A stretch of DNA of 64,000 nucleotides from Runella sp. MFBS21 (GTDB taxonomy: Bacteria > Bacteroidota > Bacteroidia > Cytophagales > Spirosomataceae), in assembly GCF_029433105.1 (NCBI RefSeq), contig NZ_JARNTW010000003.1, positions 248,001 through 312,000 on the forward strand, written 5' to 3'. This document shows positions 1 through 64,000 of the stretch, one piece after another (position 1 is the stretch's first letter; every line of letters starts with the position of its first letter). Position numbers and translations under genes: made by a program. The notes beneath the pieces are model-generated. The model saw nothing but the letters and a program-made list of their open reading frames with translations. It had not been told where the DNA came from and made no database searches.

Positions 1-2
1 CA

Positions 3-302
3 CATTTGCGAGATTTGCAGAAAATTGTTGACTATGCTCGGCAACACAATGCTCCAATGTACGTTGTAATGGTGCCTTTTTTGCAAAACGTAGAAAAAAG
101 TAATGGCTATACTAAGCCCATTGAAGAGTTTTTCATAAAACAAAACATTCCAGTGGTACGCCTGAGTGAGTATTTGGAGAGCATCCCTGCCAAAGAGCGC
201 ATCGTAGGAAAAAACGACGGTCATGCGAGTGCCAAAGTCAATGCCTTGATAGCGGAGAAGTTGTACGAAAAGATGCGGCAATCTCCTCAAGCTTTGAAAT
301 AG
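3..302 (+). CDS. SGNH/GDSL-like hydrolase, C-terminal part (partial)
   Basis: The reading frame is open from the first bases of the window, so only the last ~100 residues of a longer protein are present. They contain a strand-like YVVMVPF segment, a second strand (IPVVRLSEYL) and a closing GKNDGHASAK segment. That D-x-H followed by a helix is the position of the catalytic Asp/His block of SGNH hydrolases. The catalytic Ser block would lie upstream of the window. It precedes DUF5989 and SxtJ-type genes, a context in which SGNH proteins and carbamoyltransferases are often found. Fold call is moderate and substrate unknown. Confidence 0.55.
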   Translation, partial: HLRDLQKIVDYARQHNAPMYVVMVPFLQNVEKSNGYTKPIEEFFIKQNIPVVRLSEYLESIPAKERIVGKNDGHASAKVNALIAEKLYEKMRQSPQALK

Positions 303-338
303 AGTATCAACAAATAACTAGGTAACGCTAAGATTCAC

Positions 339-368
339 TTTGGCATAACCTTAAAATGTGTAATTTTG
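339..368 (+). promoter_or_regulatory. Candidate Bacteroidota promoter upstream of the DUF5989/SxtJ genes
   Basis: TTTG at 339-342 and TAATTTTG at 361-368 are separated by 18 bp. This is close to the Bacteroidota primary-sigma consensus (TTTG, ~19 bp, TAnnTTTG). The -7 element ends about 96 bp before the DUF5989 start. It suggests the two small membrane genes can be transcribed apart from the hydrolase gene upstream. Confidence 0.45.
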
Positions 369-464
369 TATTTAAACAACATTGAATCACTGTTATTAAT
401 TATTTGTTTGAAGTTAACTCTCTAGCTATCAACTCATAAAACTAGTAACTTATATCTTACAAAA

Positions 465-614
465 ATGGATTTTCTAAAAGACTTATTTGCCTTCTTAGGC
501 GAGCGAAAAAAATGGTGGTTGGCTCCAATGATTATTCTTTTGTTGCTCATTGGCGTTATTATTGTCATTGGTGGTGGTTCGGCAGTAGCCCCATTCATTT
601 ATACATTATTCTAA
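465..614 (+). CDS. DUF5989 family small membrane protein
   Basis: This is a 49-residue ORF beginning MDFLKDLFAFL, with a basic/aromatic patch (ERKKWW) and one hydrophobic helix at about residues 19-36. It ends with a GGGSAVAPFIYTLF-type tail. This layout matches the DUF5989 family (SxtK-like), whose members are about 50 residues and usually sit beside SxtJ-type proteins, as here (next gene 78 bp downstream). Molecular function is unknown. The family is named for its presence in saxitoxin clusters but is widespread in operons with SGNH hydrolases and NodU-type carbamoyltransferases, so it should not be read as toxin synthesis. Confidence 0.75.
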   Translation: MDFLKDLFAFLGERKKWWLAPMIILLLLIGVIIVIGGGSAVAPFIYTLF

Positions 615-692
615 TTTAAAGTTGTTTGTTTGTCAGTTATGAGAGCCTATCCCATAATTGACAAATGAATCAATGGATAACACCTTTTAAAA

Positions 693-1064
693 ATGTCTGA
701 AGCAGAAAAAAGTAAAGCCCAGTTAGTGATTGTCACTGGGTTGGTAATCTTTTCGTTTATTTTCAAATCGGCCTCCTTATATTTACTCTACGCCGCAGGG
801 ATTGTAGGTCTTCTTAGTATTTTCGTTCCTGTAGTAGGAGATTTTATCGTAAAAATTTGGTTCAAAATCGCCGAAGGATTAGGATGGTTTAACTCTCGGG
901 TTATTCTTTCGATTATGTTTTATGTGTTTTTGTGGCCAATAGCGATGCTTTATCGCCTTTCTACCAAAAACCCAATGGGCGTAAAACGTCCTACATCTAC
1001 CAATACCGTATATGTAGAACGTAATCATGAATACACCAAAAAAGACCTAGAACAAATCTGGTAA
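693..1064 (+). CDS. SxtJ family membrane protein
   Basis: A 123-residue protein with three hydrophobic segments (about residues 12-27, 29-50 and 66-88), a short basic loop, then a polar tail. Size, topology and the preceding DUF5989 gene fit the SxtJ family. The role is unknown; by context it is a small partner of an extracellular-glycan or polyketide-type modification operon that extends upstream of the window. The stop codon lies inside a perfect hairpin shared with the convergent LOG gene. Confidence 0.7.
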   Translation: MSEAEKSKAQLVIVTGLVIFSFIFKSASLYLLYAAGIVGLLSIFVPVVGDFIVKIWFKIAEGLGWFNSRVILSIMFYVFLWPIAMLYRLSTKNPMGVKRPTSTNTVYVERNHEYTKKDLEQIW

Positions 1065-1075
1065 GATTTGTTCTA
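1048..1075. terminator. Bidirectional terminator embedded in two coding ends
   Basis: Perfect inverted repeat: arms 1048-1059 and 1064-1075 (12 bp) around a 4-nt loop. A T-rich run follows on the + strand. It contains the SxtJ stop codon and overlaps the last codon of the convergent LOG gene, so it can serve both transcripts. Confidence 0.7.
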
Positions 1076-1825
1076 CCCTTTTTCTAAAAGCCACCAAATC
1101 GGCTTACGGCGTTTCTGAACATGGTAGTTGGTCATCAAGTACAGGCTAATGTGCTCGATGGCCTCATCTACACTATCAGTCACTTTGAGTAGTCCTAGGT
1201 CTTCGGGCGATATGGTACCTTGCTCTACCATTTTTTCGAGCATTGTCAACATGGGTTTGTAGTATTCTGTGCCCATGAGTACCATCGGAAAATTAGTGAC
1301 TGTGCGGGTTTGAATGAGCGTCAAGGTTTCATACAGTTCATCCATTGTCCCTACTCCACCGGGCATAATCACAAATCCATAAGAATATTTGACCAATAGT
1401 ACTTTACGCACAAAGAAGTACTTAATCTTCACCCATTTTTGCATATAAGGGTTTTCACTTTGCTCGTGGGGCAGTTTAATATTACAGCCTACCGAACGTC
1501 CCCCATTTTCGAACGCACCTCTATTGGCCGCTTCCATAATACCTGGCCCTCCTCCCGTCATTACGGTCATGCCAAGGTCATTGACGATGCGTTTTCCCAA
1601 TTCGCGCGCTTGCTCATAATACACCGACCCTTCTTTGAAGCGAGCCGAGCCAAAAACCGTAATACACGGCCCCACAAAATGCAGCGCTCGAATTCCTTTC
1701 AAAAACTCCCACAATACATCTAGGATAAATAAAAACTCAAAACGACGGCTTTTGGGGCCTTCCAAATAATAATCTCCGTGACGTTGGTCAATAAAAGGCT
1801 TTCTTTTTTCTGGTTCTGGAATCAT
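1073..1825 (-). CDS. LOG family protein (TIGR00730 Rossmann fold; nucleotide 5'-monophosphate phosphoribohydrolase-like)
   Basis: 250 residues. The signature PGGVGTMDE lies near residue 155 with the preceding Rossmann core (TGGGPGIMEAANRGA). These are the two motifs of the LOG/'lysine decarboxylase-like' family, which hydrolyses cytokinin- or AMP-type nucleoside 5'-monophosphates to free base and ribose 5-phosphate. The N-terminus carries a ~45-residue extension with charged and aromatic residues seen in Bacteroidota members. It is monocistronic and convergent with the SxtJ gene. Family call is firm; the physiological substrate is not determined. Confidence 0.85.
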   Translation of the reverse strand: MIPEPEKRKPFIDQRHGDYYLEGPKSRRFEFLFILDVLWEFLKGIRALHFVGPCITVFGSARFKEGSVYYEQARELGKRIVNDLGMTVMTGGGPGIMEAANRGAFENGGRSVGCNIKLPHEQSENPYMQKWVKIKYFFVRKVLLVKYSYGFVIMPGGVGTMDELYETLTLIQTRTVTNFPMVLMGTEYYKPMLTMLEKMVEQGTISPEDLGLLKVTDSVDEAIEHISLYLMTNYHVQKRRKPIWWLLEKG

Positions 1826-2040
1826 ATGGAATTTAAATAACTATTTAGTATTGTATTCCTTTACGAATGAATCTAAAGGAGAAAATATAAATCTTGGAAA
1901 AACTTTTGAGTGATTTTCTATCAAGAGCTAATCAATAAAAACCGAAAGCCCATGTTTTTAGACATTTAAACATCCCTCTCCCCCTCAAAATCCCAACAAA
2001 AGAGGCAAAATTACCCAATCAAAGTAGGGATAAATTTACC

Positions 2041-2379
2041 CTATGTCGTCACCATTATCTTTAACCCCAACCCCTCAATAATTTTGAGGAAAGTAGAGAG
2101 CTGTACATCTACCTTACCGTTTTCAATACGGCTAATAAACTCCTTTTGCATCCCCACTTTGTCGGCTAGTTCGGTTTGGGTTAAGTTATTTCGTTGGCGA
2201 TACTGTTTGAGGGTTTCACAAAGCTCAGCGGCTTTTTGTTTGGCGGCTTCTGTTGGTAAGATTTGCGGGGGTAAGGGATGTTTAGCCAAAATTTCTTTAG
2301 CGCGAGCTACCTGTGCCAATATTGCCGGAGAATCGGCATAACTGCTTAAAGTAGCATCTTCTTTGATGATTGGTTTCAT
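2041..2379 (-). CDS. XRE-family helix-turn-helix protein (antitoxin-like)
   Basis: 112 residues. The C-terminal half (about residues 55-107) is a Cro/C1-type HTH: the LTQTELADKVGMQ helix pair, then EFISRIENGK and a last helix. The N-terminal half is a helical region rich in Ala and Lys. The gene begins one base after the stop of the DUF6934 gene, an arrangement like HigBA modules in which the HTH antitoxin is second. Probably binds its own promoter and the upstream product. The pairing as a toxin-antitoxin system is inference. Confidence 0.7.
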   Translation of the reverse strand: MKPIIKEDATLSSYADSPAILAQVARAKEILAKHPLPPQILPTEAAKQKAAELCETLKQYRQRNNLTQTELADKVGMQKEFISRIENGKVDVQLSTFLKIIEGLGLKIMVTT

Positions 2380-2380
2380 T

Positions 2381-2827
2381 TTATTGGTTTCTTTTTATGA
2401 TAAATCCTTCATAATCATTCCCTGCTTTAAATAACTCCCACCCCTCACTTGCCAACCCATACACCGTAAAGTATTGCTCTATTTCTTTAAAGTTATTGGT
2501 AATTCCTATACGATAAAGTCGTGTTCGTGCAGGGGTGCTGCCGGTGGCAAATATCAAAGCATCAGGGTGACGATTGGTAAAATCAACAGTAGTGGCAGCA
2601 ACTGTAGCCAGCACTTTCATACTGTCACCGTTGTTTGTTACGACTGTATCGCTTATTTCATCCGTCACAGGGTCAACATCTACAAAACTTAAATTGAAGA
2701 TGATATTGCTTTCATCTATCGGTCTATATTCTATTCGTTTTCTAATACTTCCATGCGTACCCTCACTCACAAACTCATAAATATCCGCCTGCCTTTTACT
2801 ACTGATAGGATATTGTTCTTGTTTCAT
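2381..2827 (-). CDS. DUF6934 family protein (candidate toxin partner)
   Basis: 148 residues, no signal peptide or membrane segment. The order of motifs (N-terminal YEFVSEG, central VTNNGDS plus VLATVAAT, then ATGSTPARTRLYR) matches DUF6934 proteins common in Bacteroidota, which are usually found next to XRE HTH genes. The invariant-looking STPARTRLY segment is a plausible active or RNA-binding site, but no catalytic activity is established. Transcribed with the HTH gene (1-bp gap). Function by context: toxin of a small TA-like pair. Confidence 0.65.
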   Translation of the reverse strand: MKQEQYPISSKRQADIYEFVSEGTHGSIRKRIEYRPIDESNIIFNLSFVDVDPVTDEISDTVVTNNGDSMKVLATVAATTVDFTNRHPDALIFATGSTPARTRLYRIGITNNFKEIEQYFTVYGLASEGWELFKAGNDYEGFIIKRNQ

Positions 2828-3101
2828 CTAACAAATTTATAAATTAACTAATTCATTAACAAAAGCACTTTATAGCAAATCACTAAGTAACCTTTGTTTT
2901 TCTACCATTAAAACTTCTAAGATAACTTTAATTAGTCTTTAAGGTTAGCATATTACAATAAGCGTGAAATAAATACGAATTTCAATGATTTGGTTATTCG
3001 TTGATAGGTCAAGTGCCTCTAAAGGCTGTTTACTTAAAATAGTACTTTTGCAAACTTGCCAAGTTTAACCCTAACTTAGCAGCAATTTTAGTGATTTTGT
3101 T
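2828..3101. other. Intergenic region with a -7-like box and a short dyad
   Basis: Between the DUF6934 gene start and the MBL gene start. Nothing coding was seen. TACTTTTG at 3043-3050 fits the Bacteroidota -7 box for the MBL gene, but no matching -33 box was found. AAACTTGCCAAGTTT at 3052-3066 is a short dyad whose 13-nt core reappears inverted at 5928-5940. Confidence 0.4.
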
Positions 3102-3740
3102 ATGATTCAGATACAATCTTTTGTTTTCTCTCCTTTTCAAGAAAACACTTACATTCTTTTTGACGAGACGCACGAGGCGGTTATTATCGACCCAGGTTGC
3201 TTAATGCAAGCCGAAAAAGAAACACTCGCCCAATTCATCACCCAAAATAGACTCATAGTAAAGGCACTGCTTCAGACCCATGCTCACCTCGACCATGTGT
3301 TTGGAAGTGCGTTTGTGAAGCGAAAATACGGCGTCAAAATGTGGATGCACAAAAACGAGCTTCCGATTTTGGCCTCTGTCGAAAATCGATGCCAACTTTG
3401 GGGAATCCGTGGCTATGAGCCAGTAGAAGCAGATGAGTTTATCGACGAAGGTGATATTATTTCTTTCGGAAATTCTCAGCTTGAGATATTGTTTGTACCC
3501 GGTCATGCGCCTGGTCATTTGGCGTTTGTAAATCATGCGCAGCGTTTTGTTATCGGCGGTGATGTGCTTTTCAAAGGCAGTATCGGGCGTACCGACTTCC
3601 CACTTTGCGACCACGATGCACTCATCAATAGTATTCAGACCAAGTTTATGACTTTAGAAGATGACTACCGCGTATATGCTGGTCATATGGATAGCACTAC
3701 GATTGGACATGAGCGCCGCACCAATCCTTTTCTCACTTAA
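3102..3740 (+). CDS. MBL-fold metallo-hydrolase (glyoxalase II-like)
   Basis: 212 residues. Metal ligands are visible in order: the HAHLDH block near residue 65, a His in GHAPGH near 135, the Asp in GGDVLF near 150 and a final His in YAGHMD near 194. This is the full metallo-beta-lactamase dinuclear Zn/Fe site. Length and spacing fit the cytosolic hydroxyacylglutathione hydrolase-like class, which cleaves thioesters. Because Bacteroidota often lack glutathione, the natural thiol substrate is uncertain. The gene sits 4 bp upstream of pssA, so co-transcription is likely. Confidence 0.85.
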   Translation: MIQIQSFVFSPFQENTYILFDETHEAVIIDPGCLMQAEKETLAQFITQNRLIVKALLQTHAHLDHVFGSAFVKRKYGVKMWMHKNELPILASVENRCQLWGIRGYEPVEADEFIDEGDIISFGNSQLEILFVPGHAPGHLAFVNHAQRFVIGGDVLFKGSIGRTDFPLCDHDALINSIQTKFMTLEDDYRVYAGHMDSTTIGHERRTNPFLT

Positions 3741-3744
3741 TTTT

Positions 3745-4482
3745 ATGTCAAAACCTAAACTACTAGCCACTTCTGATATTCGACTTTTCACGATTCCCAA
3801 CCTCATGACCTGTGGCAATCTCGCTTGTGGCTGTTTGGGAATTGTATTTAGTTTCAGGGGAGATTTGCTCCTCTCAGGTACTTTGATTTTAGTAGCAGCC
3901 GTCTTAGATTTTTTGGACGGTTTTGCCGCTCGGATGCTTCGACAATCATCGGCAATTGGGAAAGAGCTTGATTCGTTGGCCGACATGGTCACTTTTGGAG
4001 CTTTACCCTCGATGATTATTTTCCAACTATTGGAGAAAACCAGTACTTCTATTGATATTGGCAATATGCTGATTTCTTTTAGCGCATTTATTCTTACTAT
4101 TTTTTCGGCTTTACGTTTAGCAAAATTCAATATCGACAGTCGCCAATCAGATTCTTTTATTGGCGTACCTACGCCCGCCAATGCCTTATTAGTTGCCTCT
4201 TTGCCTTTTATTTTACGCAGTAATCCCGAACTAGAACCGTGGATAGTCAATCAACAAATACTCATCGGATACACTTTATTGATGTCGTATTTGCTAGTGG
4301 CTGAGTTACCACTTTTGGCTTTCAAGTTCACCACCTTTGCTTGGAAAGCCAACCAAGTCAAATATATTTTCCTTCTAGTGTCGGTGATTTTATTGTTTTT
4401 GCTGAAATTTGCAGCAATTCCGCTGATTGTAGCTATTTATATACTTCTGTCAGTGTTGCAAAGGTTTATTAAAATTCAATAA
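3745..4482 (+). CDS. pssA: CDP-diacylglycerol-serine O-phosphatidyltransferase
   Basis: 245 residues from the ATG at 3745. That start avoids the overlap with the MBL gene that a longer frame would impose and gives the family's usual N-terminus. The CDP-alcohol phosphotransferase motif is complete: D58-G59, A62-R63, G72, D76, D80. Several membrane helices follow. The enzyme transfers a phosphatidyl group from CDP-diacylglycerol to serine, the first step of phosphatidylethanolamine synthesis, at the inner membrane. The NLMTCGNLACG stretch before the motif is typical of bacterial type II PssA rather than PgsA. Confidence 0.88.
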   Translation: MSKPKLLATSDIRLFTIPNLMTCGNLACGCLGIVFSFRGDLLLSGTLILVAAVLDFLDGFAARMLRQSSAIGKELDSLADMVTFGALPSMIIFQLLEKTSTSIDIGNMLISFSAFILTIFSALRLAKFNIDSRQSDSFIGVPTPANALLVASLPFILRSNPELEPWIVNQQILIGYTLLMSYLLVAELPLLAFKFTTFAWKANQVKYIFLLVSVILLFLLKFAAIPLIVAIYILLSVLQRFIKIQ

Positions 4483-4560
4483 CATAGCACATTGTATTTC
4501 AATGGTTTTGATTACGAAATACTTTGTTCTTACCATTCATTTAAAATCAAAAAATTCCAG

Positions 4561-4812
4561 ATGAAATTTATCGCCGAAATCAACGTCATGCCCCAAAAAG
4601 AAATTTTGGACCCCCAAGGTAAAGCTGTTAAATTGGGACTTCACAATTTAGGAATTGACGACGTGTCGGATGTTCGTATTGGTAAACATATCACGATGGC
4701 TCTTGAAGCTGACTCTGAGGCCGACGCCAAACAAAGAGTAGAAACTGCTTGTAGCAAATTGCTCGCCAATATGATTATGGAAGACTATACTTATACCCTC
4801 AAAGAAGGATAA
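4561..4812 (+). CDS. purS: Phosphoribosylformylglycinamidine synthase subunit PurS
   Basis: 83 residues from the ATG at 4561, the usual PurS length; a longer upstream frame is possible but atypical. Features are the N-terminal strand MKFIAEINVMP, the ILDPQGKAV motif and the DVRIGKHI strand, all characteristic of PurS. It bridges PurL and PurQ in the FGAM synthase complex of purine biosynthesis; those genes are not in this window. A strong terminator follows at once, so the gene ends a transcript. Confidence 0.92.
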   Translation: MKFIAEINVMPQKEILDPQGKAVKLGLHNLGIDDVSDVRIGKHITMALEADSEADAKQRVETACSKLLANMIMEDYTYTLKEG

Positions 4813-4824
4813 ATCATGAAAAAG

Positions 4825-4859
4825 GTGATTGCTAACTCCATAAAGCAATCACTTTTTTT
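4825..4859 (+). terminator. Intrinsic terminator after purS
   Basis: Arms GTGATTGCT (4825-4833) and AGCAATCAC (4844-4852), a 10-nt loop, then an uninterrupted T run to 4859. A canonical rho-independent terminator lying 12 bp past the purS stop and 28 bp before fabH. Confidence 0.85.
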
Positions 4860-4887
4860 ATTATCTGACTCCTAATTCATTCCCTCA

Positions 4888-5889
4888 ATGCCTTATTCCA
4901 AAATAACAGGGTTGGGCTACTACATACCTGAAAATGTAGTTACCAACGAAGACCTTAAGCAGTGGATGGACACCTCCGATGAATGGATTCGGGAACGAAC
5001 CGGAATTCGGGAGCGGCGTTTTTTTACTTATGGCAAAGATACCAATGCAAGCATGGCTACTGCGGCCTCACGGCAAGCTTTGGGAAGAGCAGGTCTGCAA
5101 CCTTCTGACGTAGAGCTAATTGTATATGCTACAATTACTCCTGATTATTTCTTTCCAGGGTCAGCATTTTTGATGCAACGCGAGCTCGACTTGGTGGGTA
5201 TTCCCGTCATTGATATTCGTGAGCAATGCTCGGGATTTGTGTATGCACTTTCCATTGCGGATCAGTTTATCAAAACAGGCATGTACAAAACAGTACTTGT
5301 AGTGGGCGCCGAAATCCAATCCACTTGGACCGACAAAAGCACCAAAGGCCGCAATGTAGCCGTGATTTTTGGAGATGGCGCAGGGGCGGCCGTAGTTCAA
5401 GCTACGGAAGATGATTCGCACCGCGTTTTATCGACTCACCTACACGCCGACGGACGTTTTGCGGAAGATTTGTACGTCAAAGACCCCGGTAGCAGCCGGC
5501 CTACTCGCTCCGCTACCAAAGAAATGATTGATGAAGGAGGCTTCGAGGTGGTTATGAATGGAAATGCCGTCTTCAAACACGCCGTTGTAAGATTTGCCGA
5601 AGCCATCCGTGAAGCCCTTGATGCCAATGGCTACCGTCCCGAAGACATTTCACTTTTGGTACCTCATCAAGCAAACGTACGTATCAGCGAATATGTACGC
5701 GACCAAATGAAACTCCGCGAAGATCAAGTGATTAGTAATATCCATAAATATGGAAATACTACCGCCGCTTCTATTCCCATTGCCCTTACCGAAGCTTGGG
5801 AAGAAGGCAGAGTCAAAGAAGGTGACATTATTTGTCTTGCGGCTTTCGGAAGTGGGTTTACTTGGGCATCCGCTTTGATTAAATGGTAA
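4888..5889 (+). CDS. fabH: Beta-ketoacyl-ACP synthase III (FabH-type)
   Basis: 333 residues. The thiolase-fold catalytic triad is visible: Cys114 in REQCSGF, His260 in VPHQAN, and Asn290 in KYGNTT. The GFGSGF-like loop near the end (AFGSGFTWAS) is also present. FabH condenses acetyl- or branched acyl-CoA with malonyl-ACP to start fatty-acid synthesis. The N-terminal PENVVTNEDL and DEWIRERTGI segments are classic FabH. Bacteroidota often have several paralogues, so this could serve a specialised lipid route, but residues and length are standard. Confidence 0.88.
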   Translation: MPYSKITGLGYYIPENVVTNEDLKQWMDTSDEWIRERTGIRERRFFTYGKDTNASMATAASRQALGRAGLQPSDVELIVYATITPDYFFPGSAFLMQRELDLVGIPVIDIREQCSGFVYALSIADQFIKTGMYKTVLVVGAEIQSTWTDKSTKGRNVAVIFGDGAGAAVVQATEDDSHRVLSTHLHADGRFAEDLYVKDPGSSRPTRSATKEMIDEGGFEVVMNGNAVFKHAVVRFAEAIREALDANGYRPEDISLLVPHQANVRISEYVRDQMKLREDQVISNIHKYGNTTAASIPIALTEAWEEGRVKEGDIICLAAFGSGFTWASALIKW

Positions 5890-5906
5890 AAATTATCCCT
5901 CTCTCG

Positions 5907-5940
5907 CTTGCCAAGTCTATCTAAAAAACTTGGCAAGTTT
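5907..5940 (+). terminator. Stem-loop after fabH
   Basis: Arms CTTGCCAAGT (5907-5916) and ACTTGGCAAG (5928-5937), an 11-nt loop, but only three T residues follow. It is probably a weak terminator or a copy of a small dispersed dyad, because its right arm repeats the 3052-3066 sequence in inverted orientation. Confidence 0.5.
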
Positions 5941-6014
5941 CATAAATGGTTGTGCTGAGTCCTTGATAGTTTAAATGCTTTTTTTAAACTTGTCATCTCA
6001 TAACACTTCCTTTT

Positions 6015-6470
6015 ATGAAATCGTATCACATCCGCCTTTTTGAATATGACCATTGGGCCAATCTACGTATCATCGATGCCCTCGAAAAGCTTGATACGCC
6101 GCCCGAAAGAGCGCTCCTATTGATGAGCCATATCCTCAATGCCCAGATGGTCTGGTTTACCAGAGTGGCCAATGACCACTTAGTGGTAAGTCCCTGGGAT
6201 TTATTGCCTATTTCGTGGCTTAAAGAAACGGCCGAACGCAGTTTTCAAAAATGGGATAGCCTTATCAAAGACACCGATGAGCAAGAATTCAATAAAATCA
6301 TTAAGTATCAAAATACAACTGGTGCAAATTTTGAAACGCCGCTGGGTGAGATTTTAATCCATCTTACGCATCATGGTGCCTACCACAGAGGCCAAATCAT
6401 CTCTTTGCTCAAACCTATGGTAAATCCTCTCCCAGCCACAGATTATATTTTATGGCTTAGAGAAAACTAA
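6015..6470 (+). CDS. DinB family protein
   Basis: 151 residues, all-helical, no signal. DinB/YfiT-fold metal ligands are recognisable: His in EYDHWAN near residue 13, His in MSHILNAQ near 39, and the paired His in LTHHGAYHRGQ near 120-125. The last block is the strongest family hallmark. Members bind a divalent metal and many are thiol-dependent transferases (bacillithiol or mycothiol types), but individual activities are rarely known. Monocistronic, with its own 125-bp upstream gap. Confidence 0.8.
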   Translation: MKSYHIRLFEYDHWANLRIIDALEKLDTPPERALLLMSHILNAQMVWFTRVANDHLVVSPWDLLPISWLKETAERSFQKWDSLIKDTDEQEFNKIIKYQNTTGANFETPLGEILIHLTHHGAYHRGQIISLLKPMVNPLPATDYILWLREN

Positions 6471-6520
6471 TTTTTTTTACCCTCATTTTCGGCATTTCCT
6501 TACCTTCATTACGTTACGAT

Positions 6521-7906
6521 ATGTCAACTATCAATCGGCGTCGTGCTCTCAAAACACTCGGCCTTACGGCAAGTGCGGCTGCATTTACCCATCATGCCCA
6601 AGCCGAAACGATTCAAGAAATCACGTTTCCCAAAGATCCTCGCTATATAGCTATCGCTCAACCCATAACGGCGATAGTATTGGGAGCTGGCAATCGGGGA
6701 AATGTCTATGGGAGATATGCTTTAGCCAATCCCAACGATATAAAAATGATAGGCGTAGCCGAGCCTGTTGCTTTCCGAAATGATAAGTTTGCGAAAGTGC
6801 ATGGAATCAGCGAACAGCATCGTTTTAAAACGTGGGAAGATGTCTTTAAAGTCCCCAAATTTGCGGATGCTATCATCATCTCCACTCCCGATTATCTGCA
6901 TTATGGCCCTGCTATGAAAGCTTTAGCGATGGGCTATCATGTATTGTTGGAGAAGCCGATTTCACCCTCTTTACAAGAGTGTTTGGAAATATTGGCTGCT
7001 GCAAAAAAATCCAAAAGTATTATTGCGGTTTGTCATGTGTTAAGATATACGACTTATTTCCGCAAACTCAAAGAGCTTTGTGATTCGGGAGAACTAGGTA
7101 CGATGATGAGTATCAATCATTTGGAAGGAATCGAATATGTCCACATGGCGCACTCTTATGTAAGGGGCAATTGGCACGAAGCTACCAAAACCAATCCTAT
7201 CATTTTAGCTAAATCGTGTCATGACTTAGATATTATGCGGTGGATTGCCAGCAAATCCGCTAAAACCGTATCAGCCTATGGCAATCTGAAATGGTTTAAA
7301 CGCGAAAACGCCCCTGAAGGCAGTACCGAACGCTGCGTAGAAGGTTGCAAGGTAGAACGTGAGTGTCCATTTTCTGCCATAAAGGTCTATTACGAGCAAA
7401 AAAAACGCATCCACGTACTTGATGTTCCGGAAGACCCCGCGCTACAAGGTCCCGCTATTTTAGAAAAGCTCAAAACTTCCAACTATGGACGTTGTGTATA
7501 TCGAATGAACAACGACCAGCCCGACCACTACACCAGTATTTATCAATTTGAAGAGGGCGTATTGGCTACTTTTGGCTTAGAGGCGTTTACGGCATGGGAA
7601 GCCCGCAAAACCCGCGTTATGTTTAGTATGGGTGAAATAGAAGGAGACAATGATTTGATAAAAGTAACCGATTTCCGAACCAAAGAAGTAACCTTATGGA
7701 AAGCCAGTACCCAAAAAGAATTTAACAACTCTGGGCATGGTGGTGGAGACTTTGGCTTAATGCAAAATTTTGTTCAAGCAGTAGCCCAAAACAACCCTTC
7801 TCTCCTTACCTCTACTATCGATGCCTCTATCGAAAGTCATGTAATGGGATTTATGGCGGAAGCTAGTCGAAAAAATGGAAAATCGATGGAGATAAAACTG
7901 GGGTAA
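6521..7906 (+). CDS. Tat-exported Gfo/Idh/MocA family oxidoreductase
   Basis: 461 residues. The N-terminus has a twin-arginine signal (RRRALKTLGL, then an Ala-rich stretch to about residue 28), so the folded, NAD(P)-loaded enzyme is predicted to be exported. The Rossmann core follows (GAGNRGNVYG near residue 52) with the EKPISPS motif that supplies the catalytic Lys of the family. A Cys-bearing insertion (ERCVEGCKVERECPFSA) in the C-terminal half is common in exported Bacteroidota members. Likely acts on a sugar or glycoside in the periplasm, but the substrate is unknown. It sits 26 bp upstream of the ECF sigma gene. Confidence 0.82.
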   Translation: MSTINRRRALKTLGLTASAAAFTHHAQAETIQEITFPKDPRYIAIAQPITAIVLGAGNRGNVYGRYALANPNDIKMIGVAEPVAFRNDKFAKVHGISEQHRFKTWEDVFKVPKFADAIIISTPDYLHYGPAMKALAMGYHVLLEKPISPSLQECLEILAAAKKSKSIIAVCHVLRYTTYFRKLKELCDSGELGTMMSINHLEGIEYVHMAHSYVRGNWHEATKTNPIILAKSCHDLDIMRWIASKSAKTVSAYGNLKWFKRENAPEGSTERCVEGCKVERECPFSAIKVYYEQKKRIHVLDVPEDPALQGPAILEKLKTSNYGRCVYRMNNDQPDHYTSIYQFEEGVLATFGLEAFTAWEARKTRVMFSMGEIEGDNDLIKVTDFRTKEVTLWKASTQKEFNNSGHGGGDFGLMQNFVQAVAQNNPSLLTSTIDASIESHVMGFMAEASRKNGKSMEIKLG

Positions 7907-7932
7907 TCCCCACCAATCTGTCATCAACAATA

Positions 7933-8520
7933 ATGGGTGAACCAACAAACGAACGTCAACTCTGGCAAGACTTTCAGAATGGAGACGACGACGCCTATAC
8001 GCAGCTCTATAGGCTACACGTCAGAGCTATGTACCGTTATGGGCTTAGTTTAGTGCCTGTATCAGAGGCATTTGTATTAGATTGTATTCATGATGTATTC
8101 ACCGAAATTTGGGCCAAACGTACCCGCCTTTCTGTACCCGACAATGTGCGTTATTATTTATTAAAATCTCTCAAAACCCGCATTCTTCACCTGCTAAAAC
8201 GCCAAGAACGTCCTCATCAATTTGTTTCTCAAGATGATTTCGATGATTTGTGGACTGAACCTGCAAACGATGAATTACAAACTCAAGAAGAGGAAAGTAT
8301 CAACAAACAAGAATTAATCAAAAACCTCATAAGCCAGCTTCCGCCTCGTCAACAAGAAGCCATTCGCCTCCGATTTGTAGAAAATTTGGAATATACCCAA
8401 ATCGCCGAACTGCTGTCCATGAATCGTCAATCTGCCCAAAATCTAGTATTTAGAGCAGTCGAAAAACTTCGTAACTGGCTCCTCCCTTCCTTATTTTATC
8501 TTTTTTCAAGATTTTTTTAA
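7933..8520 (+). CDS. RNA polymerase ECF sigma factor (FecI-like, Bacteroidota sigma-70 family)
   Basis: 195 residues. Region 2 is seen at about residues 25-90 (DCIHDVFTEIWAKR motif) and region 4 at about 135-185 (LPPRQQEAIRLRF, then the HTH with YTQIAELLSMN). It lies directly before a FecR-type anti-sigma, an STN-bearing SusC and a SusD. In this standard arrangement substrate binding at the transporter signals through FecR to release the sigma factor, which then drives the susCD genes. No other domain is present. Confidence 0.9.
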   Translation: MGEPTNERQLWQDFQNGDDDAYTQLYRLHVRAMYRYGLSLVPVSEAFVLDCIHDVFTEIWAKRTRLSVPDNVRYYLLKSLKTRILHLLKRQERPHQFVSQDDFDDLWTEPANDELQTQEEESINKQELIKNLISQLPPRQQEAIRLRFVENLEYTQIAELLSMNRQSAQNLVFRAVEKLRNWLLPSLFYLFSRFF

Positions 8521-8570
8521 AATCTAGTGAGTATATAATACACCCATGTGTCATCTACGGACAAAAATCC

Positions 8571-9698
8571 TTGACACTTGTGACCAACCTATATCAGACG
8601 TATTCTGCAACCGATTTTGTAACCGACGATGCTTTTCTCAAACATCAACTTACACCCGACGAAAACTCTAAGGAGTGGTGGCAAAGTTGGCTTGCTCAAA
8701 ACCCCCATAAGCAAGAAGAATGGCAAAGAGCCGTTCGACTGCTTGAAGCCGTAAAACTAGGCCTCAATGAATATACCCGCACCTATCTGACGCCCGAAGC
8801 CGAGGCAATGCTACTTCAACGCATCAATGCCACCAATCAAGCCCACGATGAAGAGACAATTTCACGCGCTCTTCCTGCCCTGAACCGTAGCTGGGCTTGG
8901 TATGCTGCGGCAGCTTGTGTGATATGCATAGCAGGTTTAGGCTGGTATACATACACCAAAAAACCTTTGCCTCCCTATCAAGCTTATGTCAAAAACCTCA
9001 ATGATTCGAAAATAGAAAAAATAAACCAAAGCGCCCTACCTCTGTTGGTACAGCTACCGGATGGTTCTCAAGTAAAGTTATTCCCTCAGAGCCGTTTGAG
9101 TTATGATAGTCATTTTGGTCAACAAAACCGCAGTGTTTACCTATCGGGAAAAGCTTTTTTTGACGTAACCAAACAGCCCCATAGCCCTTTCTTTGTATAC
9201 GCCAACGAACTAGTCACCAAGGTATTAGGAACTAGTTTTGTGGTTCAAGCTTATCCCAACGACAAGCATGTAGAAGTACAAGTCAAAACGGGCAAAGTAT
9301 CGGTATTTACCCAAAATGACCCTGACAAAAAGCAAAAGTTAAACAATCGTGAATTGGAAGGGATAGTACTGACTCCTAACCAACAAATTATCCTTAATCG
9401 ACAAGAATTAAGGCTTTCGAAGACTTTGGTGGCCGAACCTCAAATTTTATTAGAAAAACTTCAAATACCCACCTTCGAGTTTGAAGAAACTCCTGTAGTG
9501 GAAGTATTCGAGCTTATCGAAAAAGCTTATGGCGTCAACATCGTTTATGATGCCGAGCTTCTCTCATCGTGTACTATCACGGCTTCATTGACCGACGAAT
9601 CTCTCCCCCACAAAATCAAATTGATTTGTCAAGGGATTGGAGCTAGCTACGAAACCATTGATGCCCAAATAGTAGTGTATTCAAAAGGCTGTAAATAA
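8571..9698 (+). CDS. FecR family anti-sigma factor
   Basis: 375 residues from a TTG at 8571; a GTG lies three codons later and no in-frame ATG is nearby, so the start is uncertain by a few residues. The N-terminal ~105 residues are cytoplasmic, one membrane helix spans about 105-126 (WYAAAACVICIAGLGW), and a periplasmic FecR domain follows (LPDGSQVKLFPQSRL, then a DUF4974-like C-terminal domain with EETPVVEVFELIEKAYGVNI). It holds the adjacent sigma factor inactive and receives the signal from the STN domain of the next gene product. Confidence 0.9.
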   Translation: MTLVTNLYQTYSATDFVTDDAFLKHQLTPDENSKEWWQSWLAQNPHKQEEWQRAVRLLEAVKLGLNEYTRTYLTPEAEAMLLQRINATNQAHDEETISRALPALNRSWAWYAAAACVICIAGLGWYTYTKKPLPPYQAYVKNLNDSKIEKINQSALPLLVQLPDGSQVKLFPQSRLSYDSHFGQQNRSVYLSGKAFFDVTKQPHSPFFVYANELVTKVLGTSFVVQAYPNDKHVEVQVKTGKVSVFTQNDPDKKQKLNNRELEGIVLTPNQQIILNRQELRLSKTLVAEPQILLEKLQIPTFEFEETPVVEVFELIEKAYGVNIVYDAELLSSCTITASLTDESLPHKIKLICQGIGASYETIDAQIVVYSKGCK

Positions 9699-9746
9699 TA
9701 TTATTCAATTATATCCAATTTCAACATCTAACCATTACTTTCTCCT

Positions 9747-12700
9747 ATGAGAAAACATCTACGTCTTCGCAGTTTGGCTATTCGTACGGTATGTCTGACC
9801 TGTACTCAGCTGCTGCTTTCTGTACTATTAATTGGTGTCACGTACGCCCACGAAAGCTACGCCCAAGAGTTGTTGCAACAACGCATCACCCTCCGCGCAG
9901 AAGAGCAATCTTTCAAGTCAGTGTTGTCCAAAATCGAAAAACTTACTTCGGTCAAATTTTTGTATAGCCCAAGTCTTATCAAAACAGAACGTAAAGTAAA
10001 CGTCCATGCGGTCAATGAGCCTTTAAGCAAAGTATTAGAATCACTGCTCAAGCCTCTGCAAGTATCGTACGAGGTAGCAGGCAAACAAGTTATTTTAAAA
10101 CAAGAAGCCCAACCAATCCAACCAATCGAAAAAAAGGTTTCGATTGGCAATGATGCCATGCTTATCCAAGATCCTATCAAAGGAACACTCACCGATGCAA
10201 AAGGAGAAGTGTTGGCCGGAGTAAGTGTATTGGTCAAAGGTACAAATCGGGGTACTTCTACCGACGGCGCAGGAAAGTATAGTATCATAGCTAACCCTTC
10301 TGAGACACTCGTATTTTCGTTTGTAGGTTATCTTAAAAAAGAAGTAGCGGTAGGAAATCAGACCGAAATCAACGTTGTGCTCAATGAAGACACTCAAACC
10401 TTGGGCGAAGTAGTAGTCACTGCGCTTGGTATTAAAAGAGACAAACGTGCGCTGGGATACTCTATTCAAGAGATTAATGGCGAGAGCCTAGCCCAAGCCA
10501 AAGAAGCTAACGTAGCTACATCGTTGGCTGGAAAAATCGCTGGAGTACAAGTGACCCGCGCTGGAAATGGAGCTGGTGGGTCTTCGAGAGTAGTGATACG
10601 TGGTGCAAATTCATTGGTCGGCAATAGCCAGCCTTTGTATGTAATCGATGGTATTCCGATGGACAACAGCAACGTAAACTCTCCTAGTCGTTGGGGAGGT
10701 ATTGACTATGGCGACGGAATCTCCAACATTAATCCAGAAGATATCGAAACCATGTCGGTCTTAAAAGGCCCTAATGCTGCCGCACTTTATGGACAAAGAG
10801 GTAGTAACGGAGTGATTTTGATTACCACCAAATCTGGTAAATCTCGCAAAGGGATTGGAGTCAAATATGGTATTGATTATTCGGTAGGAGATGCCCTCGT
10901 ATTGCCAGACTTTCAGGACGAGTACGGACAAGGGCTCGACGGAACTTTTACGCACTTTCGGGGCAACGACGGGAAAATATATACTTGGGCAGCAGCTCAA
11001 GCAGCCAATATCCAAGGCATGCCCAAAATGAGTGGTGGACGCGACCGCTTCACCCGTTCAAGTTGGGGTGCTAAAATGGAAGGGCAGCAATACGAAGACC
11101 AATGGGGTAATATCTTAAGTCTGACTCCTCAGCCCAATACTTTCCAAACGTTTTTCAATAAAGAAAAACAAATGGCCAACAATATTAGCGTTGAAGGGGG
11201 CAACGACAATGTCAACTATCGTTTGTCGTTTGGCAATACCAAAATCGACGGCTACACTCCTGGCAATACCCTTAATCGTAACAATATCAACCTTCGTACC
11301 CTTGCCAAAATTACGCCCAAATTAGACTTGGACGTTAAAGCTAACTATATTGGTCAACGAGGCAACAATCGTCCTACAGTATCGGATGCCGCCGACAACC
11401 CTGCATATTTATGGATAAGCCAGCCCCGCTCCATGCCCATGAGTGTCTTAGAACAATCAGCATGGACAGCCGAAGATATCACAAAACAACTTGGCTACGG
11501 AAGCATTATTTATCCGGGTTTGGAAAAAACATATGCTACCAACTCTTCCACGGCCAACCCTTACTGGACTCGTGACCATACCCGCAACTCTGACGACCGT
11601 CAGAGGCTTATTGGATTGATTAAACTGAGTTATCAATTCAATAACTGGATTCGATTGACGGCCAAAACAGGTACCGACTTTTATACTGACCAGCGTTTTC
11701 GGTATCGTGAAAAAGGAACTTACCAAAGCCAAAACCGCAACGGCGACATCATAGAAGAAGTGACTCGCGTACGAGAAGACAACAGTGACGTGTTGTTGTC
11801 GCTTACACCTCAATTGTCAAAAGATTTCTCGTTATCGCTTAATCTAGGAGCCAATCATCAGAAATTTTCAGCTCGTACTACAGGAAATACTGGTACGGAA
11901 TTTATTGCACCTAATTTATATTCTATCAACAATACCCTGCTCAATTCTTATATTTTCAACCTTTCGGAGTCTTCCATCAACTCCGTATATGGAGCAGGTT
12001 CAGTAGGATTCAGAGACTATTTATTTGTTGATTTCTCTGCTCGAAACGACTGGTCGTCTACACTCTCACCAGCCAACAATTCGTTTTTTTACCCTGCCAT
12101 TAGCAGCAGCTTAGTAGTTACGGATGCCTTCAATTTACAAAATAGTACCCTCAGTTTCTTAAAAGTACGTGCTTCGTGGGCACAAGCGGGAAGCTCAGGA
12201 AGCCCTTATCAATTGACAGGTAACTACTCACTGGACCAAAACCCTCATGGTGGACAGCCATTAGGCTCGTTTACATCGGTAATTCCTGACCCTAATCTAA
12301 AAAATGAGTTGACTACATCCATTGAATTGGGTCTTGAAGCTCGTTTCTTCAAAAACCGCCTTGGTCTTAGTTTTGCTTATTACGATGCTAGCACCAAAAA
12401 CCAAATCCTCAATATTCCATTGCCGCCTTCGAGTACATTTAGTTCACGACGTATCAATGCAGGCGAAATCCGCAATCATGGTATAGAGCTATCGATTACG
12501 GGTACACCTGTGCGCACCGAATCTGGGTTTTCGTGGGATGCGACTTTCAATTTTTCCCGCAACCGAAACAAGGTGGTTGAGTTGGCTGAAGGAGTCTCTA
12601 CTTTCCTTTTGGGCGATGATCGCAACGTACAAGTCATTGCTACCCCTGGCAAGCCTTTCGGAACTATCATCGGCAATGGCTTTCAGTGGCTTCGTGACGA

Positions 12701-13349
12701 CAAAGGCAATCGCCTCATCGACCCTACTACAGGCTTACCGCTCAAAACCAACGCCAAATCTTTATATGAAATTGGAAGCGCTTTGCCCAATTGGATTGGC
12801 GGTTTCAATAATGTGTTGCGCTACAAAGGCTTTGCGCTTTCAGGTTTGATTGACATCAGCCAAGGTGGTAAAATATTTTCACAAAGCCTTCGCGAAGAAC
12901 TGGTATATGGTACAATCAAAAAAACACTACCTGGACGCGACGGAACTTACGTAGCAGAGGGAGTAGTAGCTCAGAAAAATGCCGACGGAACTTGGACAAG
13001 CACTGGTCAAACCAACACCAAACAAGTAAGAGCGCAGGATTATTGGAACGTCATTGCACCAGATAAAGATAACGTAGTCTCTGAAGAAATGCTGAATGAT
13101 GCAAGCTATGTAATGTTTAGAGAACTTACTTTCAATTATCAATTACCTTCTAAGTTTATCAGCAAAACACCTTTCCGCAACATCCGCGCGGGTGTATATG
13201 GTCGTAACTTGTTTTATTTCCAACGCAAAACCGACGGCTATGCACCCGAAGCTTCTTCCTTCAATGTCAACAATTCTTCGTTGGGGCTTGAATCTACTTC
13301 ACTGCCTTTGTTGCGGTATTTTGGTGTAAGCTTGAATTTAGAACTCTAA
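9747..13349 (+). CDS. SusC/RagA TonB-dependent transporter with N-terminal STN signalling domain
   Basis: 1200 residues. Order: signal peptide (hydrophobic to about residue 35, cut after SYAQ), STN domain at about 45-120 (LRAEEQSFKSVLSKIEKL), carboxypeptidase-D-like beta domain at about 140-225 (GEVLAGVSVLVKGTNRGTSTD), TonB plug starting with the EVVVTALG box and containing VVIRGANSL, then a long beta barrel. The STN domain is the trait of transporters that signal to a FecR partner, matching the two preceding genes. Imports an oligosaccharide or peptide-like ligand across the outer membrane with SusD; no glycoside hydrolase is adjacent, so the ligand is unknown. Confidence 0.93.
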   Translation: MRKHLRLRSLAIRTVCLTCTQLLLSVLLIGVTYAHESYAQELLQQRITLRAEEQSFKSVLSKIEKLTSVKFLYSPSLIKTERKVNVHAVNEPLSKVLESLLKPLQVSYEVAGKQVILKQEAQPIQPIEKKVSIGNDAMLIQDPIKGTLTDAKGEVLAGVSVLVKGTNRGTSTDGAGKYSIIANPSETLVFSFVGYLKKEVAVGNQTEINVVLNEDTQTLGEVVVTALGIKRDKRALGYSIQEINGESLAQAKEANVATSLAGKIAGVQVTRAGNGAGGSSRVVIRGANSLVGNSQPLYVIDGIPMDNSNVNSPSRWGGIDYGDGISNINPEDIETMSVLKGPNAAALYGQRGSNGVILITTKSGKSRKGIGVKYGIDYSVGDALVLPDFQDEYGQGLDGTFTHFRGNDGKIYTWAAAQAANIQGMPKMSGGRDRFTRSSWGAKMEGQQYEDQWGNILSLTPQPNTFQTFFNKEKQMANNISVEGGNDNVNYRLSFGNTKIDGYTPGNTLNRNNINLRTLAKITPKLDLDVKANYIGQRGNNRPTVSDAADNPAYLWISQPRSMPMSVLEQSAWTAEDITKQLGYGSIIYPGLEKTYATNSSTANPYWTRDHTRNSDDRQRLIGLIKLSYQFNNWIRLTAKTGTDFYTDQRFRYREKGTYQSQNRNGDIIEEVTRVREDNSDVLLSLTPQLSKDFSLSLNLGANHQKFSARTTGNTGTEFIAPNLYSINNTLLNSYIFNLSESSINSVYGAGSVGFRDYLFVDFSARNDWSSTLSPANNSFFYPAISSSLVVTDAFNLQNSTLSFLKVRASWAQAGSSGSPYQLTGNYSLDQNPHGGQPLGSFTSVIPDPNLKNELTTSIELGLEARFFKNRLGLSFAYYDASTKNQILNIPLPPSSTFSSRRINAGEIRNHGIELSITGTPVRTESGFSWDATFNFSRNRNKVVELAEGVSTFLLGDDRNVQVIATPGKPFGTIIGNGFQWLRDDKGNRLIDPTTGLPLKTNAKSLYEIGSALPNWIGGFNNVLRYKGFALSGLIDISQGGKIFSQSLREELVYGTIKKTLPGRDGTYVAEGVVAQKNADGTWTSTGQTNTKQVRAQDYWNVIAPDKDNVVSEEMLNDASYVMFRELTFNYQLPSKFISKTPFRNIRAGVYGRNLFYFQRKTDGYAPEASSFNVNNSSLGLESTSLPLLRYFGVSLNLEL

Positions 13350-13381
13350 TCAACTCTTTACCTTTTTAAGACATACATTTT

Positions 13382-14884
13382 ATGAAACATATAAAAATCA
13401 AATCGCTCGTGGTGTTGGGAAGCCTCCTTATGGCACAAAGCTGTACCGAAGATTTTGAAAAAATCAATACACCCCCTACTACCCTATCTACCATTGATCC
13501 GGGGCTGATTTTATCAAAAGCCCAAAAAGATGCGGCATTTTCGGAAGGTTACGAATACCCTAACAATCAGTTTGGCTCATGGATACAACATTGGGCAGGG
13601 GGCGTTTTAATATCTAGTTCAAGGTATATTCAACAAACCGACGATAACCTTTGGAATGATCACTACGCACTTATCAGAAATCTATCACAAGTACGGAATC
13701 AAATACTCAAAGGTCGTGAATCTGATCCTAAAGCCCGCACCAAATTGGCCATTGCGCGGATTGTAGAGATTTCGATATGGCAACGTCTCACTGATCTTTT
13801 TGGTGATGTTCCATTTTCCGAAACCGCATTGGGTGTAGAAGCCGTCAACAACCAACCTAAATTTGACACGCAAGAGTCTATTTATAAAAAACTAATTCAA
13901 GATTTAGATGCGGCTATTGGCCAGCTCACTCCTACTGATGAAAGCTACGGCAGCGCTGATTTTTATTTCAAAGGCAATATCGCTCAATGGAAAAAATACG
14001 GCAATTCCCTTAAACTACGTCTTGGGATGCGGATTAGGTATGCGGATGCAGCATTGGCTCAAAAAACCGTAACTGAGGCCATGGGCCAACCGCTGATGGA
14101 AAGTAATGCCGACAATGCTGCCGTTCCTACCTTCAATGATGCCACTAACGGTAATGTACACCCTGTACTCAATCATTGGCTTGCTGGTAGCCCCGACCTC
14201 AAATACCTAGCGTCGGCCTTGGTGACTCAACTTGTTTCGACCAAAGACCCACGGCTCCCACGTTTGGCTCAGCCTAGTGTTAATTCAGTAAAAGCCGGTG
14301 CTCCTGCCTACAAAGGCATTGGTGTAGCCCTTACTGATGATTTGCTAAAGGCTGTTATCAAGGATGATTATTCTACGGCTTCCCAAACTACCTTTTTCAA
14401 CAAAGCTTATAGTCCCGCTATTGCCTGTTTAGCGATGTCTTTTTCAGATGTTAGTTTTTACAAAGCCGAGGCTGCCCTAGAAGGATGGGGTGCTACTACC
14501 GATCAAGCCGAGAAATTTTATCAAGATGGTCTCAAAGCCGCATTGGCTCAAAACCCCTATAATGTCACTACTATCCCAGCAGATTTTCAGGAACAGCTTT
14601 CTTTTACGGGATTGAGCAAAGAACAAAAGCTAGAAAAAATTGGTACGCAAAAGTGGATTCAGTTGTTTGGACGCTCTTACGAGGCCTTTATCGAATGGCG
14701 CCGCATGGGCTATCCCGCGCTCAAACCAGGCCCCAACTTAGGCTCTACCAATGGGCAGATTCCGAGGAGAGCTATTTACTCATCTAGAGAGACATTACTC
14801 AACAAGCCTAATTATGATGAAGCCGTAAAACGCCTCTCAAACGGCAACTCCTACACTTCAAAAGTGTGGTGGGATAAAAAATAA
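13382..14884 (+). CDS. SusD/RagB-like outer-membrane lipoprotein (SusD-like_2 type)
   Basis: 500 residues. A lipoprotein signal ends in AQSC (Cys near residue 21). The mature start (TEDFEKINTPPTT) and the central TPR-like helices are typical of the SusD-like_2 group. It caps the SusC barrel and binds ligand at the cell surface. It starts 32 bp after SusC, so the two are co-transcribed. A strong hairpin ends the operon. Confidence 0.88.
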   Translation: MKHIKIKSLVVLGSLLMAQSCTEDFEKINTPPTTLSTIDPGLILSKAQKDAAFSEGYEYPNNQFGSWIQHWAGGVLISSSRYIQQTDDNLWNDHYALIRNLSQVRNQILKGRESDPKARTKLAIARIVEISIWQRLTDLFGDVPFSETALGVEAVNNQPKFDTQESIYKKLIQDLDAAIGQLTPTDESYGSADFYFKGNIAQWKKYGNSLKLRLGMRIRYADAALAQKTVTEAMGQPLMESNADNAAVPTFNDATNGNVHPVLNHWLAGSPDLKYLASALVTQLVSTKDPRLPRLAQPSVNSVKAGAPAYKGIGVALTDDLLKAVIKDDYSTASQTTFFNKAYSPAIACLAMSFSDVSFYKAEAALEGWGATTDQAEKFYQDGLKAALAQNPYNVTTIPADFQEQLSFTGLSKEQKLEKIGTQKWIQLFGRSYEAFIEWRRMGYPALKPGPNLGSTNGQIPRRAIYSSRETLLNKPNYDEAVKRLSNGNSYTSKVWWDKK

Positions 14885-14894
14885 ACCCTTCAAT

Positions 14895-14931
14895 AATAAA
14901 GGGCTGTTGGAAAATCCAACAGCCCTTTATT
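14895..14931. terminator. Bidirectional terminator between susD and the LytTR regulator
   Basis: A 16-bp perfect inverted repeat: arms 14895-14910 and 14916-14931, 5-nt loop, AT-rich outer ends giving U-rich tails in both directions. It serves the convergent SusD and LytTR genes. Confidence 0.88.
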
Positions 14932-14933
14932 AT

Positions 14934-15674
14934 TTATAAACTCAGCATATCTTTAAATCTAATGGCTTGGCGGCGAGAGATTTCTATTTTTTCACCGCTT
15001 CCGCGCAAAGTCACCAAAAGCCCCCCTGAAAACCAAGGTTCGATTTTGTCAATCCACTGCAAATTGATGATATGTTTACGGTTAGCTCTAAAAAAAGAAA
15101 CGGGGTCGAGACGCTCCTCCAAAGCATTCAATGACTTAAGAACGAGTGGTTTTTGGTCGTCAAAATGAAGACGTACATAATTACCCATCGATTCAAACAG
15201 CCTTACTTTACCGAGTTTTACAAACCAGCATCTTTCACCGTCTTTGATAAAAACTTGGTCGTTTTCTCCCAAAATTTTACGTTCGGTCAAAGTCTCAGTT
15301 TCGTTCTTTCTGTCGAACTCATCAAATACCCGATGTACTGCTTCGCTCAATCGAGGTAAATCAATAGGTTTCAGGATATAATCTAGCGCATTGTATTCAA
15401 AAGCCTTGAGAGCATACTCATCATAGGCTGTTGTAAAAATTACTTCTGGAATTGTATCATCATCCAACGATTCCAACAATTCAAACCCGTTTTTACCAGG
15501 CATCTGAATATCTAAAAACAATAAATCGGGGCGTTGCTCTTCTACTAGCTTTTTTGCTTCGTCGGCATTAGCCGCTTCGCCTACAATTTCAATCTTTGGA
15601 AAATTCTCTAACAATCGGCGTAACTCGTTTCGAGCCAACCTTTCATCATCAATAATCAGGGCTTTCATTAGCAA
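14934..15674 (-). CDS. LytTR family response regulator
   Basis: 246 residues (244 if the second ATG at 15668 is used, which gives the commoner MKALIIDDE start). The receiver domain has the acidic pair DDE at 9-11, phospho-acceptor Asp55 in FLDIQMPG, and a Lys in ILKPID. The LytTR DNA-binding domain covers about 140-243, with FFRANRKHIINL and ISRRQAIRFK motifs. It pairs with the LytS-like kinase encoded 51 bp upstream on the same strand. Target genes cannot be read from the sequence. Confidence 0.92.
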   Translation of the reverse strand: MLMKALIIDDERLARNELRRLLENFPKIEIVGEAANADEAKKLVEEQRPDLLFLDIQMPGKNGFELLESLDDDTIPEVIFTTAYDEYALKAFEYNALDYILKPIDLPRLSEAVHRVFDEFDRKNETETLTERKILGENDQVFIKDGERCWFVKLGKVRLFESMGNYVRLHFDDQKPLVLKSLNALEERLDPVSFFRANRKHIINLQWIDKIEPWFSGGLLVTLRGSGEKIEISRRQAIRFKDMLSL

Positions 15675-15725
15675 ATGATTTGTGGTTTATCATATTTTGA
15701 ACTTTTAGGCTACGGCAGGCCTATT

Positions 15726-16829
15726 TTATATACTTTTAGCCGCTTTCTTTGTTGAGGGGATACTCCTAAATACCCCTTCGGTTTGAATTGGAATAATCAC
15801 CTCAGCTCTTACCACTTCTTCCGATTCCTGAAAAATCCTAAACCCCGCCGAATCTTCTCCATACAACAAATGTAAGCGACGCTCAGTATTTTCAAGGCCA
15901 AACCCGCTTGCTTCCTTGTGTTTTTCTAAATCGTTGTCTTTTTTGATGAGCGTTCCCGTATTTCGAATATGAATATGTACGTGATCGTTTTCTAAAAAAG
16001 TAGTCACCTGAACAAAACCCCCATTTACGGCTTTTTGGACTCCATGTTTGATTGCATTTTCGACCAAGGTCTGGAGCATCATAGGAGGCACTTGTAAATA
16101 TAGAGTTTTGGGATCAATATGAAAATCGGTAGTAAGTCGGTCTTCGTAGCGCACTTTTTCTAGACTCAGATAATCTTCTACCGTTTTTAGTTCTTCGCGT
16201 AGCTCAACGGTTTTGCGCCGATCAGCTAGTAGCGAATTGCGCAAAATATTAGACAGCTGTGTTATTCCTTGCTGTGCTTTGGCCGGATTTTCCGAAATAA
16301 GGGCTCTAATAGAATTAAGGGCATTAAATACAAAATGAGGGTTGAGCTGAGAGCGAAGTATCTTGGCTTCAGTTTCTTTGACAGAGGTCTTGAGCAAAAT
16401 CTTCTCAATTTCGGTAGCCCGCATGTTTTCTACATAATGATAAATCGTATAGCTCAGCACCCACATAAACATACTCTTGCTCCACGACAACAAATGACCA
16501 AAGAAAATAAATAATTGGCTATGAAATATCTCTCTAAGAGTCTGTATATCAATAGGATAATTCATCAAAGTCATGATAAATCCTAACAAAAATCCTGAGA
16601 AAATAACCCGAGGAACTAGTCTATATAAAGGCAAACTAACCCAGTTCTGTTCTTTTACAATCAGGCGATAAAAGTGAGTGAGCAATATGCACACCAAAAT
16701 ATTGGCGATGGCAATAAAAAACATCTTGAGCGTAAGCTCGTCTTCGAATGCGTAGTAGAGCAATTCGTAGAACATAAGAGCCGACCATCCCCCTATTTGA
16801 CAAATCCAGTATATTCTTTTTTTCGACAT
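15726..16829 (-). CDS. LytS-like sensor histidine kinase (His_kinase family)
   Basis: 367 residues. Four hydrophobic segments lie in the first ~130 residues. A short coiled linker leads to the His_kinase domain with phospho-acceptor His165 in QLNPHFVFNALN, then the ATP-binding N-box (LVENAIKHG) and a glycine-rich GFGLENTERR block. The input region has no recognisable ligand domain. Its start codon lies about 50 bp from the divergent rfbC start, so the two promoters share that gap. Confidence 0.9.
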   Translation of the reverse strand: MSKKRIYWICQIGGWSALMFYELLYYAFEDELTLKMFFIAIANILVCILLTHFYRLIVKEQNWVSLPLYRLVPRVIFSGFLLGFIMTLMNYPIDIQTLREIFHSQLFIFFGHLLSWSKSMFMWVLSYTIYHYVENMRATEIEKILLKTSVKETEAKILRSQLNPHFVFNALNSIRALISENPAKAQQGITQLSNILRNSLLADRRKTVELREELKTVEDYLSLEKVRYEDRLTTDFHIDPKTLYLQVPPMMLQTLVENAIKHGVQKAVNGGFVQVTTFLENDHVHIHIRNTGTLIKKDNDLEKHKEASGFGLENTERRLHLLYGEDSAGFRIFQESEEVVRAEVIIPIQTEGVFRSIPSTKKAAKSI

Positions 16830-16877
16830 TCGTCCAATTTAGCTAATTTTGCCTTTGTTTTCAATTTACTCACCCCT

Positions 16878-17423
16878 ATGCAAGTTATTAAAAAATCAAT
16901 CGAAGGCCTGATAGAAATTATACCAGCGGTTTATAAAGATGAAAGAGGGTCTTTTTTTGAGACTTTCAATAAAGAAACTTTTGAGGCGAAAGGAATCCCT
17001 ACTCATTTTGTTCAAGACAATCAATCTTTCTCCAAAAAAGGCGTTGTAAGAGGATTGCACTTTCAACGCGAGCCATTTGCTCAAGGAAAACTCGTACGAG
17101 TAGTATCAGGAAGGGTACTTGACGTGGCCGTCGATATTCGTCCCGACTCCCCTACCTTTGGCAAATACGAAACGGTTGAGCTTTCTGCCGAACTCAACAA
17201 TTTATTTTATGTGCCAGAAGGGTTTGCTCACGGATTTGTGGCATTAGAAGATTCAATTTTTATCTATAAATGCACCAACGTTTACAACAAAGCTTCAGAG
17301 GGAGGGATTATCTGGAACGACCCTGATTTAAACATCGATTGGCAAATCACTAACCCTATTGTCTCCGAAAAAGACCTTCAATTACCCACTTTTAAAGGTT
17401 ATTTTGACCAAATAGCTTCTTAA
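16878..17423 (+). CDS. rfbC: dTDP-4-dehydrorhamnose 3,5-epimerase
   Basis: 181 residues from the ATG at 16878, the usual RmlC length; a much longer frame would run back through the divergent kinase gene and is rejected. Cupin motifs are intact: FVQDNQS, RGLHFQ (catalytic His), and VPEGFAHGF. The enzyme epimerises dTDP-4-keto-6-deoxyglucose at C3 and C5 in dTDP-L-rhamnose synthesis. rfbA, rfbB and rfbD are not adjacent. A -7-like TAATTTTG lies 26 bp upstream (16844-16851). Confidence 0.9.
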   Translation: MQVIKKSIEGLIEIIPAVYKDERGSFFETFNKETFEAKGIPTHFVQDNQSFSKKGVVRGLHFQREPFAQGKLVRVVSGRVLDVAVDIRPDSPTFGKYETVELSAELNNLFYVPEGFAHGFVALEDSIFIYKCTNVYNKASEGGIIWNDPDLNIDWQITNPIVSEKDLQLPTFKGYFDQIAS

Positions 17424-17606
17424 GCAATTTATATACCAATTTGATTTAATTTTTTTTCGATAGGTAGCTTTATTAAACCAATAGGTATCAATATTCTGAT
17501 TTTCTAATGGTTAACAATTATTTTTGTATGCCTATTACTTTGGCACAATTCATGAAAAGATAATTTCATATAACGAAATGTATCTGGAAGCGAATTGTAA
17601 ACCACC

Positions 17607-18350
17607 ATGCCTTTTTCTTTTCTAAAACGAAATCGTACCTCTCAAGCATCTACTCGTTTTCCGCCTTTTGCGGTAGATATGCATGCTCATATTTTACCGT
17701 TGCTTGATAATGGTCCCCAAAGCTTGGAAGAAAGCGTGGCGCTCATCCAAGAAATGGCCTCTCAAGGATTGCGCAAAATTATCGCCACTCCTCACATCAT
17801 GGGAGAGTTTTACGAAAACAGTATCGAAAATATCCGTAATAGCCGCAATCGACTGCGTAGTGAGCTTATTCGCAAATGTATCTCGGTCGAAATCGACATG
17901 GCTGCCGAATACTACCTTGATGTCTCTTTGGTTCATATGCTCGAGCAAGGCCAACCTCTTCTTGCAATTCAAGATACTTACTTGCTGCTAGAAACAAGCA
18001 TTGTAGGCAGACCTTCATTTTTGTACGAAGCTATCGAACTCATCCAAAAACGCAACTTAGTACCCGTATTAGCTCATCCAGAGCGTTATCATTATTTACA
18101 ACAAAATTTCGATCTAGTAATTGATTTGCACAGACGAGGGGTATTGTTTCAACTCAATCTCAACTCTTGGCAAAGTAATCACCTTGCTACTCGCCAACTT
18201 GCCGAACGCCTAACTACCGAAGGACTGGTATCATTTGTAGGAAGCAATACCCATAATCAGCGCGAATGGAGCCACATCAAAGACTCTATTCATTCCACGG
18301 TTTTTGCACGATTGGTAGAAAAAGGGCTTTTAAACTCTCATCTTCTATAA
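17607..18350 (+). CDS. CpsB/CapC-type tyrosine-protein phosphatase (PHP domain)
   Basis: 247 residues. The PHP metal motif DMHAHILP near residue 23 and the following GPQSLEESVALI identify the YwqE/CpsB class. Other ligands are in TPHIMGEF near 60 and AHPERYHY near 155. These Mn-dependent phosphatases dephosphorylate the BY-kinase that controls capsule or exopolysaccharide assembly. rfbC just upstream is a fitting neighbour for surface polysaccharide synthesis. No BY-kinase gene is seen in the window. Confidence 0.86.
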   Translation: MPFSFLKRNRTSQASTRFPPFAVDMHAHILPLLDNGPQSLEESVALIQEMASQGLRKIIATPHIMGEFYENSIENIRNSRNRLRSELIRKCISVEIDMAAEYYLDVSLVHMLEQGQPLLAIQDTYLLLETSIVGRPSFLYEAIELIQKRNLVPVLAHPERYHYLQQNFDLVIDLHRRGVLFQLNLNSWQSNHLATRQLAERLTTEGLVSFVGSNTHNQREWSHIKDSIHSTVFARLVEKGLLNSHLL

Positions 18351-18414
18351 GCGCATTGGAATAGGTTTTGTATGGTCAAAATATATTACCTTTGGAGCCA
18401 ATCTTTCTTTAGAT

Positions 18415-18819
18415 ATGCTCAAAGGATCCAAGTTATACAGTATTCTCCACAATAAGTGCCCTCGCTGTCAAGAAGGCAATTTTTTCAAGAGTAATCAGTC
18501 TTTTCGGTGGAAAGACTTTGATAAAATGCATACCAACTGCGAAGTATGCGGAGAGTCATTTGAAAGAGAGCCAGGGTTTTACTTCGGCGGTATGTATGGC
18601 AGCTATGCGCTTTATACTTTACTAATTTCCGTTGTTTTTGTATGCTTTGTACTTTGGCTTCAGTTCAATGTTTTGTATGTATTGGGGGTTTTGATTCCAA
18701 TTTTGATTTTGTCTCAGCCGCTTTTTTTCAGATGGGGTCGATTGCTGTGGATTAATATCTTCGTAAAATATGACCCAGAAGCAGCCAAAAACCCAAAAAA
18801 AATCAAACCGAAATGGTAG
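18415..18819 (+). CDS. DUF983 domain-containing membrane protein
   Basis: 134 residues. The N-terminus has the paired Cys motif CPRCQEG (near residue 17) and CEVCGE (near 42), a zinc-ribbon-like layout, followed by a GGMYGSYA stretch and two membrane helices. This is the DUF983 pattern; the function is unknown. Its last 17 bp overlap the 3' end of the convergent coaD gene. Confidence 0.82.
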   Translation: MLKGSKLYSILHNKCPRCQEGNFFKSNQSFRWKDFDKMHTNCEVCGESFEREPGFYFGGMYGSYALYTLLISVVFVCFVLWLQFNVLYVLGVLIPILILSQPLFFRWGRLLWINIFVKYDPEAAKNPKKIKPKW

Positions 18820-19279
18820 CCTTGGAAAGTTTGTAAGGCAAAAATTCGTCTACATCGTGACCATAGCGATGAAGCTCTCGGATGATAGTGGAGCTAATTG
18901 GAGCTAAATGTGGGGATGTAATAAGAAAAATCGTCTCTACTTCTTCATAAACGTGCCTATTTACCTGCGATATGCTATTTTCGTACTCAAAATCGGTCGT
19001 ATTTCGTAAACCTCTCAGTAAAAACTGCGCTCCTAATTGACGAGCCATGTTGGCTGTCAAGTCATCATAAGTGGCGGTACTGATTTGTGGATATTTCGCA
19101 AACGTTTCGTCAATCAACGCCTTCATTGTTTCTAAGGGAAAGTAGCGCTTTTTGTTTGAATTGTGCCCAATCCCTACGATGATTTCATCAAACAAGTTGA
19201 GCCCTCTCAACACTATATCTTCGTGGCCTTTGGTAAAAGGGTCAAACGAGCCTGGAAACAATGCGATACGTTTTTTCAT
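18803..19279 (-). CDS. coaD: Pantetheine-phosphate adenylyltransferase
   Basis: 158 residues, standard length. The nucleotidyltransferase motif is seen in FPGSFDPFTKGHEDI (T-x-G-H) and the closing ISSTIIRE motif binds ATP phosphates. CoaD makes dephospho-CoA from phosphopantetheine and ATP, the penultimate CoA step. It overlaps the upstream DUF3822 gene by 4 bp (ATGA), a translationally coupled pair typical of Bacteroidota. Confidence 0.95.
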   Translation of the reverse strand: MKKRIALFPGSFDPFTKGHEDIVLRGLNLFDEIIVGIGHNSNKKRYFPLETMKALIDETFAKYPQISTATYDDLTANMARQLGAQFLLRGLRNTTDFEYENSISQVNRHVYEEVETIFLITSPHLAPISSTIIRELHRYGHDVDEFLPYKLSKATISV

Positions 19280-20169
19280 AAAGTTGCGAAATAGATATTG
19301 TATAAACTAAAATAACGATGCTCGGGCAAATCTTCAAAAGCTTCTCCTAGCATAATTTTTGGTGGAATATTACCGAACGAAATATGCGATAAAAATTTTT
19401 GGAGCAGTTGGTAATCTTCTGAGAAAGGGGTTATCTCACCATAGAGAAAAGCGGATAAATCATCGGCTCTTAAACCTAGTGAATCTAACACAAACATTAC
19501 AAAATACCCCATATCAGAGGCGACTTTGTAGGCAAACTTGTTGCAAAAAAGCAAGCGGCTATTTTTAGCAATAGTCACTGTCAGATATTCATCTTCGAAG
19601 TGAAGGCTCATTACACTTCTGTCTTTTTCGAGCTTCGATTGTATGATCGTTCCCTCAATCAAGGCATGCGTCTGATGCAGAAAAATAGGCTTATGCAACG
19701 TATAAGTGTTGAGCATAAATTCGCTGATAGATTTCTGAACAACAAATACATTGCGGGCGCCTAAGTGCCTTACTTCACGGTGTACTACCTGCTCATGCTC
19801 AAGAGTCTCTCCTCTCAACAGTTCTAGATAGGAGCCAATATATTCTTTTCGAAAGTACTCATCCGGTATAAGCGTAAAATGAGGCGTATTGAAAGAAACA
19901 CTCACACTTTTCCAGAGATTATTCCCCAAAAAACGATGCTGCTGAAACAAATCCGACAGCCAAGCCGATTGATTTGGTTCTCGACCAATCCCTGACATGA
20001 GATAATCTTCTAAACACAATACCCGTTTTTGGCCGCCGTCAAACACCATGAAACGAAGCCTTTCGGTATTTACTTCCAACATTAATTCATACTCCGCGCA
20101 TTTTTCGGGGTCAAATCTTTCATCTTTAATCTCCAACAATGGAGTAATCGCGGTCTGTGTAATAAGCAT
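19276..20169 (-). CDS. DUF3822 family protein
   Basis: 297 residues, cytoplasmic, no signal. It resembles DUF3822, an actin/ASKHA-like uncharacterised family nearly always placed directly before coaD in Bacteroidota, exactly as here with a 4-bp overlap. Visible landmarks are an N-terminal strand pair (LMLEVNTERLRFMVFD) and a C-terminal LYGEITPFSEDY stretch. The conserved linkage hints at a role tied to CoA synthesis or its regulation, but nothing is proven. Confidence 0.8.
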   Translation of the reverse strand: MLITQTAITPLLEIKDERFDPEKCAEYELMLEVNTERLRFMVFDGGQKRVLCLEDYLMSGIGREPNQSAWLSDLFQQHRFLGNNLWKSVSVSFNTPHFTLIPDEYFRKEYIGSYLELLRGETLEHEQVVHREVRHLGARNVFVVQKSISEFMLNTYTLHKPIFLHQTHALIEGTIIQSKLEKDRSVMSLHFEDEYLTVTIAKNSRLLFCNKFAYKVASDMGYFVMFVLDSLGLRADDLSAFLYGEITPFSEDYQLLQKFLSHISFGNIPPKIMLGEAFEDLPEHRYFSLYNIYFATL

Positions 20170-20195
20170 CCGTCTTAAAAATCCTAAGTGAATCG

Positions 20196-20774
20196 TTAGT
20201 TGTGAACTACTTCCGTCAAGGTATTGAGTTCGTTGAGGTAGCCTTTTAAAAGGTAAATATCAGATAAACGGTTGCAATATTTGAAAAGTGTATGCACCTC
20301 ATGAGATGGGTACTTTTTTATATCTTCAAAATTCATCCAACGTAATTCTTGGATGATTTGGGCGTCGGTAGTCATCTCTGGATCCGAACCAAGAAGCTGC
20401 TGCCCTCCTATTACTTTTACTTCAAAAAAAAGCTCTAAAGCATGCAGCGGCGGGTGCATAAATTCGTTTACAAACATCAAAGAACCAATTTCAACATCAA
20501 GCCCCGTTTCTTCTTTAAATTCTCTTTTGAGCGCATCGGGAGTAGTTTCTTCAAAATCGATTCCTCCTCCCGGAGGACACCAAAAGGTATCGGTGTTGCC
20601 GATTCCACGGTGATTAAGCATCAAAATTTTGTTGTTTTCGATGCATATACCGCATACTCTTATGCGAAGTCGATTGCCATAGAGGCGTTTTACTTCTTCT
20701 CTCGCCTTTTCCAAAGTTACAGTCAAGTTGTTTGTTTGAAAGGTCGGCAGCAGTAGTCTACACTGTATCAACAT
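20196..20774 (-). CDS. NUDIX hydrolase
   Basis: 192 residues. The Nudix box is complete: a G-rich start (PPGGGIDFEE) followed by REFKEETGL, near residues 68-92. The enzyme hydrolyses a nucleoside diphosphate linked to another moiety. An N-terminal ~35-residue extension precedes the core; the second half of that extension (EKAREEVKRLYGNRLRIRV) is the likely true domain start. Lies 26 bp upstream of the DUF3822 gene, so the three genes may form one operon. Substrate not predictable. Confidence 0.85.
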   Translation of the reverse strand: MLIQCRLLLPTFQTNNLTVTLEKAREEVKRLYGNRLRIRVCGICIENNKILMLNHRGIGNTDTFWCPPGGGIDFEETTPDALKREFKEETGLDVEIGSLMFVNEFMHPPLHALELFFEVKVIGGQQLLGSDPEMTTDAQIIQELRWMNFEDIKKYPSHEVHTLFKYCNRLSDIYLLKGYLNELNTLTEVVHN

Positions 20775-20832
20775 GTTAGCCCAAGGCTACCTTCCTTTTA
20801 CATTACTTCCCAACTGCAAATATAATCATATA

Positions 20833-21270
20833 TCAATATGGACTTCCCGATATATAACTTTCTAATGATTCGATACGAGCTTTTTGGTCTTTGATAATAC
20901 TCGTTACCACGTCGTTGATAGAGATAATACCTATTAGCTCCCCTTCATCCACAATCGGCAAGTGTCGAATATGCTTCTCTGACATGATAATCATAGCCTC
21001 TTCCAATTTTTGCTCAGAAGAAACCGTAATAAGCTTGGAGGTCATTACGTCTTTGATGAGAGTTTGATTCGAACTTCTCCCCAACAAAATCACTTTGCGG
21101 GCATAATCTCTTTCTGAAAAAATACCGACTAACTGACCTTCATCTATGACCAACACTGCCCCAATGTTTTTTTCGGCCATCTGCTGCAATGCTTCCAACA
21201 CAGTAGCGTCTGACTTGACTGAGAAAATAGCATTGCGGACTTTGTCTTTTAATACATTCTTGATTTTCAT
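20833..21270 (-). CDS. CBS-domain protein
   Basis: 145 residues made of two CBS motifs and little else. The first includes GAVLVIDEGQLVGIFSERDYARK, the second RHLPIVDEGELIGIISINDVV (shown here in part). Stand-alone CBS pairs bind adenosyl ligands such as AMP or ATP, or NADH, and modulate partner enzymes. The C-terminal helix (IKDQKARIESLESYI) is coiled-coil-like. No partner is encoded next to it. Confidence 0.85.
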   Translation of the reverse strand: MKIKNVLKDKVRNAIFSVKSDATVLEALQQMAEKNIGAVLVIDEGQLVGIFSERDYARKVILLGRSSNQTLIKDVMTSKLITVSSEQKLEEAMIIMSEKHIRHLPIVDEGELIGIISINDVVTSIIKDQKARIESLESYISGSPY

Positions 21271-21459
21271 TCGTTATAAAAATTAAAGTTAGGAATTAGT
21301 TTAGCTAGTCATCAAGAATACCCTCTCTATCACCACATTATCCATTTTATCTCACATTAGGCTTTTGGTATTTTAGGGAACATTTCGCTTAAAGAGACTA
21401 TGAAAGTATAATTTTTTCTTAAAAAATGAAAATAAAAAAAAAGGAATAATTTATCATGG

Positions 21460-21490
21460 TTGCGAAATTTGCATTCCTACTGTAGTTTTG
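21460..21490 (+). promoter_or_regulatory. Candidate promoter abutting the helicase start
   Basis: TTG at 21460-21462 and TAGTTTTG at 21483-21490 with a 20-bp spacer. The -7 box ends only 5 bp before the ATG at 21496, so the transcript would be nearly or wholly leaderless. Confidence 0.35.
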
Positions 21491-21495
21491 AGTAC

Positions 21496-22914
21496 ATGAA
21501 AGAGACACCGCCTTTGACTTCCGCTGCTTTGGTGCAAAAAGCCTTCCCCCATGAGCCTACTTCGGGTCAGCAGCATTTTTTTACAAAAATTGCCGAGTTT
21601 TTAGAAAACGAAGATGTACGCGACTGTTTTTTGCTCAAGGGATATGCCGGAACGGGTAAAACAACCCTCATCAGTACCGTTATCAAAGTTATCACCAAAT
21701 TTGGCTACAAAACGGTGCTTTTGGCTCCTACCGGGCGTGCTGCCAAGGTCATGAGCAATTACTCCAAGAAAAAAGCCCTGACTATCCATAAAAAAATCTA
21801 CCGTCAAGTAGCGGATGCTTATACGGGTACGCTGCATTTTGAGCGACAATCCAACAAACACCGCGATACGCTTTTTATCGTTGACGAAGCTTCCATGATT
21901 TCGGACGAAGCCGAATTTGGCTCGCATGGCCTTCTGTATGATTTGATTGAGTATGTGTTTGAAGGCATTGGCAATAAACTCCTCATCGTGGGAGATGTGG
22001 CTCAGCTACCTCCTATCAATAAAGAACTAAGCCCTGCCCTCGACAAATCGTACCTTGAAAGTACTTTTTATCTCAGCGTGTATGAGCAAGAGCTCACTGA
22101 AGTGACGCGCCAAGGCCAACACTCCGGCATCCTGCGCAATGCCACTAGTCTCAGAGATACCCTACCGCTCGAAAAACTTGACATCAAACTTCAAACTAAA
22201 GGATTGAGGGATTTTTATAAAATGCCGAGCGACCGCCTCGAAGACGGTCTACGCTATGCTTACGAAAAACACGGCCGCGAAAATGTCACTATCATCACCC
22301 GTTCTAATCGCGAAGCGGTACAGCTCAATCAGTTTGTAAGGCGTCAAATCAACGCCGCCGAAGAAGAACTTGAAGTGGGAGATTTGTTGATGATTGTTCG
22401 CAACAATTATACCGTCCTCGACGAAGAGTCGCCCGCTGGTTTTTTGGCCAATGGAGATTTTGTGGAAGTAAAACGCATCCGCAAGGAAGAAGAAGTACAT
22501 GGCTTTCGGTTTGCGACAGTAGAGCTTCAGCTCCTCGATTATGAAGAACAGCCGCCTTTTGAAGCCAAGATTTTTTTGGACACATTGCATTCGCCTAGCC
22601 CTTCGCTCACTCAGGAAGAAAACAGGCGGTTGTATGAGGCTGTATTGGAGGATTATATGTATCTCAAAACCAAAAAAGCCCGCAACGAAGCTATCCGCCA
22701 AGACGTGTATCTCAATGCCTTACAAGTAAAATTTGCTTATGCTCTTACCTGCCACAAATCCCAAGGAGGGCAATGGAAATCGGTTTTTGTCAATCAAGGT
22801 TTTTTACCCGAAGACCAAGTCAACAAGGAGTTTGTGCGTTGGCTTTATACAGCTGTTACACGGGCTACCGATGAAATATTTATGATGAATTTTCACGCTC
22901 AATTTTTTGAGTAA
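21496..22914 (+). CDS. ATP-dependent helicase, RecD2/PIF1-like (AAA family, UvrD C-terminal)
   Basis: 472 residues from the ATG at 21496; a TTG 36 bp earlier would add an unsupported dozen residues. Walker A GYAGTGKT lies at 49-56, Walker B FIVDEASM near 135, and the sensor stretch LLIVGDVAQLPPI follows. Late motifs FAYALTCHKSQGGQW and WLYTAVTRA are the UvrD/RecD C-terminal signatures. It is shorter than full RecD2, lacking its N-terminal domain, and matches the ~470-residue DNA helicase common in Bacteroidota. A role in DNA repair or replication is expected from the family. Confidence 0.87.
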   Translation: MKETPPLTSAALVQKAFPHEPTSGQQHFFTKIAEFLENEDVRDCFLLKGYAGTGKTTLISTVIKVITKFGYKTVLLAPTGRAAKVMSNYSKKKALTIHKKIYRQVADAYTGTLHFERQSNKHRDTLFIVDEASMISDEAEFGSHGLLYDLIEYVFEGIGNKLLIVGDVAQLPPINKELSPALDKSYLESTFYLSVYEQELTEVTRQGQHSGILRNATSLRDTLPLEKLDIKLQTKGLRDFYKMPSDRLEDGLRYAYEKHGRENVTIITRSNREAVQLNQFVRRQINAAEEELEVGDLLMIVRNNYTVLDEESPAGFLANGDFVEVKRIRKEEEVHGFRFATVELQLLDYEEQPPFEAKIFLDTLHSPSPSLTQEENRRLYEAVLEDYMYLKTKKARNEAIRQDVYLNALQVKFAYALTCHKSQGGQWKSVFVNQGFLPEDQVNKEFVRWLYTAVTRATDEIFMMNFHAQFFE

Positions 22915-22935
22915 ATTTTAGCACATCTCATAATA

Positions 22936-23508
22936 ATGCAACTTCATTTTCTTGATATTTCTTACCTAAAAACTGGGAATGAAAAGCAAAAACAAGTATT
23001 TCAACTTCTCAACCATTATAAAGTAATGGAGATTTTGAAAGCATTTTCTCCCATTTTGGTAGGTACTATTCCGATTGGAATCGATATTGCATCAAGTGAT
23101 TTGGATATTATTTGTTGCTGGGACGATAAAGCTAATTTTATCCATATCCTGACCCAAAAATTAGGCAATCAAACTGGATTCAAACTCTACGAAACTATCA
23201 TCAGAGGTCACCAAGCAGTGGTGGCACAATTTGATTTAGAAGAATTTCCGGTCGAGATTTTTGGGCAAAATATCCCTACTACGCAGCAAATGGGCTACCG
23301 ACATATGTGCATTGAACACTATCTTCTTTGTCAAAAGGGTGAAAAGTTTAGACAACAAATCATCGACTTAAAACAACAAGGCTACAAAACCGAACCTGCT
23401 TTTGGTGTATTGTTAGACCTAGGCGATGATCCTTACCAAGCTCTTCTTCAATACGAAAAAGAGTTTTTGAATAATGATTTCTACAACCTTTTCTCGCCCA
23501 AAAACTAG
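22936..23508 (+). CDS. DUF4269 domain-containing protein
   Basis: 190 residues, cytoplasmic. The block VGTIPIGIDIASSDLDIICC near residues 38-57 is a nucleotidyltransferase-like strand with a D-x-D pair, and the HQAVVAQFDLEEFPVEIFGQ segment supplies further acidic residues. This fits DUF4269, a nucleotidyltransferase-fold family without known substrate. It starts 22 bp after the helicase gene and may be co-transcribed. Confidence 0.75.
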   Translation: MQLHFLDISYLKTGNEKQKQVFQLLNHYKVMEILKAFSPILVGTIPIGIDIASSDLDIICCWDDKANFIHILTQKLGNQTGFKLYETIIRGHQAVVAQFDLEEFPVEIFGQNIPTTQQMGYRHMCIEHYLLCQKGEKFRQQIIDLKQQGYKTEPAFGVLLDLGDDPYQALLQYEKEFLNNDFYNLFSPKN

Positions 23509-23545
23509 AATAATTTCCTACTTTTACTTCACCTAAGCAATCGAC

Positions 23546-24103
23546 GTGGAACTCACTACTTATCTAAAACAACAAGGGATATACTCGGACTCTATTGGGG
23601 AATGGCTCCATGCAAACAGCAAAACAAAAGCCTATCCTAAAGGGCATACCTTGCTGATGCCAGGCGAAATGTCGCATCGGGTGTATTATGTACAGGCAGG
23701 TTTGTTGAGGTCTTTTTATACCAAAGACGACAAAGACATTACGCATACTTTTGTGGCTGAAGGTGCTTTCATTTTACCGATTGAATGTATTTTTCACGGC
23801 AGCCTTTCCATTTATGGTTACGAGCTGATTGAAAGTTCGGTAATCACCACTTTTCGCTACGACGATTTTAACAAGCTTCACCAATTTCCCGAAATCAAAG
23901 AAGTAGAAAAACTGCTTCTGTACGAAGCCGTCAAAAAATTTTCTGACATCATCAATACCATCAAATTCCAATCTGCCAAAGAGCGCTATGAGCGTATGCT
24001 CAAAGAGTACCCCAACATTCTGTTGAGGGCGCCTTTAGGTCATATTGCCTCTTATCTGGGCATTACCCAACAAACCCTCAGTGTCATCAGAGGACAGATT
24101 TAA
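23546..24103 (+). CDS. Crp/Fnr family transcriptional regulator
   Basis: 185 residues from a GTG start. The cyclic-nucleotide-binding beta roll covers about 20-120 (YPKGHTLLMPGEMSHRVYYV), and a C-terminal winged HTH is seen in the last 35 residues (LGHIASYLGITQQTLSVIR). No Cys cluster for an Fe-S centre is present, so it is not a classic FNR. It lies upstream of a small reductase-like gene and an RND efflux operon on the same strand, which makes local control of efflux plausible but unproven. Confidence 0.87.
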   Translation: MELTTYLKQQGIYSDSIGEWLHANSKTKAYPKGHTLLMPGEMSHRVYYVQAGLLRSFYTKDDKDITHTFVAEGAFILPIECIFHGSLSIYGYELIESSVITTFRYDDFNKLHQFPEIKEVEKLLLYEAVKKFSDIINTIKFQSAKERYERMLKEYPNILLRAPLGHIASYLGITQQTLSVIRGQI

Positions 24104-24207
24104 GTGTTAGGATTGAAAAAAATTCCTGCATCTCTTCATTTTTTAATCTATCTTAAAAATCCAGAATCACAGGCACCCCAACTTTGCAGCATCAAAACAA
24201 AACGCAA

Positions 24208-24609
24208 ATGTTGGACCAAGCCCATATTCACCAAATCATCGTTGCTGACGAAACAGGAATGGCTTCGCTCTTTCCTACACTCAAGCACAAGCTCACTGCC
24301 GAGGAAGTGGAGTTTGTGTCTTTGGTTTACTGTATCCAATCCACCAACTATCATTTCCAACCAGAAATAGAGATTCTGCAAAAACATTTCCCTCACCGAT
24401 TGGTCGTGTTTTTTCAGCAACCTACTTACAGCGATAAGCACTATCTCGTCCGCGAAGTGTTAGAAGCGATTATCAATTCCAACACGAGTGTGGTGGTAGA
24501 AGCAATCCTATCTGCTACCCCCGAACTCCGTTTTGAAGCCGAGACGGAGCTACATTTTTTAGGAATTCAAAATATCTCATTTCAAGAACAATATTTTTTA
24601 AATCAATAG
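24208..24609 (+). CDS. Stand-alone ferredoxin-reductase-like NAD-binding domain (putative)
   Basis: 133 residues from the ATG at 24208. The layout recalls the NAD(P)-binding half of ferredoxin-NADP reductase: ADETGMASLFPTLKHKL resembles the GGTGITP helix, the VYCIQST strand the 'YGNR' strand, RLVVFFQQP the next strand, and a last LGIQNISFQEQYF the usual G-x-x-x-x-I-x-x-E-x-F end. The FAD-binding half is absent and key glycines are degenerate. It may be a relic or an accessory domain. It begins 104 bp after the Crp gene and 4 bp before the RND adaptor gene. Confidence 0.45.
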   Translation: MLDQAHIHQIIVADETGMASLFPTLKHKLTAEEVEFVSLVYCIQSTNYHFQPEIEILQKHFPHRLVVFFQQPTYSDKHYLVREVLEAIINSNTSVVVEAILSATPELRFEAETELHFLGIQNISFQEQYFLNQ

Positions 24610-24613
24610 ACAG

Positions 24614-25651
24614 ATGAAAAATCCCATTCTCTATGTATTGCCAAGCGTAGTGTTAATGCTCGCCGCTTGCAATCAGAATCAGCCAGAACAAAAAGCTCTC
24701 GCCACTGCCACAACCACTCCCGTAAGTGTAGAAGAAGTGCACACCTCCGCTATCAATAGCGACATTTCGGTCAGTGGAAATATTGAAGGAAATACCACCG
24801 TACGTCTTGGTTTTTTGGTGGCAGGCAAAGTAAACTTTATCGCAGCCCGCGAAGGACAAACCATTAAAAAAGGGCAATTGGTAGCAAGTTTAGACCCTAC
24901 CAACTACAACATTGCCAAGCAGTTATCGGATGTTCAAGCCAATGCCGTAACCGACGAATTTAATCGTCTCAAGCTCCTGCATGACAAGGGAAGTGTCACA
25001 GAGAGTGATTTTTCGAAAGTAAATTTTTCACTACAACAAGCCAAACTACAACAGCAACTTCATCAAAAAAACGAAAGTGACACCAAACTATACGCTCCTA
25101 TCAATGGGGTATTGATGAAAAAATTGACCGAAGTGGGCGAAATTGTTGGTACGGGTATCCCTTGCTTTGTTATCTCAGACATTAGTCGCGTCAAAGTGTT
25201 GGCGTATATTCCTGAAGGTGAACTTCATTTTATCAAAATCGGACAGCGCGCCGATATTACTATCTCAGCTTTAGACAAAACATTTTCGGGTCGTGTGATA
25301 GAAGTAGGCTCTGCCGCTGATGTGACTTCGAGGGCTTTTACCATCAAAATCGAAGTCGAAAATCCCGGTCAAAGCATTCGCCCAGGCATGATAGCCGAAG
25401 CCAAAATCAAAGTAAACGCCACTTCAGAAATGGTGCTTTTGCCCGTCGAAAGTATCAGCCGCGACATTAACAACCAAACCTACGTGTATGTCGTAGACAA
25501 ATCAGTCAACAAGGCTTTCAAACGAGAAGTAAGTATCGGAAAAATGATTGAAAACAAAGTTGAGATTATTAAAGGACTCAATACCGGCGACGTAGTAGTA
25601 ACCGCTGGTCAAAACAAAATCACCGATGGCTCTTTGGTCACGATTAAATAA
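24614..25651 (+). CDS. RND efflux periplasmic adaptor (membrane fusion) lipoprotein
   Basis: 345 residues. The lipoprotein signal ends LAAC (Cys near 19). The biotinyl-lipoyl-like half-motifs (VSGNIEGNTTVRLGFLVAGKV and LYAPINGVLMKK, shown in part) flank a short helical hairpin, followed by beta-barrel and membrane-proximal domains. As the HlyD/MexA-type adaptor it links the inner-membrane pump to TolC. First gene of a three-gene efflux operon; the pump gene starts 8 bp later. Confidence 0.9.
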   Translation: MKNPILYVLPSVVLMLAACNQNQPEQKALATATTTPVSVEEVHTSAINSDISVSGNIEGNTTVRLGFLVAGKVNFIAAREGQTIKKGQLVASLDPTNYNIAKQLSDVQANAVTDEFNRLKLLHDKGSVTESDFSKVNFSLQQAKLQQQLHQKNESDTKLYAPINGVLMKKLTEVGEIVGTGIPCFVISDISRVKVLAYIPEGELHFIKIGQRADITISALDKTFSGRVIEVGSAADVTSRAFTIKIEVENPGQSIRPGMIAEAKIKVNATSEMVLLPVESISRDINNQTYVYVVDKSVNKAFKREVSIGKMIENKVEIIKGLNTGDVVVTAGQNKITDGSLVTIK

Positions 25652-25659
25652 GCAAGACG

Positions 25660-28600
25660 ATGAATATCATACAAGCATCCTTAAAATATAAACAAGTCAC
25701 AATTTCAGTATTGTTATTGTTGTTTGTGATTGGGATTCAATCTTTGTTGAATATGCCCCGCCGCGAAGACCCAAAAATCACTATTCGCACAGGGCTCGTG
25801 GTGGCGTATTATCCCGGTGCCAACTCTTCGCAAGTAGAAGACCAAGTCACCAAAAAATTAGAGCAATATCTATTTCAATACGAAGAAGTAAACAAAGCCA
25901 AAACCTACTCTACCACCAAAGATGGCGTGGTAGTCATCAATGTAGAACTTACCGAGAGAGTCAAACAGCCCGATATTTTTTGGAGCAAACTCCGTAACCA
26001 ACTTCTTGTAGCCAAGCAGCTAGATCTACCAGAAGGCGTCAGAGGGCCTATTGTCAATTCGGACTTTGGCGATACAGAAGCGATGGTAATCGCTTTGGAA
26101 AGCCCCACTGCAAGCCCAAGTGAACTCAAAAGCTACGCTCAAAAATTGGAAGATTATCTTCGGACGATTCCTGCCACTTCCAAAGTGAAACGCATTGGTG
26201 AACAAAAAGAAGAAATTGTGGTGTCGTCCAATTCAGAAAAGCTATCACAATATGGCATCAGTTTACAGCAAGTAGTAACCCTTTTGCAATCGCAAAACAA
26301 GATAAACCCCACTGGCGACATCAAAACCCAAAACAACCAAACCTCACTTTATACCAAAGGTTATTATAATACGGAAGCTGATTTAGCCGATCAGATTGTG
26401 GGAACTTCTCAAACGGGTTCGGTCGTAAAATTGGGTGACGTAGCTAAGTTCAAACGTGATTATACCGAGCCTCAAAGCATTATTACAGTCAATGGAAACT
26501 CAGCGATTTTGTTGGCTATTCAGATGCAAGAAGGCAACAACATCGTCAAATTTGGTGACGAAGTCAATGCCAAAATCGAGCAAGCTCAAAAAGTCATTCC
26601 TTCTCACGTCAAGATTACGACGATTGTGAATCAGCCACATTTGGTACAAGAAAATATTTCGCACTTCATTAAAGAGTTCTTTTTGGCCATTATATCAGTT
26701 ATTGTAGTGGTGATTTTACTGTTGCCTTTCCGCATTGCGGCAGTAGCTGCTACGGCTATTCCTGTGACGGTAGCCGTCACTTTCGCCCTCATGCACGGCA
26801 TTGGTATCGAGCTTCATCAAGTATCATTGGCGGCGTTGATTTTGGTATTGGGCATGGTCGTGGATGATGCCATCGTGATTGCCGACAACTACGTGGAGCT
26901 TCTGGACGAAGGCATAGACCGCTGGACAGCCGCTTGGCGCAGTGCCAACGACCTAGTCATGCCAGTATTGGTAGCTACGATTACCATTGTGGCGTCGTTT
27001 ATGCCGATGATTTTGCTCAATGGTAGCGTTGGCGAATTTATTTTTGCCTTACCTATTACGGTGGCCATTGCATTGCTTTCTTCTTTCATAGTAGCTATGT
27101 TGCTTACGCCCATGTTATGTTATCTTTTTATCAAAAAAGGTTTACATCAAGCTGACAATCAAGACAAAAAGAAAAGAAAGTCACTGCTCGACTTCATGCA
27201 AGAAGGTTATAATCGCCTCATTGATTGGTGCGTAAAATACCCCAAAACCACCATCATCACTAGTTTTGCTTCTATTCTATTGGCAGGTTTATTGTTCAAA
27301 GGTGGAGTGCGGCAGTTGTTTTTTCCCGCCGCCGAACGAAATCAATTTATCGTAGAAGTATGGATGCCCACGGGTACTAAATTGGCCAAAACCAATGAAG
27401 CCATTAAAAAAGCAGAAGCACTCCTCAAAAATGACAAAAGGGTCGTTTCTTATGCCACCTTTACGGGTACTGCTTCTCCTAGATTTTACTACAATTTTTC
27501 GCCTGAGTTTCCTACTACCAACTACGCTCAGATTTTGGTAAACACCACTGACGAAAAAACCGCCGAAACACTGGCCGAAGAGTTGAGTCAAAAAGTAGAA
27601 GCTACTATACCAGAGGGCAATACTTTTGTAAAACTCATGCAACAAGGCTCACCGCTCAAAGCACCTTTAGAAGTCAGAATTGTCGGTGACGACTTGGCTC
27701 GTTTGAAAGAAATCAGTGAACAAGTAACTTCTATCGTCAAAAATGCCCACGGTAGCCAACAAGTCCGCAATGATTTTGGAGAAGACTATTATGGTCTCTC
27801 GCTCAATCTCAAACCCGAAGCTAGTCGCTTAGGATTTACCACAACAAGTATTTCGCAGACGGTTTACACAGGTTTTAGCGGGGCCGCTATTTCAAACATT
27901 TATGAAGGCAACAATGCCGTCAATATCGTGCTGCGCTTAGACGACGCCAACCGCCAAAATACGGACGACCTCCAAAGAATATACCTAAAATCACCGATTA
28001 CGGGAAGTAATGTACCTCTCCGCCAAATAGTAGATGTGGTACCTCAGTGGCAAACAGGCAAAATCATGCACCGCAACGGCGTTCGTACACTTACGGTGCA
28101 GTCGGAGGTAGCGCATGGGGTTTTGCCAGCCGAACTTTTGAATCAAATCAAACCGCAGATTGAAAAGCTCTCCTTGCCCAATGGCTATCATATTGAGTAC
28201 GGAGGCGAATATGCCAACAAACAAGAGACTCTTTCTCAAATGATTACCGCCCTTGTGGTGAGTTTGGTACTAATATTCTTCATTTTGTTGTTTCAATTCA
28301 AAAACCTAAAAGAGTCCACCATCGTCATGCTTACGATTCCCTTGAGCTTATTCGGTGCTATTTTAGGTTTAGCCGTCACTGGCAACAACTTTAGTTTTAC
28401 TGCTTTTATTGGGTTGATTTCGTTGTCGGGGATTGTGGTTCGTAATGCTATCATTCTCGTTGACCACACCAACGAACTCATGCGACATGGTATGGATATC
28501 CAAACGGCAGCCGTAGAAAGTGGCAAGCGTCGTCTCCGCCCTATATTTCTGACAGCAATGGCTGCGGCAATCGGTGTACTTCCCATGATTATCTCCCAAT

Positions 28601-28761
28601 CTCCTATGTGGGCGCCTCTCGCAAGCGTGTTGGCCTTTGGAGTAGTTTGGAGCATGATTATGGCACTCATCACAGTTCCGGTACTTTATATCGGCTGGGT
28701 CAAGGCCAAAGACAAAAAAGACATTTTATCGAAGGCTGAATTGGAGAATTCGGCAGTTTAA
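25660..28761 (+). CDS. RND efflux permease (HAE/AcrB-like)
   Basis: 1033 residues, full length for the family. TM1 is at about 12-31. The proton-relay Asp pair is present as Asp402-Asp403 in GMVVDDAIVIAD. The second half repeats the porter and TM pattern, with a GIVVRNAIILVD segment equivalent to TM10. The short C-terminus and the opening MPRREDPKI motif resemble the CusA-distant, MdtB/'multidrug or lipophilic' branch found in Bacteroidota. Exports drugs, solvents or lipids using proton flow; no metal-binding Met triad typical of CusA was noticed. Confidence 0.92.
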   Translation: MNIIQASLKYKQVTISVLLLLFVIGIQSLLNMPRREDPKITIRTGLVVAYYPGANSSQVEDQVTKKLEQYLFQYEEVNKAKTYSTTKDGVVVINVELTERVKQPDIFWSKLRNQLLVAKQLDLPEGVRGPIVNSDFGDTEAMVIALESPTASPSELKSYAQKLEDYLRTIPATSKVKRIGEQKEEIVVSSNSEKLSQYGISLQQVVTLLQSQNKINPTGDIKTQNNQTSLYTKGYYNTEADLADQIVGTSQTGSVVKLGDVAKFKRDYTEPQSIITVNGNSAILLAIQMQEGNNIVKFGDEVNAKIEQAQKVIPSHVKITTIVNQPHLVQENISHFIKEFFLAIISVIVVVILLLPFRIAAVAATAIPVTVAVTFALMHGIGIELHQVSLAALILVLGMVVDDAIVIADNYVELLDEGIDRWTAAWRSANDLVMPVLVATITIVASFMPMILLNGSVGEFIFALPITVAIALLSSFIVAMLLTPMLCYLFIKKGLHQADNQDKKKRKSLLDFMQEGYNRLIDWCVKYPKTTIITSFASILLAGLLFKGGVRQLFFPAAERNQFIVEVWMPTGTKLAKTNEAIKKAEALLKNDKRVVSYATFTGTASPRFYYNFSPEFPTTNYAQILVNTTDEKTAETLAEELSQKVEATIPEGNTFVKLMQQGSPLKAPLEVRIVGDDLARLKEISEQVTSIVKNAHGSQQVRNDFGEDYYGLSLNLKPEASRLGFTTTSISQTVYTGFSGAAISNIYEGNNAVNIVLRLDDANRQNTDDLQRIYLKSPITGSNVPLRQIVDVVPQWQTGKIMHRNGVRTLTVQSEVAHGVLPAELLNQIKPQIEKLSLPNGYHIEYGGEYANKQETLSQMITALVVSLVLIFFILLFQFKNLKESTIVMLTIPLSLFGAILGLAVTGNNFSFTAFIGLISLSGIVVRNAIILVDHTNELMRHGMDIQTAAVESGKRRLRPIFLTAMAAAIGVLPMIISQSPMWAPLASVLAFGVVWSMIMALITVPVLYIGWVKAKDKKDILSKAELENSAV

Positions 28762-28812
28762 AAATTCAGAAATGTTAAGAGTTACCTCTAGCAGGACTTA
28801 AAAATTACGAAA

Positions 28813-30150
28813 ATGAAAAATCTAAAAATATTCACCGTACCCTTGTTGATGTGTGGTATTCTATCCATACAAAATTCTTGGGCACAAACTACTTATTCGT
28901 TAGAGCAATTGACGGATGTTGCCCTTAAATCCAACCGTGGCCTAGCCATCAAACAATGGCAGATTGAGGAGCGCAAAGCCAAAGTCAAAGAAGACGAAAT
29001 CAAACGCTTACCTGCGGTAAATCTCAGTAGTACGTATCAGTATAATTTCAACTTAGCCGAAATCACAATCCCTGCGGGAACCATCGGCACTATCCCTCTT
29101 AGTGCCACCAATCAAGTACTTTTGCCCAACCAAGATGAAAGTTTTACGGTTGGTAAAAAAAGTAATTACAACATCGGAGTGAGTGCTTATCAACCTCTTT
29201 CGCAACAAGCAAAAATCAAAACGGGCATCGAAGCTAGTAAATTAGAAACGGTGGTAAGTGAAAAAGAAAAGCAAAAAATCACTTTACAAATCAAGCATGG
29301 CATTGAGCAACTGTATTTTGGGACACTCATTGCCCAAAAACAACTAGAAGAAGCCCAAGCCAAACTTGAGCTAGCTCATACCCGAATGAAAGATGTCGAA
29401 AACGCTTTGGAGGCAGGCAAAACGCTTGATGTCAACAAAGTAGGCTTACTTGCCAATATCGCCGACGAAGAGCAAAACATCTTGAAATTGAATTTTCAGA
29501 TTCAAAACTATAAATCCGATATTGCTAAATTGGCGGGATTGGAAAGCGAAAACTTCAACTTAGAAAGCTCACTCCCGCTGCTCGTTGGGCTGCCCAACGT
29601 GGAAGAACTCAAAACCGAACTTTCTGCTAATCCTGATCTACAACTTGCCAATCTTTCTAAAAACAAAGCAGAATTGGGCATCAAAGCGGCCAAATTGAGC
29701 GAGCGGCCAGATTTGGGTTTGATTGCAGGCTATGCCTTCCAAAGTGGCAACCCTTTAGCACCCGCCAACAACCCGTTTGTGGGTATCAATTTAAAATGGA
29801 ATATCCAAGACTTGTATGCCAACAAACAAACCCAAAAACAACGCGCCTTTCAACTCAAACAAGCCCAAGAAAACATAGATTATACCAAACAGCAGCTTTC
29901 GTACGAAATCGACAAAGCCTACCGTAAAGCTCTCCAAAGTAAATCTTTGATTGAGGTCGCCGAAAAAGCCTTAAAGTATCGTCAAGAAGAACTGAAATTA
30001 CAGACTGACAAACAGGCCGCTGGTATGAATCTCAAAACGGATTTGTTATCAACCAAAGTGCTGGTAGCGAAGGCTGAAGCAGATGTGTATGCCGCTAAAA
30101 TGTCGTATCTAATAGCTGTGTCGGACTTGGATGTATTGATAGGAAAATAG
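28813..30150 (+). CDS. TolC family outer-membrane efflux protein
   Basis: 445 residues. Signal peptide to about residue 25 (cut after SWAQ). Two repeats of the long helical OEP domain are seen, with heptad-rich stretches such as LEEAQAKLELAHTRMKDVENAL (in part) and a second half ending VAKAEADVYAAKMSYL. It forms the outer-membrane channel of the RND pump encoded just upstream (51-bp gap). Confidence 0.9.
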   Translation: MKNLKIFTVPLLMCGILSIQNSWAQTTYSLEQLTDVALKSNRGLAIKQWQIEERKAKVKEDEIKRLPAVNLSSTYQYNFNLAEITIPAGTIGTIPLSATNQVLLPNQDESFTVGKKSNYNIGVSAYQPLSQQAKIKTGIEASKLETVVSEKEKQKITLQIKHGIEQLYFGTLIAQKQLEEAQAKLELAHTRMKDVENALEAGKTLDVNKVGLLANIADEEQNILKLNFQIQNYKSDIAKLAGLESENFNLESSLPLLVGLPNVEELKTELSANPDLQLANLSKNKAELGIKAAKLSERPDLGLIAGYAFQSGNPLAPANNPFVGINLKWNIQDLYANKQTQKQRAFQLKQAQENIDYTKQQLSYEIDKAYRKALQSKSLIEVAEKALKYRQEELKLQTDKQAAGMNLKTDLLSTKVLVAKAEADVYAAKMSYLIAVSDLDVLIGK

Positions 30151-30192
30151 GGATGCTTTGTCATTTTTTGCATCAGACACGAAATACCTTTT

Positions 30193-30218
30193 TTGCCCCA
30201 AATCATAATTTGGGGCAA
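30193..30218. terminator. Stem-loop between convergent tolC-like and lysoplasmalogenase genes
   Basis: An 11-bp perfect stem (30193-30203 with 30208-30218), 4-nt loop. A T run lies before it on the + strand and no T run follows on either strand, so it is not a canonical intrinsic terminator. Position between convergent stops still favours a transcript-end role. Confidence 0.45.
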
Positions 30219-30234
30219 GCTATACGTCACGATT

Positions 30235-30897
30235 TTATTTCTTAGAAATACCCCATACTATCAACCATTGCGCGGCGGCATAGGTACTCATCACAAACAA
30301 AGTAGACGCTTCAAAAGGAGATAAAAATTTGTTGAGTGCGATGCCCGAATCAGATAAGATAAACAATATCGCCCCCACTAAAACCCAATTAAAACTGGTA
30401 GAAGATACGGACTTAAATCGAAAAGCTGCCGCCACTCCCATACTACACAAACAAATAGAATACGCTACTACGGGTATCCACAATCCTTGATTTTTAGGAG
30501 ATAAAACCATAGGAGTATGCAAAATTGTCAAAAAAATAAGCCCATACAGCGCAAAAGGTAAAGCCAGTTTCCACCAATTGACCTTTAAATACTGCTTACC
30601 TGCGGAGGAAGGAGTCTTTTGAAAAGCCACGATATAAAAAACCTGCATCACAAGAAAAGAACCCAAACCCGCCATAAACATATTGGCTCCCCCAAACATC
30701 AAAAACACATCCCCTCCCAGTCCAAACCACATTCCTACCCACAACCAAGGATGAGTCTTCAAATAATCGCGCCTCCAAAACAACAACGAAAGCATAATAA
30801 GCGGCTTAAAAACATACACGCCTTCTCTAAACCCTGCATAACTACAAGCTATTTCGACAACGACAATCCCTAAATAAATAATCAGTTTTGAACGCAT
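30235..30897 (-). CDS. Lysoplasmalogenase family (YhhN/TMEM86) membrane protein
   Basis: 220 residues, about eight hydrophobic helices. The family pattern KPLIMLSLLF, then GLGGDVFLMF and a late FILSDSGIALNKF is intact; the two Asp residues in these helices are the proposed active-site residues. Family members cleave the vinyl-ether bond of lysoplasmalogens, though many bacterial members are untested. Monocistronic or co-transcribed with the epimerase gene 24 bp upstream. Confidence 0.82.
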   Translation of the reverse strand: MRSKLIIYLGIVVVEIACSYAGFREGVYVFKPLIMLSLLFWRRDYLKTHPWLWVGMWFGLGGDVFLMFGGANMFMAGLGSFLVMQVFYIVAFQKTPSSAGKQYLKVNWWKLALPFALYGLIFLTILHTPMVLSPKNQGLWIPVVAYSICLCSMGVAAAFRFKSVSSTSFNWVLVGAILFILSDSGIALNKFLSPFEASTLFVMSTYAAAQWLIVWGISKK

Positions 30898-30921
30898 GAG
30901 CAGCTAAATATAATTGAGATA

Positions 30922-31326
30922 CTATTTCTTTTCTTGGCAGAGTTCTATCAAAACTCCATTCGTACCTTTGGGATGCAAGAAGCAAACTAGCTTATTGTCA
31001 GCACCTTGCTTGGGGGCCTCATTAAGAAGCACAAAGCCTTCTTCTTTAAGCCGCTGCATTTCACTTACGATATCATCTACTTCAAAAGCGACATGATGGA
31101 TACCCTCTCCTTTTTTTTCGATAAACTTAGCAATAGGACTATCAGGATTGGTAGCTTCTAGAAGCTCTATTTTGGTTTGATTAACCCTAAAAAAAGAAGT
31201 CGTAACTCCCTCTGCTTCTACAGCTTCGTGTTTGTAGGGGGCTATGTTAAAAAGCTTGGAAAATAATTCGTCGGAAGCCGTAATACTCTTGACAGCAATC
31301 CCTAAATGTTCGACGTTGGTAAGCAT
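30922..31326 (-). CDS. mce: Methylmalonyl-CoA epimerase
   Basis: 134 residues from the ATG at 31326, which gives the standard MLTNVEHLGIAV start; a frame opening 21 codons earlier is not supported. The VOC fold is clear: metal ligands His in VEHLGIAV, Glu in KIELLE, His in GIHHVAFEV, and a final Glu in VLIELCQ. Converts (S)- to (R)-methylmalonyl-CoA, linking propionyl-CoA and succinyl-CoA. The mutase genes are not in the window. Confidence 0.9.
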   Translation of the reverse strand: MLTNVEHLGIAVKSITASDELFSKLFNIAPYKHEAVEAEGVTTSFFRVNQTKIELLEATNPDSPIAKFIEKKGEGIHHVAFEVDDIVSEMQRLKEEGFVLLNEAPKQGADNKLVCFLHPKGTNGVLIELCQEKK

Positions 31327-31459
31327 ATTCTGATAGTTGATGATTGAAAAAAGATTATTTTTAAAAGACAATATCCCTCCAAGTCTCACGAGTGATTTTT
31401 TGATAACTTACTCTACTTAAATTCCTTCTTCATTTTCTGTAAGTTTTAATATTTTTTTT

Positions 31460-31469
31460 CAAACGTTTG
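31460..31469. promoter_or_regulatory. LacI-type operator palindrome upstream of inositol oxygenase
   Basis: CAAACGTTTG is a perfect 10-bp palindrome centred on CG, flanked by T/GCA, matching the core of PurR/LacI/CcpA-class operators. It lies 49 bp upstream of a TATATTTG -7-like box (31518-31525) and 104 bp before the inositol oxygenase ATG. A LacI regulator gene lies 74 bp past that enzyme gene, which makes this its probable operator. Confidence 0.55.
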
Positions 31470-31517
31470 CATTAGTTTTTCTTATTTCTGTCTTTATTTC
31501 TTCAAATATTAATAATG

Positions 31518-31525
31518 TATATTTG
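31518..31525 (+). promoter_or_regulatory. -7-like box for the inositol oxygenase gene
   Basis: TATATTTG fits TAnnTTTG exactly. No good TTTG -33 partner sits 18-21 bp upstream, so the promoter may depend on an activator or be weak. Confidence 0.35.
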
Positions 31526-31573
31526 CTCAGTCACAAACATTCTTCAAGATATTATTTACTCTAACATACTCAA

Positions 31574-32458
31574 ATGAGCACCACGTCTTATAGCAATGCC
31601 GAAATTGCACCCTTATCAAGTTTAGATGAATGGGAAGATGACCTTCTTAAACGTTATCCCGACCCTGATAGCATAGCGCAAGCGAAAGCCAAAGAAGAAT
31701 TTCGTAACTACGACCAACCGGGCCGTGATACTGTTACGGAGTTTTATCGCCTCAATCACAAATATCAAACTTATGATTTTGTGATGGAAAAAGAACAGGA
31801 ATTCTTAAAATTTGATAAAAAAGAAATGCCCGTATGGGACGCTTTCCAGTTCTTAAACACCCTTGTCGATGACTCAGATCCAGATATTGAGCTTGACCAG
31901 CTTCAGCACCTTCTCCAAACCTCAGAAGCTATCCGTGCCGATGGCCATCCTGATTGGTTTGTGTTGACGGGCTTGCTACATGACATGGGCAAAGTGCTTT
32001 GTCTCTTTGGTGAGCCACAATGGGCGGTTGTGGGAGATACTTTCCCTGTGGGCTGCAAGCACTCTGATCGAATCGTTTATCCCGAATTTTTTGATGCCAA
32101 TCCTGACTCAAAAGATGAAAGATACAACACCCAATACGGTGTGTATGAGCCTAATTGCGGCCTGCGCAACGTACACATGTCGTGGGGCCACGACGAGTAT
32201 CTTTATCAAATGGTAAAAGATTATTTGCCAGAGTCAGCGCTTTACATGATTCGCTATCACTCATTTTATGCACAGCACCGCGAGCAAGCTTACAATCACC
32301 TCATGGATGCTCACGATCACGAATACTTCAAATGGGTAAAATTGTTTAACCCATACGACTTATATTCGAAAGCTCCCACTCCTCCCAACTGGAAAGAGCT
32401 TCGTCCTTATTACGAAGATTTGGCAGCGAAATACTTGCCTACTACCTTGAAATTCTAA
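31574..32458 (+). CDS. Inositol oxygenase (MIOX family)
   Basis: 294 residues, near the length of animal and plant MIOX. All six diiron ligands can be placed: His125, His136, Asp137, His206, His229 and Asp262. Substrate-loop motifs such as LLHDMGK, FPVGCKHS and NVHMSWGHDEYLY are also intact. The enzyme opens myo-inositol with O2 to give D-glucuronate in the cytosol. The family is best known in eukaryotes and is patchy in bacteria. Followed by a terminator and a LacI regulator gene; upstream lies a LacI-type palindrome. No uronate isomerase or inositol transporter is adjacent. Confidence 0.93.
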   Translation: MSTTSYSNAEIAPLSSLDEWEDDLLKRYPDPDSIAQAKAKEEFRNYDQPGRDTVTEFYRLNHKYQTYDFVMEKEQEFLKFDKKEMPVWDAFQFLNTLVDDSDPDIELDQLQHLLQTSEAIRADGHPDWFVLTGLLHDMGKVLCLFGEPQWAVVGDTFPVGCKHSDRIVYPEFFDANPDSKDERYNTQYGVYEPNCGLRNVHMSWGHDEYLYQMVKDYLPESALYMIRYHSFYAQHREQAYNHLMDAHDHEYFKWVKLFNPYDLYSKAPTPPNWKELRPYYEDLAAKYLPTTLKF

Positions 32459-32459
32459 A

Positions 32460-32492
32460 AATAAAGAGCGGCTCACACCGCTCTTTATTTTT
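32460..32492 (+). terminator. Intrinsic terminator after inositol oxygenase
   Basis: Arms 32460-32471 and 32478-32489 (12 bp, core AAGAGCGG/CCGCTCTT), 6-nt loop and a T-rich tail. It separates the enzyme gene from the LacI gene. Confidence 0.88.
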
Positions 32493-32532
32493 AATCACCA
32501 AATACTTAATTTAGGGCTTCTATTATAAGCTC

Positions 32533-33570
32533 ATGAAAACACCTTCATCTGACCGCCCTGTCACGATCAAAGACATTGCTCGTAAGTTTAAATGCTCTCC
32601 TTCAACGGTTTCTAGGGCATTAAACAATCACCCTCTTATTAATGAAGATACCCGCAAAAACTTACAAGAATACGCGCAAAAGGTAGGTTATCAGCGCAAT
32701 TCGGTGTCGCTTAGCTTACTCAACAAGCGCACAGGTACGCTGGGCGTGATTGTTCCAACGCTCAACCACCAGCACGAAACCGCCATCATCGACGGGTTAC
32801 AGTCAATACTACAGCCCCAAGGTTACTTGATGAATATCTGTGTCACCAACGAGAGTTATCTTCTAGAAAAAGAATACGTAGAAAAGCTCCTAGCCAATCG
32901 AGTAGAAGGGATTTTTCTTTCGATTTCGCAAGAAACCTACGACTCTGGCCACTACGAGCACCTCGAAAGTATCATTCAGCGCAAAGTTCCGTTGGTTTTT
33001 ATTGACCGTGAATATGGGGGATTTGAGGCCAGTAGAGTCACCATTGACGACTATTACGGTGCATTTGCCGCCACCGAACACCTAGTGAAAATGGGCTGCC
33101 AACGAATTGCCCATTTAAAAGGCCCTCACGGTCTGGCGGTGACGGAGCAGCGATTCAATGGATATTTGGACTGCCTCATAAAGTATCAGCTGCCTATCAA
33201 TGAAGACCTAATCGCCAATACCAATTTCAAAGTCGATAGTGCTGTCATTCCCACCCAACGTTTTATGGAACTCCCTTCTCCTCCAGATGGAATTTTTGGG
33301 GTCAACGATCAAGTGGCGATTGGTGCTATGTATGTAATACGCGAGCAAGGATTTGAAGTACCTAGGCAAGTAGCTATTGTTGGTTTTGATGACTCCCCTA
33401 TTTCGGCTTATATTTCGCCCCCACTTAGCACCGTCAGGCGTCCTGGCAAGCAGATTGGGGCAGAAGCTTCTCGCATTTTTTTGGGAGAAATCAAAGACCG
33501 TACTTTACCCTTTGAAAACCTGATACTACCTTCATCGCTCATCATCCGTGAGTCATCTCTTCGGGCTTAA
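32533..33570 (+). CDS. LacI family transcriptional regulator
   Basis: 345 residues. N-terminal HTH at about 9-35 (IKDIARKFKCSPSTVSRALN) plus the hinge helix region, then the periplasmic-binding-like ligand domain (LGVIVPTLNHQHE; VFIDREYGG; FGVNDQVAIGAM). It is a sugar- or polyol-responsive repressor or activator. Given its place behind the inositol oxygenase gene and the palindrome ahead of that gene, control of inositol or glucuronate use is likely but inferred. The 3' end overlaps the convergent desaturase gene by 29 bp. Confidence 0.88.
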   Translation: MKTPSSDRPVTIKDIARKFKCSPSTVSRALNNHPLINEDTRKNLQEYAQKVGYQRNSVSLSLLNKRTGTLGVIVPTLNHQHETAIIDGLQSILQPQGYLMNICVTNESYLLEKEYVEKLLANRVEGIFLSISQETYDSGHYEHLESIIQRKVPLVFIDREYGGFEASRVTIDDYYGAFAATEHLVKMGCQRIAHLKGPHGLAVTEQRFNGYLDCLIKYQLPINEDLIANTNFKVDSAVIPTQRFMELPSPPDGIFGVNDQVAIGAMYVIREQGFEVPRQVAIVGFDDSPISAYISPPLSTVRRPGKQIGAEASRIFLGEIKDRTLPFENLILPSSLIIRESSLRA

Positions 33571-34453
33571 ACTTTGATTGCTTTTCAGCTTCTCGTAGCT
33601 GATTGCTGGTCATGGTGCTACCATCGTGCGACCATCCGGGAGGGCTAAATACGTATTTTAGCTTGGTTTTCCAGCTTACTTTTCGTCCTAAGTCTTTGAA
33701 GATAGCTTTCCATTCATGAAAAATGGTATTCGTCAAACTAGTATCTTCCAATGACTTAGTAAGACCATACCGTACGGGTTCTTCTTCTAATTCTTCTTGA
33801 AAAGTACCAAAAATACGATCCCAGATGATAAGACACATACCCATGTTTTTGTCGAGATAGCGGGTATTGGAAGCATGGTGTACGCGATGATGCGAGGGGG
33901 TCACAAAAATATATCCTAACCAGCCCAATTTCCCCACGTAATTGGTATGTACAATAATCCCGTAAGTCTGAGTAATAGAGTACATCAATATAATATCGGC
34001 TGGCTTGAAACCTACCAATACCAATGGAATGAAATAAACAAACCGATACAACGGCTGAAATACTGAAGAACGAAAACCTGTAGTCAAGTTAAAAAACTCA
34101 GATGAATGATGCGTGACATGCACCGCCCAAAAAAACCTACTATAATGGTCTACTACGTGCAACAAGTAAAACACAAAATCTTCGGCCAAAAACAGCAATA
34201 ACCAATAAGCATACACGTTGGTAATTTCGGTAAAGTGGTATTGATAAAACCAAGCCAAAATCACTACATATACTGCTCGAAAAGCCAAATCAATTCCTCC
34301 ATTGAAAAGCATCAAAAGAAAATTGGTAAAAGTATCGCGCCACGTATAAAAATGGCGATGTTGCCAATGGCTCAGAAGTGCCTCCAATCCAATTAATATT
34401 GCATAAAAAGGCGTTGTTAATTGAATTATGGTTTGTTCTAATTCGTTAGTCAT
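33542..34453 (-). CDS. Sterol desaturase / fatty acid hydroxylase family protein
   Basis: 303 residues from the ATG at 34453; an earlier in-frame ATG adds 23 residues without support. Several membrane helices. The three His boxes of the diiron membrane oxygenase family are present: HVVDHYSRFFW, HVTHHSSEFFN and HRVHHASN. In bacteria this family makes hydroxylated or desaturated lipids, carotenoids or hopanoids. The substrate cannot be told from sequence. Convergent with the LacI gene. Confidence 0.85.
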   Translation of the reverse strand: MTNELEQTIIQLTTPFYAILIGLEALLSHWQHRHFYTWRDTFTNFLLMLFNGGIDLAFRAVYVVILAWFYQYHFTEITNVYAYWLLLFLAEDFVFYLLHVVDHYSRFFWAVHVTHHSSEFFNLTTGFRSSVFQPLYRFVYFIPLVLVGFKPADIILMYSITQTYGIIVHTNYVGKLGWLGYIFVTPSHHRVHHASNTRYLDKNMGMCLIIWDRIFGTFQEELEEEPVRYGLTKSLEDTSLTNTIFHEWKAIFKDLGRKVSWKTKLKYVFSPPGWSHDGSTMTSNQLREAEKQSKFKPEEMTHG

Positions 34454-34568
34454 TAGAAAAATACTATTTTTGCGTTGCAAAGTTAGCAAAAAACAAAATA
34501 TATACGGTGCCAAACTTGACAAACTAGCCTAAACGCCGTATAATAGCACAAATCCCGATAGTACGAGT

Positions 34569-35057
34569 ATGGTAGGAATCATCATGGGTAGTATCTCTGA
34601 CCTAAAAGTCATGCAAGAAGCTGCCGACATTTTAAAAGAATTTGGAATCAATTACGAGATTGATATAGTTTCAGCCCACCGTACTCCCGAAAAAATGGTC
34701 GAATATGGAAAAAGCGCCCGTTTGAGAGGATTAAAGGTCATCATTGCAGGAGCAGGTGGCGCAGCTCATTTGCCTGGAATGGTGGCATCACTTACGACCT
34801 TGCCGGTCATTGGAGTACCAGTCAAAAGTAGCAATTCTATTGACGGCTGGGATTCGGTATTGTCTATATTGCAAATGCCCTCTGGTGTACCCGTAGCCAC
34901 GGTAGCACTCAATGGCGCCCGCAACGCCGGCATTCTGGCCGCCCAAATCATCGGATCGTCCGATGAGAAAGTAGCAGACACTTTATTTGCCTACAAAGAA
35001 TCTCTCAAAGTCAAAGTCGAAGAAATGAGTGCGGAAGCCCAAAAATACCGGGCATAA
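34569..35057 (+). CDS. purE: 5-(carboxyamino)imidazole ribonucleotide mutase
   Basis: 162 residues, standard class I PurE. Motifs [20 protein letters not shown] (active-site His) and [11 protein letters not shown] are intact. It converts N5-CAIR to CAIR in purine synthesis. purK is not adjacent. Divergent from the desaturase gene; starts 115 bp from it. Confidence 0.94.
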
Positions 35058-35153
35058 ATTTTTGTTTATTTCATTAAAACAATCTGAGTAATATCTTTAT
35101 ATAATAATAAAAATCTTACTCAACGCATCATTGTAAATTTCATTTAAAAGAAA

Positions 35154-35864
35154 ATGTCAGAAAACGAAAATAGAAATCGTCGTCCCGAAGAATCTTCGAA
35201 ATTGCCCTACCTCTCGTTAGGCGTCTTAGTAGTGATGATTGCAGGATTGTTGTACGTAGGTTATGAATACATCGCCGACGATGCCGCCGATGTAGATCAG
35301 ATACTCAATACACCACTCGATACCACAGGTCGGGAATTGCAGCCCATTCCTAACAATGACGGTCAGCTCGCTCAGCCTCCTGCTACTAGCCAAGCCTCAG
35401 AGGAGGCTTCGTCCGAAACGCTGCCTCCGCCTCCAAAAGAAGAAGAATTGGCTACCAAAACCCCAAGACCTGAGCTCGAAGAAGAAACAAAAAAGCCTAC
35501 TGAAACCAAACCAGTAGAAGAGCCAAAAAAAGTAGTAGTGGATCCAGGAGGCGTTGAAATTACCCATACGGTACAAGCAGGAGAGACTTTTTATGGTATT
35601 GCTAATCGCTATAATATCAAAAGCACTACCCTTAAGGGACTTAATCCTAGCATCCAAGATGAAAGCAAAGATGTAAAGTCGGGCGTAACGCGCATCAAAA
35701 TACGCGTACAAGCCATTCATACTGTAGGGCCTGGGGATATTTTGCGCGTAGTAGCCGATAAATATGGAATCTCAGTGCAACAGTTGATGGCTGCGAACAA
35801 AAAGACTAAAAATTTTGCCGAACGTGGTGAAAAGCTGGTTATCCCATTCCCTGAAAAAAAATAG
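35154..35864 (+). CDS. Membrane-anchored LysM protein
   Basis: 236 residues. One membrane helix at about 19-43 anchors the protein. A low-complexity Pro/Glu/Lys linker spans about 70-130. Two LysM domains follow: one with HTVQAGETFYGIANRY near 145, one with HTVGPGDILRVVADKYG near 195. LysM binds N-acetylglucosamine in peptidoglycan, so the protein probably tethers to or senses the cell wall from the periplasm. No catalytic domain is present. It ends at a strong terminator. Confidence 0.82.
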   Translation: MSENENRNRRPEESSKLPYLSLGVLVVMIAGLLYVGYEYIADDAADVDQILNTPLDTTGRELQPIPNNDGQLAQPPATSQASEEASSETLPPPPKEEELATKTPRPELEEETKKPTETKPVEEPKKVVVDPGGVEITHTVQAGETFYGIANRYNIKSTTLKGLNPSIQDESKDVKSGVTRIKIRVQAIHTVGPGDILRVVADKYGISVQQLMAANKKTKNFAERGEKLVIPFPEKK

Positions 35865-35883
35865 ATTAAATCATACTGACTCG

Positions 35884-35915
35884 GCCTACGTTTGTAACAA
35901 GCGTAGGCTTTTTTT
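35884..35915 (+). terminator. Intrinsic terminator after the LysM gene
   Basis: Arms GCCTACG (35884-35890) and CGTAGGC (35902-35908), extendable by a few pairs with one wobble, followed by seven T residues. Confidence 0.82.
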
Positions 35916-35930
35916 GCATAACCTCCCTGC

Positions 35931-36749
35931 TCAACTCACCTGAGCAAGTCTTTCTTTCCTCCCAAAAAACTCCGAAATCGTAGGCTCAGCTACTTCTTTT
36001 ACTTCTTGTTCGTTGTAATACACCAAGTGCCATTCCCCTTCCTCATCTTCTACCAATGCACTCAGCGATTCTACCCAATCACCAGAGTTCATATATATCA
36101 AGTCTCCAATTTGTCGAATTGCTGGCTGGTGAATATGCCCACATATTACCCCGTCGCAGTTACGAGATTTGGCTAGCTCAGTCAGTTTCTCCTCAAAATC
36201 TGAGATATAGCTCACAGCTGCTTTTACACGCTGCTTTACCACCTGCGACAATGAATAGTAGGGCAACCCTCGCCAAGTACGATAGTGATTGTATAACTTA
36301 TTGACCCACAACAAAAATGTATAACCCATATCCCCCAGATACGCTATCCATTTCATATTGGTAGTAATACTATCAAATACATCCCCATGCGTGACATAAA
36401 ACCGCTTGTCTTTTGATTTGAGAACGTAATCTTTCCGAATCTGAAACTGTTTGCCTAATTTGAGAGGCATGATTTGATCCATAAAATCATCATGATTACC
36501 ACGCAAATAAATTACCTTGGTATCATATTCGTCCATCATCTTCAATACAGTCTTAAAAAAAGCGGTATGCTTCTTTTTCCAAGCGCCATATTTCTTAAGC
36601 TGCCAGCCGTCGATGATGTCACCGTTCAGAATTAGTTTGCGACACTTATAGTGTTTGAGAAAATTGGTTACTTCTTTGGCCTTGGAACCGCCCGTACCCA
36701 AGTGCAAATCTGAAATAACGATTGTCCGAAAATGTGTTGTATTTTTCAT
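35931..36749 (-). CDS. Metallophosphoesterase, UDP-2,3-diacylglucosamine diphosphatase-like
   Basis: 272 residues. The calcineurin-like motifs are complete: SDLHLGTG, NGDIIDGW, LRGNHDDF, THGDVFD and CGHIHQP. Order and length match the LpxH-like group annotated in Bacteroidota for lipid A synthesis (hydrolysis of UDP-2,3-diacylglucosamine to lipid X). Bacteroidota genomes often hold more than one paralogue, so this one could act on another phosphoester. Monocistronic, divergent from the NeuD-like gene. Confidence 0.78.
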   Translation of the reverse strand: MKNTTHFRTIVISDLHLGTGGSKAKEVTNFLKHYKCRKLILNGDIIDGWQLKKYGAWKKKHTAFFKTVLKMMDEYDTKVIYLRGNHDDFMDQIMPLKLGKQFQIRKDYVLKSKDKRFYVTHGDVFDSITTNMKWIAYLGDMGYTFLLWVNKLYNHYRTWRGLPYYSLSQVVKQRVKAAVSYISDFEEKLTELAKSRNCDGVICGHIHQPAIRQIGDLIYMNSGDWVESLSALVEDEEGEWHLVYYNEQEVKEVAEPTISEFFGRKERLAQVS

Positions 36750-36934
36750 GCTATCAAAAAAAATACATTCCTTTTACTTATTCATTTTCAAGGATTTATC
36801 GTTTTGCTAATTTTTAAAATAGCTAATAACATTTTGATAACACTACCTATATCAGGAACTTTAGCGACCAAAACATGATTAAACATTTACTTAAAAGAGA
36901 CATTAGATAAATGTCTCATAAATCTGATTATTGA

Positions 36935-37567
36935 ATGGAAAATCCCGTATTAATTTTTGGTGCCACTGGCTTAGGCTTAGTCGCGTTAGATATTTTTCAA
37001 AGAAACAATGTAGTGGTCTACGGACTTCTCGACGACAATACCTCTTTACACAATACCGAAATAGACCAATACCTCGTATTAGGTAGTACTGATGATGACG
37101 GTTTTTTGAAGTTGATTGGTAAAAAATGTGAAGCTTTTGTGGCCGTCGAAGAGCGTACTTTACGACGCAACTTGGTCGAAATGCTCAACGAACGCCGTCA
37201 CATCATGCCCGTCAACGCCATTCATGACACAGCGGTCGTTTCGACTTTAGCCGAAATAGGTCATGGCAATCTTATTGCAGCTCGCGCCGTGATCAATGTA
37301 AAAGCAAGCATTGGTCATCACAACCTCATTCAGTCGGGGGCTATAGTAGACCACGGAGCTACCATTGGAGATTATGTAAACATCGGCGCGGGAAGCGTCA
37401 TTGGAAGCGGGGTTGTTATCGACAACGACGCCTTCATTGGGGCAGGGGCAACCTTGATTGCAGGCGTTAAAATCGGGCAAGGTGCCAGCGTAGGAGCAGG
37501 CTCAGTAGTAGTGGAAAATGTACCTGCGGGCGGCAGGGTATTTGGTAATCCCGCGCAGAAAGTGTGA
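36935..37567 (+). CDS. NeuD/PglB-like sugar O-acyltransferase
   Basis: 210 residues. N-terminal Rossmann-like half (LIFGATGLGLVALDIF) and C-terminal left-handed hexapeptide-repeat helix (repeats of the I-G-x-x-x-x type from about residue 105 on, e.g. GATIGDYVNIGAGSVIGSG). This is the NeuD/PglB class that acetylates sialic acid or UDP-amino-sugars using acetyl-CoA. A His in the SGAIVDHGATIG stretch is the probable base. No glycan operon is adjacent, so the sugar is unknown. Confidence 0.8.
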   Translation: MENPVLIFGATGLGLVALDIFQRNNVVVYGLLDDNTSLHNTEIDQYLVLGSTDDDGFLKLIGKKCEAFVAVEERTLRRNLVEMLNERRHIMPVNAIHDTAVVSTLAEIGHGNLIAARAVINVKASIGHHNLIQSGAIVDHGATIGDYVNIGAGSVIGSGVVIDNDAFIGAGATLIAGVKIGQGASVGAGSVVVENVPAGGRVFGNPAQKV

Positions 37568-37601
37568 TGAATTTGTTATTTGTTTTTATATTTATCTTAC
37601 A

Positions 37602-37814
37602 ATTAAAAAGCAGAGGAAAGCCTCCTTAAATTCCAATATTCCACTATCAATTAACGAGTTAGCTTAGTTAAGTAGACAACATTTACCACCACCTAGCGAC
37701 CGATTAAAATTGGCCCAATTGCTCGGTGATGGCCAACCCCACGATGAATACATTCAAGAACAAATCGTTTGGGAGTTAAAACAAATCGTTCATAAACTCA
37801 ATTTAGTGAAATAA
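37602..37814 (+). pseudogene. Degraded antitoxin-like remnant
   Basis: No intact gene, but one frame reads as plausible protein through a single in-frame TAG (37665-37667): INELA-stop-LSRQHLPPPSDRLKLAQLL, ending at TAA 37812-37814. The LPPPSDRLKLAQLL stretch resembles the N-terminal region of small bacterial antitoxins. No ATG is present upstream. A further 15-codon ORF (37821-37868) follows and is unassigned. Treated as a relic. Confidence 0.35.
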
Positions 37815-37868
37815 GAGTAAATGCCAGTTCCAACATTAAATGAGTTTTTGAGTGATTTACAGTATTAG

Positions 37869-38061
37869 GCCTATGTCTACTTTTTAGTGACAATTCAAAA
37901 ACTAGATTGAGGCAAAATTGGGGGGTGTTATTGCTTGAAATCATCAATTAATAGATGTTGGATAGGTGAATACACAAATTATTGACTGTAAACTATTTAC
38001 AACTTTTACTTCTGTTTTACTTTGGATAACCTATTACGCCAACAATGACGCTGCTCGATCC
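37869..38061. other. Non-coding gap
   Basis: No gene, strong hairpin or promoter was recognised here. With the remnant before it, about 490 bp between the NeuD-like gene and the next protein-coding frame lack an intact gene. Confidence 0.5.
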
Positions 38062-38532
38062 TTACCGAGCCGAATATTCAATCGTAAGCCGCACACCTTG
38101 CGATATGTCAACCCCGTATCTCCATTGTAATAAAGATAGAAATGCTTGTTGGTTAGGGTCTTGGGGATTGGCCGGTACCACAGAAAGTAACGTCAAATTT
38201 TTCGCAGAAACCTTTTCTACCTCATATACTGGGATAGAAGAATTGGGTACTGTGATTTTCAATTGATTATCCCCTAACTGCCATGTCCCAGTGGTGACGT
38301 CGTTATCAAGATAACCTGTATAGGTACCATCCTAAGCCAAATTCATCCAAGCCTTATAGGCAGAGGTTAGTCGGCTATACGTTACTACGGATATGCCAGT
38401 TGCTACTGACACCACCGTAGAGGACTCATTCTGCCAGCTGCGGGCAATACGTTTGTTAGTAGAGAGTGGACCGTCATTCTGACAACCCGTCAAGATAATC
38501 AGCAGCGTTATAAATAGAAGAGCGGTTTTCAT
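38062..38532 (-). pseudogene. Lipocalin-like lipoprotein interrupted by an in-frame TAG
   Basis: A lipoprotein start (MKTALLFITLLIILTGCQND) runs to a TAG at 38332-38334 and then continues in the same frame without other stops to 38062. The joined product would be ~155 residues with WMNLA-stop-DGTYTGYLD at the break. The second part (GTWQLGDNQLKITVP) has the strand pattern of lipocalin-like lipoproteins of Bacteroidota. A Gln codon (CAG) would restore it by one change. Could be a true nonsense mutation, a sequencing error or, less likely, readthrough. Downstream of a similar lipoprotein gene on the same strand. Confidence 0.65.
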
Positions 38533-38561
38533 AAATTTTTGTTGGCCAGAGTAATATTTAC

Positions 38562-38903
38562 CTACTGCCTGATATATTCAAGCTGATTTCGTTTAATCTT
38601 ATTCCCTACAACTTCACTTTGCCAAGTATAGCCATCATGAGTAAGCAAGAGATTTGGTGGATTGTATTTATAGGTAACATCAACGCTACTGATAATTTTA
38701 GATACTTGGTAGTAAAATTCATCTACCCCATCCTTATCAGTTGTAAATCGGTAGCGATTGTAAAGTATCTCTCCCGTCGTTGAATTCGTAGAATACACGG
38801 CGACCCAAGTAGTTCCGGCCAACTTTAGATTAGCTCCGGGTTCACCGTTTTTGGAGCAGCCCAAAAACGTGAATAAAACCAGCAATACGAGTAGTTGTTT
38901 CAT
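38562..38903 (-). CDS. Small lipocalin-like lipoprotein (hypothetical)
   Basis: 113 residues. Lipobox FLGC with Cys16. The mature part begins LKLAGTTWVAVYST, where G-T-x-W marks the first strand of lipocalin-like lipoproteins, and continues with alternating beta strands (NRYRFTTDKDGV; LLLTHDGYTWQ). It lies 29 bp upstream of the interrupted paralogue-like gene, so the two form a small lipoprotein pair. Function unknown. Confidence 0.65.
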   Translation of the reverse strand: MKQLLVLLVLFTFLGCSKNGEPGANLKLAGTTWVAVYSTNSTTGEILYNRYRFTTDKDGVDEFYYQVSKIISSVDVTYKYNPPNLLLTHDGYTWQSEVVGNKIKRNQLEYIRQ

Positions 38904-39000
38904 TAAAATTTTTCTGATATGTTATATCCAACGGCTGGACCTGAATCAATGCTAGATTGAACGCCAACTTTTTGGAGTTTGGTATCAAATATGGAGTAGA

Positions 39001-39759
39001 CTAATACCAATAAGGTCTGTAATAATGCCTGCGACCAACTCCATATCCTACTGCTCCTCCCACAAAAGCCCCTACGACAAATGCTTCGCCCGGAGTAAGC
39101 CCCCCCGAACGGTAGCGTGGTGGCAAAGGGCGGGAATTAGTAACCCAGCTTCCTTCTTGCTGGCCAGCGATTTGTTTAGGGTTCTCATAATTGATTGTGC
39201 CAGGCACCCAAACTACTTCGAGGCTTTCGTTGGGTTTTATAAATTGATAGCCCGGAAAAGGAGCATACTTGTCTTGGTCGGCTAAAGAAATCACTTTCAA
39301 TTCCTGATAACGATGGTTGGGATTCCAAACGGTTTCGGTAAAAGTATCCCCATCATAAATAAATTTATAGCCGGTAACAGGCGACCATTGCCCCTCGGTT
39401 TTGTCAGACCACGCCATATAGTCCGGATGCAGTAGCCCTGATTTCCAGACGGTTTGTAACCCTCGGGTTTTATCTATAAATTCATAGCCAGGCATAGGAT
39501 CCCAGATACCTACAATTTCTGTGGTTTCGACTTTAAATTCGGGATGAGGTGTACCTGCCTGCCATTTCACATCGGTATTTTGCCAGAAAAATCGAGATTC
39601 AGCGTTATCTGCTCCTATCCAAGTGTAGCCTTCGACTGGTTTTGCCATAAAAGGGCCTGCAATGCTGATTTTGGAAGTCATGGCTGTAGTGAGATGCCAA
39701 ATCCCCACAAGCCCTGCTAGGATGATTAGAACAAATTTGGGTTTTTTAAAATCGTTCAT
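39001..39759 (-). CDS. Hypothetical exported protein with internal GY-x-F-I / VW repeats
   Basis: 252 residues. An N-terminal hydrophobic helix (about 9-26) serves as signal or anchor. Residues ~40-205 hold four units of about 38 residues, each with P-x-x-GY-x-(F/W)-I followed by W and a P-G/H-P turn (VEGYTWIG, MPGYEFID, VTGYKFIY, FPGYQFIK). A Gly-rich stretch (VVGAFVGGAVGYGVG) and an aromatic tail close the protein. I know no named family for this repeat. It starts 12 bp after the repeat-barrel gene, so the two are co-transcribed. Confidence 0.6.
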   Translation of the reverse strand: MNDFKKPKFVLIILAGLVGIWHLTTAMTSKISIAGPFMAKPVEGYTWIGADNAESRFFWQNTDVKWQAGTPHPEFKVETTEIVGIWDPMPGYEFIDKTRGLQTVWKSGLLHPDYMAWSDKTEGQWSPVTGYKFIYDGDTFTETVWNPNHRYQELKVISLADQDKYAPFPGYQFIKPNESLEVVWVPGTINYENPKQIAGQQEGSWVTNSRPLPPRYRSGGLTPGEAFVVGAFVGGAVGYGVGRRHYYRPYWY

Positions 39760-39771
39760 AATGAATTTAAA

Positions 39772-40716
39772 TTAAAGTTTAATAGACACCCCAATCTTGG
39801 TATAAGACAAACCGGTGTAGCCCAGTTCTAAAAACCCGCCGACTGACTTAGAAAAATAGAGCTTCCCTCCTGCAAAAAAATTGATATGTATGGGGCTGTA
39901 GTAATAGTAGTAGCCGGAATAGTTTCTATAACCGATTCCTGCACCTGCATACAGATCAAATTTGTTAGAATCTAAGCTGAGTATTCGATTGAAGTGGTAA
40001 GACCCTCGTGCACCGATATAAGTAGCCCAATAGCGACGGTAGTAGCTGTTGTAGTAGTAATAAGAACTATAATACGAAGCCCAAGCAAAGTCTAACTGTG
40101 CCCCTACACTAATATCAGGGTGGATGCCATATTCGTAAGAAGCTCCGATAGGTAACGCCCTAGAATAGTAGCCATTATAACCCAAACCTAAACCAATGTT
40201 GAGGAGGTGATTTCCTTGACTAAAACCATACCCAGTCGAACGTCTGGAAGAAGAACTATACGAAGAACTGCTTCGATTAGAGGAACTTCTTTGGGGAGTG
40301 GATGAATAACTATTGCTACGAGGTTGTTGTGTGGGTGAAGTGGTAGTACCACCAGCGGGCAATTTGGTGGCGTTGCTTCCAACATTATCACTTGAGGCTG
40401 AACCTGCCGCAGTTTTAGTAGAACCGCCAGCAGGTAGTTTGGTAGCATTGCTTCCTGAGGTTGCCCCCGTCGCAGTTTTAGTAGAACCGCCAGCAGGTAG
40501 TTTGGTAGCATTACGTCGTCCATTACTTCCTGAGGTTGACCCCGCGGCGGTCTTATTAGAACCACCGGGCAATTTAGTAGCACTACTGCCTGTACCATTG
40601 CCGGAGGATTTGGGTTTTGTTATAGTGGTCTTCTTGGCTGGAGCTTTGGCGGTTTGTGTATACCCGTCAAAATAGCCTATTCCTACAAAGAATAAAAACA
40701 TCAACAGCTTTTTCAT
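39772..40716 (-). CDS. Exported protein: Thr/Ser/Gly repeat region plus predicted outer-membrane beta barrel
   Basis: 314 residues. Signal peptide to about residue 20. Residues ~35-130 hold four copies of an ATKLPAGGS-type repeat in a Ser/Thr/Gly/Lys-rich context, then a Ser-rich linker. The C-terminal ~150 residues show alternating short strands with Tyr-rich turns and end in a strand (TKIGVSIKL), the pattern of an 8-stranded outer-membrane barrel. Function unknown; the repeat region may reach to the periplasm or surface. Upstream of the GY-repeat gene in one operon. Confidence 0.6.
   Translation of the reverse strand: MKKLLMFLFFVGIGYFDGYTQTAKAPAKKTTITKPKSSGNGTGSSATKLPGGSNKTAAGSTSGSNGRRNATKLPAGGSTKTATGATSGSNATKLPAGGSTKTAAGSASSDNVGSNATKLPAGGTTTSPTQQPRSNSYSSTPQRSSSNRSSSSYSSSSRRSTGYGFSQGNHLLNIGLGLGYNGYYSRALPIGASYEYGIHPDISVGAQLDFAWASYYSSYYYYNSYYRRYWATYIGARGSYHFNRILSLDSNKFDLYAGAGIGYRNYSGYYYYYSPIHINFFAGGKLYFSKSVGGFLELGYTGLSYTKIGVSIKL
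40408..40512. repeat. Tandem direct repeat inside the barrel-protein gene
   Basis: A 42-bp word occurs identically at 40408-40449 and 40471-40512 (period 63 bp), with degenerate copies on both sides (about 40345-40600). It encodes the ATKLPAGGSTKTA peptide repeat. Such near-identical copies can change number by slippage or recombination. Confidence 0.8.
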
Positions 40717-40861
40717 TTATATAATTTTTCAAAAATTCGTAAATTTTTAAAATAATTGAATGCTTCGTAAGGAGTAATGAGGACTTCGTAAAATCTTCCC
40801 AAAAGTACTTTTTCGGCCAATGCTGTGAAATGCTGACAATTCTACCAAGCTGCTAATAATT

Positions 40862-41275
40862 TCATTTTGAAAAAGAGGATAACTCATTAGAGTTATATGC
40901 AAGTTGTCGATAAGTTTCAAAATCTCTTTGATTTCCTAATTCATATAACAGCTTCATGGCATTCACCAAATTTCCATTCAAATTTGTAAAACAACCATAG
41001 TTATACATCGATAAGCTTGTTTACTTCTATCATATACTTTTTTAATATAATTTTCAGCATCTCTGTATTTATACTTAACAAATACCATTCCTTCCAATGT
41101 ACTGATTAGAGTTTGTTTGTTAAGTGCTTTTATAAATTTAGACTCTGCTTTTGAATAATCTCCATTTCTATAAAGCTGCCATCCTTTTGAAGTGAGCTTT
41201 TCTGAACTTGCACAGCTAAAAAAGGAAAAGTATCGGAAGGGCATAGAAAATCGTATAAACATGAAAGCGTTTCAT
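40862..41275 (-). pseudogene. TPR-like lipoprotein with two apparent frameshifts
   Basis: The natural start at 41275 reads MKRFHVYTIFYALPILFLF, a lipoprotein signal, then hits a stop at a run of six A (41218-41223, + strand). One base fewer joins it to SCASSEKLTSKGWQLYRNGDYSKAE, giving a clean lipobox and a TPR-like helix pair. Near 41008-41011 a second shift is needed to continue into MYNYGCFTNLNG and reach the TGA at 40862-40864. The repaired protein would be ~137 residues with a C-terminal TPR-like helix (AMKLLYELGNQRDFETY). The homopolymer site could be a sequencing error, but two lesions favour decay. Confidence 0.65.
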
Positions 41276-41385
41276 CGGAATGAGGGTTAATTTTAAAATA
41301 AACTCGTTTGATTCTAAAAATATCCGATATAATCTACCACAAAAACCACAAACGGGTTGTAGTTTTTGTGATACTGAAGTTTTTC

Positions 41386-41817
41386 TTACCTTGTCACATT
41401 AACTTTGATACAGTCAGAAACGCTAGAGGGAGACACTTGTCCCGATCCAGAAACTGTTGCTCCCGAGGCGAGATATACAGTCGTGTTCCAGTCAATTTTG
41501 TTACCATCTAAAAATTGATACGCGACTGTTCCTTGTGCCGAACAATTCCCTGGAGCAGATGAATATATCGCAGAAATAGTTCCAATATCACGTCCGTTAA
41601 CAGTTACATCAATTTTAACGATAGGAATACCATTAAAAAAGCCTGCACTTGCATAAAAAGTAGCATTTGAATATTTACAGCTTCCGTCATTTACTTCAGC
41701 TACAAGATCTCTATTCAATGCATTTGGGTCTGTACAGCCTTTTTTCTTTTGGCACGAAGAAAACAACAAATTGACTGCTACTACAATCGTCATTAAGAGT
41801 AATAAGTTTCTTTTCAT
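41386..41817 (-). CDS. Hypothetical lipoprotein with GCTDPNA motif
   Basis: 143 residues from the ATG at 41817, chosen because it gives a clean signal peptide with lipobox FSSC. Straight after it comes KKKGCTDPNALNRDL and NDGSCKY, a Cys-paired motif that recurs in exported Bacteroidota proteins. The rest is a beta-rich domain with a likely disulfide (Cys in PGNCSAQG and in SDCIKV). Function unknown. Confidence 0.65.
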   Translation of the reverse strand: MKRNLLLLMTIVVAVNLLFSSCQKKKGCTDPNALNRDLVAEVNDGSCKYSNATFYASAGFFNGIPIVKIDVTVNGRDIGTISAIYSSAPGNCSAQGTVAYQFLDGNKIDWNTTVYLASGATVSGSGQVSPSSVSDCIKVNVTR

Positions 41818-41871
41818 AATGGGGGAGATTAATATGATGCCTACTTTATAAAATGGATTCGGCTTATTCAT

Positions 41872-42199
41872 TTATTTTATTTTTATTACATTGCATTTAT
41901 CTGTTCTCCCATCATAAAAATTAAAAATAAGACCATCACCATCAGGATATTCTTTTTTTGCTTTCCTTATAAGTTTGTCACGAACATCTTGAAACTGCCC
42001 GCTACCCCATGTCATAGAGGACTTTACTGTGCCAATATATTTGTATTCTTTTACTGGTTTAGAGTTTACAAAAATATAATACCCTTGAATTTGGCCAACT
42101 TCTGCTGTTGAACTTCTAGGTTCATAACTAGCAGCTTTCAGAGCAAGCAATGATGTCAATGTCACACCCTATAAAAGTTCCAAAAATTATTCTTTTCAT
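41872..42199 (-). pseudogene. Small exported protein with a frameshift in its signal peptide
   Basis: A 97-residue frame exists only from a GTG at 42165. Just upstream, the ATG at 42199 starts MKRIIFGTFIG in another frame; removing one base near 42164-42166 joins it to VTLTSLLALKAAS, an ideal signal peptide. The mature part has a conserved-looking core (YKYIGTVK; VRDKLIRKAKKEYPDGDGLIF) seen in small Bacteroidota exported proteins. Either a frameshifted gene or a sequence error. If the GTG is used, the protein would lack export. Function unknown. Confidence 0.5.
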
Positions 42200-42426
42200 T
42201 TTTATTATTATTGTGTTTTCTAGTATCATCTCGTATTCCAAAATTGTTTTTAACCCCATTTAAGAAGACAAAATCTATATTTGATAAAATACAAACCCAA
42301 AAATGATGATTCAAAACAGTCATATTATCAACTAAAGAAGAATATCAATAGAAATACCAATTTTGATTTAAGCCCAAAATCATCACTTTTGGGTAAGGGT
42401 CAGTATAAAATCAAATTTCTCTATTT

Positions 42427-43020
42427 TTATGCACCAATGGCCAAAATCAAAACCAACCAAAGTCCTGAGCTAATACCATATCTAGTCCATATTTTTTTCT
42501 TTTTAATCTTATGAGCCTGTTGTCTATAAGCTTGATTGTATTCATGGCTTTTCATCAACTGTGAACTTTGATAATTCAAATTATTATCAGAAGGTTCTGA
42601 TGATGAACAAGCTACTGCCGGAATTAAACCAACTAAAGGGCTAAATAGAATCGTTGTCGCGCCAGTCCAGCCAGCACCTGAATTTTTTCCCTTGTAATTG
42701 GTGATTGCATCCTCTCTTCCTTTTATTCTCATATCGATTGAAGCATTATTATCCATATTGGTACTGGTGTTTGCCTTTTGAGATTCTGTAAAAATATCTT
42801 TAGAGCCATTTTGGTAGCGGATCATCAATACATCTGACTTCAATATTGTGAATACTGGACCGTTTAAATTATCAAATTTTTTGTATTTTATTTCAGTTGT
42901 TGTTATTTCAGTTACTTTAGCCTGAATATCTTCACTCGTTTTTTTTGTAATAATATCTTGTGAAAAACAAAAAGTTAAAGAAAACAATACTAGAATCGCT
43001 GTTAAGAAGTTTTTTTTCAT
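42427..43020 (-). CDS. Hypothetical exported protein with C-terminal membrane helix
   Basis: 197 residues from the ATG at 43020, which starts a good signal peptide ending FCFSQ (the preceding ATG adds nine charged residues). The first domain (IQAKVTEITTTEIKYKKFDN, then DVLMIRYQNG) is a small beta module frequent in Bacteroidota exported proteins. A hydrophobic segment lies near 115-135 and another at the C-terminus (GLWLVLILAIG). Function unknown. Confidence 0.6.
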   Translation of the reverse strand: MKKNFLTAILVLFSLTFCFSQDIITKKTSEDIQAKVTEITTTEIKYKKFDNLNGPVFTILKSDVLMIRYQNGSKDIFTESQKANTSTNMDNNASIDMRIKGREDAITNYKGKNSGAGWTGATTILFSPLVGLIPAVACSSSEPSDNNLNYQSSQLMKSHEYNQAYRQQAHKIKKKKIWTRYGISSGLWLVLILAIGA

Positions 43021-43329
43021 TTTTTTAGTTGTTTTAAATTTATCCATTTATAAGGCTTTTTAAATTTGTTTCGTTTTTTTAAATGGTTTTCGCTCTCCAT
43101 TTGTCATGATTTAAACATTATTGCTTGTTACAAGCAAATTTCTTATTTCACTTTCTAACGTCTTCTTATTTGACTTCACAAAGGTCTTAAATATCCATTT
43201 ACTACGCCATCATAGTTTTTATTATTCGTCTAATAAGTATTATTAGATGTATATCATAAATTTTATTATAAAAATTATGATATATGATTCCCGACCAAAT
43301 CATTACTTTTGGGTTTTGTAACATCCAAA
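43021..43329. other. AT-rich divergent intergenic region
   Basis: No gene was seen. It contains a TACTTTTG -7-like box at 43304-43311, 18 bp before the kinase ATG at 43330, without a clear -33 partner. Confidence 0.4.
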
Positions 43330-45195
43330 ATGAAAAAACACCTTATTGTACTCTTAATCTTCGCTTTAGGAAATAATCTCTATGCCCAAATTACCCTCCA
43401 TTCTTCCTCCCAACGGCAGGTGATTGGTAGCCAAACTTGGTTTTTGAGAGAGTCGACAAAAGAAGGAATGTCACTGAAGGAGATAATAAAGGCCGATAGC
43501 TTAGGGAAATTTGTAAAAAACAATTCTTCTGTTCCCAATTTTGGATTCTCACAGTCAGCTTATTGGGCGAGGTTCGATGTCACCAATTACGACACAACCA
43601 CTCATCCATATCGATGGCTCCTTGAAGTGGGTTTTGGAAACATGGCTTTTGTAGACTTGTACATACTAGATACCAATACACCTATTTTACATACTAAAGC
43701 AGGAGATTATTTAGGAAAAAAGGGCCGACAATTTGATTATTTTGGGTACATTTTTGACCTATCCATTCGCCCAAAAGAGACCAAACGCGTATATATGCGA
43801 TTTCAGCCTTATTCAGGGCAAGCACTTTTTCCACTGGCTATTTGGCAAAACGATGCCTTTTTTAATGCCAATCAAACCGTGAGCTTCATTTGGGGAGGAT
43901 ATATAGGTATATTGCTGGTAGTGCTACTCTACCATTTGGTGTTGGCATTGGTGACCAAAGAGAAAGGTTTCGCCAAGCTCTCCGCTTATCTGCTTACTTA
44001 TTTAGGCTTTGAACTAGCGCGGGGTTTTGGGTTAGGGCCTCGCTACCTTTGGTATGATTCTATCTTTTTTACAACTTATGCTGCTTATATTTTCAGCACC
44101 ATTTCGTTGTTGTTGTTCCTAGATTTTTACAATTATGCTACCCAAGTCTCTGAGACTAACCCCCGTCTTCGTACCATTATTCGTGCCACCCAAGCGTTTT
44201 GTCTATTGTTAGGTTTGACCACCTTTTTTTATAACAGTGCTGGCCAAAATCAACTAATGAGCCTCCAGGCATTGGTAGTTGGCTTAGTCGTACTTACGAC
44301 AGCTATCCGTTCGGTTTGGCAAGGAAACAAAACAGCTTGGTTTTATTTACTAGCGATTGCTTCTATTTATATAGGTACTATGGTGCAAAGTGCCCAACGA
44401 GCTGGGTTTTTTAGGGTGTATGAAAGTTTACTTACTCGTTATGCTATCAATATTGGGTCTTTAATCGAAATTTTGTTGTTATCGCTTGGCGTCGCCTATA
44501 CCGTCCGAGCTGAGCGAGCTAAGCGACAAGCCGTTGAAGAGCAAGCCCAACTCGAACAACAAAATCGACATCAAGCGATTGAAGAAGCAGAACTAAAAGG
44601 GAAAAAAGAAGAAATGCAACGGGTATCAAATGACCTCCATAATCGCCTAGGTAATACTTTGCTGGCTCTGCGCTCCACCCTCAAAACGCTTCAAGGGGAA
44701 TTGCAAGGTAATATAGAACAAAAATGGCTCGTTGAAAGCATGGATTTAGTTCAAGAAACTTACAACCAAATCCGAGAATTGTCGTATGGATACTCGCCCA
44801 AAATTCTTGAAAAAGAAGGACTTTTTGGGGCCTTGACTCAGCTCATCGAACGTTTCAATAGAATCCAGAAACAGACTGTTTTTTATTTGTCTGTTTCTGG
44901 AAGCGAAACATTATTAGGCAATAAACACGCCTTAGAAATTTATCAGCTTTGTCTCGAACTAATCAATAATATCCTCAAGCACTCTGAAGCTTCGGAAGCA
45001 AGTATCCGTATTCGTATTACCGATTATTCGAGTAGTATCATAGCTATCGACAACGGAATAGGACTAAAAGAGCATGTCAGCTCCTCTACATCCTTTCCCA
45101 AAATGTACGACCACATCACTCGTTTAGGAGGGACGTTGGCAGTTCGGACGAGCGAAGAGATTGGCCTCAAAGTTGAAATCACCCTTCCTCATTGA
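43330..45195 (+). CDS. 7TMR-DISM sensor histidine kinase (NarX-like HisKA_3 class)
   Basis: 621 residues from the ATG at 43330, which opens a signal peptide ending LYAQ. Order: periplasmic DISMED2-type beta-sandwich (about 25-175), seven-helix 7TMR-DISM segment (about 185-395), coiled coil rich in Glu/Gln (395-430), HisKA_3 domain with His437 in SNDLHNRLGN, then a HATPase_c domain (INNILKHSE; IDNGIGL). The periplasmic domain probably binds a carbohydrate-like ligand. It faces a LuxR-type response regulator gene and overlaps its end by 7 bp, so the two likely form one two-component system. Confidence 0.88.
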   Translation: MKKHLIVLLIFALGNNLYAQITLHSSSQRQVIGSQTWFLRESTKEGMSLKEIIKADSLGKFVKNNSSVPNFGFSQSAYWARFDVTNYDTTTHPYRWLLEVGFGNMAFVDLYILDTNTPILHTKAGDYLGKKGRQFDYFGYIFDLSIRPKETKRVYMRFQPYSGQALFPLAIWQNDAFFNANQTVSFIWGGYIGILLVVLLYHLVLALVTKEKGFAKLSAYLLTYLGFELARGFGLGPRYLWYDSIFFTTYAAYIFSTISLLLFLDFYNYATQVSETNPRLRTIIRATQAFCLLLGLTTFFYNSAGQNQLMSLQALVVGLVVLTTAIRSVWQGNKTAWFYLLAIASIYIGTMVQSAQRAGFFRVYESLLTRYAINIGSLIEILLLSLGVAYTVRAERAKRQAVEEQAQLEQQNRHQAIEEAELKGKKEEMQRVSNDLHNRLGNTLLALRSTLKTLQGELQGNIEQKWLVESMDLVQETYNQIRELSYGYSPKILEKEGLFGALTQLIERFNRIQKQTVFYLSVSGSETLLGNKHALEIYQLCLELINNILKHSEASEASIRIRITDYSSSIIAIDNGIGLKEHVSSSTSFPKMYDHITRLGGTLAVRTSEEIGLKVEITLPH

Positions 45196-45947
45196 CCAGG
45201 TTTGAGAAGGCCAAATTCATAGCAATAATGAATAAGCCCTATCACTCCATTTACCTCTAGCTTACGTATAGCACTCTGGCGATGCACCGCTACCGTAGGA
45301 GCTGCAATATTCAATTTACTCGCAATTGCTTTGGTTGTCAAATCTTCGGCCAAACAAACCATAACGTCGATTTCTCGCTCAGTCAATAGTTTCAATTTCT
45401 CAGATTTATGGGCCATTTCTTTGTTTTTTGCCAATATAGGCGTGAGCTCAGGACTATAATAAATTTTTCCTTCCAAAACCGCCTGAGATGCTTTCACTAC
45501 TTCAGCTTCGTCATATGGCTTTAATATATAAGCATTCACACCTAAATTGACAACTTCACGGATAATATCGGCAGAATCAAGTCCCGAATAAACCACAATC
45601 AATATTTTGGGGTTGATTTCTTTAGCTTCTCTGATTAAGTCAATACCACTTGTGGCATGTCCAAATTGCAAATCGGTAATCAGCAAGTCAGTAGAAGAAA
45701 GCATTTTAAGTGCCTCATTTACACTCTGTACCCCACCTACCACTTGGAAGGTAGGCTCACTCGTAAACGCCAGTTTAAGAATATTTACAATCGCTGCGTG
45801 ATCATCGACTACTAAAGTTTGAATAGGACGATTGGGGGTAGTAGGATGCAATGAGGAATCACCTCGGGTAATGCCAAAGTTGTGCGCGAGCCCTTCAGGC
45901 GACACCGCACGTTGAGTTTGAACATGTGTTTTCAGTAGAGTTTCCAT
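45189..45947 (-). CDS. NarL/LuxR-type response regulator with N-terminal extension
   Basis: 252 residues. The receiver domain starts only at about residue 42 (TLVVDDHAAIV) with phospho-acceptor Asp92 in LITDLQFG and the Lys in ILKPYD. The C-terminal LuxR HTH is at about 188-245 (LTEREIDVMVCLAEDLTTKAIA; shown in part). The ~40-residue N-terminal extension is unusual for this family. Natural partner of the convergent DISM kinase, whose HisKA_3 class matches NarL regulators. Confidence 0.88.
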   Translation of the reverse strand: METLLKTHVQTQRAVSPEGLAHNFGITRGDSSLHPTTPNRPIQTLVVDDHAAIVNILKLAFTSEPTFQVVGGVQSVNEALKMLSSTDLLITDLQFGHATSGIDLIREAKEINPKILIVVYSGLDSADIIREVVNLGVNAYILKPYDEAEVVKASQAVLEGKIYYSPELTPILAKNKEMAHKSEKLKLLTEREIDVMVCLAEDLTTKAIASKLNIAAPTVAVHRQSAIRKLEVNGVIGLIHYCYEFGLLKPGQ

Positions 45948-45979
45948 AAAGTTTTTCTAAGTGGGAAGAAAGCTTGAAG

Positions 45980-46645
45980 TTATTGTTTTTTTAGCAAAAG
46001 TTCGTGCTTTTTTTCTTTGGTTTTGATGGCTTTTCCAGTCATCTCTCGGTATATCCATCGAAAAGTGTTACGCACTACATTCCAACGCGTTTGATAACAC
46101 AAAAAAGAAGTAAATACCTCTCCTGATTGGTCAGTGACAGTGCCAGCAAAAATGTCAATGTCAAGCACTTGACGATACAGATTAATGATAGATTCGTACT
46201 TAGCTCCTCCTAACACATTTTTTTTGCCAGCCCATAGCGCCATCCACAACGAGGCCGCATATACTTGTAACCGAGCACTCGCTTTCTTTTTGGTAGGTTC
46301 GAGCCAGATGCAGCTAATCTCTGCCGTATCTGACTCACGAAATCCAAACTTTTCTTCAAAACCCTTCAAATGTACCTCACTAAACGGCTCTAAATAGCGC
46401 AAAGGGGCATCTGCATTGATGACAAAGCCTCCAATAATTTGCCCTTGATACACGGCTACGTAAACTCGTGCCTGAAACAAATATTCCAAAGAAGGCTGGC
46501 TACCACTCTGAGAAAAATACTGATGCTGGTACCATCGTAATTCGTCGGGTGTACGAAGACGAACAAATCGAACAAGGCTGTTGTTTGGAAATAAAATGCG
46601 GGCAAGTATTGCCGCAAAAACGGGGGGTTGTTGTGCTTGTTGCAT
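45980..46645 (-). CDS. Hypothetical protein, GNAT-acyltransferase-like
   Basis: 221 residues, soluble. A central strand pattern (ARVYVAVYQGQIIGGFVINA), then AEISCIWLEP and a following helix, recalls the beta4-beta5 wedge of GNAT or N-acyl-amino-acid synthase-like folds, but the acyl-CoA pyrophosphate loop is not clear. The C-terminal 30 residues are strongly basic. It follows the kelch-like lipoprotein gene by 66 bp on the same strand, so it may be the last gene of that operon. Function unassigned. Confidence 0.4.
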   Translation of the reverse strand: MQQAQQPPVFAAILARILFPNNSLVRFVRLRTPDELRWYQHQYFSQSGSQPSLEYLFQARVYVAVYQGQIIGGFVINADAPLRYLEPFSEVHLKGFEEKFGFRESDTAEISCIWLEPTKKKASARLQVYAASLWMALWAGKKNVLGGAKYESIINLYRQVLDIDIFAGTVTDQSGEVFTSFLCYQTRWNVVRNTFRWIYREMTGKAIKTKEKKHELLLKKQ

Positions 46646-46711
46646 GGGACAAATCCATTTTGGTTCGTCCTTTCATGCAGCAGCACAAAAACGTTACATT
46701 TTCAAATCAGG

Positions 46712-48157
46712 TCACGGATTGTAACGATAAGAAAGCTCGGTATTCCAAAAAAAGAATACTCGCTTTTGTATCGAAAATAGCAAGTAGGGAGCACCTCTAC
46801 TCTCAGGGAGGGACTTGCATAACTGCCAACTATCTGCCTCACTAAACCGCCAAAGTTGGGTTGAAAAACCTCGGGCCAAAAACCCATATCCTCGACTTGA
46901 GAATCCACTAAAACTACCATTTGCCCCTAGAGGAGTGATTTTTTGCCAAGGAGCAGAAGCTATCTCAGGACGAAAACGCCAACAAGTATTCTGTGTTATA
47001 ATATAAGCGGACTTGCCAATCGAAAATGACACTGAATCAGATATTCGCGTTAGTATCCCTGAATTGGTAAGTGCAAGCGTCGATTCTTGTGCCCATTTGT
47101 TGGTGGTAGGGTCATATGTCCATACACTCCAAGCATCATCTCTGTTTAGTTTTGATATGAGATACCCTTTATTGCCCAACCCCACCGCATATGTATCTGC
47201 CCCTATGAGGGGACAATCGGCTATGGGTTTCCAACTATCTGTTCCATTACCAACAGCAGGGATGTACTCCCAAAATTTACCTATTTGGGTGCTATACAAA
47301 TTACCCGCAAACATTCGAGTACCAACCGTAAACGAAACCAGCGCCAAATTGGTAGAAGTAGTCACCAAACCTGGAAAGGCTGTCCGTTCGGCCCAGTTAT
47401 TAGTCGCTAACGAAGGGTCAAACTCAAACACTTTGTTTCGTCCACTCAACATATCTACGATGCAGTACCCTTTTGTATGGTTATCGAAATAGGTTTTGAC
47501 TCTTATTAGTTCAGAAGCGGAGGGGAGAATTCTAGTTTCTAGCTTTGTCCATTCATCACATGGCTGATTGTAGAGAGTAGTTAGGGCAATACTATCCGAT
47601 TCACTCAACCTAATCTGTTCATATTGGTTAGAGAGCGACATCGCCGATTGCAGGTCTTCACTATCCTTAAAACCCAGTGCTACGCCTATTTGATACACCA
47701 GCACTCTTTGCAAAACAGATGTAGTCCAAGGAAATGATCGACGCAACAAAATAGTACAACCATTATTAGCAGGGTCACGTCGAATTACGCTAAGTGCATC
47801 CAAGTTTTGGGAAATCAGTCCTTTGTCTGATTCAATACTAGGAAAAATGGGAGAATCTGTAAATGTAACCGTGATAGCGGGAACTTGATTGACGACCTCT
47901 TTCAATTCCAAATACCCATGTGTTTTGTTCCACAGGCCAGCAGCATTCCTAAGAGCTGTAAGTTGAGATTGCTGGTCAATATTACTAGTAAAATCTGTCA
48001 TCTTATACAAGATGCTACACGTGCCAAAGCGGCGAATAGAAGTCACGTTATCGTTGACACCAAGGTAAAGAGGTTTCTGGCTACTCTCCATAAAACCCAG
48101 CTCACATCCCACCAATCCCAAACATATCCAAATCAAGAGATAAATACGTAGATTCAT
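46712..48157 (-). CDS. Lipoprotein with inactive matrixin-like domain and kelch-like propeller
   Basis: 481 residues from the ATG at 48157, which gives a lipoprotein signal (LVGC, Cys18) and no overlap with the upstream gene. Residues ~45-200 look like a metzincin: LRNAAGLWNKTHGYLEL, a TVTFTDS strand, and VYQIGVALGFKDS at 154-166 followed by an SAMS Met-turn. Against HExGHxxGxxHS, the three His and the Glu are replaced (Tyr155, Gln156, Val159, Asp165), so no zinc can bind. Residues ~210-480 have repeated strands of the kelch/galactose-oxidase propeller kind (W-x-Y-x-P; GYLISKL; KWAQES). Probably a binding or sensing protein on the outer membrane. Confidence 0.65.
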   Translation of the reverse strand: MNLRIYLLIWICLGLVGCELGFMESSQKPLYLGVNDNVTSIRRFGTCSILYKMTDFTSNIDQQSQLTALRNAAGLWNKTHGYLELKEVVNQVPAITVTFTDSPIFPSIESDKGLISQNLDALSVIRRDPANNGCTILLRRSFPWTTSVLQRVLVYQIGVALGFKDSEDLQSAMSLSNQYEQIRLSESDSIALTTLYNQPCDEWTKLETRILPSASELIRVKTYFDNHTKGYCIVDMLSGRNKVFEFDPSLATNNWAERTAFPGLVTTSTNLALVSFTVGTRMFAGNLYSTQIGKFWEYIPAVGNGTDSWKPIADCPLIGADTYAVGLGNKGYLISKLNRDDAWSVWTYDPTTNKWAQESTLALTNSGILTRISDSVSFSIGKSAYIITQNTCWRFRPEIASAPWQKITPLGANGSFSGFSSRGYGFLARGFSTQLWRFSEADSWQLCKSLPESRGAPYLLFSIQKRVFFFWNTELSYRYNP

Positions 48158-48164
48158 AGTTTTG

Positions 48165-49595
48165 TCAGAAACGAAATGAAACATCTATCCTAAGACCGTG
48201 TTGAACCGCATCAATATCTTGTGGTTTCGATTCTTTAAATCGTAATGGTTGATAACAATAACTCCCCCATATACGATAACGTCCCACCCAATACCCGGCT
48301 CCTACTGCACCACCAACAGAGGGTTTCAAGGTGGGTTGTTGAGGAGAGCTTGTTACGTTAGTTTTATATTTGAAGCCAAAAGGTATCTGCAACGAAGGGC
48401 CTATCCCAAGCTGCATACCAGAAGAGCGATACTCACCTTTTGATTTAAAGTTGCCCACAACATATCGAGGCTGAATTTGTATTTGTTGGATACGAAACTC
48501 CTCAATATCTCGGGTAGTATTATCTATTTTGTCTAATGTCTTAAAATGATTGGTACTCCAAAGTATATCTGTTTCTATACGACCTTTTCTTTCCCATTGC
48601 CCAATGCCTAGACGCACGCCAGCCGTAATTCCTTGAGCTATGGAAGCTGGGATACCAATACCATTTCTCCGAAATTGAGGCATTTGTACTTGCCAGCCAA
48701 CTACCGGCTCTACGTAGATTGCTCTATTGAATTCTTTCCAAAGCACCTGCTCGGTCTCTGTAAAATGTCTTTTTACTGAATCTGATGCCGTCGTAATATA
48801 AAAGGAATAATAATCCACAACCGTTTTTTGTAAATCTTGTCGAACGTTTTTGTTAACAGAAACTGCCTTAAACTTATCATCAGAGAATTGATAAAAGTTT
48901 TTGATTACCTCTTTCACAACTAGCTTTCGTAAAAGAAAACTTGGGTAATCGCCACTTTCATTACTATATTGATTTATCGATACTTTCATTTGAGTTTCTA
49001 TGGCTTTAATTATGTTATTGAAAATCGCATCTGCATTAGGCTTTTTATTCATCCTTTTATAAACCATCCAAACTGCCAAAGCATCCGCTTCGAACTCGTG
49101 GATTTTAAAGCGATTAAGTTGTACTGTTTCGTGTTTACCACTGCTAAATTTCAAAACAATCTTATATCTTTTTATAGATTCACCCAACGCTTTATTGATT
49201 TCTGCATTATTGCCTAGTGTGTATTTCTCATAGGTATGCCCTATCGCATGGTGAGCTATTTCATGACAAATCAAGAACTCTTCACTACCATCTATCTTCC
49301 CTGCTTTAACCTTTGTCATAAACGCAGGTTTATAAAAAATGTACCTTTTCTCATCGCGACACATTTGCGCATAAATCACCCCATGACAAGGGAGAGAATC
49401 AGGATAGATAATAGGGGTATTATCAAATAGACTAGTATATGATTTAATTACGTTTTTAGCATCTTCCAAACTATACTCCTCGCTAAATCTTGATTTAGCA
49501 TTTCTTAGGACTTCGTCACACCCGCAAAGTTGGGCATAGACACACGACAAATTAACTAACAGTCCAACAAGACAAAGCCACAGTATCTTAATCAT
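48165..49595 (-). CDS. Exported M48-like metalloprotease domain fused to a C-terminal outer-membrane barrel
   Basis: 476 residues. Signal peptide to about residue 21 (cut after VYAQ). Residues ~25-230 carry HEIAHH at 111-116 and, 52 residues on, HEFEADALAVWM, i.e. the HExxH and E-x-E-A-D third-ligand pattern of gluzincins of the M48/M56 type; all zinc ligands and the Glu base are intact. From ~300 to the end, short amphipathic strands (GVRLGIGQWER; MQLGIGPSLQIPFGF) lead to a last strand ending in Phe (RIDVSFRF), as in barrels inserted by BamA. Overlaps the anti-sigma gene by 8 bp and precedes the pseudo-matrixin gene by 7 bp. Confidence 0.65.
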   Translation of the reverse strand: MIKILWLCLVGLLVNLSCVYAQLCGCDEVLRNAKSRFSEEYSLEDAKNVIKSYTSLFDNTPIIYPDSLPCHGVIYAQMCRDEKRYIFYKPAFMTKVKAGKIDGSEEFLICHEIAHHAIGHTYEKYTLGNNAEINKALGESIKRYKIVLKFSSGKHETVQLNRFKIHEFEADALAVWMVYKRMNKKPNADAIFNNIIKAIETQMKVSINQYSNESGDYPSFLLRKLVVKEVIKNFYQFSDDKFKAVSVNKNVRQDLQKTVVDYYSFYITTASDSVKRHFTETEQVLWKEFNRAIYVEPVVGWQVQMPQFRRNGIGIPASIAQGITAGVRLGIGQWERKGRIETDILWSTNHFKTLDKIDNTTRDIEEFRIQQIQIQPRYVVGNFKSKGEYRSSGMQLGIGPSLQIPFGFKYKTNVTSSPQQPTLKPSVGGAVGAGYWVGRYRIWGSYCYQPLRFKESKPQDIDAVQHGLRIDVSFRF

Positions 49596-50235
49596 GGTAT
49601 GGTAAAAGTTGAGTAGGTGTAAGTTGTCCTTCTTTGATTTTATACTTCACATTTTTAGAATATAACAGATACGTATTTTTCTCTTCTATGGCCCTTATTT
49701 CCCAGCCGGCAGTTGGTTCCAATGCATATAATTTTAATGTATCTCCTTGCCATTGGTATTCGGGCTTGGAGTTCCCAAAAAGTCCATTTCGCTTATAAAA
49801 AGCGAGCGTCAGAGAATCTTTCTCATAAAAAGATATTCCTTCTTGTTGCACCTTAATCCGAGCTATCGTAGGCTCATTAGGCCACCACAAAGTAGAGACC
49901 ACAATCACCAATACACAAGCGACCCCGCCCAGCACAGTCCATAAGTTGCGCTTCGTTATTTTCTCAAACACGGCCTCAAAAGGTGTATGCTCCTCTTTAC
50001 GTCGCTCATAATGAAGTTCTTCTTCACGATAAGCTTTCCTTTTTTGGTCTAGCTCTGCCTCAATAGCCGCCTCATGCCCCAAAACTGCCAATGAATCCTG
50101 TACTAACATAAATGCTAGCAATTGATCTTTATACAAAGGCTCCGCTTCCAGTCTGCTCTCAATAGTTTTTTTCTCTTCTTCCGAAGAAGTTCCGCTGAGG
50201 TAGCGTTGCCAAGCATTTACATCATTTTCGTTCAT
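49588..50235 (-). CDS. Anti-sigma-factor-like single-pass membrane protein
   Basis: 215 residues. N-terminal cytoplasmic part (about 1-95) starts VNAWQRYLSGTSSEEEKKTIESRL (in part), like the helical anti-sigma domains of Bacteroidota, and is followed by a highly charged helix. One membrane helix at about 96-117 (VLGGVACVLVIVV). The periplasmic remainder (~95 residues) is beta-rich. No zinc-binding HxxxCxxC is present. Its ATG overlaps the stop of the sigma-like gene (4 bp), the standard sign of a coupled sigma/anti-sigma pair. Confidence 0.68.
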   Translation of the reverse strand: MNENDVNAWQRYLSGTSSEEEKKTIESRLEAEPLYKDQLLAFMLVQDSLAVLGHEAAIEAELDQKRKAYREEELHYERRKEEHTPFEAVFEKITKRNLWTVLGGVACVLVIVVSTLWWPNEPTIARIKVQQEGISFYEKDSLTLAFYKRNGLFGNSKPEYQWQGDTLKLYALEPTAGWEIRAIEEKNTYLLYSKNVKYKIKEGQLTPTQLLPYHD

Positions 50236-51170
50236 TTCGCGATTTTATCCCGTAGTCGTTGCTCCAACATTTTTTTAATTTCTATTCCTTGATCATAGTT
50301 GTTTAATATTTCAACCACTGTCGGAATACTCTTTAGCGATAGTGCGGTCAAGCAACGATTTTTTCGTTGCCGTATGGTTGTTTCTTTCTCCTTTCCGTTA
50401 GTCAATTGAACAAGTGTTTTAGGTTTCTCATCCTTACTTGAAACTTGAATAAGCGTCTGAGCATTCGTTTTCAACTCATCGTTTGAGGCATCTTTGAGAG
50501 TGGCTACTTTTTCTTGATCCCAGCCATAATGACTCAGCAATAGCTTTTTGCATCCTTCATCTAAGCCTAAAAAGTCAGCCGCTACTACTTGATTCACCTC
50601 GGCGAGCATTATCAACTGCTCCTCCGTAACCGCAGCAGGCGCATACTCTTTGGGTAAAGTTTTTAAGGGATTGGTCTTTTTTTTCTCTTCTCGATAATGA
50701 GCAAAGCAAAGATTCATACAAATAGCGCCCAGGTAGCTGGGCAAGGAGCTATATAAACTAAAATCATTTTTTGATTTGACCTTTGTCACCAATACTTTTA
50801 AAGCATCTCCCACTGTATCGTCAGCTTCGTCAGGGTTCCATTTTGGATTGATTTTTAATATCAATGACTTGAGTCGTTGCCACAGCCCTTGGTAGTCGTA
50901 AGTGCGCGCCGTTAATCTGATAGATTCATCTTTAAGATGTAAAAGGAAGTAATGATCTTTGTACAAAGACTCAATTTGATATTTTGGATTTGAAGGTGTA
51001 CGCGTTCGAGCCATCCAAACAAAGGAAATCGCTGTACTTTTAGCCAATTCAACTTTCAGGTCTTCTCTAGGAGGATACTCAAATTTTAGACACTCCTCCA
51101 CAACCTGTTTTTTTATTCTTAGTTCTGCCTTATATCCTTTATTGATTGCCAACAAATCGGATTCTTCCAT
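50232..51170 (-). CDS. Atypical ECF-like sigma factor
   Basis: 312 residues, half as long again as a usual ECF sigma. Residues ~110-165 carry a region-2-like block (PDEADDTVGDALKVLV, then YLGAICMNLCFAHYREEKKK). A region-4-like block follows: LDEGCKKLLLSHYGW at ~205-219, then a polar insertion of about 45 residues, then TIRQRKNRCLTALS, the recognition-helix end seen in many Bacteroidota sigma factors. The N-terminal ~90 residues match nothing I know. Translation is coupled to the anti-sigma-like gene. No recognisable target promoter was found in the window. Confidence 0.55.
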   Translation of the reverse strand: MEESDLLAINKGYKAELRIKKQVVEECLKFEYPPREDLKVELAKSTAISFVWMARTRTPSNPKYQIESLYKDHYFLLHLKDESIRLTARTYDYQGLWQRLKSLILKINPKWNPDEADDTVGDALKVLVTKVKSKNDFSLYSSLPSYLGAICMNLCFAHYREEKKKTNPLKTLPKEYAPAAVTEEQLIMLAEVNQVVAADFLGLDEGCKKLLLSHYGWDQEKVATLKDASNDELKTNAQTLIQVSSKDEKPKTLVQLTNGKEKETTIRQRKNRCLTALSLKSIPTVVEILNNYDQGIEIKKMLEQRLRDKIAK

Positions 51171-51279
51171 AGAGTCGAGGTGTGTTTTTCATAAATGAGG
51201 AGTCATTAGCAATAATAGAAGAATTACGGCAAAAAATCTACATTTTAGTTTTCCTCTTTTGGGAAAAATAAACATTTTC

Positions 51280-52380
51280 TTATCGAATGAAATCTATCCT
51301 GAAAAACTTAGCTCCTCCTTTCAAATCTTTCAATAATTGCTCCGTCCGCTCAGGGCGAGCATCGGTCAAAAAAACTTGTCCAAAGGTATTTTCTTCTATC
51401 AGTTGAATGAGCTTCTGAATACGTCGGTCATCCAATTTGTCAAAAATATCATCAAGCAAGAGTAAAGGCTTCATCTCTTTTTCGGCCGCAATACAGTCGA
51501 ATTGAGCCAATTTCAAGGCCAATACAAATGACTTTTGCTGCCCTTGAGAGCCAAACTTTCGCAGAGCTACCTCATCCATTTCAAACAAAAAATCGTCTTT
51601 ATGAATGCCCATCAGGGTACGCTGTAGCTGCAAATCTCGCTGCCGATGTTGCCGGAATTTTTCTCGAAAACTTAGATCTTCGACTTCCGATTCATATTTG
51701 ATTGTAATAGTTTCGCGGCTCTCCCCCAAAAACGCATAGTATCGCTGCACTAGCGGCTCAAACTCCACCAAAAACCGCTGACGACGTTCATAAATACGAT
51801 TGGCAAGGCCCACAAGTGCTTCATCATAGGTATCCAACAATACATCGTCAAATTGCTGTCGCTCCGCAAAAAGTTTAAGAATGCTATTTCGCTGCGCAAG
51901 GGTTTTGTTATACTGTAATAAATCTTGTAAATAAAAATGATCCAATTGCGACAACACCCCATCAAAAAAACGGCGGCGCTCTTCGCTTCCTTCTCTAACG
52001 AGATCAGTGTCGTTTGGAGCTACTAATACGATAGGGAACTCCCCTATATGATCACTGATACGCTCATAGGGCTTTTTGTCTGAAAGTATTACTTTTCGCT
52101 GCCCACGCTGTAAGCTACAGGTAATCTGAATTGTTTTAGGTCCTTTCCTAAAAATACCATCTACCATCAAAAAATCGGCATGGTGCTGAATACTCAACAC
52201 ATCCTGTACCTGAAAAGCGCTTTTGGTAAGTCCTAACCAATAAATCGCATCTAATAAATTGGTCTTTCCGCTACCGTTTTCCCCTACGAAGCAATTGAGA
52301 CGCGGAGAAAACTCAAAAGTCCCCTCTTCATAGTTCTTAAAAAACGACAATTGGAGTTTTTCTAGGTATAGCTGTGGCAT
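51280..52380 (-). CDS. recF: DNA replication and repair protein RecF
   Basis: 366 residues. Walker A GENGSGKT at 33-40, followed by NLLDAIYWL. The signature FGSQGQQKSFVLALKLAQ near 270 and Walker B LLLLDDIFDKLDD near 310 are intact. RecF loads RecA at single-strand gaps together with RecO and RecR. It is not beside dnaA or dnaN, as is usual in Bacteroidota. Divergent from pdhA by ~130 bp. Confidence 0.93.
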   Translation of the reverse strand: MPQLYLEKLQLSFFKNYEEGTFEFSPRLNCFVGENGSGKTNLLDAIYWLGLTKSAFQVQDVLSIQHHADFLMVDGIFRKGPKTIQITCSLQRGQRKVILSDKKPYERISDHIGEFPIVLVAPNDTDLVREGSEERRRFFDGVLSQLDHFYLQDLLQYNKTLAQRNSILKLFAERQQFDDVLLDTYDEALVGLANRIYERRQRFLVEFEPLVQRYYAFLGESRETITIKYESEVEDLSFREKFRQHRQRDLQLQRTLMGIHKDDFLFEMDEVALRKFGSQGQQKSFVLALKLAQFDCIAAEKEMKPLLLLDDIFDKLDDRRIQKLIQLIEENTFGQVFLTDARPERTEQLLKDLKGGAKFFRIDFIR

Positions 52381-52508
52381 TGATTGGTTTTATGCTTATT
52401 TTCGCGGGGCAAAGATAAAAACATTAGACTTTGGATAAGGGTCAATTACGAGAGAAAGAATGAATGCCCCTTCTCCGAAGCCCAACGTCACAAATCGAAT
52501 TTAACACT

Positions 52509-53528
52509 ATGGCAACCAAAACCAAAGCGGCACCAGCCAAAACTACTCACCCCAAAGAAAGATATATGTACTGGTATGAGTCTATGCTCCTTCAACGTAA
52601 ATTTGAAGAAAAAGCAGGTCAACTCTACGGTCAACAAAAAATACGCGGATTTTGTCACCTTTATATTGGCCAAGAGGCTTGTTCGTCGGGAGGCGTCACT
52701 GCCCTTACCAAAGATGATAAATGGATTACGGCTTACCGCGACCACGGAATTCCGTTGGCATTGGGCACTGACCCCAAGGCAATCATGGCTGAGCTCTATG
52801 GAAAAGCGACAGGTACGACCAAAGGCAAAGGAGGCTCCATGCACATCTTCGACAAAGAAAGAAATTTTGTAGGAGGCCACGGTATTGTGGGAGCCCAGAT
52901 TCCATTGGGTGCTGGAATTGCATTTGCAGAGAAGTACAACAAAACCAAAAACCTCTGTATTTGTCTTTTTGGCGACGGAGCTGTACGCCAAGGCGCCTTG
53001 CACGAGGCCTTCAATATGGCCATGACTTGGAAACTACCGGTCATTTTTGTGGTTGAAAACAATGGATACGCCATGGGTACTTCCGTGACTCGTACTTCTA
53101 ATGTGACTGACCTCTACACCATAGGCGAAGCTTACGATATGCCCTCTGAGCCTGTAGATGGTATGGACGTAGAAGCCGTACATGAAGCAGTAAGTCGCGC
53201 CGCCGAACGCGCCCGCAACGGAGAAGGCCCTACGTTTTTAGAATTCAAAACCTACCGCTATAGAGGTCACTCAATGTCTGACCCCCAAAAATACCGTACC
53301 AAAGAAGAGGTAGAAGAATACAAAAGACGTGACCCTATTGAGACTATCAAGGAGAAAATCCTCGCCAATGGTATTGCCACGGAAGAAGAAATCGCGGCTA
53401 TCGACGCAAAGGTGAAACAACAAGTAGAAGAATCCGTGAAGTTTGCCGAAGAATCTCCTTGGCCTGATGCTTCTGAGATTTATACAGATATATATTTACA
53501 AGAAGATTATCCTTTCATCAAGGATTAA
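52509..53528 (+). CDS. pdhA: Pyruvate dehydrogenase E1 component, alpha subunit
   Basis: 339 residues from the ATG at 52509; an earlier in-frame ATG would add 15 residues of non-conserved sequence. The thiamine-diphosphate motif runs from GDGAVRQGA to VVENN, and the HRDHG-type loop appears as AYRDHGIPLA. The phosphorylation-loop-like YRYRGHSMSDP is also present. It forms the E1 heterotetramer with PdhB, not encoded here. Decarboxylates pyruvate to feed acetyl-CoA. An MlaE-type permease gene follows. Confidence 0.93.
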   Translation: MATKTKAAPAKTTHPKERYMYWYESMLLQRKFEEKAGQLYGQQKIRGFCHLYIGQEACSSGGVTALTKDDKWITAYRDHGIPLALGTDPKAIMAELYGKATGTTKGKGGSMHIFDKERNFVGGHGIVGAQIPLGAGIAFAEKYNKTKNLCICLFGDGAVRQGALHEAFNMAMTWKLPVIFVVENNGYAMGTSVTRTSNVTDLYTIGEAYDMPSEPVDGMDVEAVHEAVSRAAERARNGEGPTFLEFKTYRYRGHSMSDPQKYRTKEEVEEYKRRDPIETIKEKILANGIATEEEIAAIDAKVKQQVEESVKFAEESPWPDASEIYTDIYLQEDYPFIKD

Positions 53529-53605
53529 TTACATGCACTTGATATGTTAGGCGATAAGTGAAGCTTCATCCAAGAGGCAGCGCTTATCGTCTAAATTTTT
53601 TTGCT

Positions 53606-54337
53606 ATGAAAACGTTAGGAAGTTATTTTATTTTTTTAGGTAACCTTTTCCGTAACCGTGAAAAGTTTAAAGTTTACGTAAAGTTAGTACTAGAAGAGTG
53701 CATTGAAATCGGTATCAATTCCGTTTTTATTGTCTCGATTGTTGCCACCTTTCTCGGAGCAGTGACTTGCGTACAAACCGCCGACAACCTCGTTAGCCCT
53801 TTTGTTCCTAACTACATTATTTCGCTCATTGTACGTGACAGTAGCATTTTAGAATTTGCTCCTACGATTACGTGCGTAGTATTGTCAGGTAAAGTAGGCT
53901 CCCACATCGCTGGTGGACTTGGCACCATGCGTATTACAGAGCAAATCGACGCACTCGAAGTAATGGGGATCAATTCGGTTTCGTATCTGGTACTTCCCAA
54001 AATAGTAGCCGCGATAGTGACTTTTCCAATGCTCGTTATTTTATCAGGCTTTCTTTCTATTTTAGGCGGGTATTTAGCGGGAGTGGCTACCAATGTCATC
54101 TCTCCCGAAGATTACGTCACTGGACTACGGTACGATTTCCGCACATTCAACATTCCTTTTGCCCTTATCAAATCGGTTGTATTTGCATTTCTGATTACTT
54201 CTATCTCTTCTTTCAAAGGGTACTTTACAAGAGGCGGAGCCTTAGAAGTAGGACAAGCTTCTACTGCGGCTGTTACTAATAGCTGCATAGCAGTGCTGAT
54301 CGCGGATTATCTATTGGCTCAACTTATGTTGCTTTAG
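53606..54337 (+). CDS. mlaE: MlaE-family ABC transporter permease
   Basis: 243 residues from the ATG at 53606; a GTG 48 bp upstream adds an unlikely leader. Five to six membrane helices. Family hallmarks are seen: RDSSILEFAPTITC, GKVGSHIAGGLGTMRITEQIDALEVMG (quoted in part: GTMRITEQIDALEVMG) and the C-terminal GGALEVGQASTAAV. It belongs to the Mla system that moves phospholipids between the membranes. The ATPase gene usually follows but is absent; a convergent ROK gene lies there. Confidence 0.9.
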   Translation: MKTLGSYFIFLGNLFRNREKFKVYVKLVLEECIEIGINSVFIVSIVATFLGAVTCVQTADNLVSPFVPNYIISLIVRDSSILEFAPTITCVVLSGKVGSHIAGGLGTMRITEQIDALEVMGINSVSYLVLPKIVAAIVTFPMLVILSGFLSILGGYLAGVATNVISPEDYVTGLRYDFRTFNIPFALIKSVVFAFLITSISSFKGYFTRGGALEVGQASTAAVTNSCIAVLIADYLLAQLMLL

Positions 54338-54417
54338 CTCCTACCAAAATAAAAAGGCAGCTCTGTCAAAGCCGCCTATCTTGCTATATCTCACATCTGG
54401 GATGCGAAAGTTTTAAT

Positions 54418-55647
54418 TTAAGAGAAATCAATTACTTTTTCTACCACATAAGCCTGAGTACCAAGCCATTTGGCTTCTTGACCTAGCTGCGATATTACGA
54501 CGCTAAGGTTGTTTCTAAAGTCTGTAAGACAATATTTATTGATAGCCTGCTCGATGGGGTTTGTAATAAACGCCCCCGCTTTGGCCACAATTCCATCTAC
54601 AATGATAATTTCAGGATTGAAGAGATGAATCGCAATCGAGAGTCCTTTGCCCAGCTCCATTCCGATTTCATGAAGAATATCTATTGCAAACGAATCACCC
54701 TGCCAAGCAGCGTCAATGATAGTTTCAGCGTCGATTTTGTCCGTCTCAATCACCGACAACCTAGAGATTCGTCCTTCACCTAGTCCTTTTTTGATACGTC
54801 TTATGAGAGAAGCCGCAGAAGTAATGGTGTCCAAACAGCCCACCTTGCCACAATGGCATAGCTCCCCATTGGGTACTACTTGAATATGCCCTAGCTCTCC
54901 CGCAAAACCCGACGCTCCCTGAAACACTTCTCCATTAAGAATTACTCCCAAGCCTACCCCCCAATCAATATAAATAGCCAATACGTGGTCTTTGCCTTGC
55001 GCTAGTCCAAAACGGTGCTCACCCAACGTAGTAGCTTTGGTATCATTGATCACATACACTGGAAATTTGAAATGCCTCTCAAGCATCGTTCCAAAAGAAT
55101 TCTCACTTTGATTGAGGCTACGATAGGTAAAGTTAAACCCTTTACGAGTATCCACAAGTCCCGCTACGGCTACACCCATTGCCATAAAATCACTATACTG
55201 GATTCCAGACTCTTTCAATACCTGTTCTGTGACGCCGATTAGATGATTGAGAAACTGCGGAGAATCTTCAAGTTTTAGATTAAAATCGTGCCTAAGTACT
55301 ACCTCATTTTTGAGATTCATAATCAGCACTTTGGTGTCGTGCGTACTTACATCTAATACGACTATATAAAAGCGCTCCGTACTTAGGCTAAACAATACCG
55401 GCTTACGCCCTTGTTTGGTAACGCCCGTTCCTACGGGTACAATCCACTTTTCTTCGACCATTTCTTCCACGATACTCGTGACCGAAGGCACACTACTATG
55501 GATTACCCGCGCCATTTCGGCGATAGAACATGTACCTGAACGATAAAGCTCAGTGAGAATACGACGTCGATGTTGACTTTTTTTATAATCAACTACTGAC
55601 GTTTTAGGGAAAATATCGGCCTCAGACGATGTAGTGGAATCAAACAT
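54418..55647 (-). CDS. ROK family transcriptional regulator
   Basis: 409 residues. N-terminal winged HTH at about 27-75 (CSIAEMARVIHSSVPSVTSIVE), then a ROK sugar-kinase fold with the metal-binding CHCGKVGCLDT motif (C-x-C-G-x-x-G-C) and ATP/sugar motifs (AIYIDWGVGLGVILNG, GASGFAGELGHI). NagC/XylR-type proteins of this design repress sugar uptake genes until a sugar ligand binds. Divergent from the second SusC gene (236-bp gap), which is its most likely target. Confidence 0.9.
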   Translation of the reverse strand: MFDSTTSSEADIFPKTSVVDYKKSQHRRRILTELYRSGTCSIAEMARVIHSSVPSVTSIVEEMVEEKWIVPVGTGVTKQGRKPVLFSLSTERFYIVVLDVSTHDTKVLIMNLKNEVVLRHDFNLKLEDSPQFLNHLIGVTEQVLKESGIQYSDFMAMGVAVAGLVDTRKGFNFTYRSLNQSENSFGTMLERHFKFPVYVINDTKATTLGEHRFGLAQGKDHVLAIYIDWGVGLGVILNGEVFQGASGFAGELGHIQVVPNGELCHCGKVGCLDTITSAASLIRRIKKGLGEGRISRLSVIETDKIDAETIIDAAWQGDSFAIDILHEIGMELGKGLSIAIHLFNPEIIIVDGIVAKAGAFITNPIEQAINKYCLTDFRNNLSVVISQLGQEAKWLGTQAYVVEKVIDFS

Positions 55648-55785
55648 AATACTTCTATAAGATTAATATGCCAAATAAATACTTATGGTTGGATTCATAA
55701 ATGTAATATTAATTTTTTTTACAAATGAATCTATTTTAAAAATATTTTTTTATTAAATTTCTTGTCCAACATTCATAATCTATTT

Positions 55786-55801
55786 ATTATTGTAAAATAA
55801 T
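55786..55801. promoter_or_regulatory. AT-rich dyad in the ROK/susC intergenic region
   Basis: ATTATT and AATAAT are separated by 4 bp (55786-55801), and TTGTACAA follows at 55801-55808. ROK regulators of the NagC type bind AT-rich dyads, so this is a candidate operator. The region is very AT-rich, so chance is a real alternative. Confidence 0.3.
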
Positions 55802-55883
55802 TGTACAAGTTTCCCAAAAATTCGTTTCATCAACTATTTTTTCCTATTTTTTTTTACTAATCCTTATAAACAATCCATCATTT

Positions 55884-58800
55884 ATGAAAAAAACGCTACT
55901 TGTGTGCATGTTGCTTTTGATTGGCTGTATATCAGCCTTTTCGCAGAGCAACCGTACCGTTACAGGTACTGTACGCGATGCTAAGAGCGAGCCAATTCCG
56001 GGCGTAAGTGTTATTGAAAAAGGCTCTCGCAATGGCGCCATCACAGATCAGTATGGCAACTTTAGAATCAATGTTGGTACCAATGCCACCTTGATTTTTT
56101 CCTATGTAGGCTTTTTGAAACAAGAAAAAGAGATAGGCAATAGTACCTCTTTGACAATAGTACTTGATGAAGACACAAAAACACTTAACGAAGTAGTCGT
56201 AACTGGCTTTGGGGTAAAACAAGAAACACGCAAACTTGCATATGCAGTGCAAGAAGTGAAAGGCCAAGACCTTATCCGTGCCAACAACGCCAACGTCGTC
56301 AACTCACTTCAAGGTAAAGTAGCTGGGGTACACATCGACCAAGGTACTGGTGGTCCTATGTCTTCTTCACGTATTCGTATCCGTGGTAACGCCTCTTTAG
56401 GCGGTAATACTCAGCCTCTTTTCGTGATTGACGGGGTGTTGATTCGTCCTGGTACTTCTGGTGCTGACTCATGGGGTGCTGCCCAAGATATGGGTAACAT
56501 CATGAAAAACATCAACTCTGACAACATCGAATCGATGACCGTTTTAAAAGGTTCTGGTGCAAGTGCGCTTTATGGTTCGGAAGCTTTGAATGGTGTAATC
56601 GTAATCCAAACTAAAAAAGGACGTGTTCAAAAAGGACTTGGTGTTACTTACAACCATACTTCTTCTTTTGAAAAAGCATATCGTTTCTTAGACCTTCAAA
56701 ACCAATTTGGAGCTGGTATCAATCCTACATTCCCCAAAGGCGCTGACGGAGTTGACGAAATCGATCGCGTAGGTGGTGCATGGAGCTACTCTTATGGCCC
56801 TCGTATGCAAGGACAAATGGTGCGTGATTTGGACGGACGCATGGTACCATACGTTGCCAACAATCCGCTTGATTTCTTCCAAACTGGTAAATACACCAAC
56901 CACAACGTGGCCATTGAAGGTGGTACCGAAACTACTACTTTCCGGGCGGCTTATTCTCGCCTCGACAACAGCACTATCATGCCTTCTGGAACAGAGCTAA
57001 GTCGTAACAACTTCAATTTGAGAGCCACTCAAAAGATTGGTAAAATCTTCACGTTGGATGCAACCGTTGACTATACTGACAACAATCTAACGAACCCTGC
57101 TCGTCAAGGAGGTAACTTCAACCCTGTATTCCGTCTTGTATTTGGACGTCCTCGTAGCTTCGATATCAATTATTGGGCTAACAACTACGTTGATCCAACT
57201 GCGGGTGGTCGTCGCCAAGGGGTCAATGACCCATACAACATTACTTCTTTCTTCTGGGAAACATTTGAAAGAGATGAGCTTCAAAACGAGAAAGTATTCC
57301 GTACCAACATCGACCTTAATGCCAACCTTGCTCCTTGGTTAAATCTTTTGGTACGTGGAAACGTACAAAACCAATTGATCAAAGCAGAAACCAAAAACCG
57401 TGGAGACGGCCCTCGTTTTTCTGGTAACGATTTTTATCAAACACGTACCCAAGACGACTCACAATATCGCTTGCAAGCGGTGTTGAGCGCTAACCGTAAT
57501 ATTGGAGACAATTTCCAATTTAACGTTGCTGCTGGTGCTGAAACCAACCGTCTACTAGGTGGTCGTAACTATCGCACTTGGACAGAAGGCGGACTTCGCT
57601 TGCCAGAAATTTACTCGCTTGCCAACGCCCGTACTCGCGTCGAAATTGCCACTAGCCCTATTGCAGCTAAACGTACGGATGCGGTATACTTGTATGGAGA
57701 CTTGACTTTCAAAGATTACTTGACTTTCAACTTCAGTAATCGTATGGACTTCTCATCTACCTTGACTTATGCTGACGGTAGCGGGGATTATTCATACTAC
57801 TATCCTTCGGTAGGTCTTTCTTATATCGTGACTGAAAGTCTCAAAAACTTGCCTACTTGGTTGAGCTTTGGTAAGCTTCGTGCTAGCCTTGGCTATACTG
57901 GTGCTGATACTGATCCATGGTCTCTTAACCGTACTGGTATTTATAATCCAATTGGTGTTTACAACTTCCCTACAGGATCAGTGCAACGCTCAGGATTCCG
58001 CGACAATACTCTTCCTAACTATGCGCTACGCAACCGTCTAGCACGTGAATGGGAACTAGGATTTGATGCTCGTTTCTTCAACAACCGAATTGGCATCGAT
58101 TTCACGGTATATAACAAACTTACTACCAACGAAATCTTGAGTATCCCTGTAACTTCAGAAGCAGGTGTAAGCAGCCGTATCATCAATGCTGGTAAAATCC
58201 AAAACAAAGGGATTGAGTTGATGATTACTGCTACTCCTATCAAATCTAAAGATGTGCGTTGGAATACTTCATTGAACATTACTCGTAACCGCAACAAAAT
58301 CCTTGAACTAACTGAAGGTGTTAGTAACTATCAATTAGACCTAGCTTTTGGTGCGGATATGGCCTCCGTGGCTCGCGTAGGTAAGGATTACGGAACTATC
58401 GTTACATCTTATGCTTTTGCGACCTATCAAAGAAAAGATGCTAGCGGAAACCCTGTATCTCACCCAAGCAATGGACAACGCGTAATTGGGTCAGTAAGTG
58501 GCGGCTCGGGAGGTTATCTTGGTTTTATGCGTAGTGGTGCTTATGGTCAAGGTGAAAAAGAAATCGGTAGTATCATGGAAAAAATGTTGTTGAGCAACGT
58601 TAACAATGTTTCTTACAAAAATTTCAATTTAACGCTCCAAGTTGACTCAAAAATCGGTGGTATGATGGCTTCAGCTACGCACCAATACGGTTCACAGTCT
58701 GGAAACTTTGCACGTAGCTTGTTTGGCCGTAACAAAGAACTAGGTGGTGTAGAATTTACGGATGCTCAAGGTGTACGTCGTGATGACGGTATCATTCCAG

Positions 58801-59222
58801 AAGGTGTACTAGCTGATGGTTTCAAGGTAACTAAGGATGGCCAAACCATTGACTTAGGTGGTATGAGCTACGCAGAAGCAGTACAAAAAGGCTATGTTAC
58901 CCCTATCCCCGCTCGTAACTACTACGAAAACCTTACACAGTGGTCGTCAGGTATTCGCGAATACTCTACTTTCGAAAACTCTTGGGTATCAATGCGTGAA
59001 ATCTCAGTTGGTTATGATGTACCTGCAAAATTCGTTAACAAAATCAAGTTCCAATCACTTCGTGTAAGCGTAGTAGGTCGTAACTTAGGTTATTTGTACC
59101 GCACTGCACCTGATGGTATCAACCCTGAAGGTTTGAAATCTAACCGCCCAGGTGAATTTGCTGAATACGGTGGCTTGCCGTTCTCTCGTAACATTGGTGT
59201 AACACTTAACGCAGGTTTCTAA
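55884..59222 (+). CDS. SusC/RagA TonB-dependent transporter (no STN domain)
   Basis: 1112 residues. Signal peptide ending SAFSQ near residue 21. A carboxypeptidase-D-like domain (about 25-105; PIPGVSVIEKGSRNGAITD) is followed by the EVVVTGFG box, a plug with SSRIRIRGNASLGG, and a long barrel. The missing STN domain means it does not signal to a FecR partner; control probably comes from the divergent ROK regulator. Ligand unknown, probably a sugar. The partner SusD gene starts 53 bp downstream. Confidence 0.93.
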   Translation: MKKTLLVCMLLLIGCISAFSQSNRTVTGTVRDAKSEPIPGVSVIEKGSRNGAITDQYGNFRINVGTNATLIFSYVGFLKQEKEIGNSTSLTIVLDEDTKTLNEVVVTGFGVKQETRKLAYAVQEVKGQDLIRANNANVVNSLQGKVAGVHIDQGTGGPMSSSRIRIRGNASLGGNTQPLFVIDGVLIRPGTSGADSWGAAQDMGNIMKNINSDNIESMTVLKGSGASALYGSEALNGVIVIQTKKGRVQKGLGVTYNHTSSFEKAYRFLDLQNQFGAGINPTFPKGADGVDEIDRVGGAWSYSYGPRMQGQMVRDLDGRMVPYVANNPLDFFQTGKYTNHNVAIEGGTETTTFRAAYSRLDNSTIMPSGTELSRNNFNLRATQKIGKIFTLDATVDYTDNNLTNPARQGGNFNPVFRLVFGRPRSFDINYWANNYVDPTAGGRRQGVNDPYNITSFFWETFERDELQNEKVFRTNIDLNANLAPWLNLLVRGNVQNQLIKAETKNRGDGPRFSGNDFYQTRTQDDSQYRLQAVLSANRNIGDNFQFNVAAGAETNRLLGGRNYRTWTEGGLRLPEIYSLANARTRVEIATSPIAAKRTDAVYLYGDLTFKDYLTFNFSNRMDFSSTLTYADGSGDYSYYYPSVGLSYIVTESLKNLPTWLSFGKLRASLGYTGADTDPWSLNRTGIYNPIGVYNFPTGSVQRSGFRDNTLPNYALRNRLAREWELGFDARFFNNRIGIDFTVYNKLTTNEILSIPVTSEAGVSSRIINAGKIQNKGIELMITATPIKSKDVRWNTSLNITRNRNKILELTEGVSNYQLDLAFGADMASVARVGKDYGTIVTSYAFATYQRKDASGNPVSHPSNGQRVIGSVSGGSGGYLGFMRSGAYGQGEKEIGSIMEKMLLSNVNNVSYKNFNLTLQVDSKIGGMMASATHQYGSQSGNFARSLFGRNKELGGVEFTDAQGVRRDDGIIPEGVLADGFKVTKDGQTIDLGGMSYAEAVQKGYVTPIPARNYYENLTQWSSGIREYSTFENSWVSMREISVGYDVPAKFVNKIKFQSLRVSVVGRNLGYLYRTAPDGINPEGLKSNRPGEFAEYGGLPFSRNIGVTLNAGF

Positions 59223-59275
59223 TTCTCAGCCTTTAGTTGCTGATTTTTCAAAACATTTTTTAAAGACAGATAATT

Positions 59276-60970
59276 ATGAAATGGTCATATAAAACAATCC
59301 TTGGTTTGTTGGTAGCGGGATTTGTAAGTACCTCTTGCGATAAGCAAAGCTTTGTAGACATCAACAAAGATCCCGATGCACTCTCAACTGTACCGCCAGA
59401 AAATCAATTGCTCAACGCAACGATTAGCTTGCATTCTCAAGACTTTGAGGCTTATTATGATACTTATCGCCGTATCATGCCTTGGATGCAGTACAATACG
59501 GGTACCAACGGTAATGAACTAGCTTTTACTTCCAACGTCGATAACTTCTCTCAGCGCTATGGTCGTTTCTATAACGGTGTTGGAAATGTACTTTATGACT
59601 TAGAGAAACTTGTAGAGCGTCTTCCAGAAGCCGAGCAACCTAAATATGTGCATATGATTCGTATGGCGCGTGTTTTACGTTCTTATTATGCTTTCTATGT
59701 GAGTGATATCTATGGTAGCATTCCTTATTCAGATGCATTCCTTGCTCGCTATGGTGGAACCCTCACTCCTAAATATGACACCCAACAAGAGCTTTTCAAC
59801 AAGTTGGATGCTGATTTGAAAGAGGCTGTTACTGTCCTCAAAACTACCCAATCAGTAGCTCAAATCAACCCTGCTGCTTACGATCAGTATTATGCAGGAA
59901 GTGCTACCAAATGGGTTAAAGCGGCCAATGCACTCCGTTTGAAAATTGCAACTCGCCTCATCAAACGTGATGCTGCGAAGGCGCGTACTATCGCTCAAGA
60001 AGTATTGGCTACTCCTGCCGACTTGATGACTTCAAACGCTGACGGATGGGTATTTGTAGGTCGTTTTGATTTTACTAGCGGTGGAAACTGGAACCCTGAT
60101 GGTTTTAGAGCTTCTAAGCCTTTGGTTGACTTCATGTGGAATACCAAAGACCCACGTTTGGATGCATTCTTTACGCCTAACCGCTATTCGCAAACAAACA
60201 TTGATGCTTTGATTGCCGCTGGTCAATTGCCGGCTGGGACGAAAGAAAACGCTCGTCGCTATGTAGGAAGTTTCACTAGCCCTGACGAAGCGCAAACAGC
60301 CGTCAATCGCCGCGCGTTCTACACACCTCGTACTGTTACGGTATCAGGTCAGCAAGTATCGGTTGATACCCTTTCAAACATTCAACCTCGCTTATTCCAA
60401 CCTGCTTTCAACAGCGGCAATGGTGTAGGAGATGGTCTTTCTTATTTGCCTGTGATTACTTACGCTGATTTTTGTTTCATGCGTGCAGAGTTGGCTGCTC
60501 GCACTATCACCACCGAATCTGCTAAAGATTGGTACGAAGCCGGAGTAAGATCTTCTATTACTTGGTTTGATGAAGTAGCCAAAGGAAGTAAGATCGAAAA
60601 CTATACTGCTCTTACAGCCGGTGAAATCGATGCTTACTTGGCTCGCCCAGAAGTAGCTTTCAATTCGGCAAAAGCCATCGAACAAATCGCTAGCCAAGCT
60701 TATATCAATTACTTCAATAAAGTAAATGAAGGCTGGGCTGTCTGGAAAAGAACAGGCTTCCCCAACTCGACTTCGGTTTTGGCTTTGCCTGATATGCGCT
60801 CAAATGGGGCTGTATTGGGCCTCCCACGCCGCGCACCACTTGGCTTATTGAACACAACAGACCCTAACTATACCAACAAGAAAAGCGCTTATGATGCCAT
60901 GGCAGCCATCACAGGATGGGGCCGTGACCCTCAAGATGCTACTGGCCGCGTATGGTGGGATCAACAATAA
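59276..60970 (+). CDS. SusD/RagB-like outer-membrane lipoprotein (SusD-like_2 type)
   Basis: 564 residues. Lipoprotein signal ends STSC (Cys near residue 20). The mature start FVDINKDPDALSTVPPENQL is the hallmark of the SusD-like_2 group, and the TPR-like core follows. It captures ligand at the surface for the SusC partner upstream. Codon use in this pair looks more biased toward highly expressed patterns (many CGT, GGT, GTA) than in the neighbours, hinting at strong expression. A strong terminator ends the unit. Confidence 0.9.
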   Translation: MKWSYKTILGLLVAGFVSTSCDKQSFVDINKDPDALSTVPPENQLLNATISLHSQDFEAYYDTYRRIMPWMQYNTGTNGNELAFTSNVDNFSQRYGRFYNGVGNVLYDLEKLVERLPEAEQPKYVHMIRMARVLRSYYAFYVSDIYGSIPYSDAFLARYGGTLTPKYDTQQELFNKLDADLKEAVTVLKTTQSVAQINPAAYDQYYAGSATKWVKAANALRLKIATRLIKRDAAKARTIAQEVLATPADLMTSNADGWVFVGRFDFTSGGNWNPDGFRASKPLVDFMWNTKDPRLDAFFTPNRYSQTNIDALIAAGQLPAGTKENARRYVGSFTSPDEAQTAVNRRAFYTPRTVTVSGQQVSVDTLSNIQPRLFQPAFNSGNGVGDGLSYLPVITYADFCFMRAELAARTITTESAKDWYEAGVRSSITWFDEVAKGSKIENYTALTAGEIDAYLARPEVAFNSAKAIEQIASQAYINYFNKVNEGWAVWKRTGFPNSTSVLALPDMRSNGAVLGLPRRAPLGLLNTTDPNYTNKKSAYDAMAAITGWGRDPQDATGRVWWDQQ

Positions 60971-61006
60971 TCTTAAACGTTAGAGTTGAACTTTGGTAAG
61001 TAGTCG

Positions 61007-61040
61007 AAATTCCGAGATAGCTTTATCTCGGAATTTTTTT
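61007..61040 (+). terminator. Intrinsic terminator after the second susCD pair
   Basis: Arms 61007-61019 and 61024-61036 (13-bp perfect stem, core TTCCGAGATA/TATCTCGGAA), 4-nt loop, T run to 61040. Confidence 0.9.
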
Positions 61041-61196
61041 CTTTCAATTTACTTTTAGCTATTATACATAAAAATCTCCACAGAAAATCTATTCTATCAT
61101 TACTAGCGCCTTTTGTATTTCTAATATTATTCTATTTTCAAATTAATCATTGTAGTGAGTTATCGTATTTTTGTAAGTACAAAAACTACTTTTACT

Positions 61197-62540
61197 ATGC
61201 GATTTTGGGAGTCAAACATGTACAGTTCTTTTTATAAAGTCTTACTAATAGGTCTTTCTAGCTTATCTTCTTTTGCTCAAAAAATCACTTTTTACCAAGA
61301 TATCCAACCTATCTTTCATGCCAATTGCGCGGGTTGTCACCGTCCTGGAGAAGCGGCACCTTTCAACCTGATTACTTATGAAGACATCAGCAAACGTTCG
61401 GACTTCATCAAAAAAGTAATCACATCCGGCTATATGCCCCCTTGGCGTGCCAATGATCAATACACTCATTTTGCCAACAAAAGACAATTGAGTGACGCTC
61501 AGATACAGGCGGTTATATCGTGGATTGACACTGACATGCCTAAAGGAAAAATCAACCTTGATGCAGAGAAAAAGCTCCTCGATCGTACGGATGCTGGTAC
61601 AGCTTATCACCGTAAGCCTGATTTGACCCTCAAAATGGATAAAGCTTACCTCCAAAAAGGTGACGGGGAGGAGCGATTTATGGTATTTAAGATTCCTTTT
61701 GAGTTACCCGCCGAAGCCAATGTAGAAGCAGTGGAGTTTGTATCAAACAACAAAAAAATCATTCACCATGCCAACTACGCCGTCCACCCGGTGGAAGACC
61801 CTACCATAGACCTTCATAATACAGTCTCTCAAATAAACCTTGGCACTGACGAAAAATATACTTACGACCAATGGCTCCCCTACAAAAAGAAAATGGTGTA
61901 CTATGGCGGCTGGATTCCAGGGTCTTTTTATGAATCGTATTCAGCGGGAGTAGGCTGGAAAATGCCTCGTCGCGGTGTAATTTTGCTTACGATTCATTTC
62001 GGTCCATCGGGCAAAGACGCAGAAAGTTTTAACGGCGTCAATTTCTTCTTCAAAACTGAGCCTATCAAACGCACCGTCAAAGTGATTAGTTTGGGCTCGG
62101 GAGGCATCGGACAAAAAGATATTGACCCACCCCTTATGATTTTTGCCAACGACAAATCTACGCATCATCTTCAAGTGACCAATCGCAATGAAGATATTTC
62201 ACTGCTTTACATTTGGCCTCACATGCACCAAATCGGAGCCGAATTTAAAGCCTACGCCATGAATCTTTCAAGAGATACCATTCCGCTTGTACATATTCCC
62301 AATTGGGATTTTAGATGGCAAGAACTTTACCGTTATCAACAACCCGTCATTCTCAAACGTGGCACAGTCATCCATATAGACGGCACCTACGACAATACCG
62401 CCGAAAACCCCGCTAATCCTTTTAAGCCGCCAAAGCTTGTGCTTTCAAATGGCGATATGCGAAGCGACCAAGAAATGCTTACGTTGCTTCTGGTATATGT
62501 GCCTTATGAAGAGGGGGATGAAAACAAAACTTGGGAATAA
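61197..62540 (+). CDS. Cytochrome c domain fused to PHM-like copper monooxygenase domain
   Basis: 447 residues from the ATG at 61197; the ATG at 61218 begins a cleaner signal peptide (MYSSFYKVLLIGLSSL, cut after SFAQ) and may be the real start. Residues ~40-125 hold a c-type heme site, CAGCH, in the context QPIFHANCAGCHRPGEAAPFN, with a Met in YMPPWRA as candidate axial ligand. The rest resembles copper type II, ascorbate-dependent monooxygenases: paired His in IIHHANYAVHP, WPHMHQIGAEF, a Met-rich DMRSDQEM block, and YDNTAENPANP. Periplasmic oxidase activity is inferred. The VCBS-repeat gene follows 17 bp later. Confidence 0.75.
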   Translation: MRFWESNMYSSFYKVLLIGLSSLSSFAQKITFYQDIQPIFHANCAGCHRPGEAAPFNLITYEDISKRSDFIKKVITSGYMPPWRANDQYTHFANKRQLSDAQIQAVISWIDTDMPKGKINLDAEKKLLDRTDAGTAYHRKPDLTLKMDKAYLQKGDGEERFMVFKIPFELPAEANVEAVEFVSNNKKIIHHANYAVHPVEDPTIDLHNTVSQINLGTDEKYTYDQWLPYKKKMVYYGGWIPGSFYESYSAGVGWKMPRRGVILLTIHFGPSGKDAESFNGVNFFFKTEPIKRTVKVISLGSGGIGQKDIDPPLMIFANDKSTHHLQVTNRNEDISLLYIWPHMHQIGAEFKAYAMNLSRDTIPLVHIPNWDFRWQELYRYQQPVILKRGTVIHIDGTYDNTAENPANPFKPPKLVLSNGDMRSDQEMLTLLLVYVPYEEGDENKTWE

Positions 62541-62557
62541 ACATTTTACTGGCAATT

Positions 62558-64000
62558 ATGACTGGATTCAATCGATATTTACTCAGCTCTGTTGGAATAG
62601 TTTTCTTGCTTTCCCTTAGACTTCTACCTTCCGACTCATCGTCTGATTGGAAATTTTTACCGGCTCCAGTTGATGCTCCTAAGCAGCAGCCTCAAAATTC
62701 AGTGCCACTTTTTAAACTCCTCTCTCCTACTCACACAGGCGTTAATTTCATCAATACCATTACAGAAAATGACTCTCTCCACATTTTCAGGTATGAATAT
62801 CTTTACAATGGTAATGGGGTCGGAGTAGGAGATTTTGATAATGATGGCTTACCTGATTTGTTTTTTTCGGGCAATACCGTTTCTCATAAGCTTTATCTCA
62901 ACCGCAAAAACCTCCAATTTGAAGATATTACAGTAGCTGCGGGCGTAGGAGGCAATGGTACTTGGGGCACAGGCGTATGTGTCGTGGATATCAATGGTGA
63001 TGGATTGCTCGACATCTATGTTTGTCATTCGGGTAAATTCCCTGCCGAAAAACTCGTCAACGAGCTTTTTATCAATCAAGGTTTACAAAATGGTGTACCT
63101 GTATTCAAAGAAAGTGCACGTGAGTTTGGGCTAGACTTGCCTGGGACACAAAGTACCCAAGCTGCTTTTTTAGATTATGACCTTGACGGTGATTTGGATG
63201 TGTTTGTACTCAATCATTCCAATCATACTTACAACCCTCTGCTCAATACCCGTACTACTCGCTCTACTCCTGACATGCGTTTTGGTAATCGTTTGCTAAA
63301 AAATGAAGACGGTAAGTTTGTGGATGTGACTTTGAAAGCGGGTATTATCAACAATCCCCTCAATTTTGGCCTTGGGGTAGTAGTCTCGGATGTCAATCAC
63401 GACGGGTGGCCCGATATTTACTCTACCAGCGATTATACCGAGCAAGACTGCCTTTATCTTAATCAAAAAAATGGCACCTTCAAAGAGTCGTTAAGAAGCA
63501 GTATGGCACACATTTCCAAATTTTCGATGGGGGTCGATATTGCCGATTACAACAACGACCTACTCCCCGACGTACTCACGCTTGATATGCTTCCTGAAGA
63601 CAATCAACGCCAGAAAATGCTCAAAGGGCCTGATGAATATGACCAATACAAACTCCTAATAGACAGCGGCTATTATCATCAAAATATGCGCAATATGCTC
63701 CAACTGAACCTTGGGAATAGAGCCAAAGAAGTAGATGAAAACCCGGCAAAAAGCGCTCCTGCATTTTCAGAAATAGGCCAATTAGCCGGCATTTCTAATA
63801 CCGACTGGAGTTGGGCAGGTCTATTGGCCGATTTTGACAACGACGGTTGGAAAGATTTGTTTGTATCCAATGGCTATTTGCGCGATTTTACGGACATGGA
63901 TTTTATGAAATATACCGTTGCCGAAGCCAAACTCAACTATGCATCTCGGGGTATTCTCGATTTTCAGACCTACGATTTGGTCAAAAAAATGCCTTCCAAT
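62558..64000 (+). CDS. VCBS/FG-GAP repeat protein, ASPIC/UnbV-like (partial, runs off the window end)
   Basis: An open frame of 481 codons from the ATG at 62558 continues past the window end without a stop. A hydrophobic signal segment occupies about residues 8-22. Calcium-binding FG-GAP motifs recur: DFDNDGLPDLFF, DINGDGLLDIYV, DYDLDGDLDVFV, DVNHDGWPDIYS, DYNNDLLPDVLTL and DFDNDGWKDLFV. This spacing marks a beta-propeller of the VCBS/CRTAC1-like group, often ending in an ASPIC/UnbV domain, which would lie beyond the window. Exported, carbohydrate- or protein-binding role inferred. Co-directional with the cytochrome/PHM gene 17 bp upstream. Confidence 0.88.
   Translation, partial: MTGFNRYLLSSVGIVFLLSLRLLPSDSSSDWKFLPAPVDAPKQQPQNSVPLFKLLSPTHTGVNFINTITENDSLHIFRYEYLYNGNGVGVGDFDNDGLPDLFFSGNTVSHKLYLNRKNLQFEDITVAAGVGGNGTWGTGVCVVDINGDGLLDIYVCHSGKFPAEKLVNELFINQGLQNGVPVFKESAREFGLDLPGTQSTQAAFLDYDLDGDLDVFVLNHSNHTYNPLLNTRTTRSTPDMRFGNRLLKNEDGKFVDVTLKAGIINNPLNFGLGVVVSDVNHDGWPDIYSTSDYTEQDCLYLNQKNGTFKESLRSSMAHISKFSMGVDIADYNNDLLPDVLTLDMLPEDNQRQKMLKGPDEYDQYKLLIDSGYYHQNMRNMLQLNLGNRAKEVDENPAKSAPAFSEIGQLAGISNTDWSWAGLLADFDNDGWKDLFVSNGYLRDFTDMDFMKYTVAEAKLNYASRGILDFQTYDLVKKMPSN

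Follow-up and report, generated by a model that had tools for sequence, protein, structure and literature searches.

A putative sigma/anti-sigma operon of Runella encoding its own predicted outer-membrane M48-type protease and a pseudo-matrixin lipoprotein

The release of sigma factors by proteolysis is a basic route of envelope sensing, and in the textbook case the gene of the protease that acts first is not located with the sigma pair. DegS, for example, is an inner-membrane serine protease whose gene lies apart from rpoE-rseA. Two further described systems are close to the locus analyzed here. In one of them Csx30, which inhibits an ECF-like sigma factor, is cut by the TPR-CHAT protein Csx29 (PMC10028731). 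In the other, the Dma/Das system of Bacteroides, a dual membrane-spanning anti-sigma factor is paired with an ECF21 sigma factor (PMC13088901). The window, i.e., the whole stretch of 64,000 nucleotides from Runella sp. MFBS21 that was analyzed, contains a locus that combines a sigma/anti-sigma pair with a protease gene in another way, and no description of its gene composition was recognised in searches of the open-licence literature. It consists of the following seven genes:

50232..51170, minus strand: A, ECF-like sigma factor, divergent and extended at its N terminus, 312 aa (TIGR02937, hhalign and SigW match)
49588..50235, minus strand: B, anti-sigma-like protein with one transmembrane segment, 215 aa (hydropathy topology; position after A)
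48165..49595, minus strand: C, exported M48-type metalloprotease with a predicted C-terminal outer-membrane barrel, 476 aa (profile and motifs)
46712..48157, minus strand: D, lipoprotein combining a dead matrixin domain with a C-terminal kelch-like propeller, 481 aa (PF00413, MMP-1 profile and alignments)
45980..46645, minus strand: E, protein of unknown family, 221 aa (present in nine type-1 loci)
45189..45947, minus strand: response regulator of the NarL/LuxR type (Response_reg and GerE above cut-off; same position in nine type-1 loci)
43309..45195, plus strand: histidine kinase of the 7TMR-DISM type, in convergent orientation to the response regulator (PF07695, PF07696 and HATPase_c above cut-off)

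The genes A to D all lie on the minus strand, with overlaps of 4 bp (A/B) and 8 bp (B/C) and a gap of 7 bp (C/D), exactly as an earlier note made from the sequence had placed them. The composition of these four genes given there also holds, but it had gone unnoticed that E and the two-component genes (kinase and response regulator) travel with the operon, that the same genome has a second copy, and that related CHAT, C14, C1 and S8 loci exist. This seven-gene arrangement, here called type 1, was found nine times, once with D displaced; a second, paralogous copy in the same genome is among the nine, and the kinase keeps its position in all of them. Genes were called by an ORF script taking the longest ORF first, with uncurated starts, and flanks were compared by eye; for D, a longer mechanical ORF begins at 48184 instead of 48157. 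In a simple scan of eight loci, no promoter motif common to the regions ahead of A or of the kinase was seen.

The assignment of A as a sigma factor comes from profile comparisons. All single-sequence matches of A to sigma families were below the curated cut-offs (TIGR02937: E 9.5e-5, 22.1 bits versus a cut-off of 42.9), and as PF04542 does not list A among its matches at E 0.01 the protein is rightly called atypical. With hhalign, however, an alignment built from six sister-locus ECF proteins was matched at 97.9% (E 5.6e-13) by 13 A proteins and at 96.9% (E 1.8e-10) by six type-1 A proteins, versus 0.1% and 0.4% in two control comparisons. The aligned 140–154 columns span ECF regions 2 and 4, which are present in order, and the profile of the six type-1 A proteins also matched SigW (5wuq, E 0.0029). 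On this comparison with its negative controls, the reading of A as a non-sigma protein was rejected, and the proposal of an atypical ECF-like sigma factor is supported at the level of sequence.

According to hydropathy, B carries a single hydrophobic segment starting at about residue 98, which is preceded by about 97 residues and followed by 99. A zf-HC2 match was weak and confined to two of 14 members of the B family, and no FecR match was obtained for B. The pairing of a sigma factor with an anti-sigma factor suggested in the earlier note holds up, with B as a putative anti-sigma factor by position and topology only, two features that would fit class I.

For C, the intact metalloprotease domain was confirmed. 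The protein of the window contains HEIAH at residue 111 and ExxAD at residues 167–171, i.e., the HExxH motif and a downstream glutamate ligand within a matching domain. HExxH is kept in all 23 C proteins, and both motifs are present in all 16 that were checked for them. The family profile matches the M48 structure 3c37 (E 4.3e-4), and when three C proteins were scanned with Pfam M48, one passed (L076, 2.7e-5), that of the window was below the cut-off (0.063) and one gave no match (L071). An apparent signal peptide was seen by eye and hydropathy at the start of C, as well as of the CHAT proteins described below. The C-terminal outer-membrane barrel is a prediction only: within the last 190 residues alternating strands exceed those of shuffled sequences (p<0.05) in ten of 16 members and do not in the other six, the final residue is F or W in ten of 16, and no barrel family matched.

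D, on the other hand, has lost its protease site. Its lipobox reads LVGC. Its N-terminal matrixin domain scores just above the PF00413 cut-off (24.5 versus 24, E 2.7e-5); four of five relatives scanned also exceed it, with L079 below, and the D family profile matches MMP-1 at 3.9e-13 and karilysin near 1e-11. At the position of HExxH, D reads YQIGV, and the motif is absent from all 26 D-family proteins. As judged from its sequence D is a pseudo-peptidase, in agreement with the dead metzincin domain that had been noted, and an active protease is rejected by the alignments. The propeller was assigned because the sequence resembles kelch proteins and matches Kelch_3 weakly (0.14).

No useful Pfam, PDB or PADLOC match was obtained for E (best Pfam match no better than 0.037 for 22 members; a single PDB match at E 0.3). 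Inspection by eye and the finding that a protein similarly placed in one sister locus (L249) matches FeeM had raised the idea of a GNAT/FeeM-type synthase; it found no support, with hhalign values of 0.3% and 0.1% and no good PDB or Pfam match.

A search of 222 genomes of the family (probably Spirosomataceae), in which up to seven candidates per genome were scored, found C at 23 loci in 22 genomes. B adjoins C at all 23 of them, A adjoins B at 22, and every one of the 23 loci includes a D-family gene. The one exception is genome G010, which has B, C and D and in which no A was found. The co-occurrence that the earlier note had put forward as a check is thus real, and as the arrangement recurs at 23 loci a chance neighbourhood can be rejected. 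Of the first 99 relatives, all 10 genomes that have C also contain the matrixin part of D, as do 2 of the 89 that lack C (Fisher 3.8e-12, computed with 88 instead of 87 negatives). For one pair of loci (G008 and G000:C12), dN/dS was between 0.08 and 0.30 for all seven genes. With three candidates scored per genome, full-length C was found in 12 of 390 genomes of an order-wide sample, all of them from the own family, and only in G000 and G012 among 395 genomes sampled across the phylum; a search of genome contigs for related loci yielded just two relatives. The distribution of C loci is patchy and their surroundings vary.

Outside the nine type-1 loci, the remaining 14 C loci hold a CHAT gene, 12 of them together with an extra ECF/anti-sigma pair, and the type-2 loci carry a TPR-CHAT protein. 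In sister loci, genes for C14, C1, S8 or CHAT peptidases are located beside sigma/anti-sigma genes; of the types tested with Pfam, C1 occurs in two loci, S8 in six and C14 in three (L149, L150 and L249), where L150 is C14 by Pfam and its sigma gene is unconfirmed. An ECF gene was present in 18 of 20 CHAT regions, whereas the density of sigma genes in the own genome would lead one to expect about 9%, a figure taken from Pfam matches in one genome. The ECF profile used for this count was built from sister-locus ECF proteins, and the 20 regions come from 30 own-family CHAT matches, of which five more were in loci already analyzed and stayed outside the count, and five others were left out. In eight of the 18 regions with an ECF gene CHAT is on the opposite strand.

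The anti-sigma-like proteins of these loci, chosen by gene position, differ in their ectodomains. Thirty of the 31 ectodomains beside CHAT, C14 or C1 genes form one similarity cluster. Links between these 31 and the 16 from the M48-barrel side are absent, and those 16 fall into five clusters (6, 5, 2, 2 and 1 members). The earlier note had proposed that D would bind a target cut by C, with output through A. Because the M48-barrel-side ectodomains differ from the others, a different substrate of C, the ectodomain of B, is favoured here on this indirect ground, and such a separation fits the expectation if peptidase and ectodomain must match. However, as one type serves CHAT, C14 and C1 alike and the M48 side is itself split five ways, the separation could also reflect shared descent rather than substrate matching.

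We tentatively prefer, at somewhat less than even confidence, to read the locus as a sigma/anti-sigma switch that has an envelope peptidase of its own, with B as the possible substrate of this peptidase. The sigma factor A would be kept at the inner membrane by B, while the barrel of C would anchor this protease in the outer membrane and leave its M48 domain on the periplasmic side; D may serve as the partner or sensor of C. Upon a signal from the surface or envelope, C would make the first cut, in B's ectodomain; intramembrane and cytoplasmic proteases of general function would complete the cleavage as for RseA, and A would drive its target genes. The kinase, the response regulator and E could provide a second, regulatory input. 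The linkage of A, B and a D-family gene to C, the motif kept in C and lost in D, the dN/dS values, the sister loci, the ECF genes in CHAT regions, the ectodomain split and the precedent of Csx29 and Csx30 all count for this reading. The strand placement of CHAT, the missing A in G010, the failure of the barrel prediction in six of 16 members and the lack of a shared promoter motif in eight loci count against it, as does the distance, since an outer-membrane protease would have to span the periplasm to reach a B ectodomain of about 100 residues.

It is also quite conceivable, although we would not expect it, that C and D are the main products of A/B as an autoregulated envelope or surface switch, i.e., a surface or periplasmic protease and its lipoprotein partner whose targets would be proteins of the envelope, prey or competitors. 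It is common for ECF operons to include genes that they themselves control, C and D end the tight core, the varied peptidases beside sigma pairs would suit interchangeable effectors, and G010 keeps B, C and D without A. Autoregulation is moreover described for many ECF factors (PMC10028731). Yet the separation between M48-barrel and other-locus ectodomains would be unneeded if the peptidase were only a product. As BepA is an M48-like protease too, and the next-best profile matches of C are generic M48-like proteins, C might act in outer-membrane quality control, with barrel and D folding or removing outer-membrane proteins and A/B as local envelope-stress regulator. This appears improbable: a clear gap separates the C family (at least 179 bits) from the next matches (at most 68 bits), and a patchy occurrence in 22 of 222 genomes would be odd for housekeeping. 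Even less probably, the locus serves defence or conflict, as a module whose sigma pair would trigger release of an envelope protease against self or others. Patchiness, differing surroundings and the caspase and CHAT sister loci would fit, and caspase/ECF neighbourhoods have been described by Aravind and colleagues (PMC8195603), but PADLOC gave no useful match for A to E, with only a weak one of A to PbeC (0.0014).

In Spirosomataceae, these loci could together make up a single, so far undescribed class of envelope-to-gene signalling, in which sigma pairs each have an exported peptidase that cuts the matching anti-sigma ectodomain, unrelated types (M48-barrel, CHAT, C14, C1 and S8) have taken each other's place and the dead metzincin lipoprotein is the surface sensor; this wider idea is speculative and we consider it rather doubtful. 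The related gene sets with other proteases beside such a switch suggest an undescribed way of turning surface events into gene expression in these bacteria. A sigma pair with its own predicted outer-membrane protease and pseudo-protease lipoprotein, and sisters with four other peptidase types, would offer ready-made experiments on the matching of peptidase and anti-sigma factor, and a possible function for the CHAT and caspase-like proteins that these bacteria export.

Compared with known systems, D resembles the M10 matrix metalloproteases and karilysin, as its N-terminal domain matches their whole catalytic domain, but HExxH is lost throughout its family. FecIRA-type signalling likewise combines an outer-membrane barrel with an anti-sigma factor and an ECF sigma factor; here, however, none of the seven genes encodes a TonB-dependent receptor, and the barrel is predicted on the protease. 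The RseA/DegS/RseP cascade of sigma-E shares a one-TM anti-sigma factor, an envelope protease and the stepwise cleavage proposed here, and differs in that the M48-barrel protease of the present locus is encoded within the operon. Dma/Das is alike in being a sigma/anti-sigma pair of Bacteroidota linked to an outer-membrane barrel. Dma, though, is one chain of anti-sigma domain, transmembrane segment, tether and barrel, and the passages describing it name no protease domain (PMC13088901). In the present locus B ends 99 aa after its transmembrane segment and is separate from C, the predicted barrel belongs to the M48 protease, and the locus further includes E, a two-component pair and the dead-matrixin lipoprotein D. 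The type III-E system of Csx29, Csx30 and CASP-sigma is similar in having a protease gene beside those for an ECF-like sigma factor and its inhibitor, and the TPR-CHAT protein of the type-2 loci is a further likeness; Csx29 is activated by RNA and works with Cas7-11 (PMC10028731), whereas C and the CHAT proteins of the loci analyzed here are predicted to act in the envelope.

Downstream of recF (identified by TIGR00611), the four genes of the unit, A to D, all lie on the minus strand and overlap or nearly touch one another:

51170-50232, minus strand: A, predicted ECF-like sigma factor
50235-49588, minus strand: B, putative anti-sigma protein
49595-48165, minus strand: C, M48-type protease with a predicted barrel
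48157-46712, minus strand: D, lipoprotein with a matrixin-like and a kelch-like part

The overlaps of 4 and 8 bp and the gap of 7 bp listed in the earlier note proved correct. At seven measured loci, D starts -7 to 18 bp from the end of C, whereas E, a 221-aa protein, starts 47-121 bp beyond D; A-D are therefore regarded as the tight core. Elsewhere in the window, which is G000:C23:248001-312000, an ECF sigma gene at 7933-14884 (own profile, 4.7e-13) and genes for proteins of 375, 1200 and 500 aa resemble by eye an ordinary SusCD locus with a sigma/anti-sigma pair.

By its sequence, A belongs with the ECF-like sigma factors, as a divergent member. As a single sequence it matched TIGR02937 below the cut-off (9.5e-5), and it was absent from the 65 Sigma70_r2 matches of its own genome. 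Set against six aligned ECF proteins of sister loci (related loci with other peptidases), however, 13 A sequences gave 97.9% (E 5.6e-13) and six A sequences 96.9% (E 1.8e-10), both over regions 2 and 4, with control comparisons using B and E alignments at 0.1% and 0.4%. The A family profile also matched SigW in the PDB (E 0.0029). B, a putative anti-sigma protein by position and topology, has a single hydrophobic segment with about 97 residues ahead of it and 99 behind; a weak zf-HC2 match was found in only two of 14 family members.

C starts with an apparent signal peptide and carries an M48-type site (HEIAH at 111, ExxAD at 167-171). Its family profile matched the structure of an M48 protein (E 4.3e-4); of three members scanned with Pfam, one exceeded the M48 cut-off. 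Barrel-like strand alternation in the C-terminal 190 residues exceeded that of shuffles at p<0.05 in ten of 16 members and not in the other six, while residues 60-250 showed this excess in none of the 16. As no barrel family matched C, its barrel is a prediction. The barrel part is shared by exported-looking 785-aa proteins (L115:6712-9069 and L116:10291-12648), in which HExxH was not seen; in genome G011, a dead-matrixin/kelch protein of 609 aa is encoded some 4.5 kb from a 785-aa protein with a C-like barrel part.

D is marked as a lipoprotein by an LVGC box. Its family profile matched MMP-1 (E 3.9e-13) and karilysin across the whole catalytic domain, the remainder being kelch-like by similarity to kelch proteins. 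HExxH was found in none of 19 family proteins in one set and none of seven in another; the zinc site is thus lost.

Full-length C was found at 23 places in 22 of the 222 genomes searched from the family (probably Spirosomataceae), always with at least 179 bits, whereas other matches to its profile in the order reached at most 68 bits. All 12 genomes with full-length C among 390 of the order belong to this family, and among 395 genomes of the phylum only G000 (the genome of the window) and G012 have it. With genes called by a purpose-written ORF caller, B adjoins C at all 23 loci and A adjoins B at 22 (exception G010); a D-family gene lies within every locus, the G006 copy being cut by the contig end. 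D's matrixin part occurred in all ten genomes with C among the first 99 relatives, but in only two of the 89 without. In G887 the A gene (L274:10561-11705) is spread over two overlapping short ORFs and is possibly broken.

Nine loci are of type 1, in which A-B-C-D-E and a response regulator gene face a convergent 7TMR-DISM kinase gene (the window, G000:C12, G012, G008, G367, G273, G851, G800 and G905); in G851 the D-family gene lies upstream of A rather than behind C. By eye, the window and G012 have the recF flank in common, G000:C12 and G008 another, and the other five loci differ. Given these differing surroundings and the two copies in G000, it looks as if the unit was relocated or duplicated as a whole. 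For the close pair G008 and G000:C12, dN/dS was 0.08-0.30 over all seven genes (D 0.08).

At the 14 type-2 loci, A-B-C lie near a CHAT gene, Pfam-confirmed in one (L071, 3.1e-53) and otherwise assigned by BLAST or own profile, and a D-family gene. Ten (G398, G875, G857, G872, G908, G874, G887, G030, G055 and G006) have the order D-CHAT-ECF-anti-sigma-A-B-C on a single strand; in G034 and G013 these genes are arranged differently, G017 is without the ECF/anti-sigma pair and G010 without ECF, anti-sigma and A. VWA-type lipoproteins lie near C in three loci (L072:702-1682, L073:14238-15245 and L074:3895-4905), Pfam-confirmed in L074 and alike by eye in the other two. Near type-2 loci (L074, L075, L112, L270 and L272), gene N termini show what we take to be a PorP/SprF-like motif, weakest in L270; some of these genes are accompanied by a large secreted-looking protein, and a tie to type IX secretion is possible.

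Sister loci combine similar genes with other peptidases. Sigma and anti-sigma-like genes are followed by a C14 caspase-type protein in L149, and similarly in L150, whose sigma gene is unconfirmed, and by a papain-type C1 protein in L146 and L147; these are among the loci with an E-family gene. The layout of L249 (G017:C26, 4674-11741) is similar to type 1 but built of different parts, namely a kinase, a response regulator, a 337-aa sigma factor, an anti-sigma-like protein, a C14 protein and a FeeM-like protein (PF21926, 1.5e-9). An ECF gene was present in 18 of 20 CHAT regions fetched (from 30 family matches listed), against a chance expectation of about 9% (from 65 sigma genes per 7.88 Mb); ten of the 18 have the ECF and CHAT genes on one strand, eight on opposite strands. 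The gene between anti-sigma and CHAT encoded an S8 subtilase in all six cases tested. Thirteen C14 matches lie within about 44 kb of G000 (G000:C21:4367-48028), and one genome of the order, G061, has 46 CHAT matches.

Most likely, the locus pairs a sigma/anti-sigma switch with an envelope peptidase of its own. That C, aided by D, would cut the ectodomain of B is a tentative reading, to which we give slightly less than even chances; the reverse direction, with C and D as the regulated output of the switch, is somewhat less likely. When 47 anti-sigma-like proteins were clustered by ectodomain similarity, 30 of the 31 beside CHAT, C14 or C1 formed one cluster and the 31st stood alone, while the 16 beside M48-barrel proteins formed five clusters with zero links to the other 31. 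Matching of peptidase and ectodomain would produce this separation, but shared descent could do so as well, and one ectodomain type is common to several peptidase types.

Our literature search recognised no description of a sigma pair with an adjacent M48-barrel protease or dead matrixin lipoprotein, nor does such an arrangement appear in the consulted portions of PMC13088901, PMC10028731 and PMC8195603. As far as these portions go, Dma/Das of Bacteroides joins an anti-sigma to a barrel within one chain (PMC13088901), the TPR-CHAT protease Csx29 cuts the protein that inhibits an ECF-like sigma factor (PMC10028731), and caspase/ECF neighbourhoods have been reported (PMC8195603). Within the same bounds, links of a sigma inhibitor to a protease or to a barrel are already known, and it is the composition of the present locus that is apparently new.
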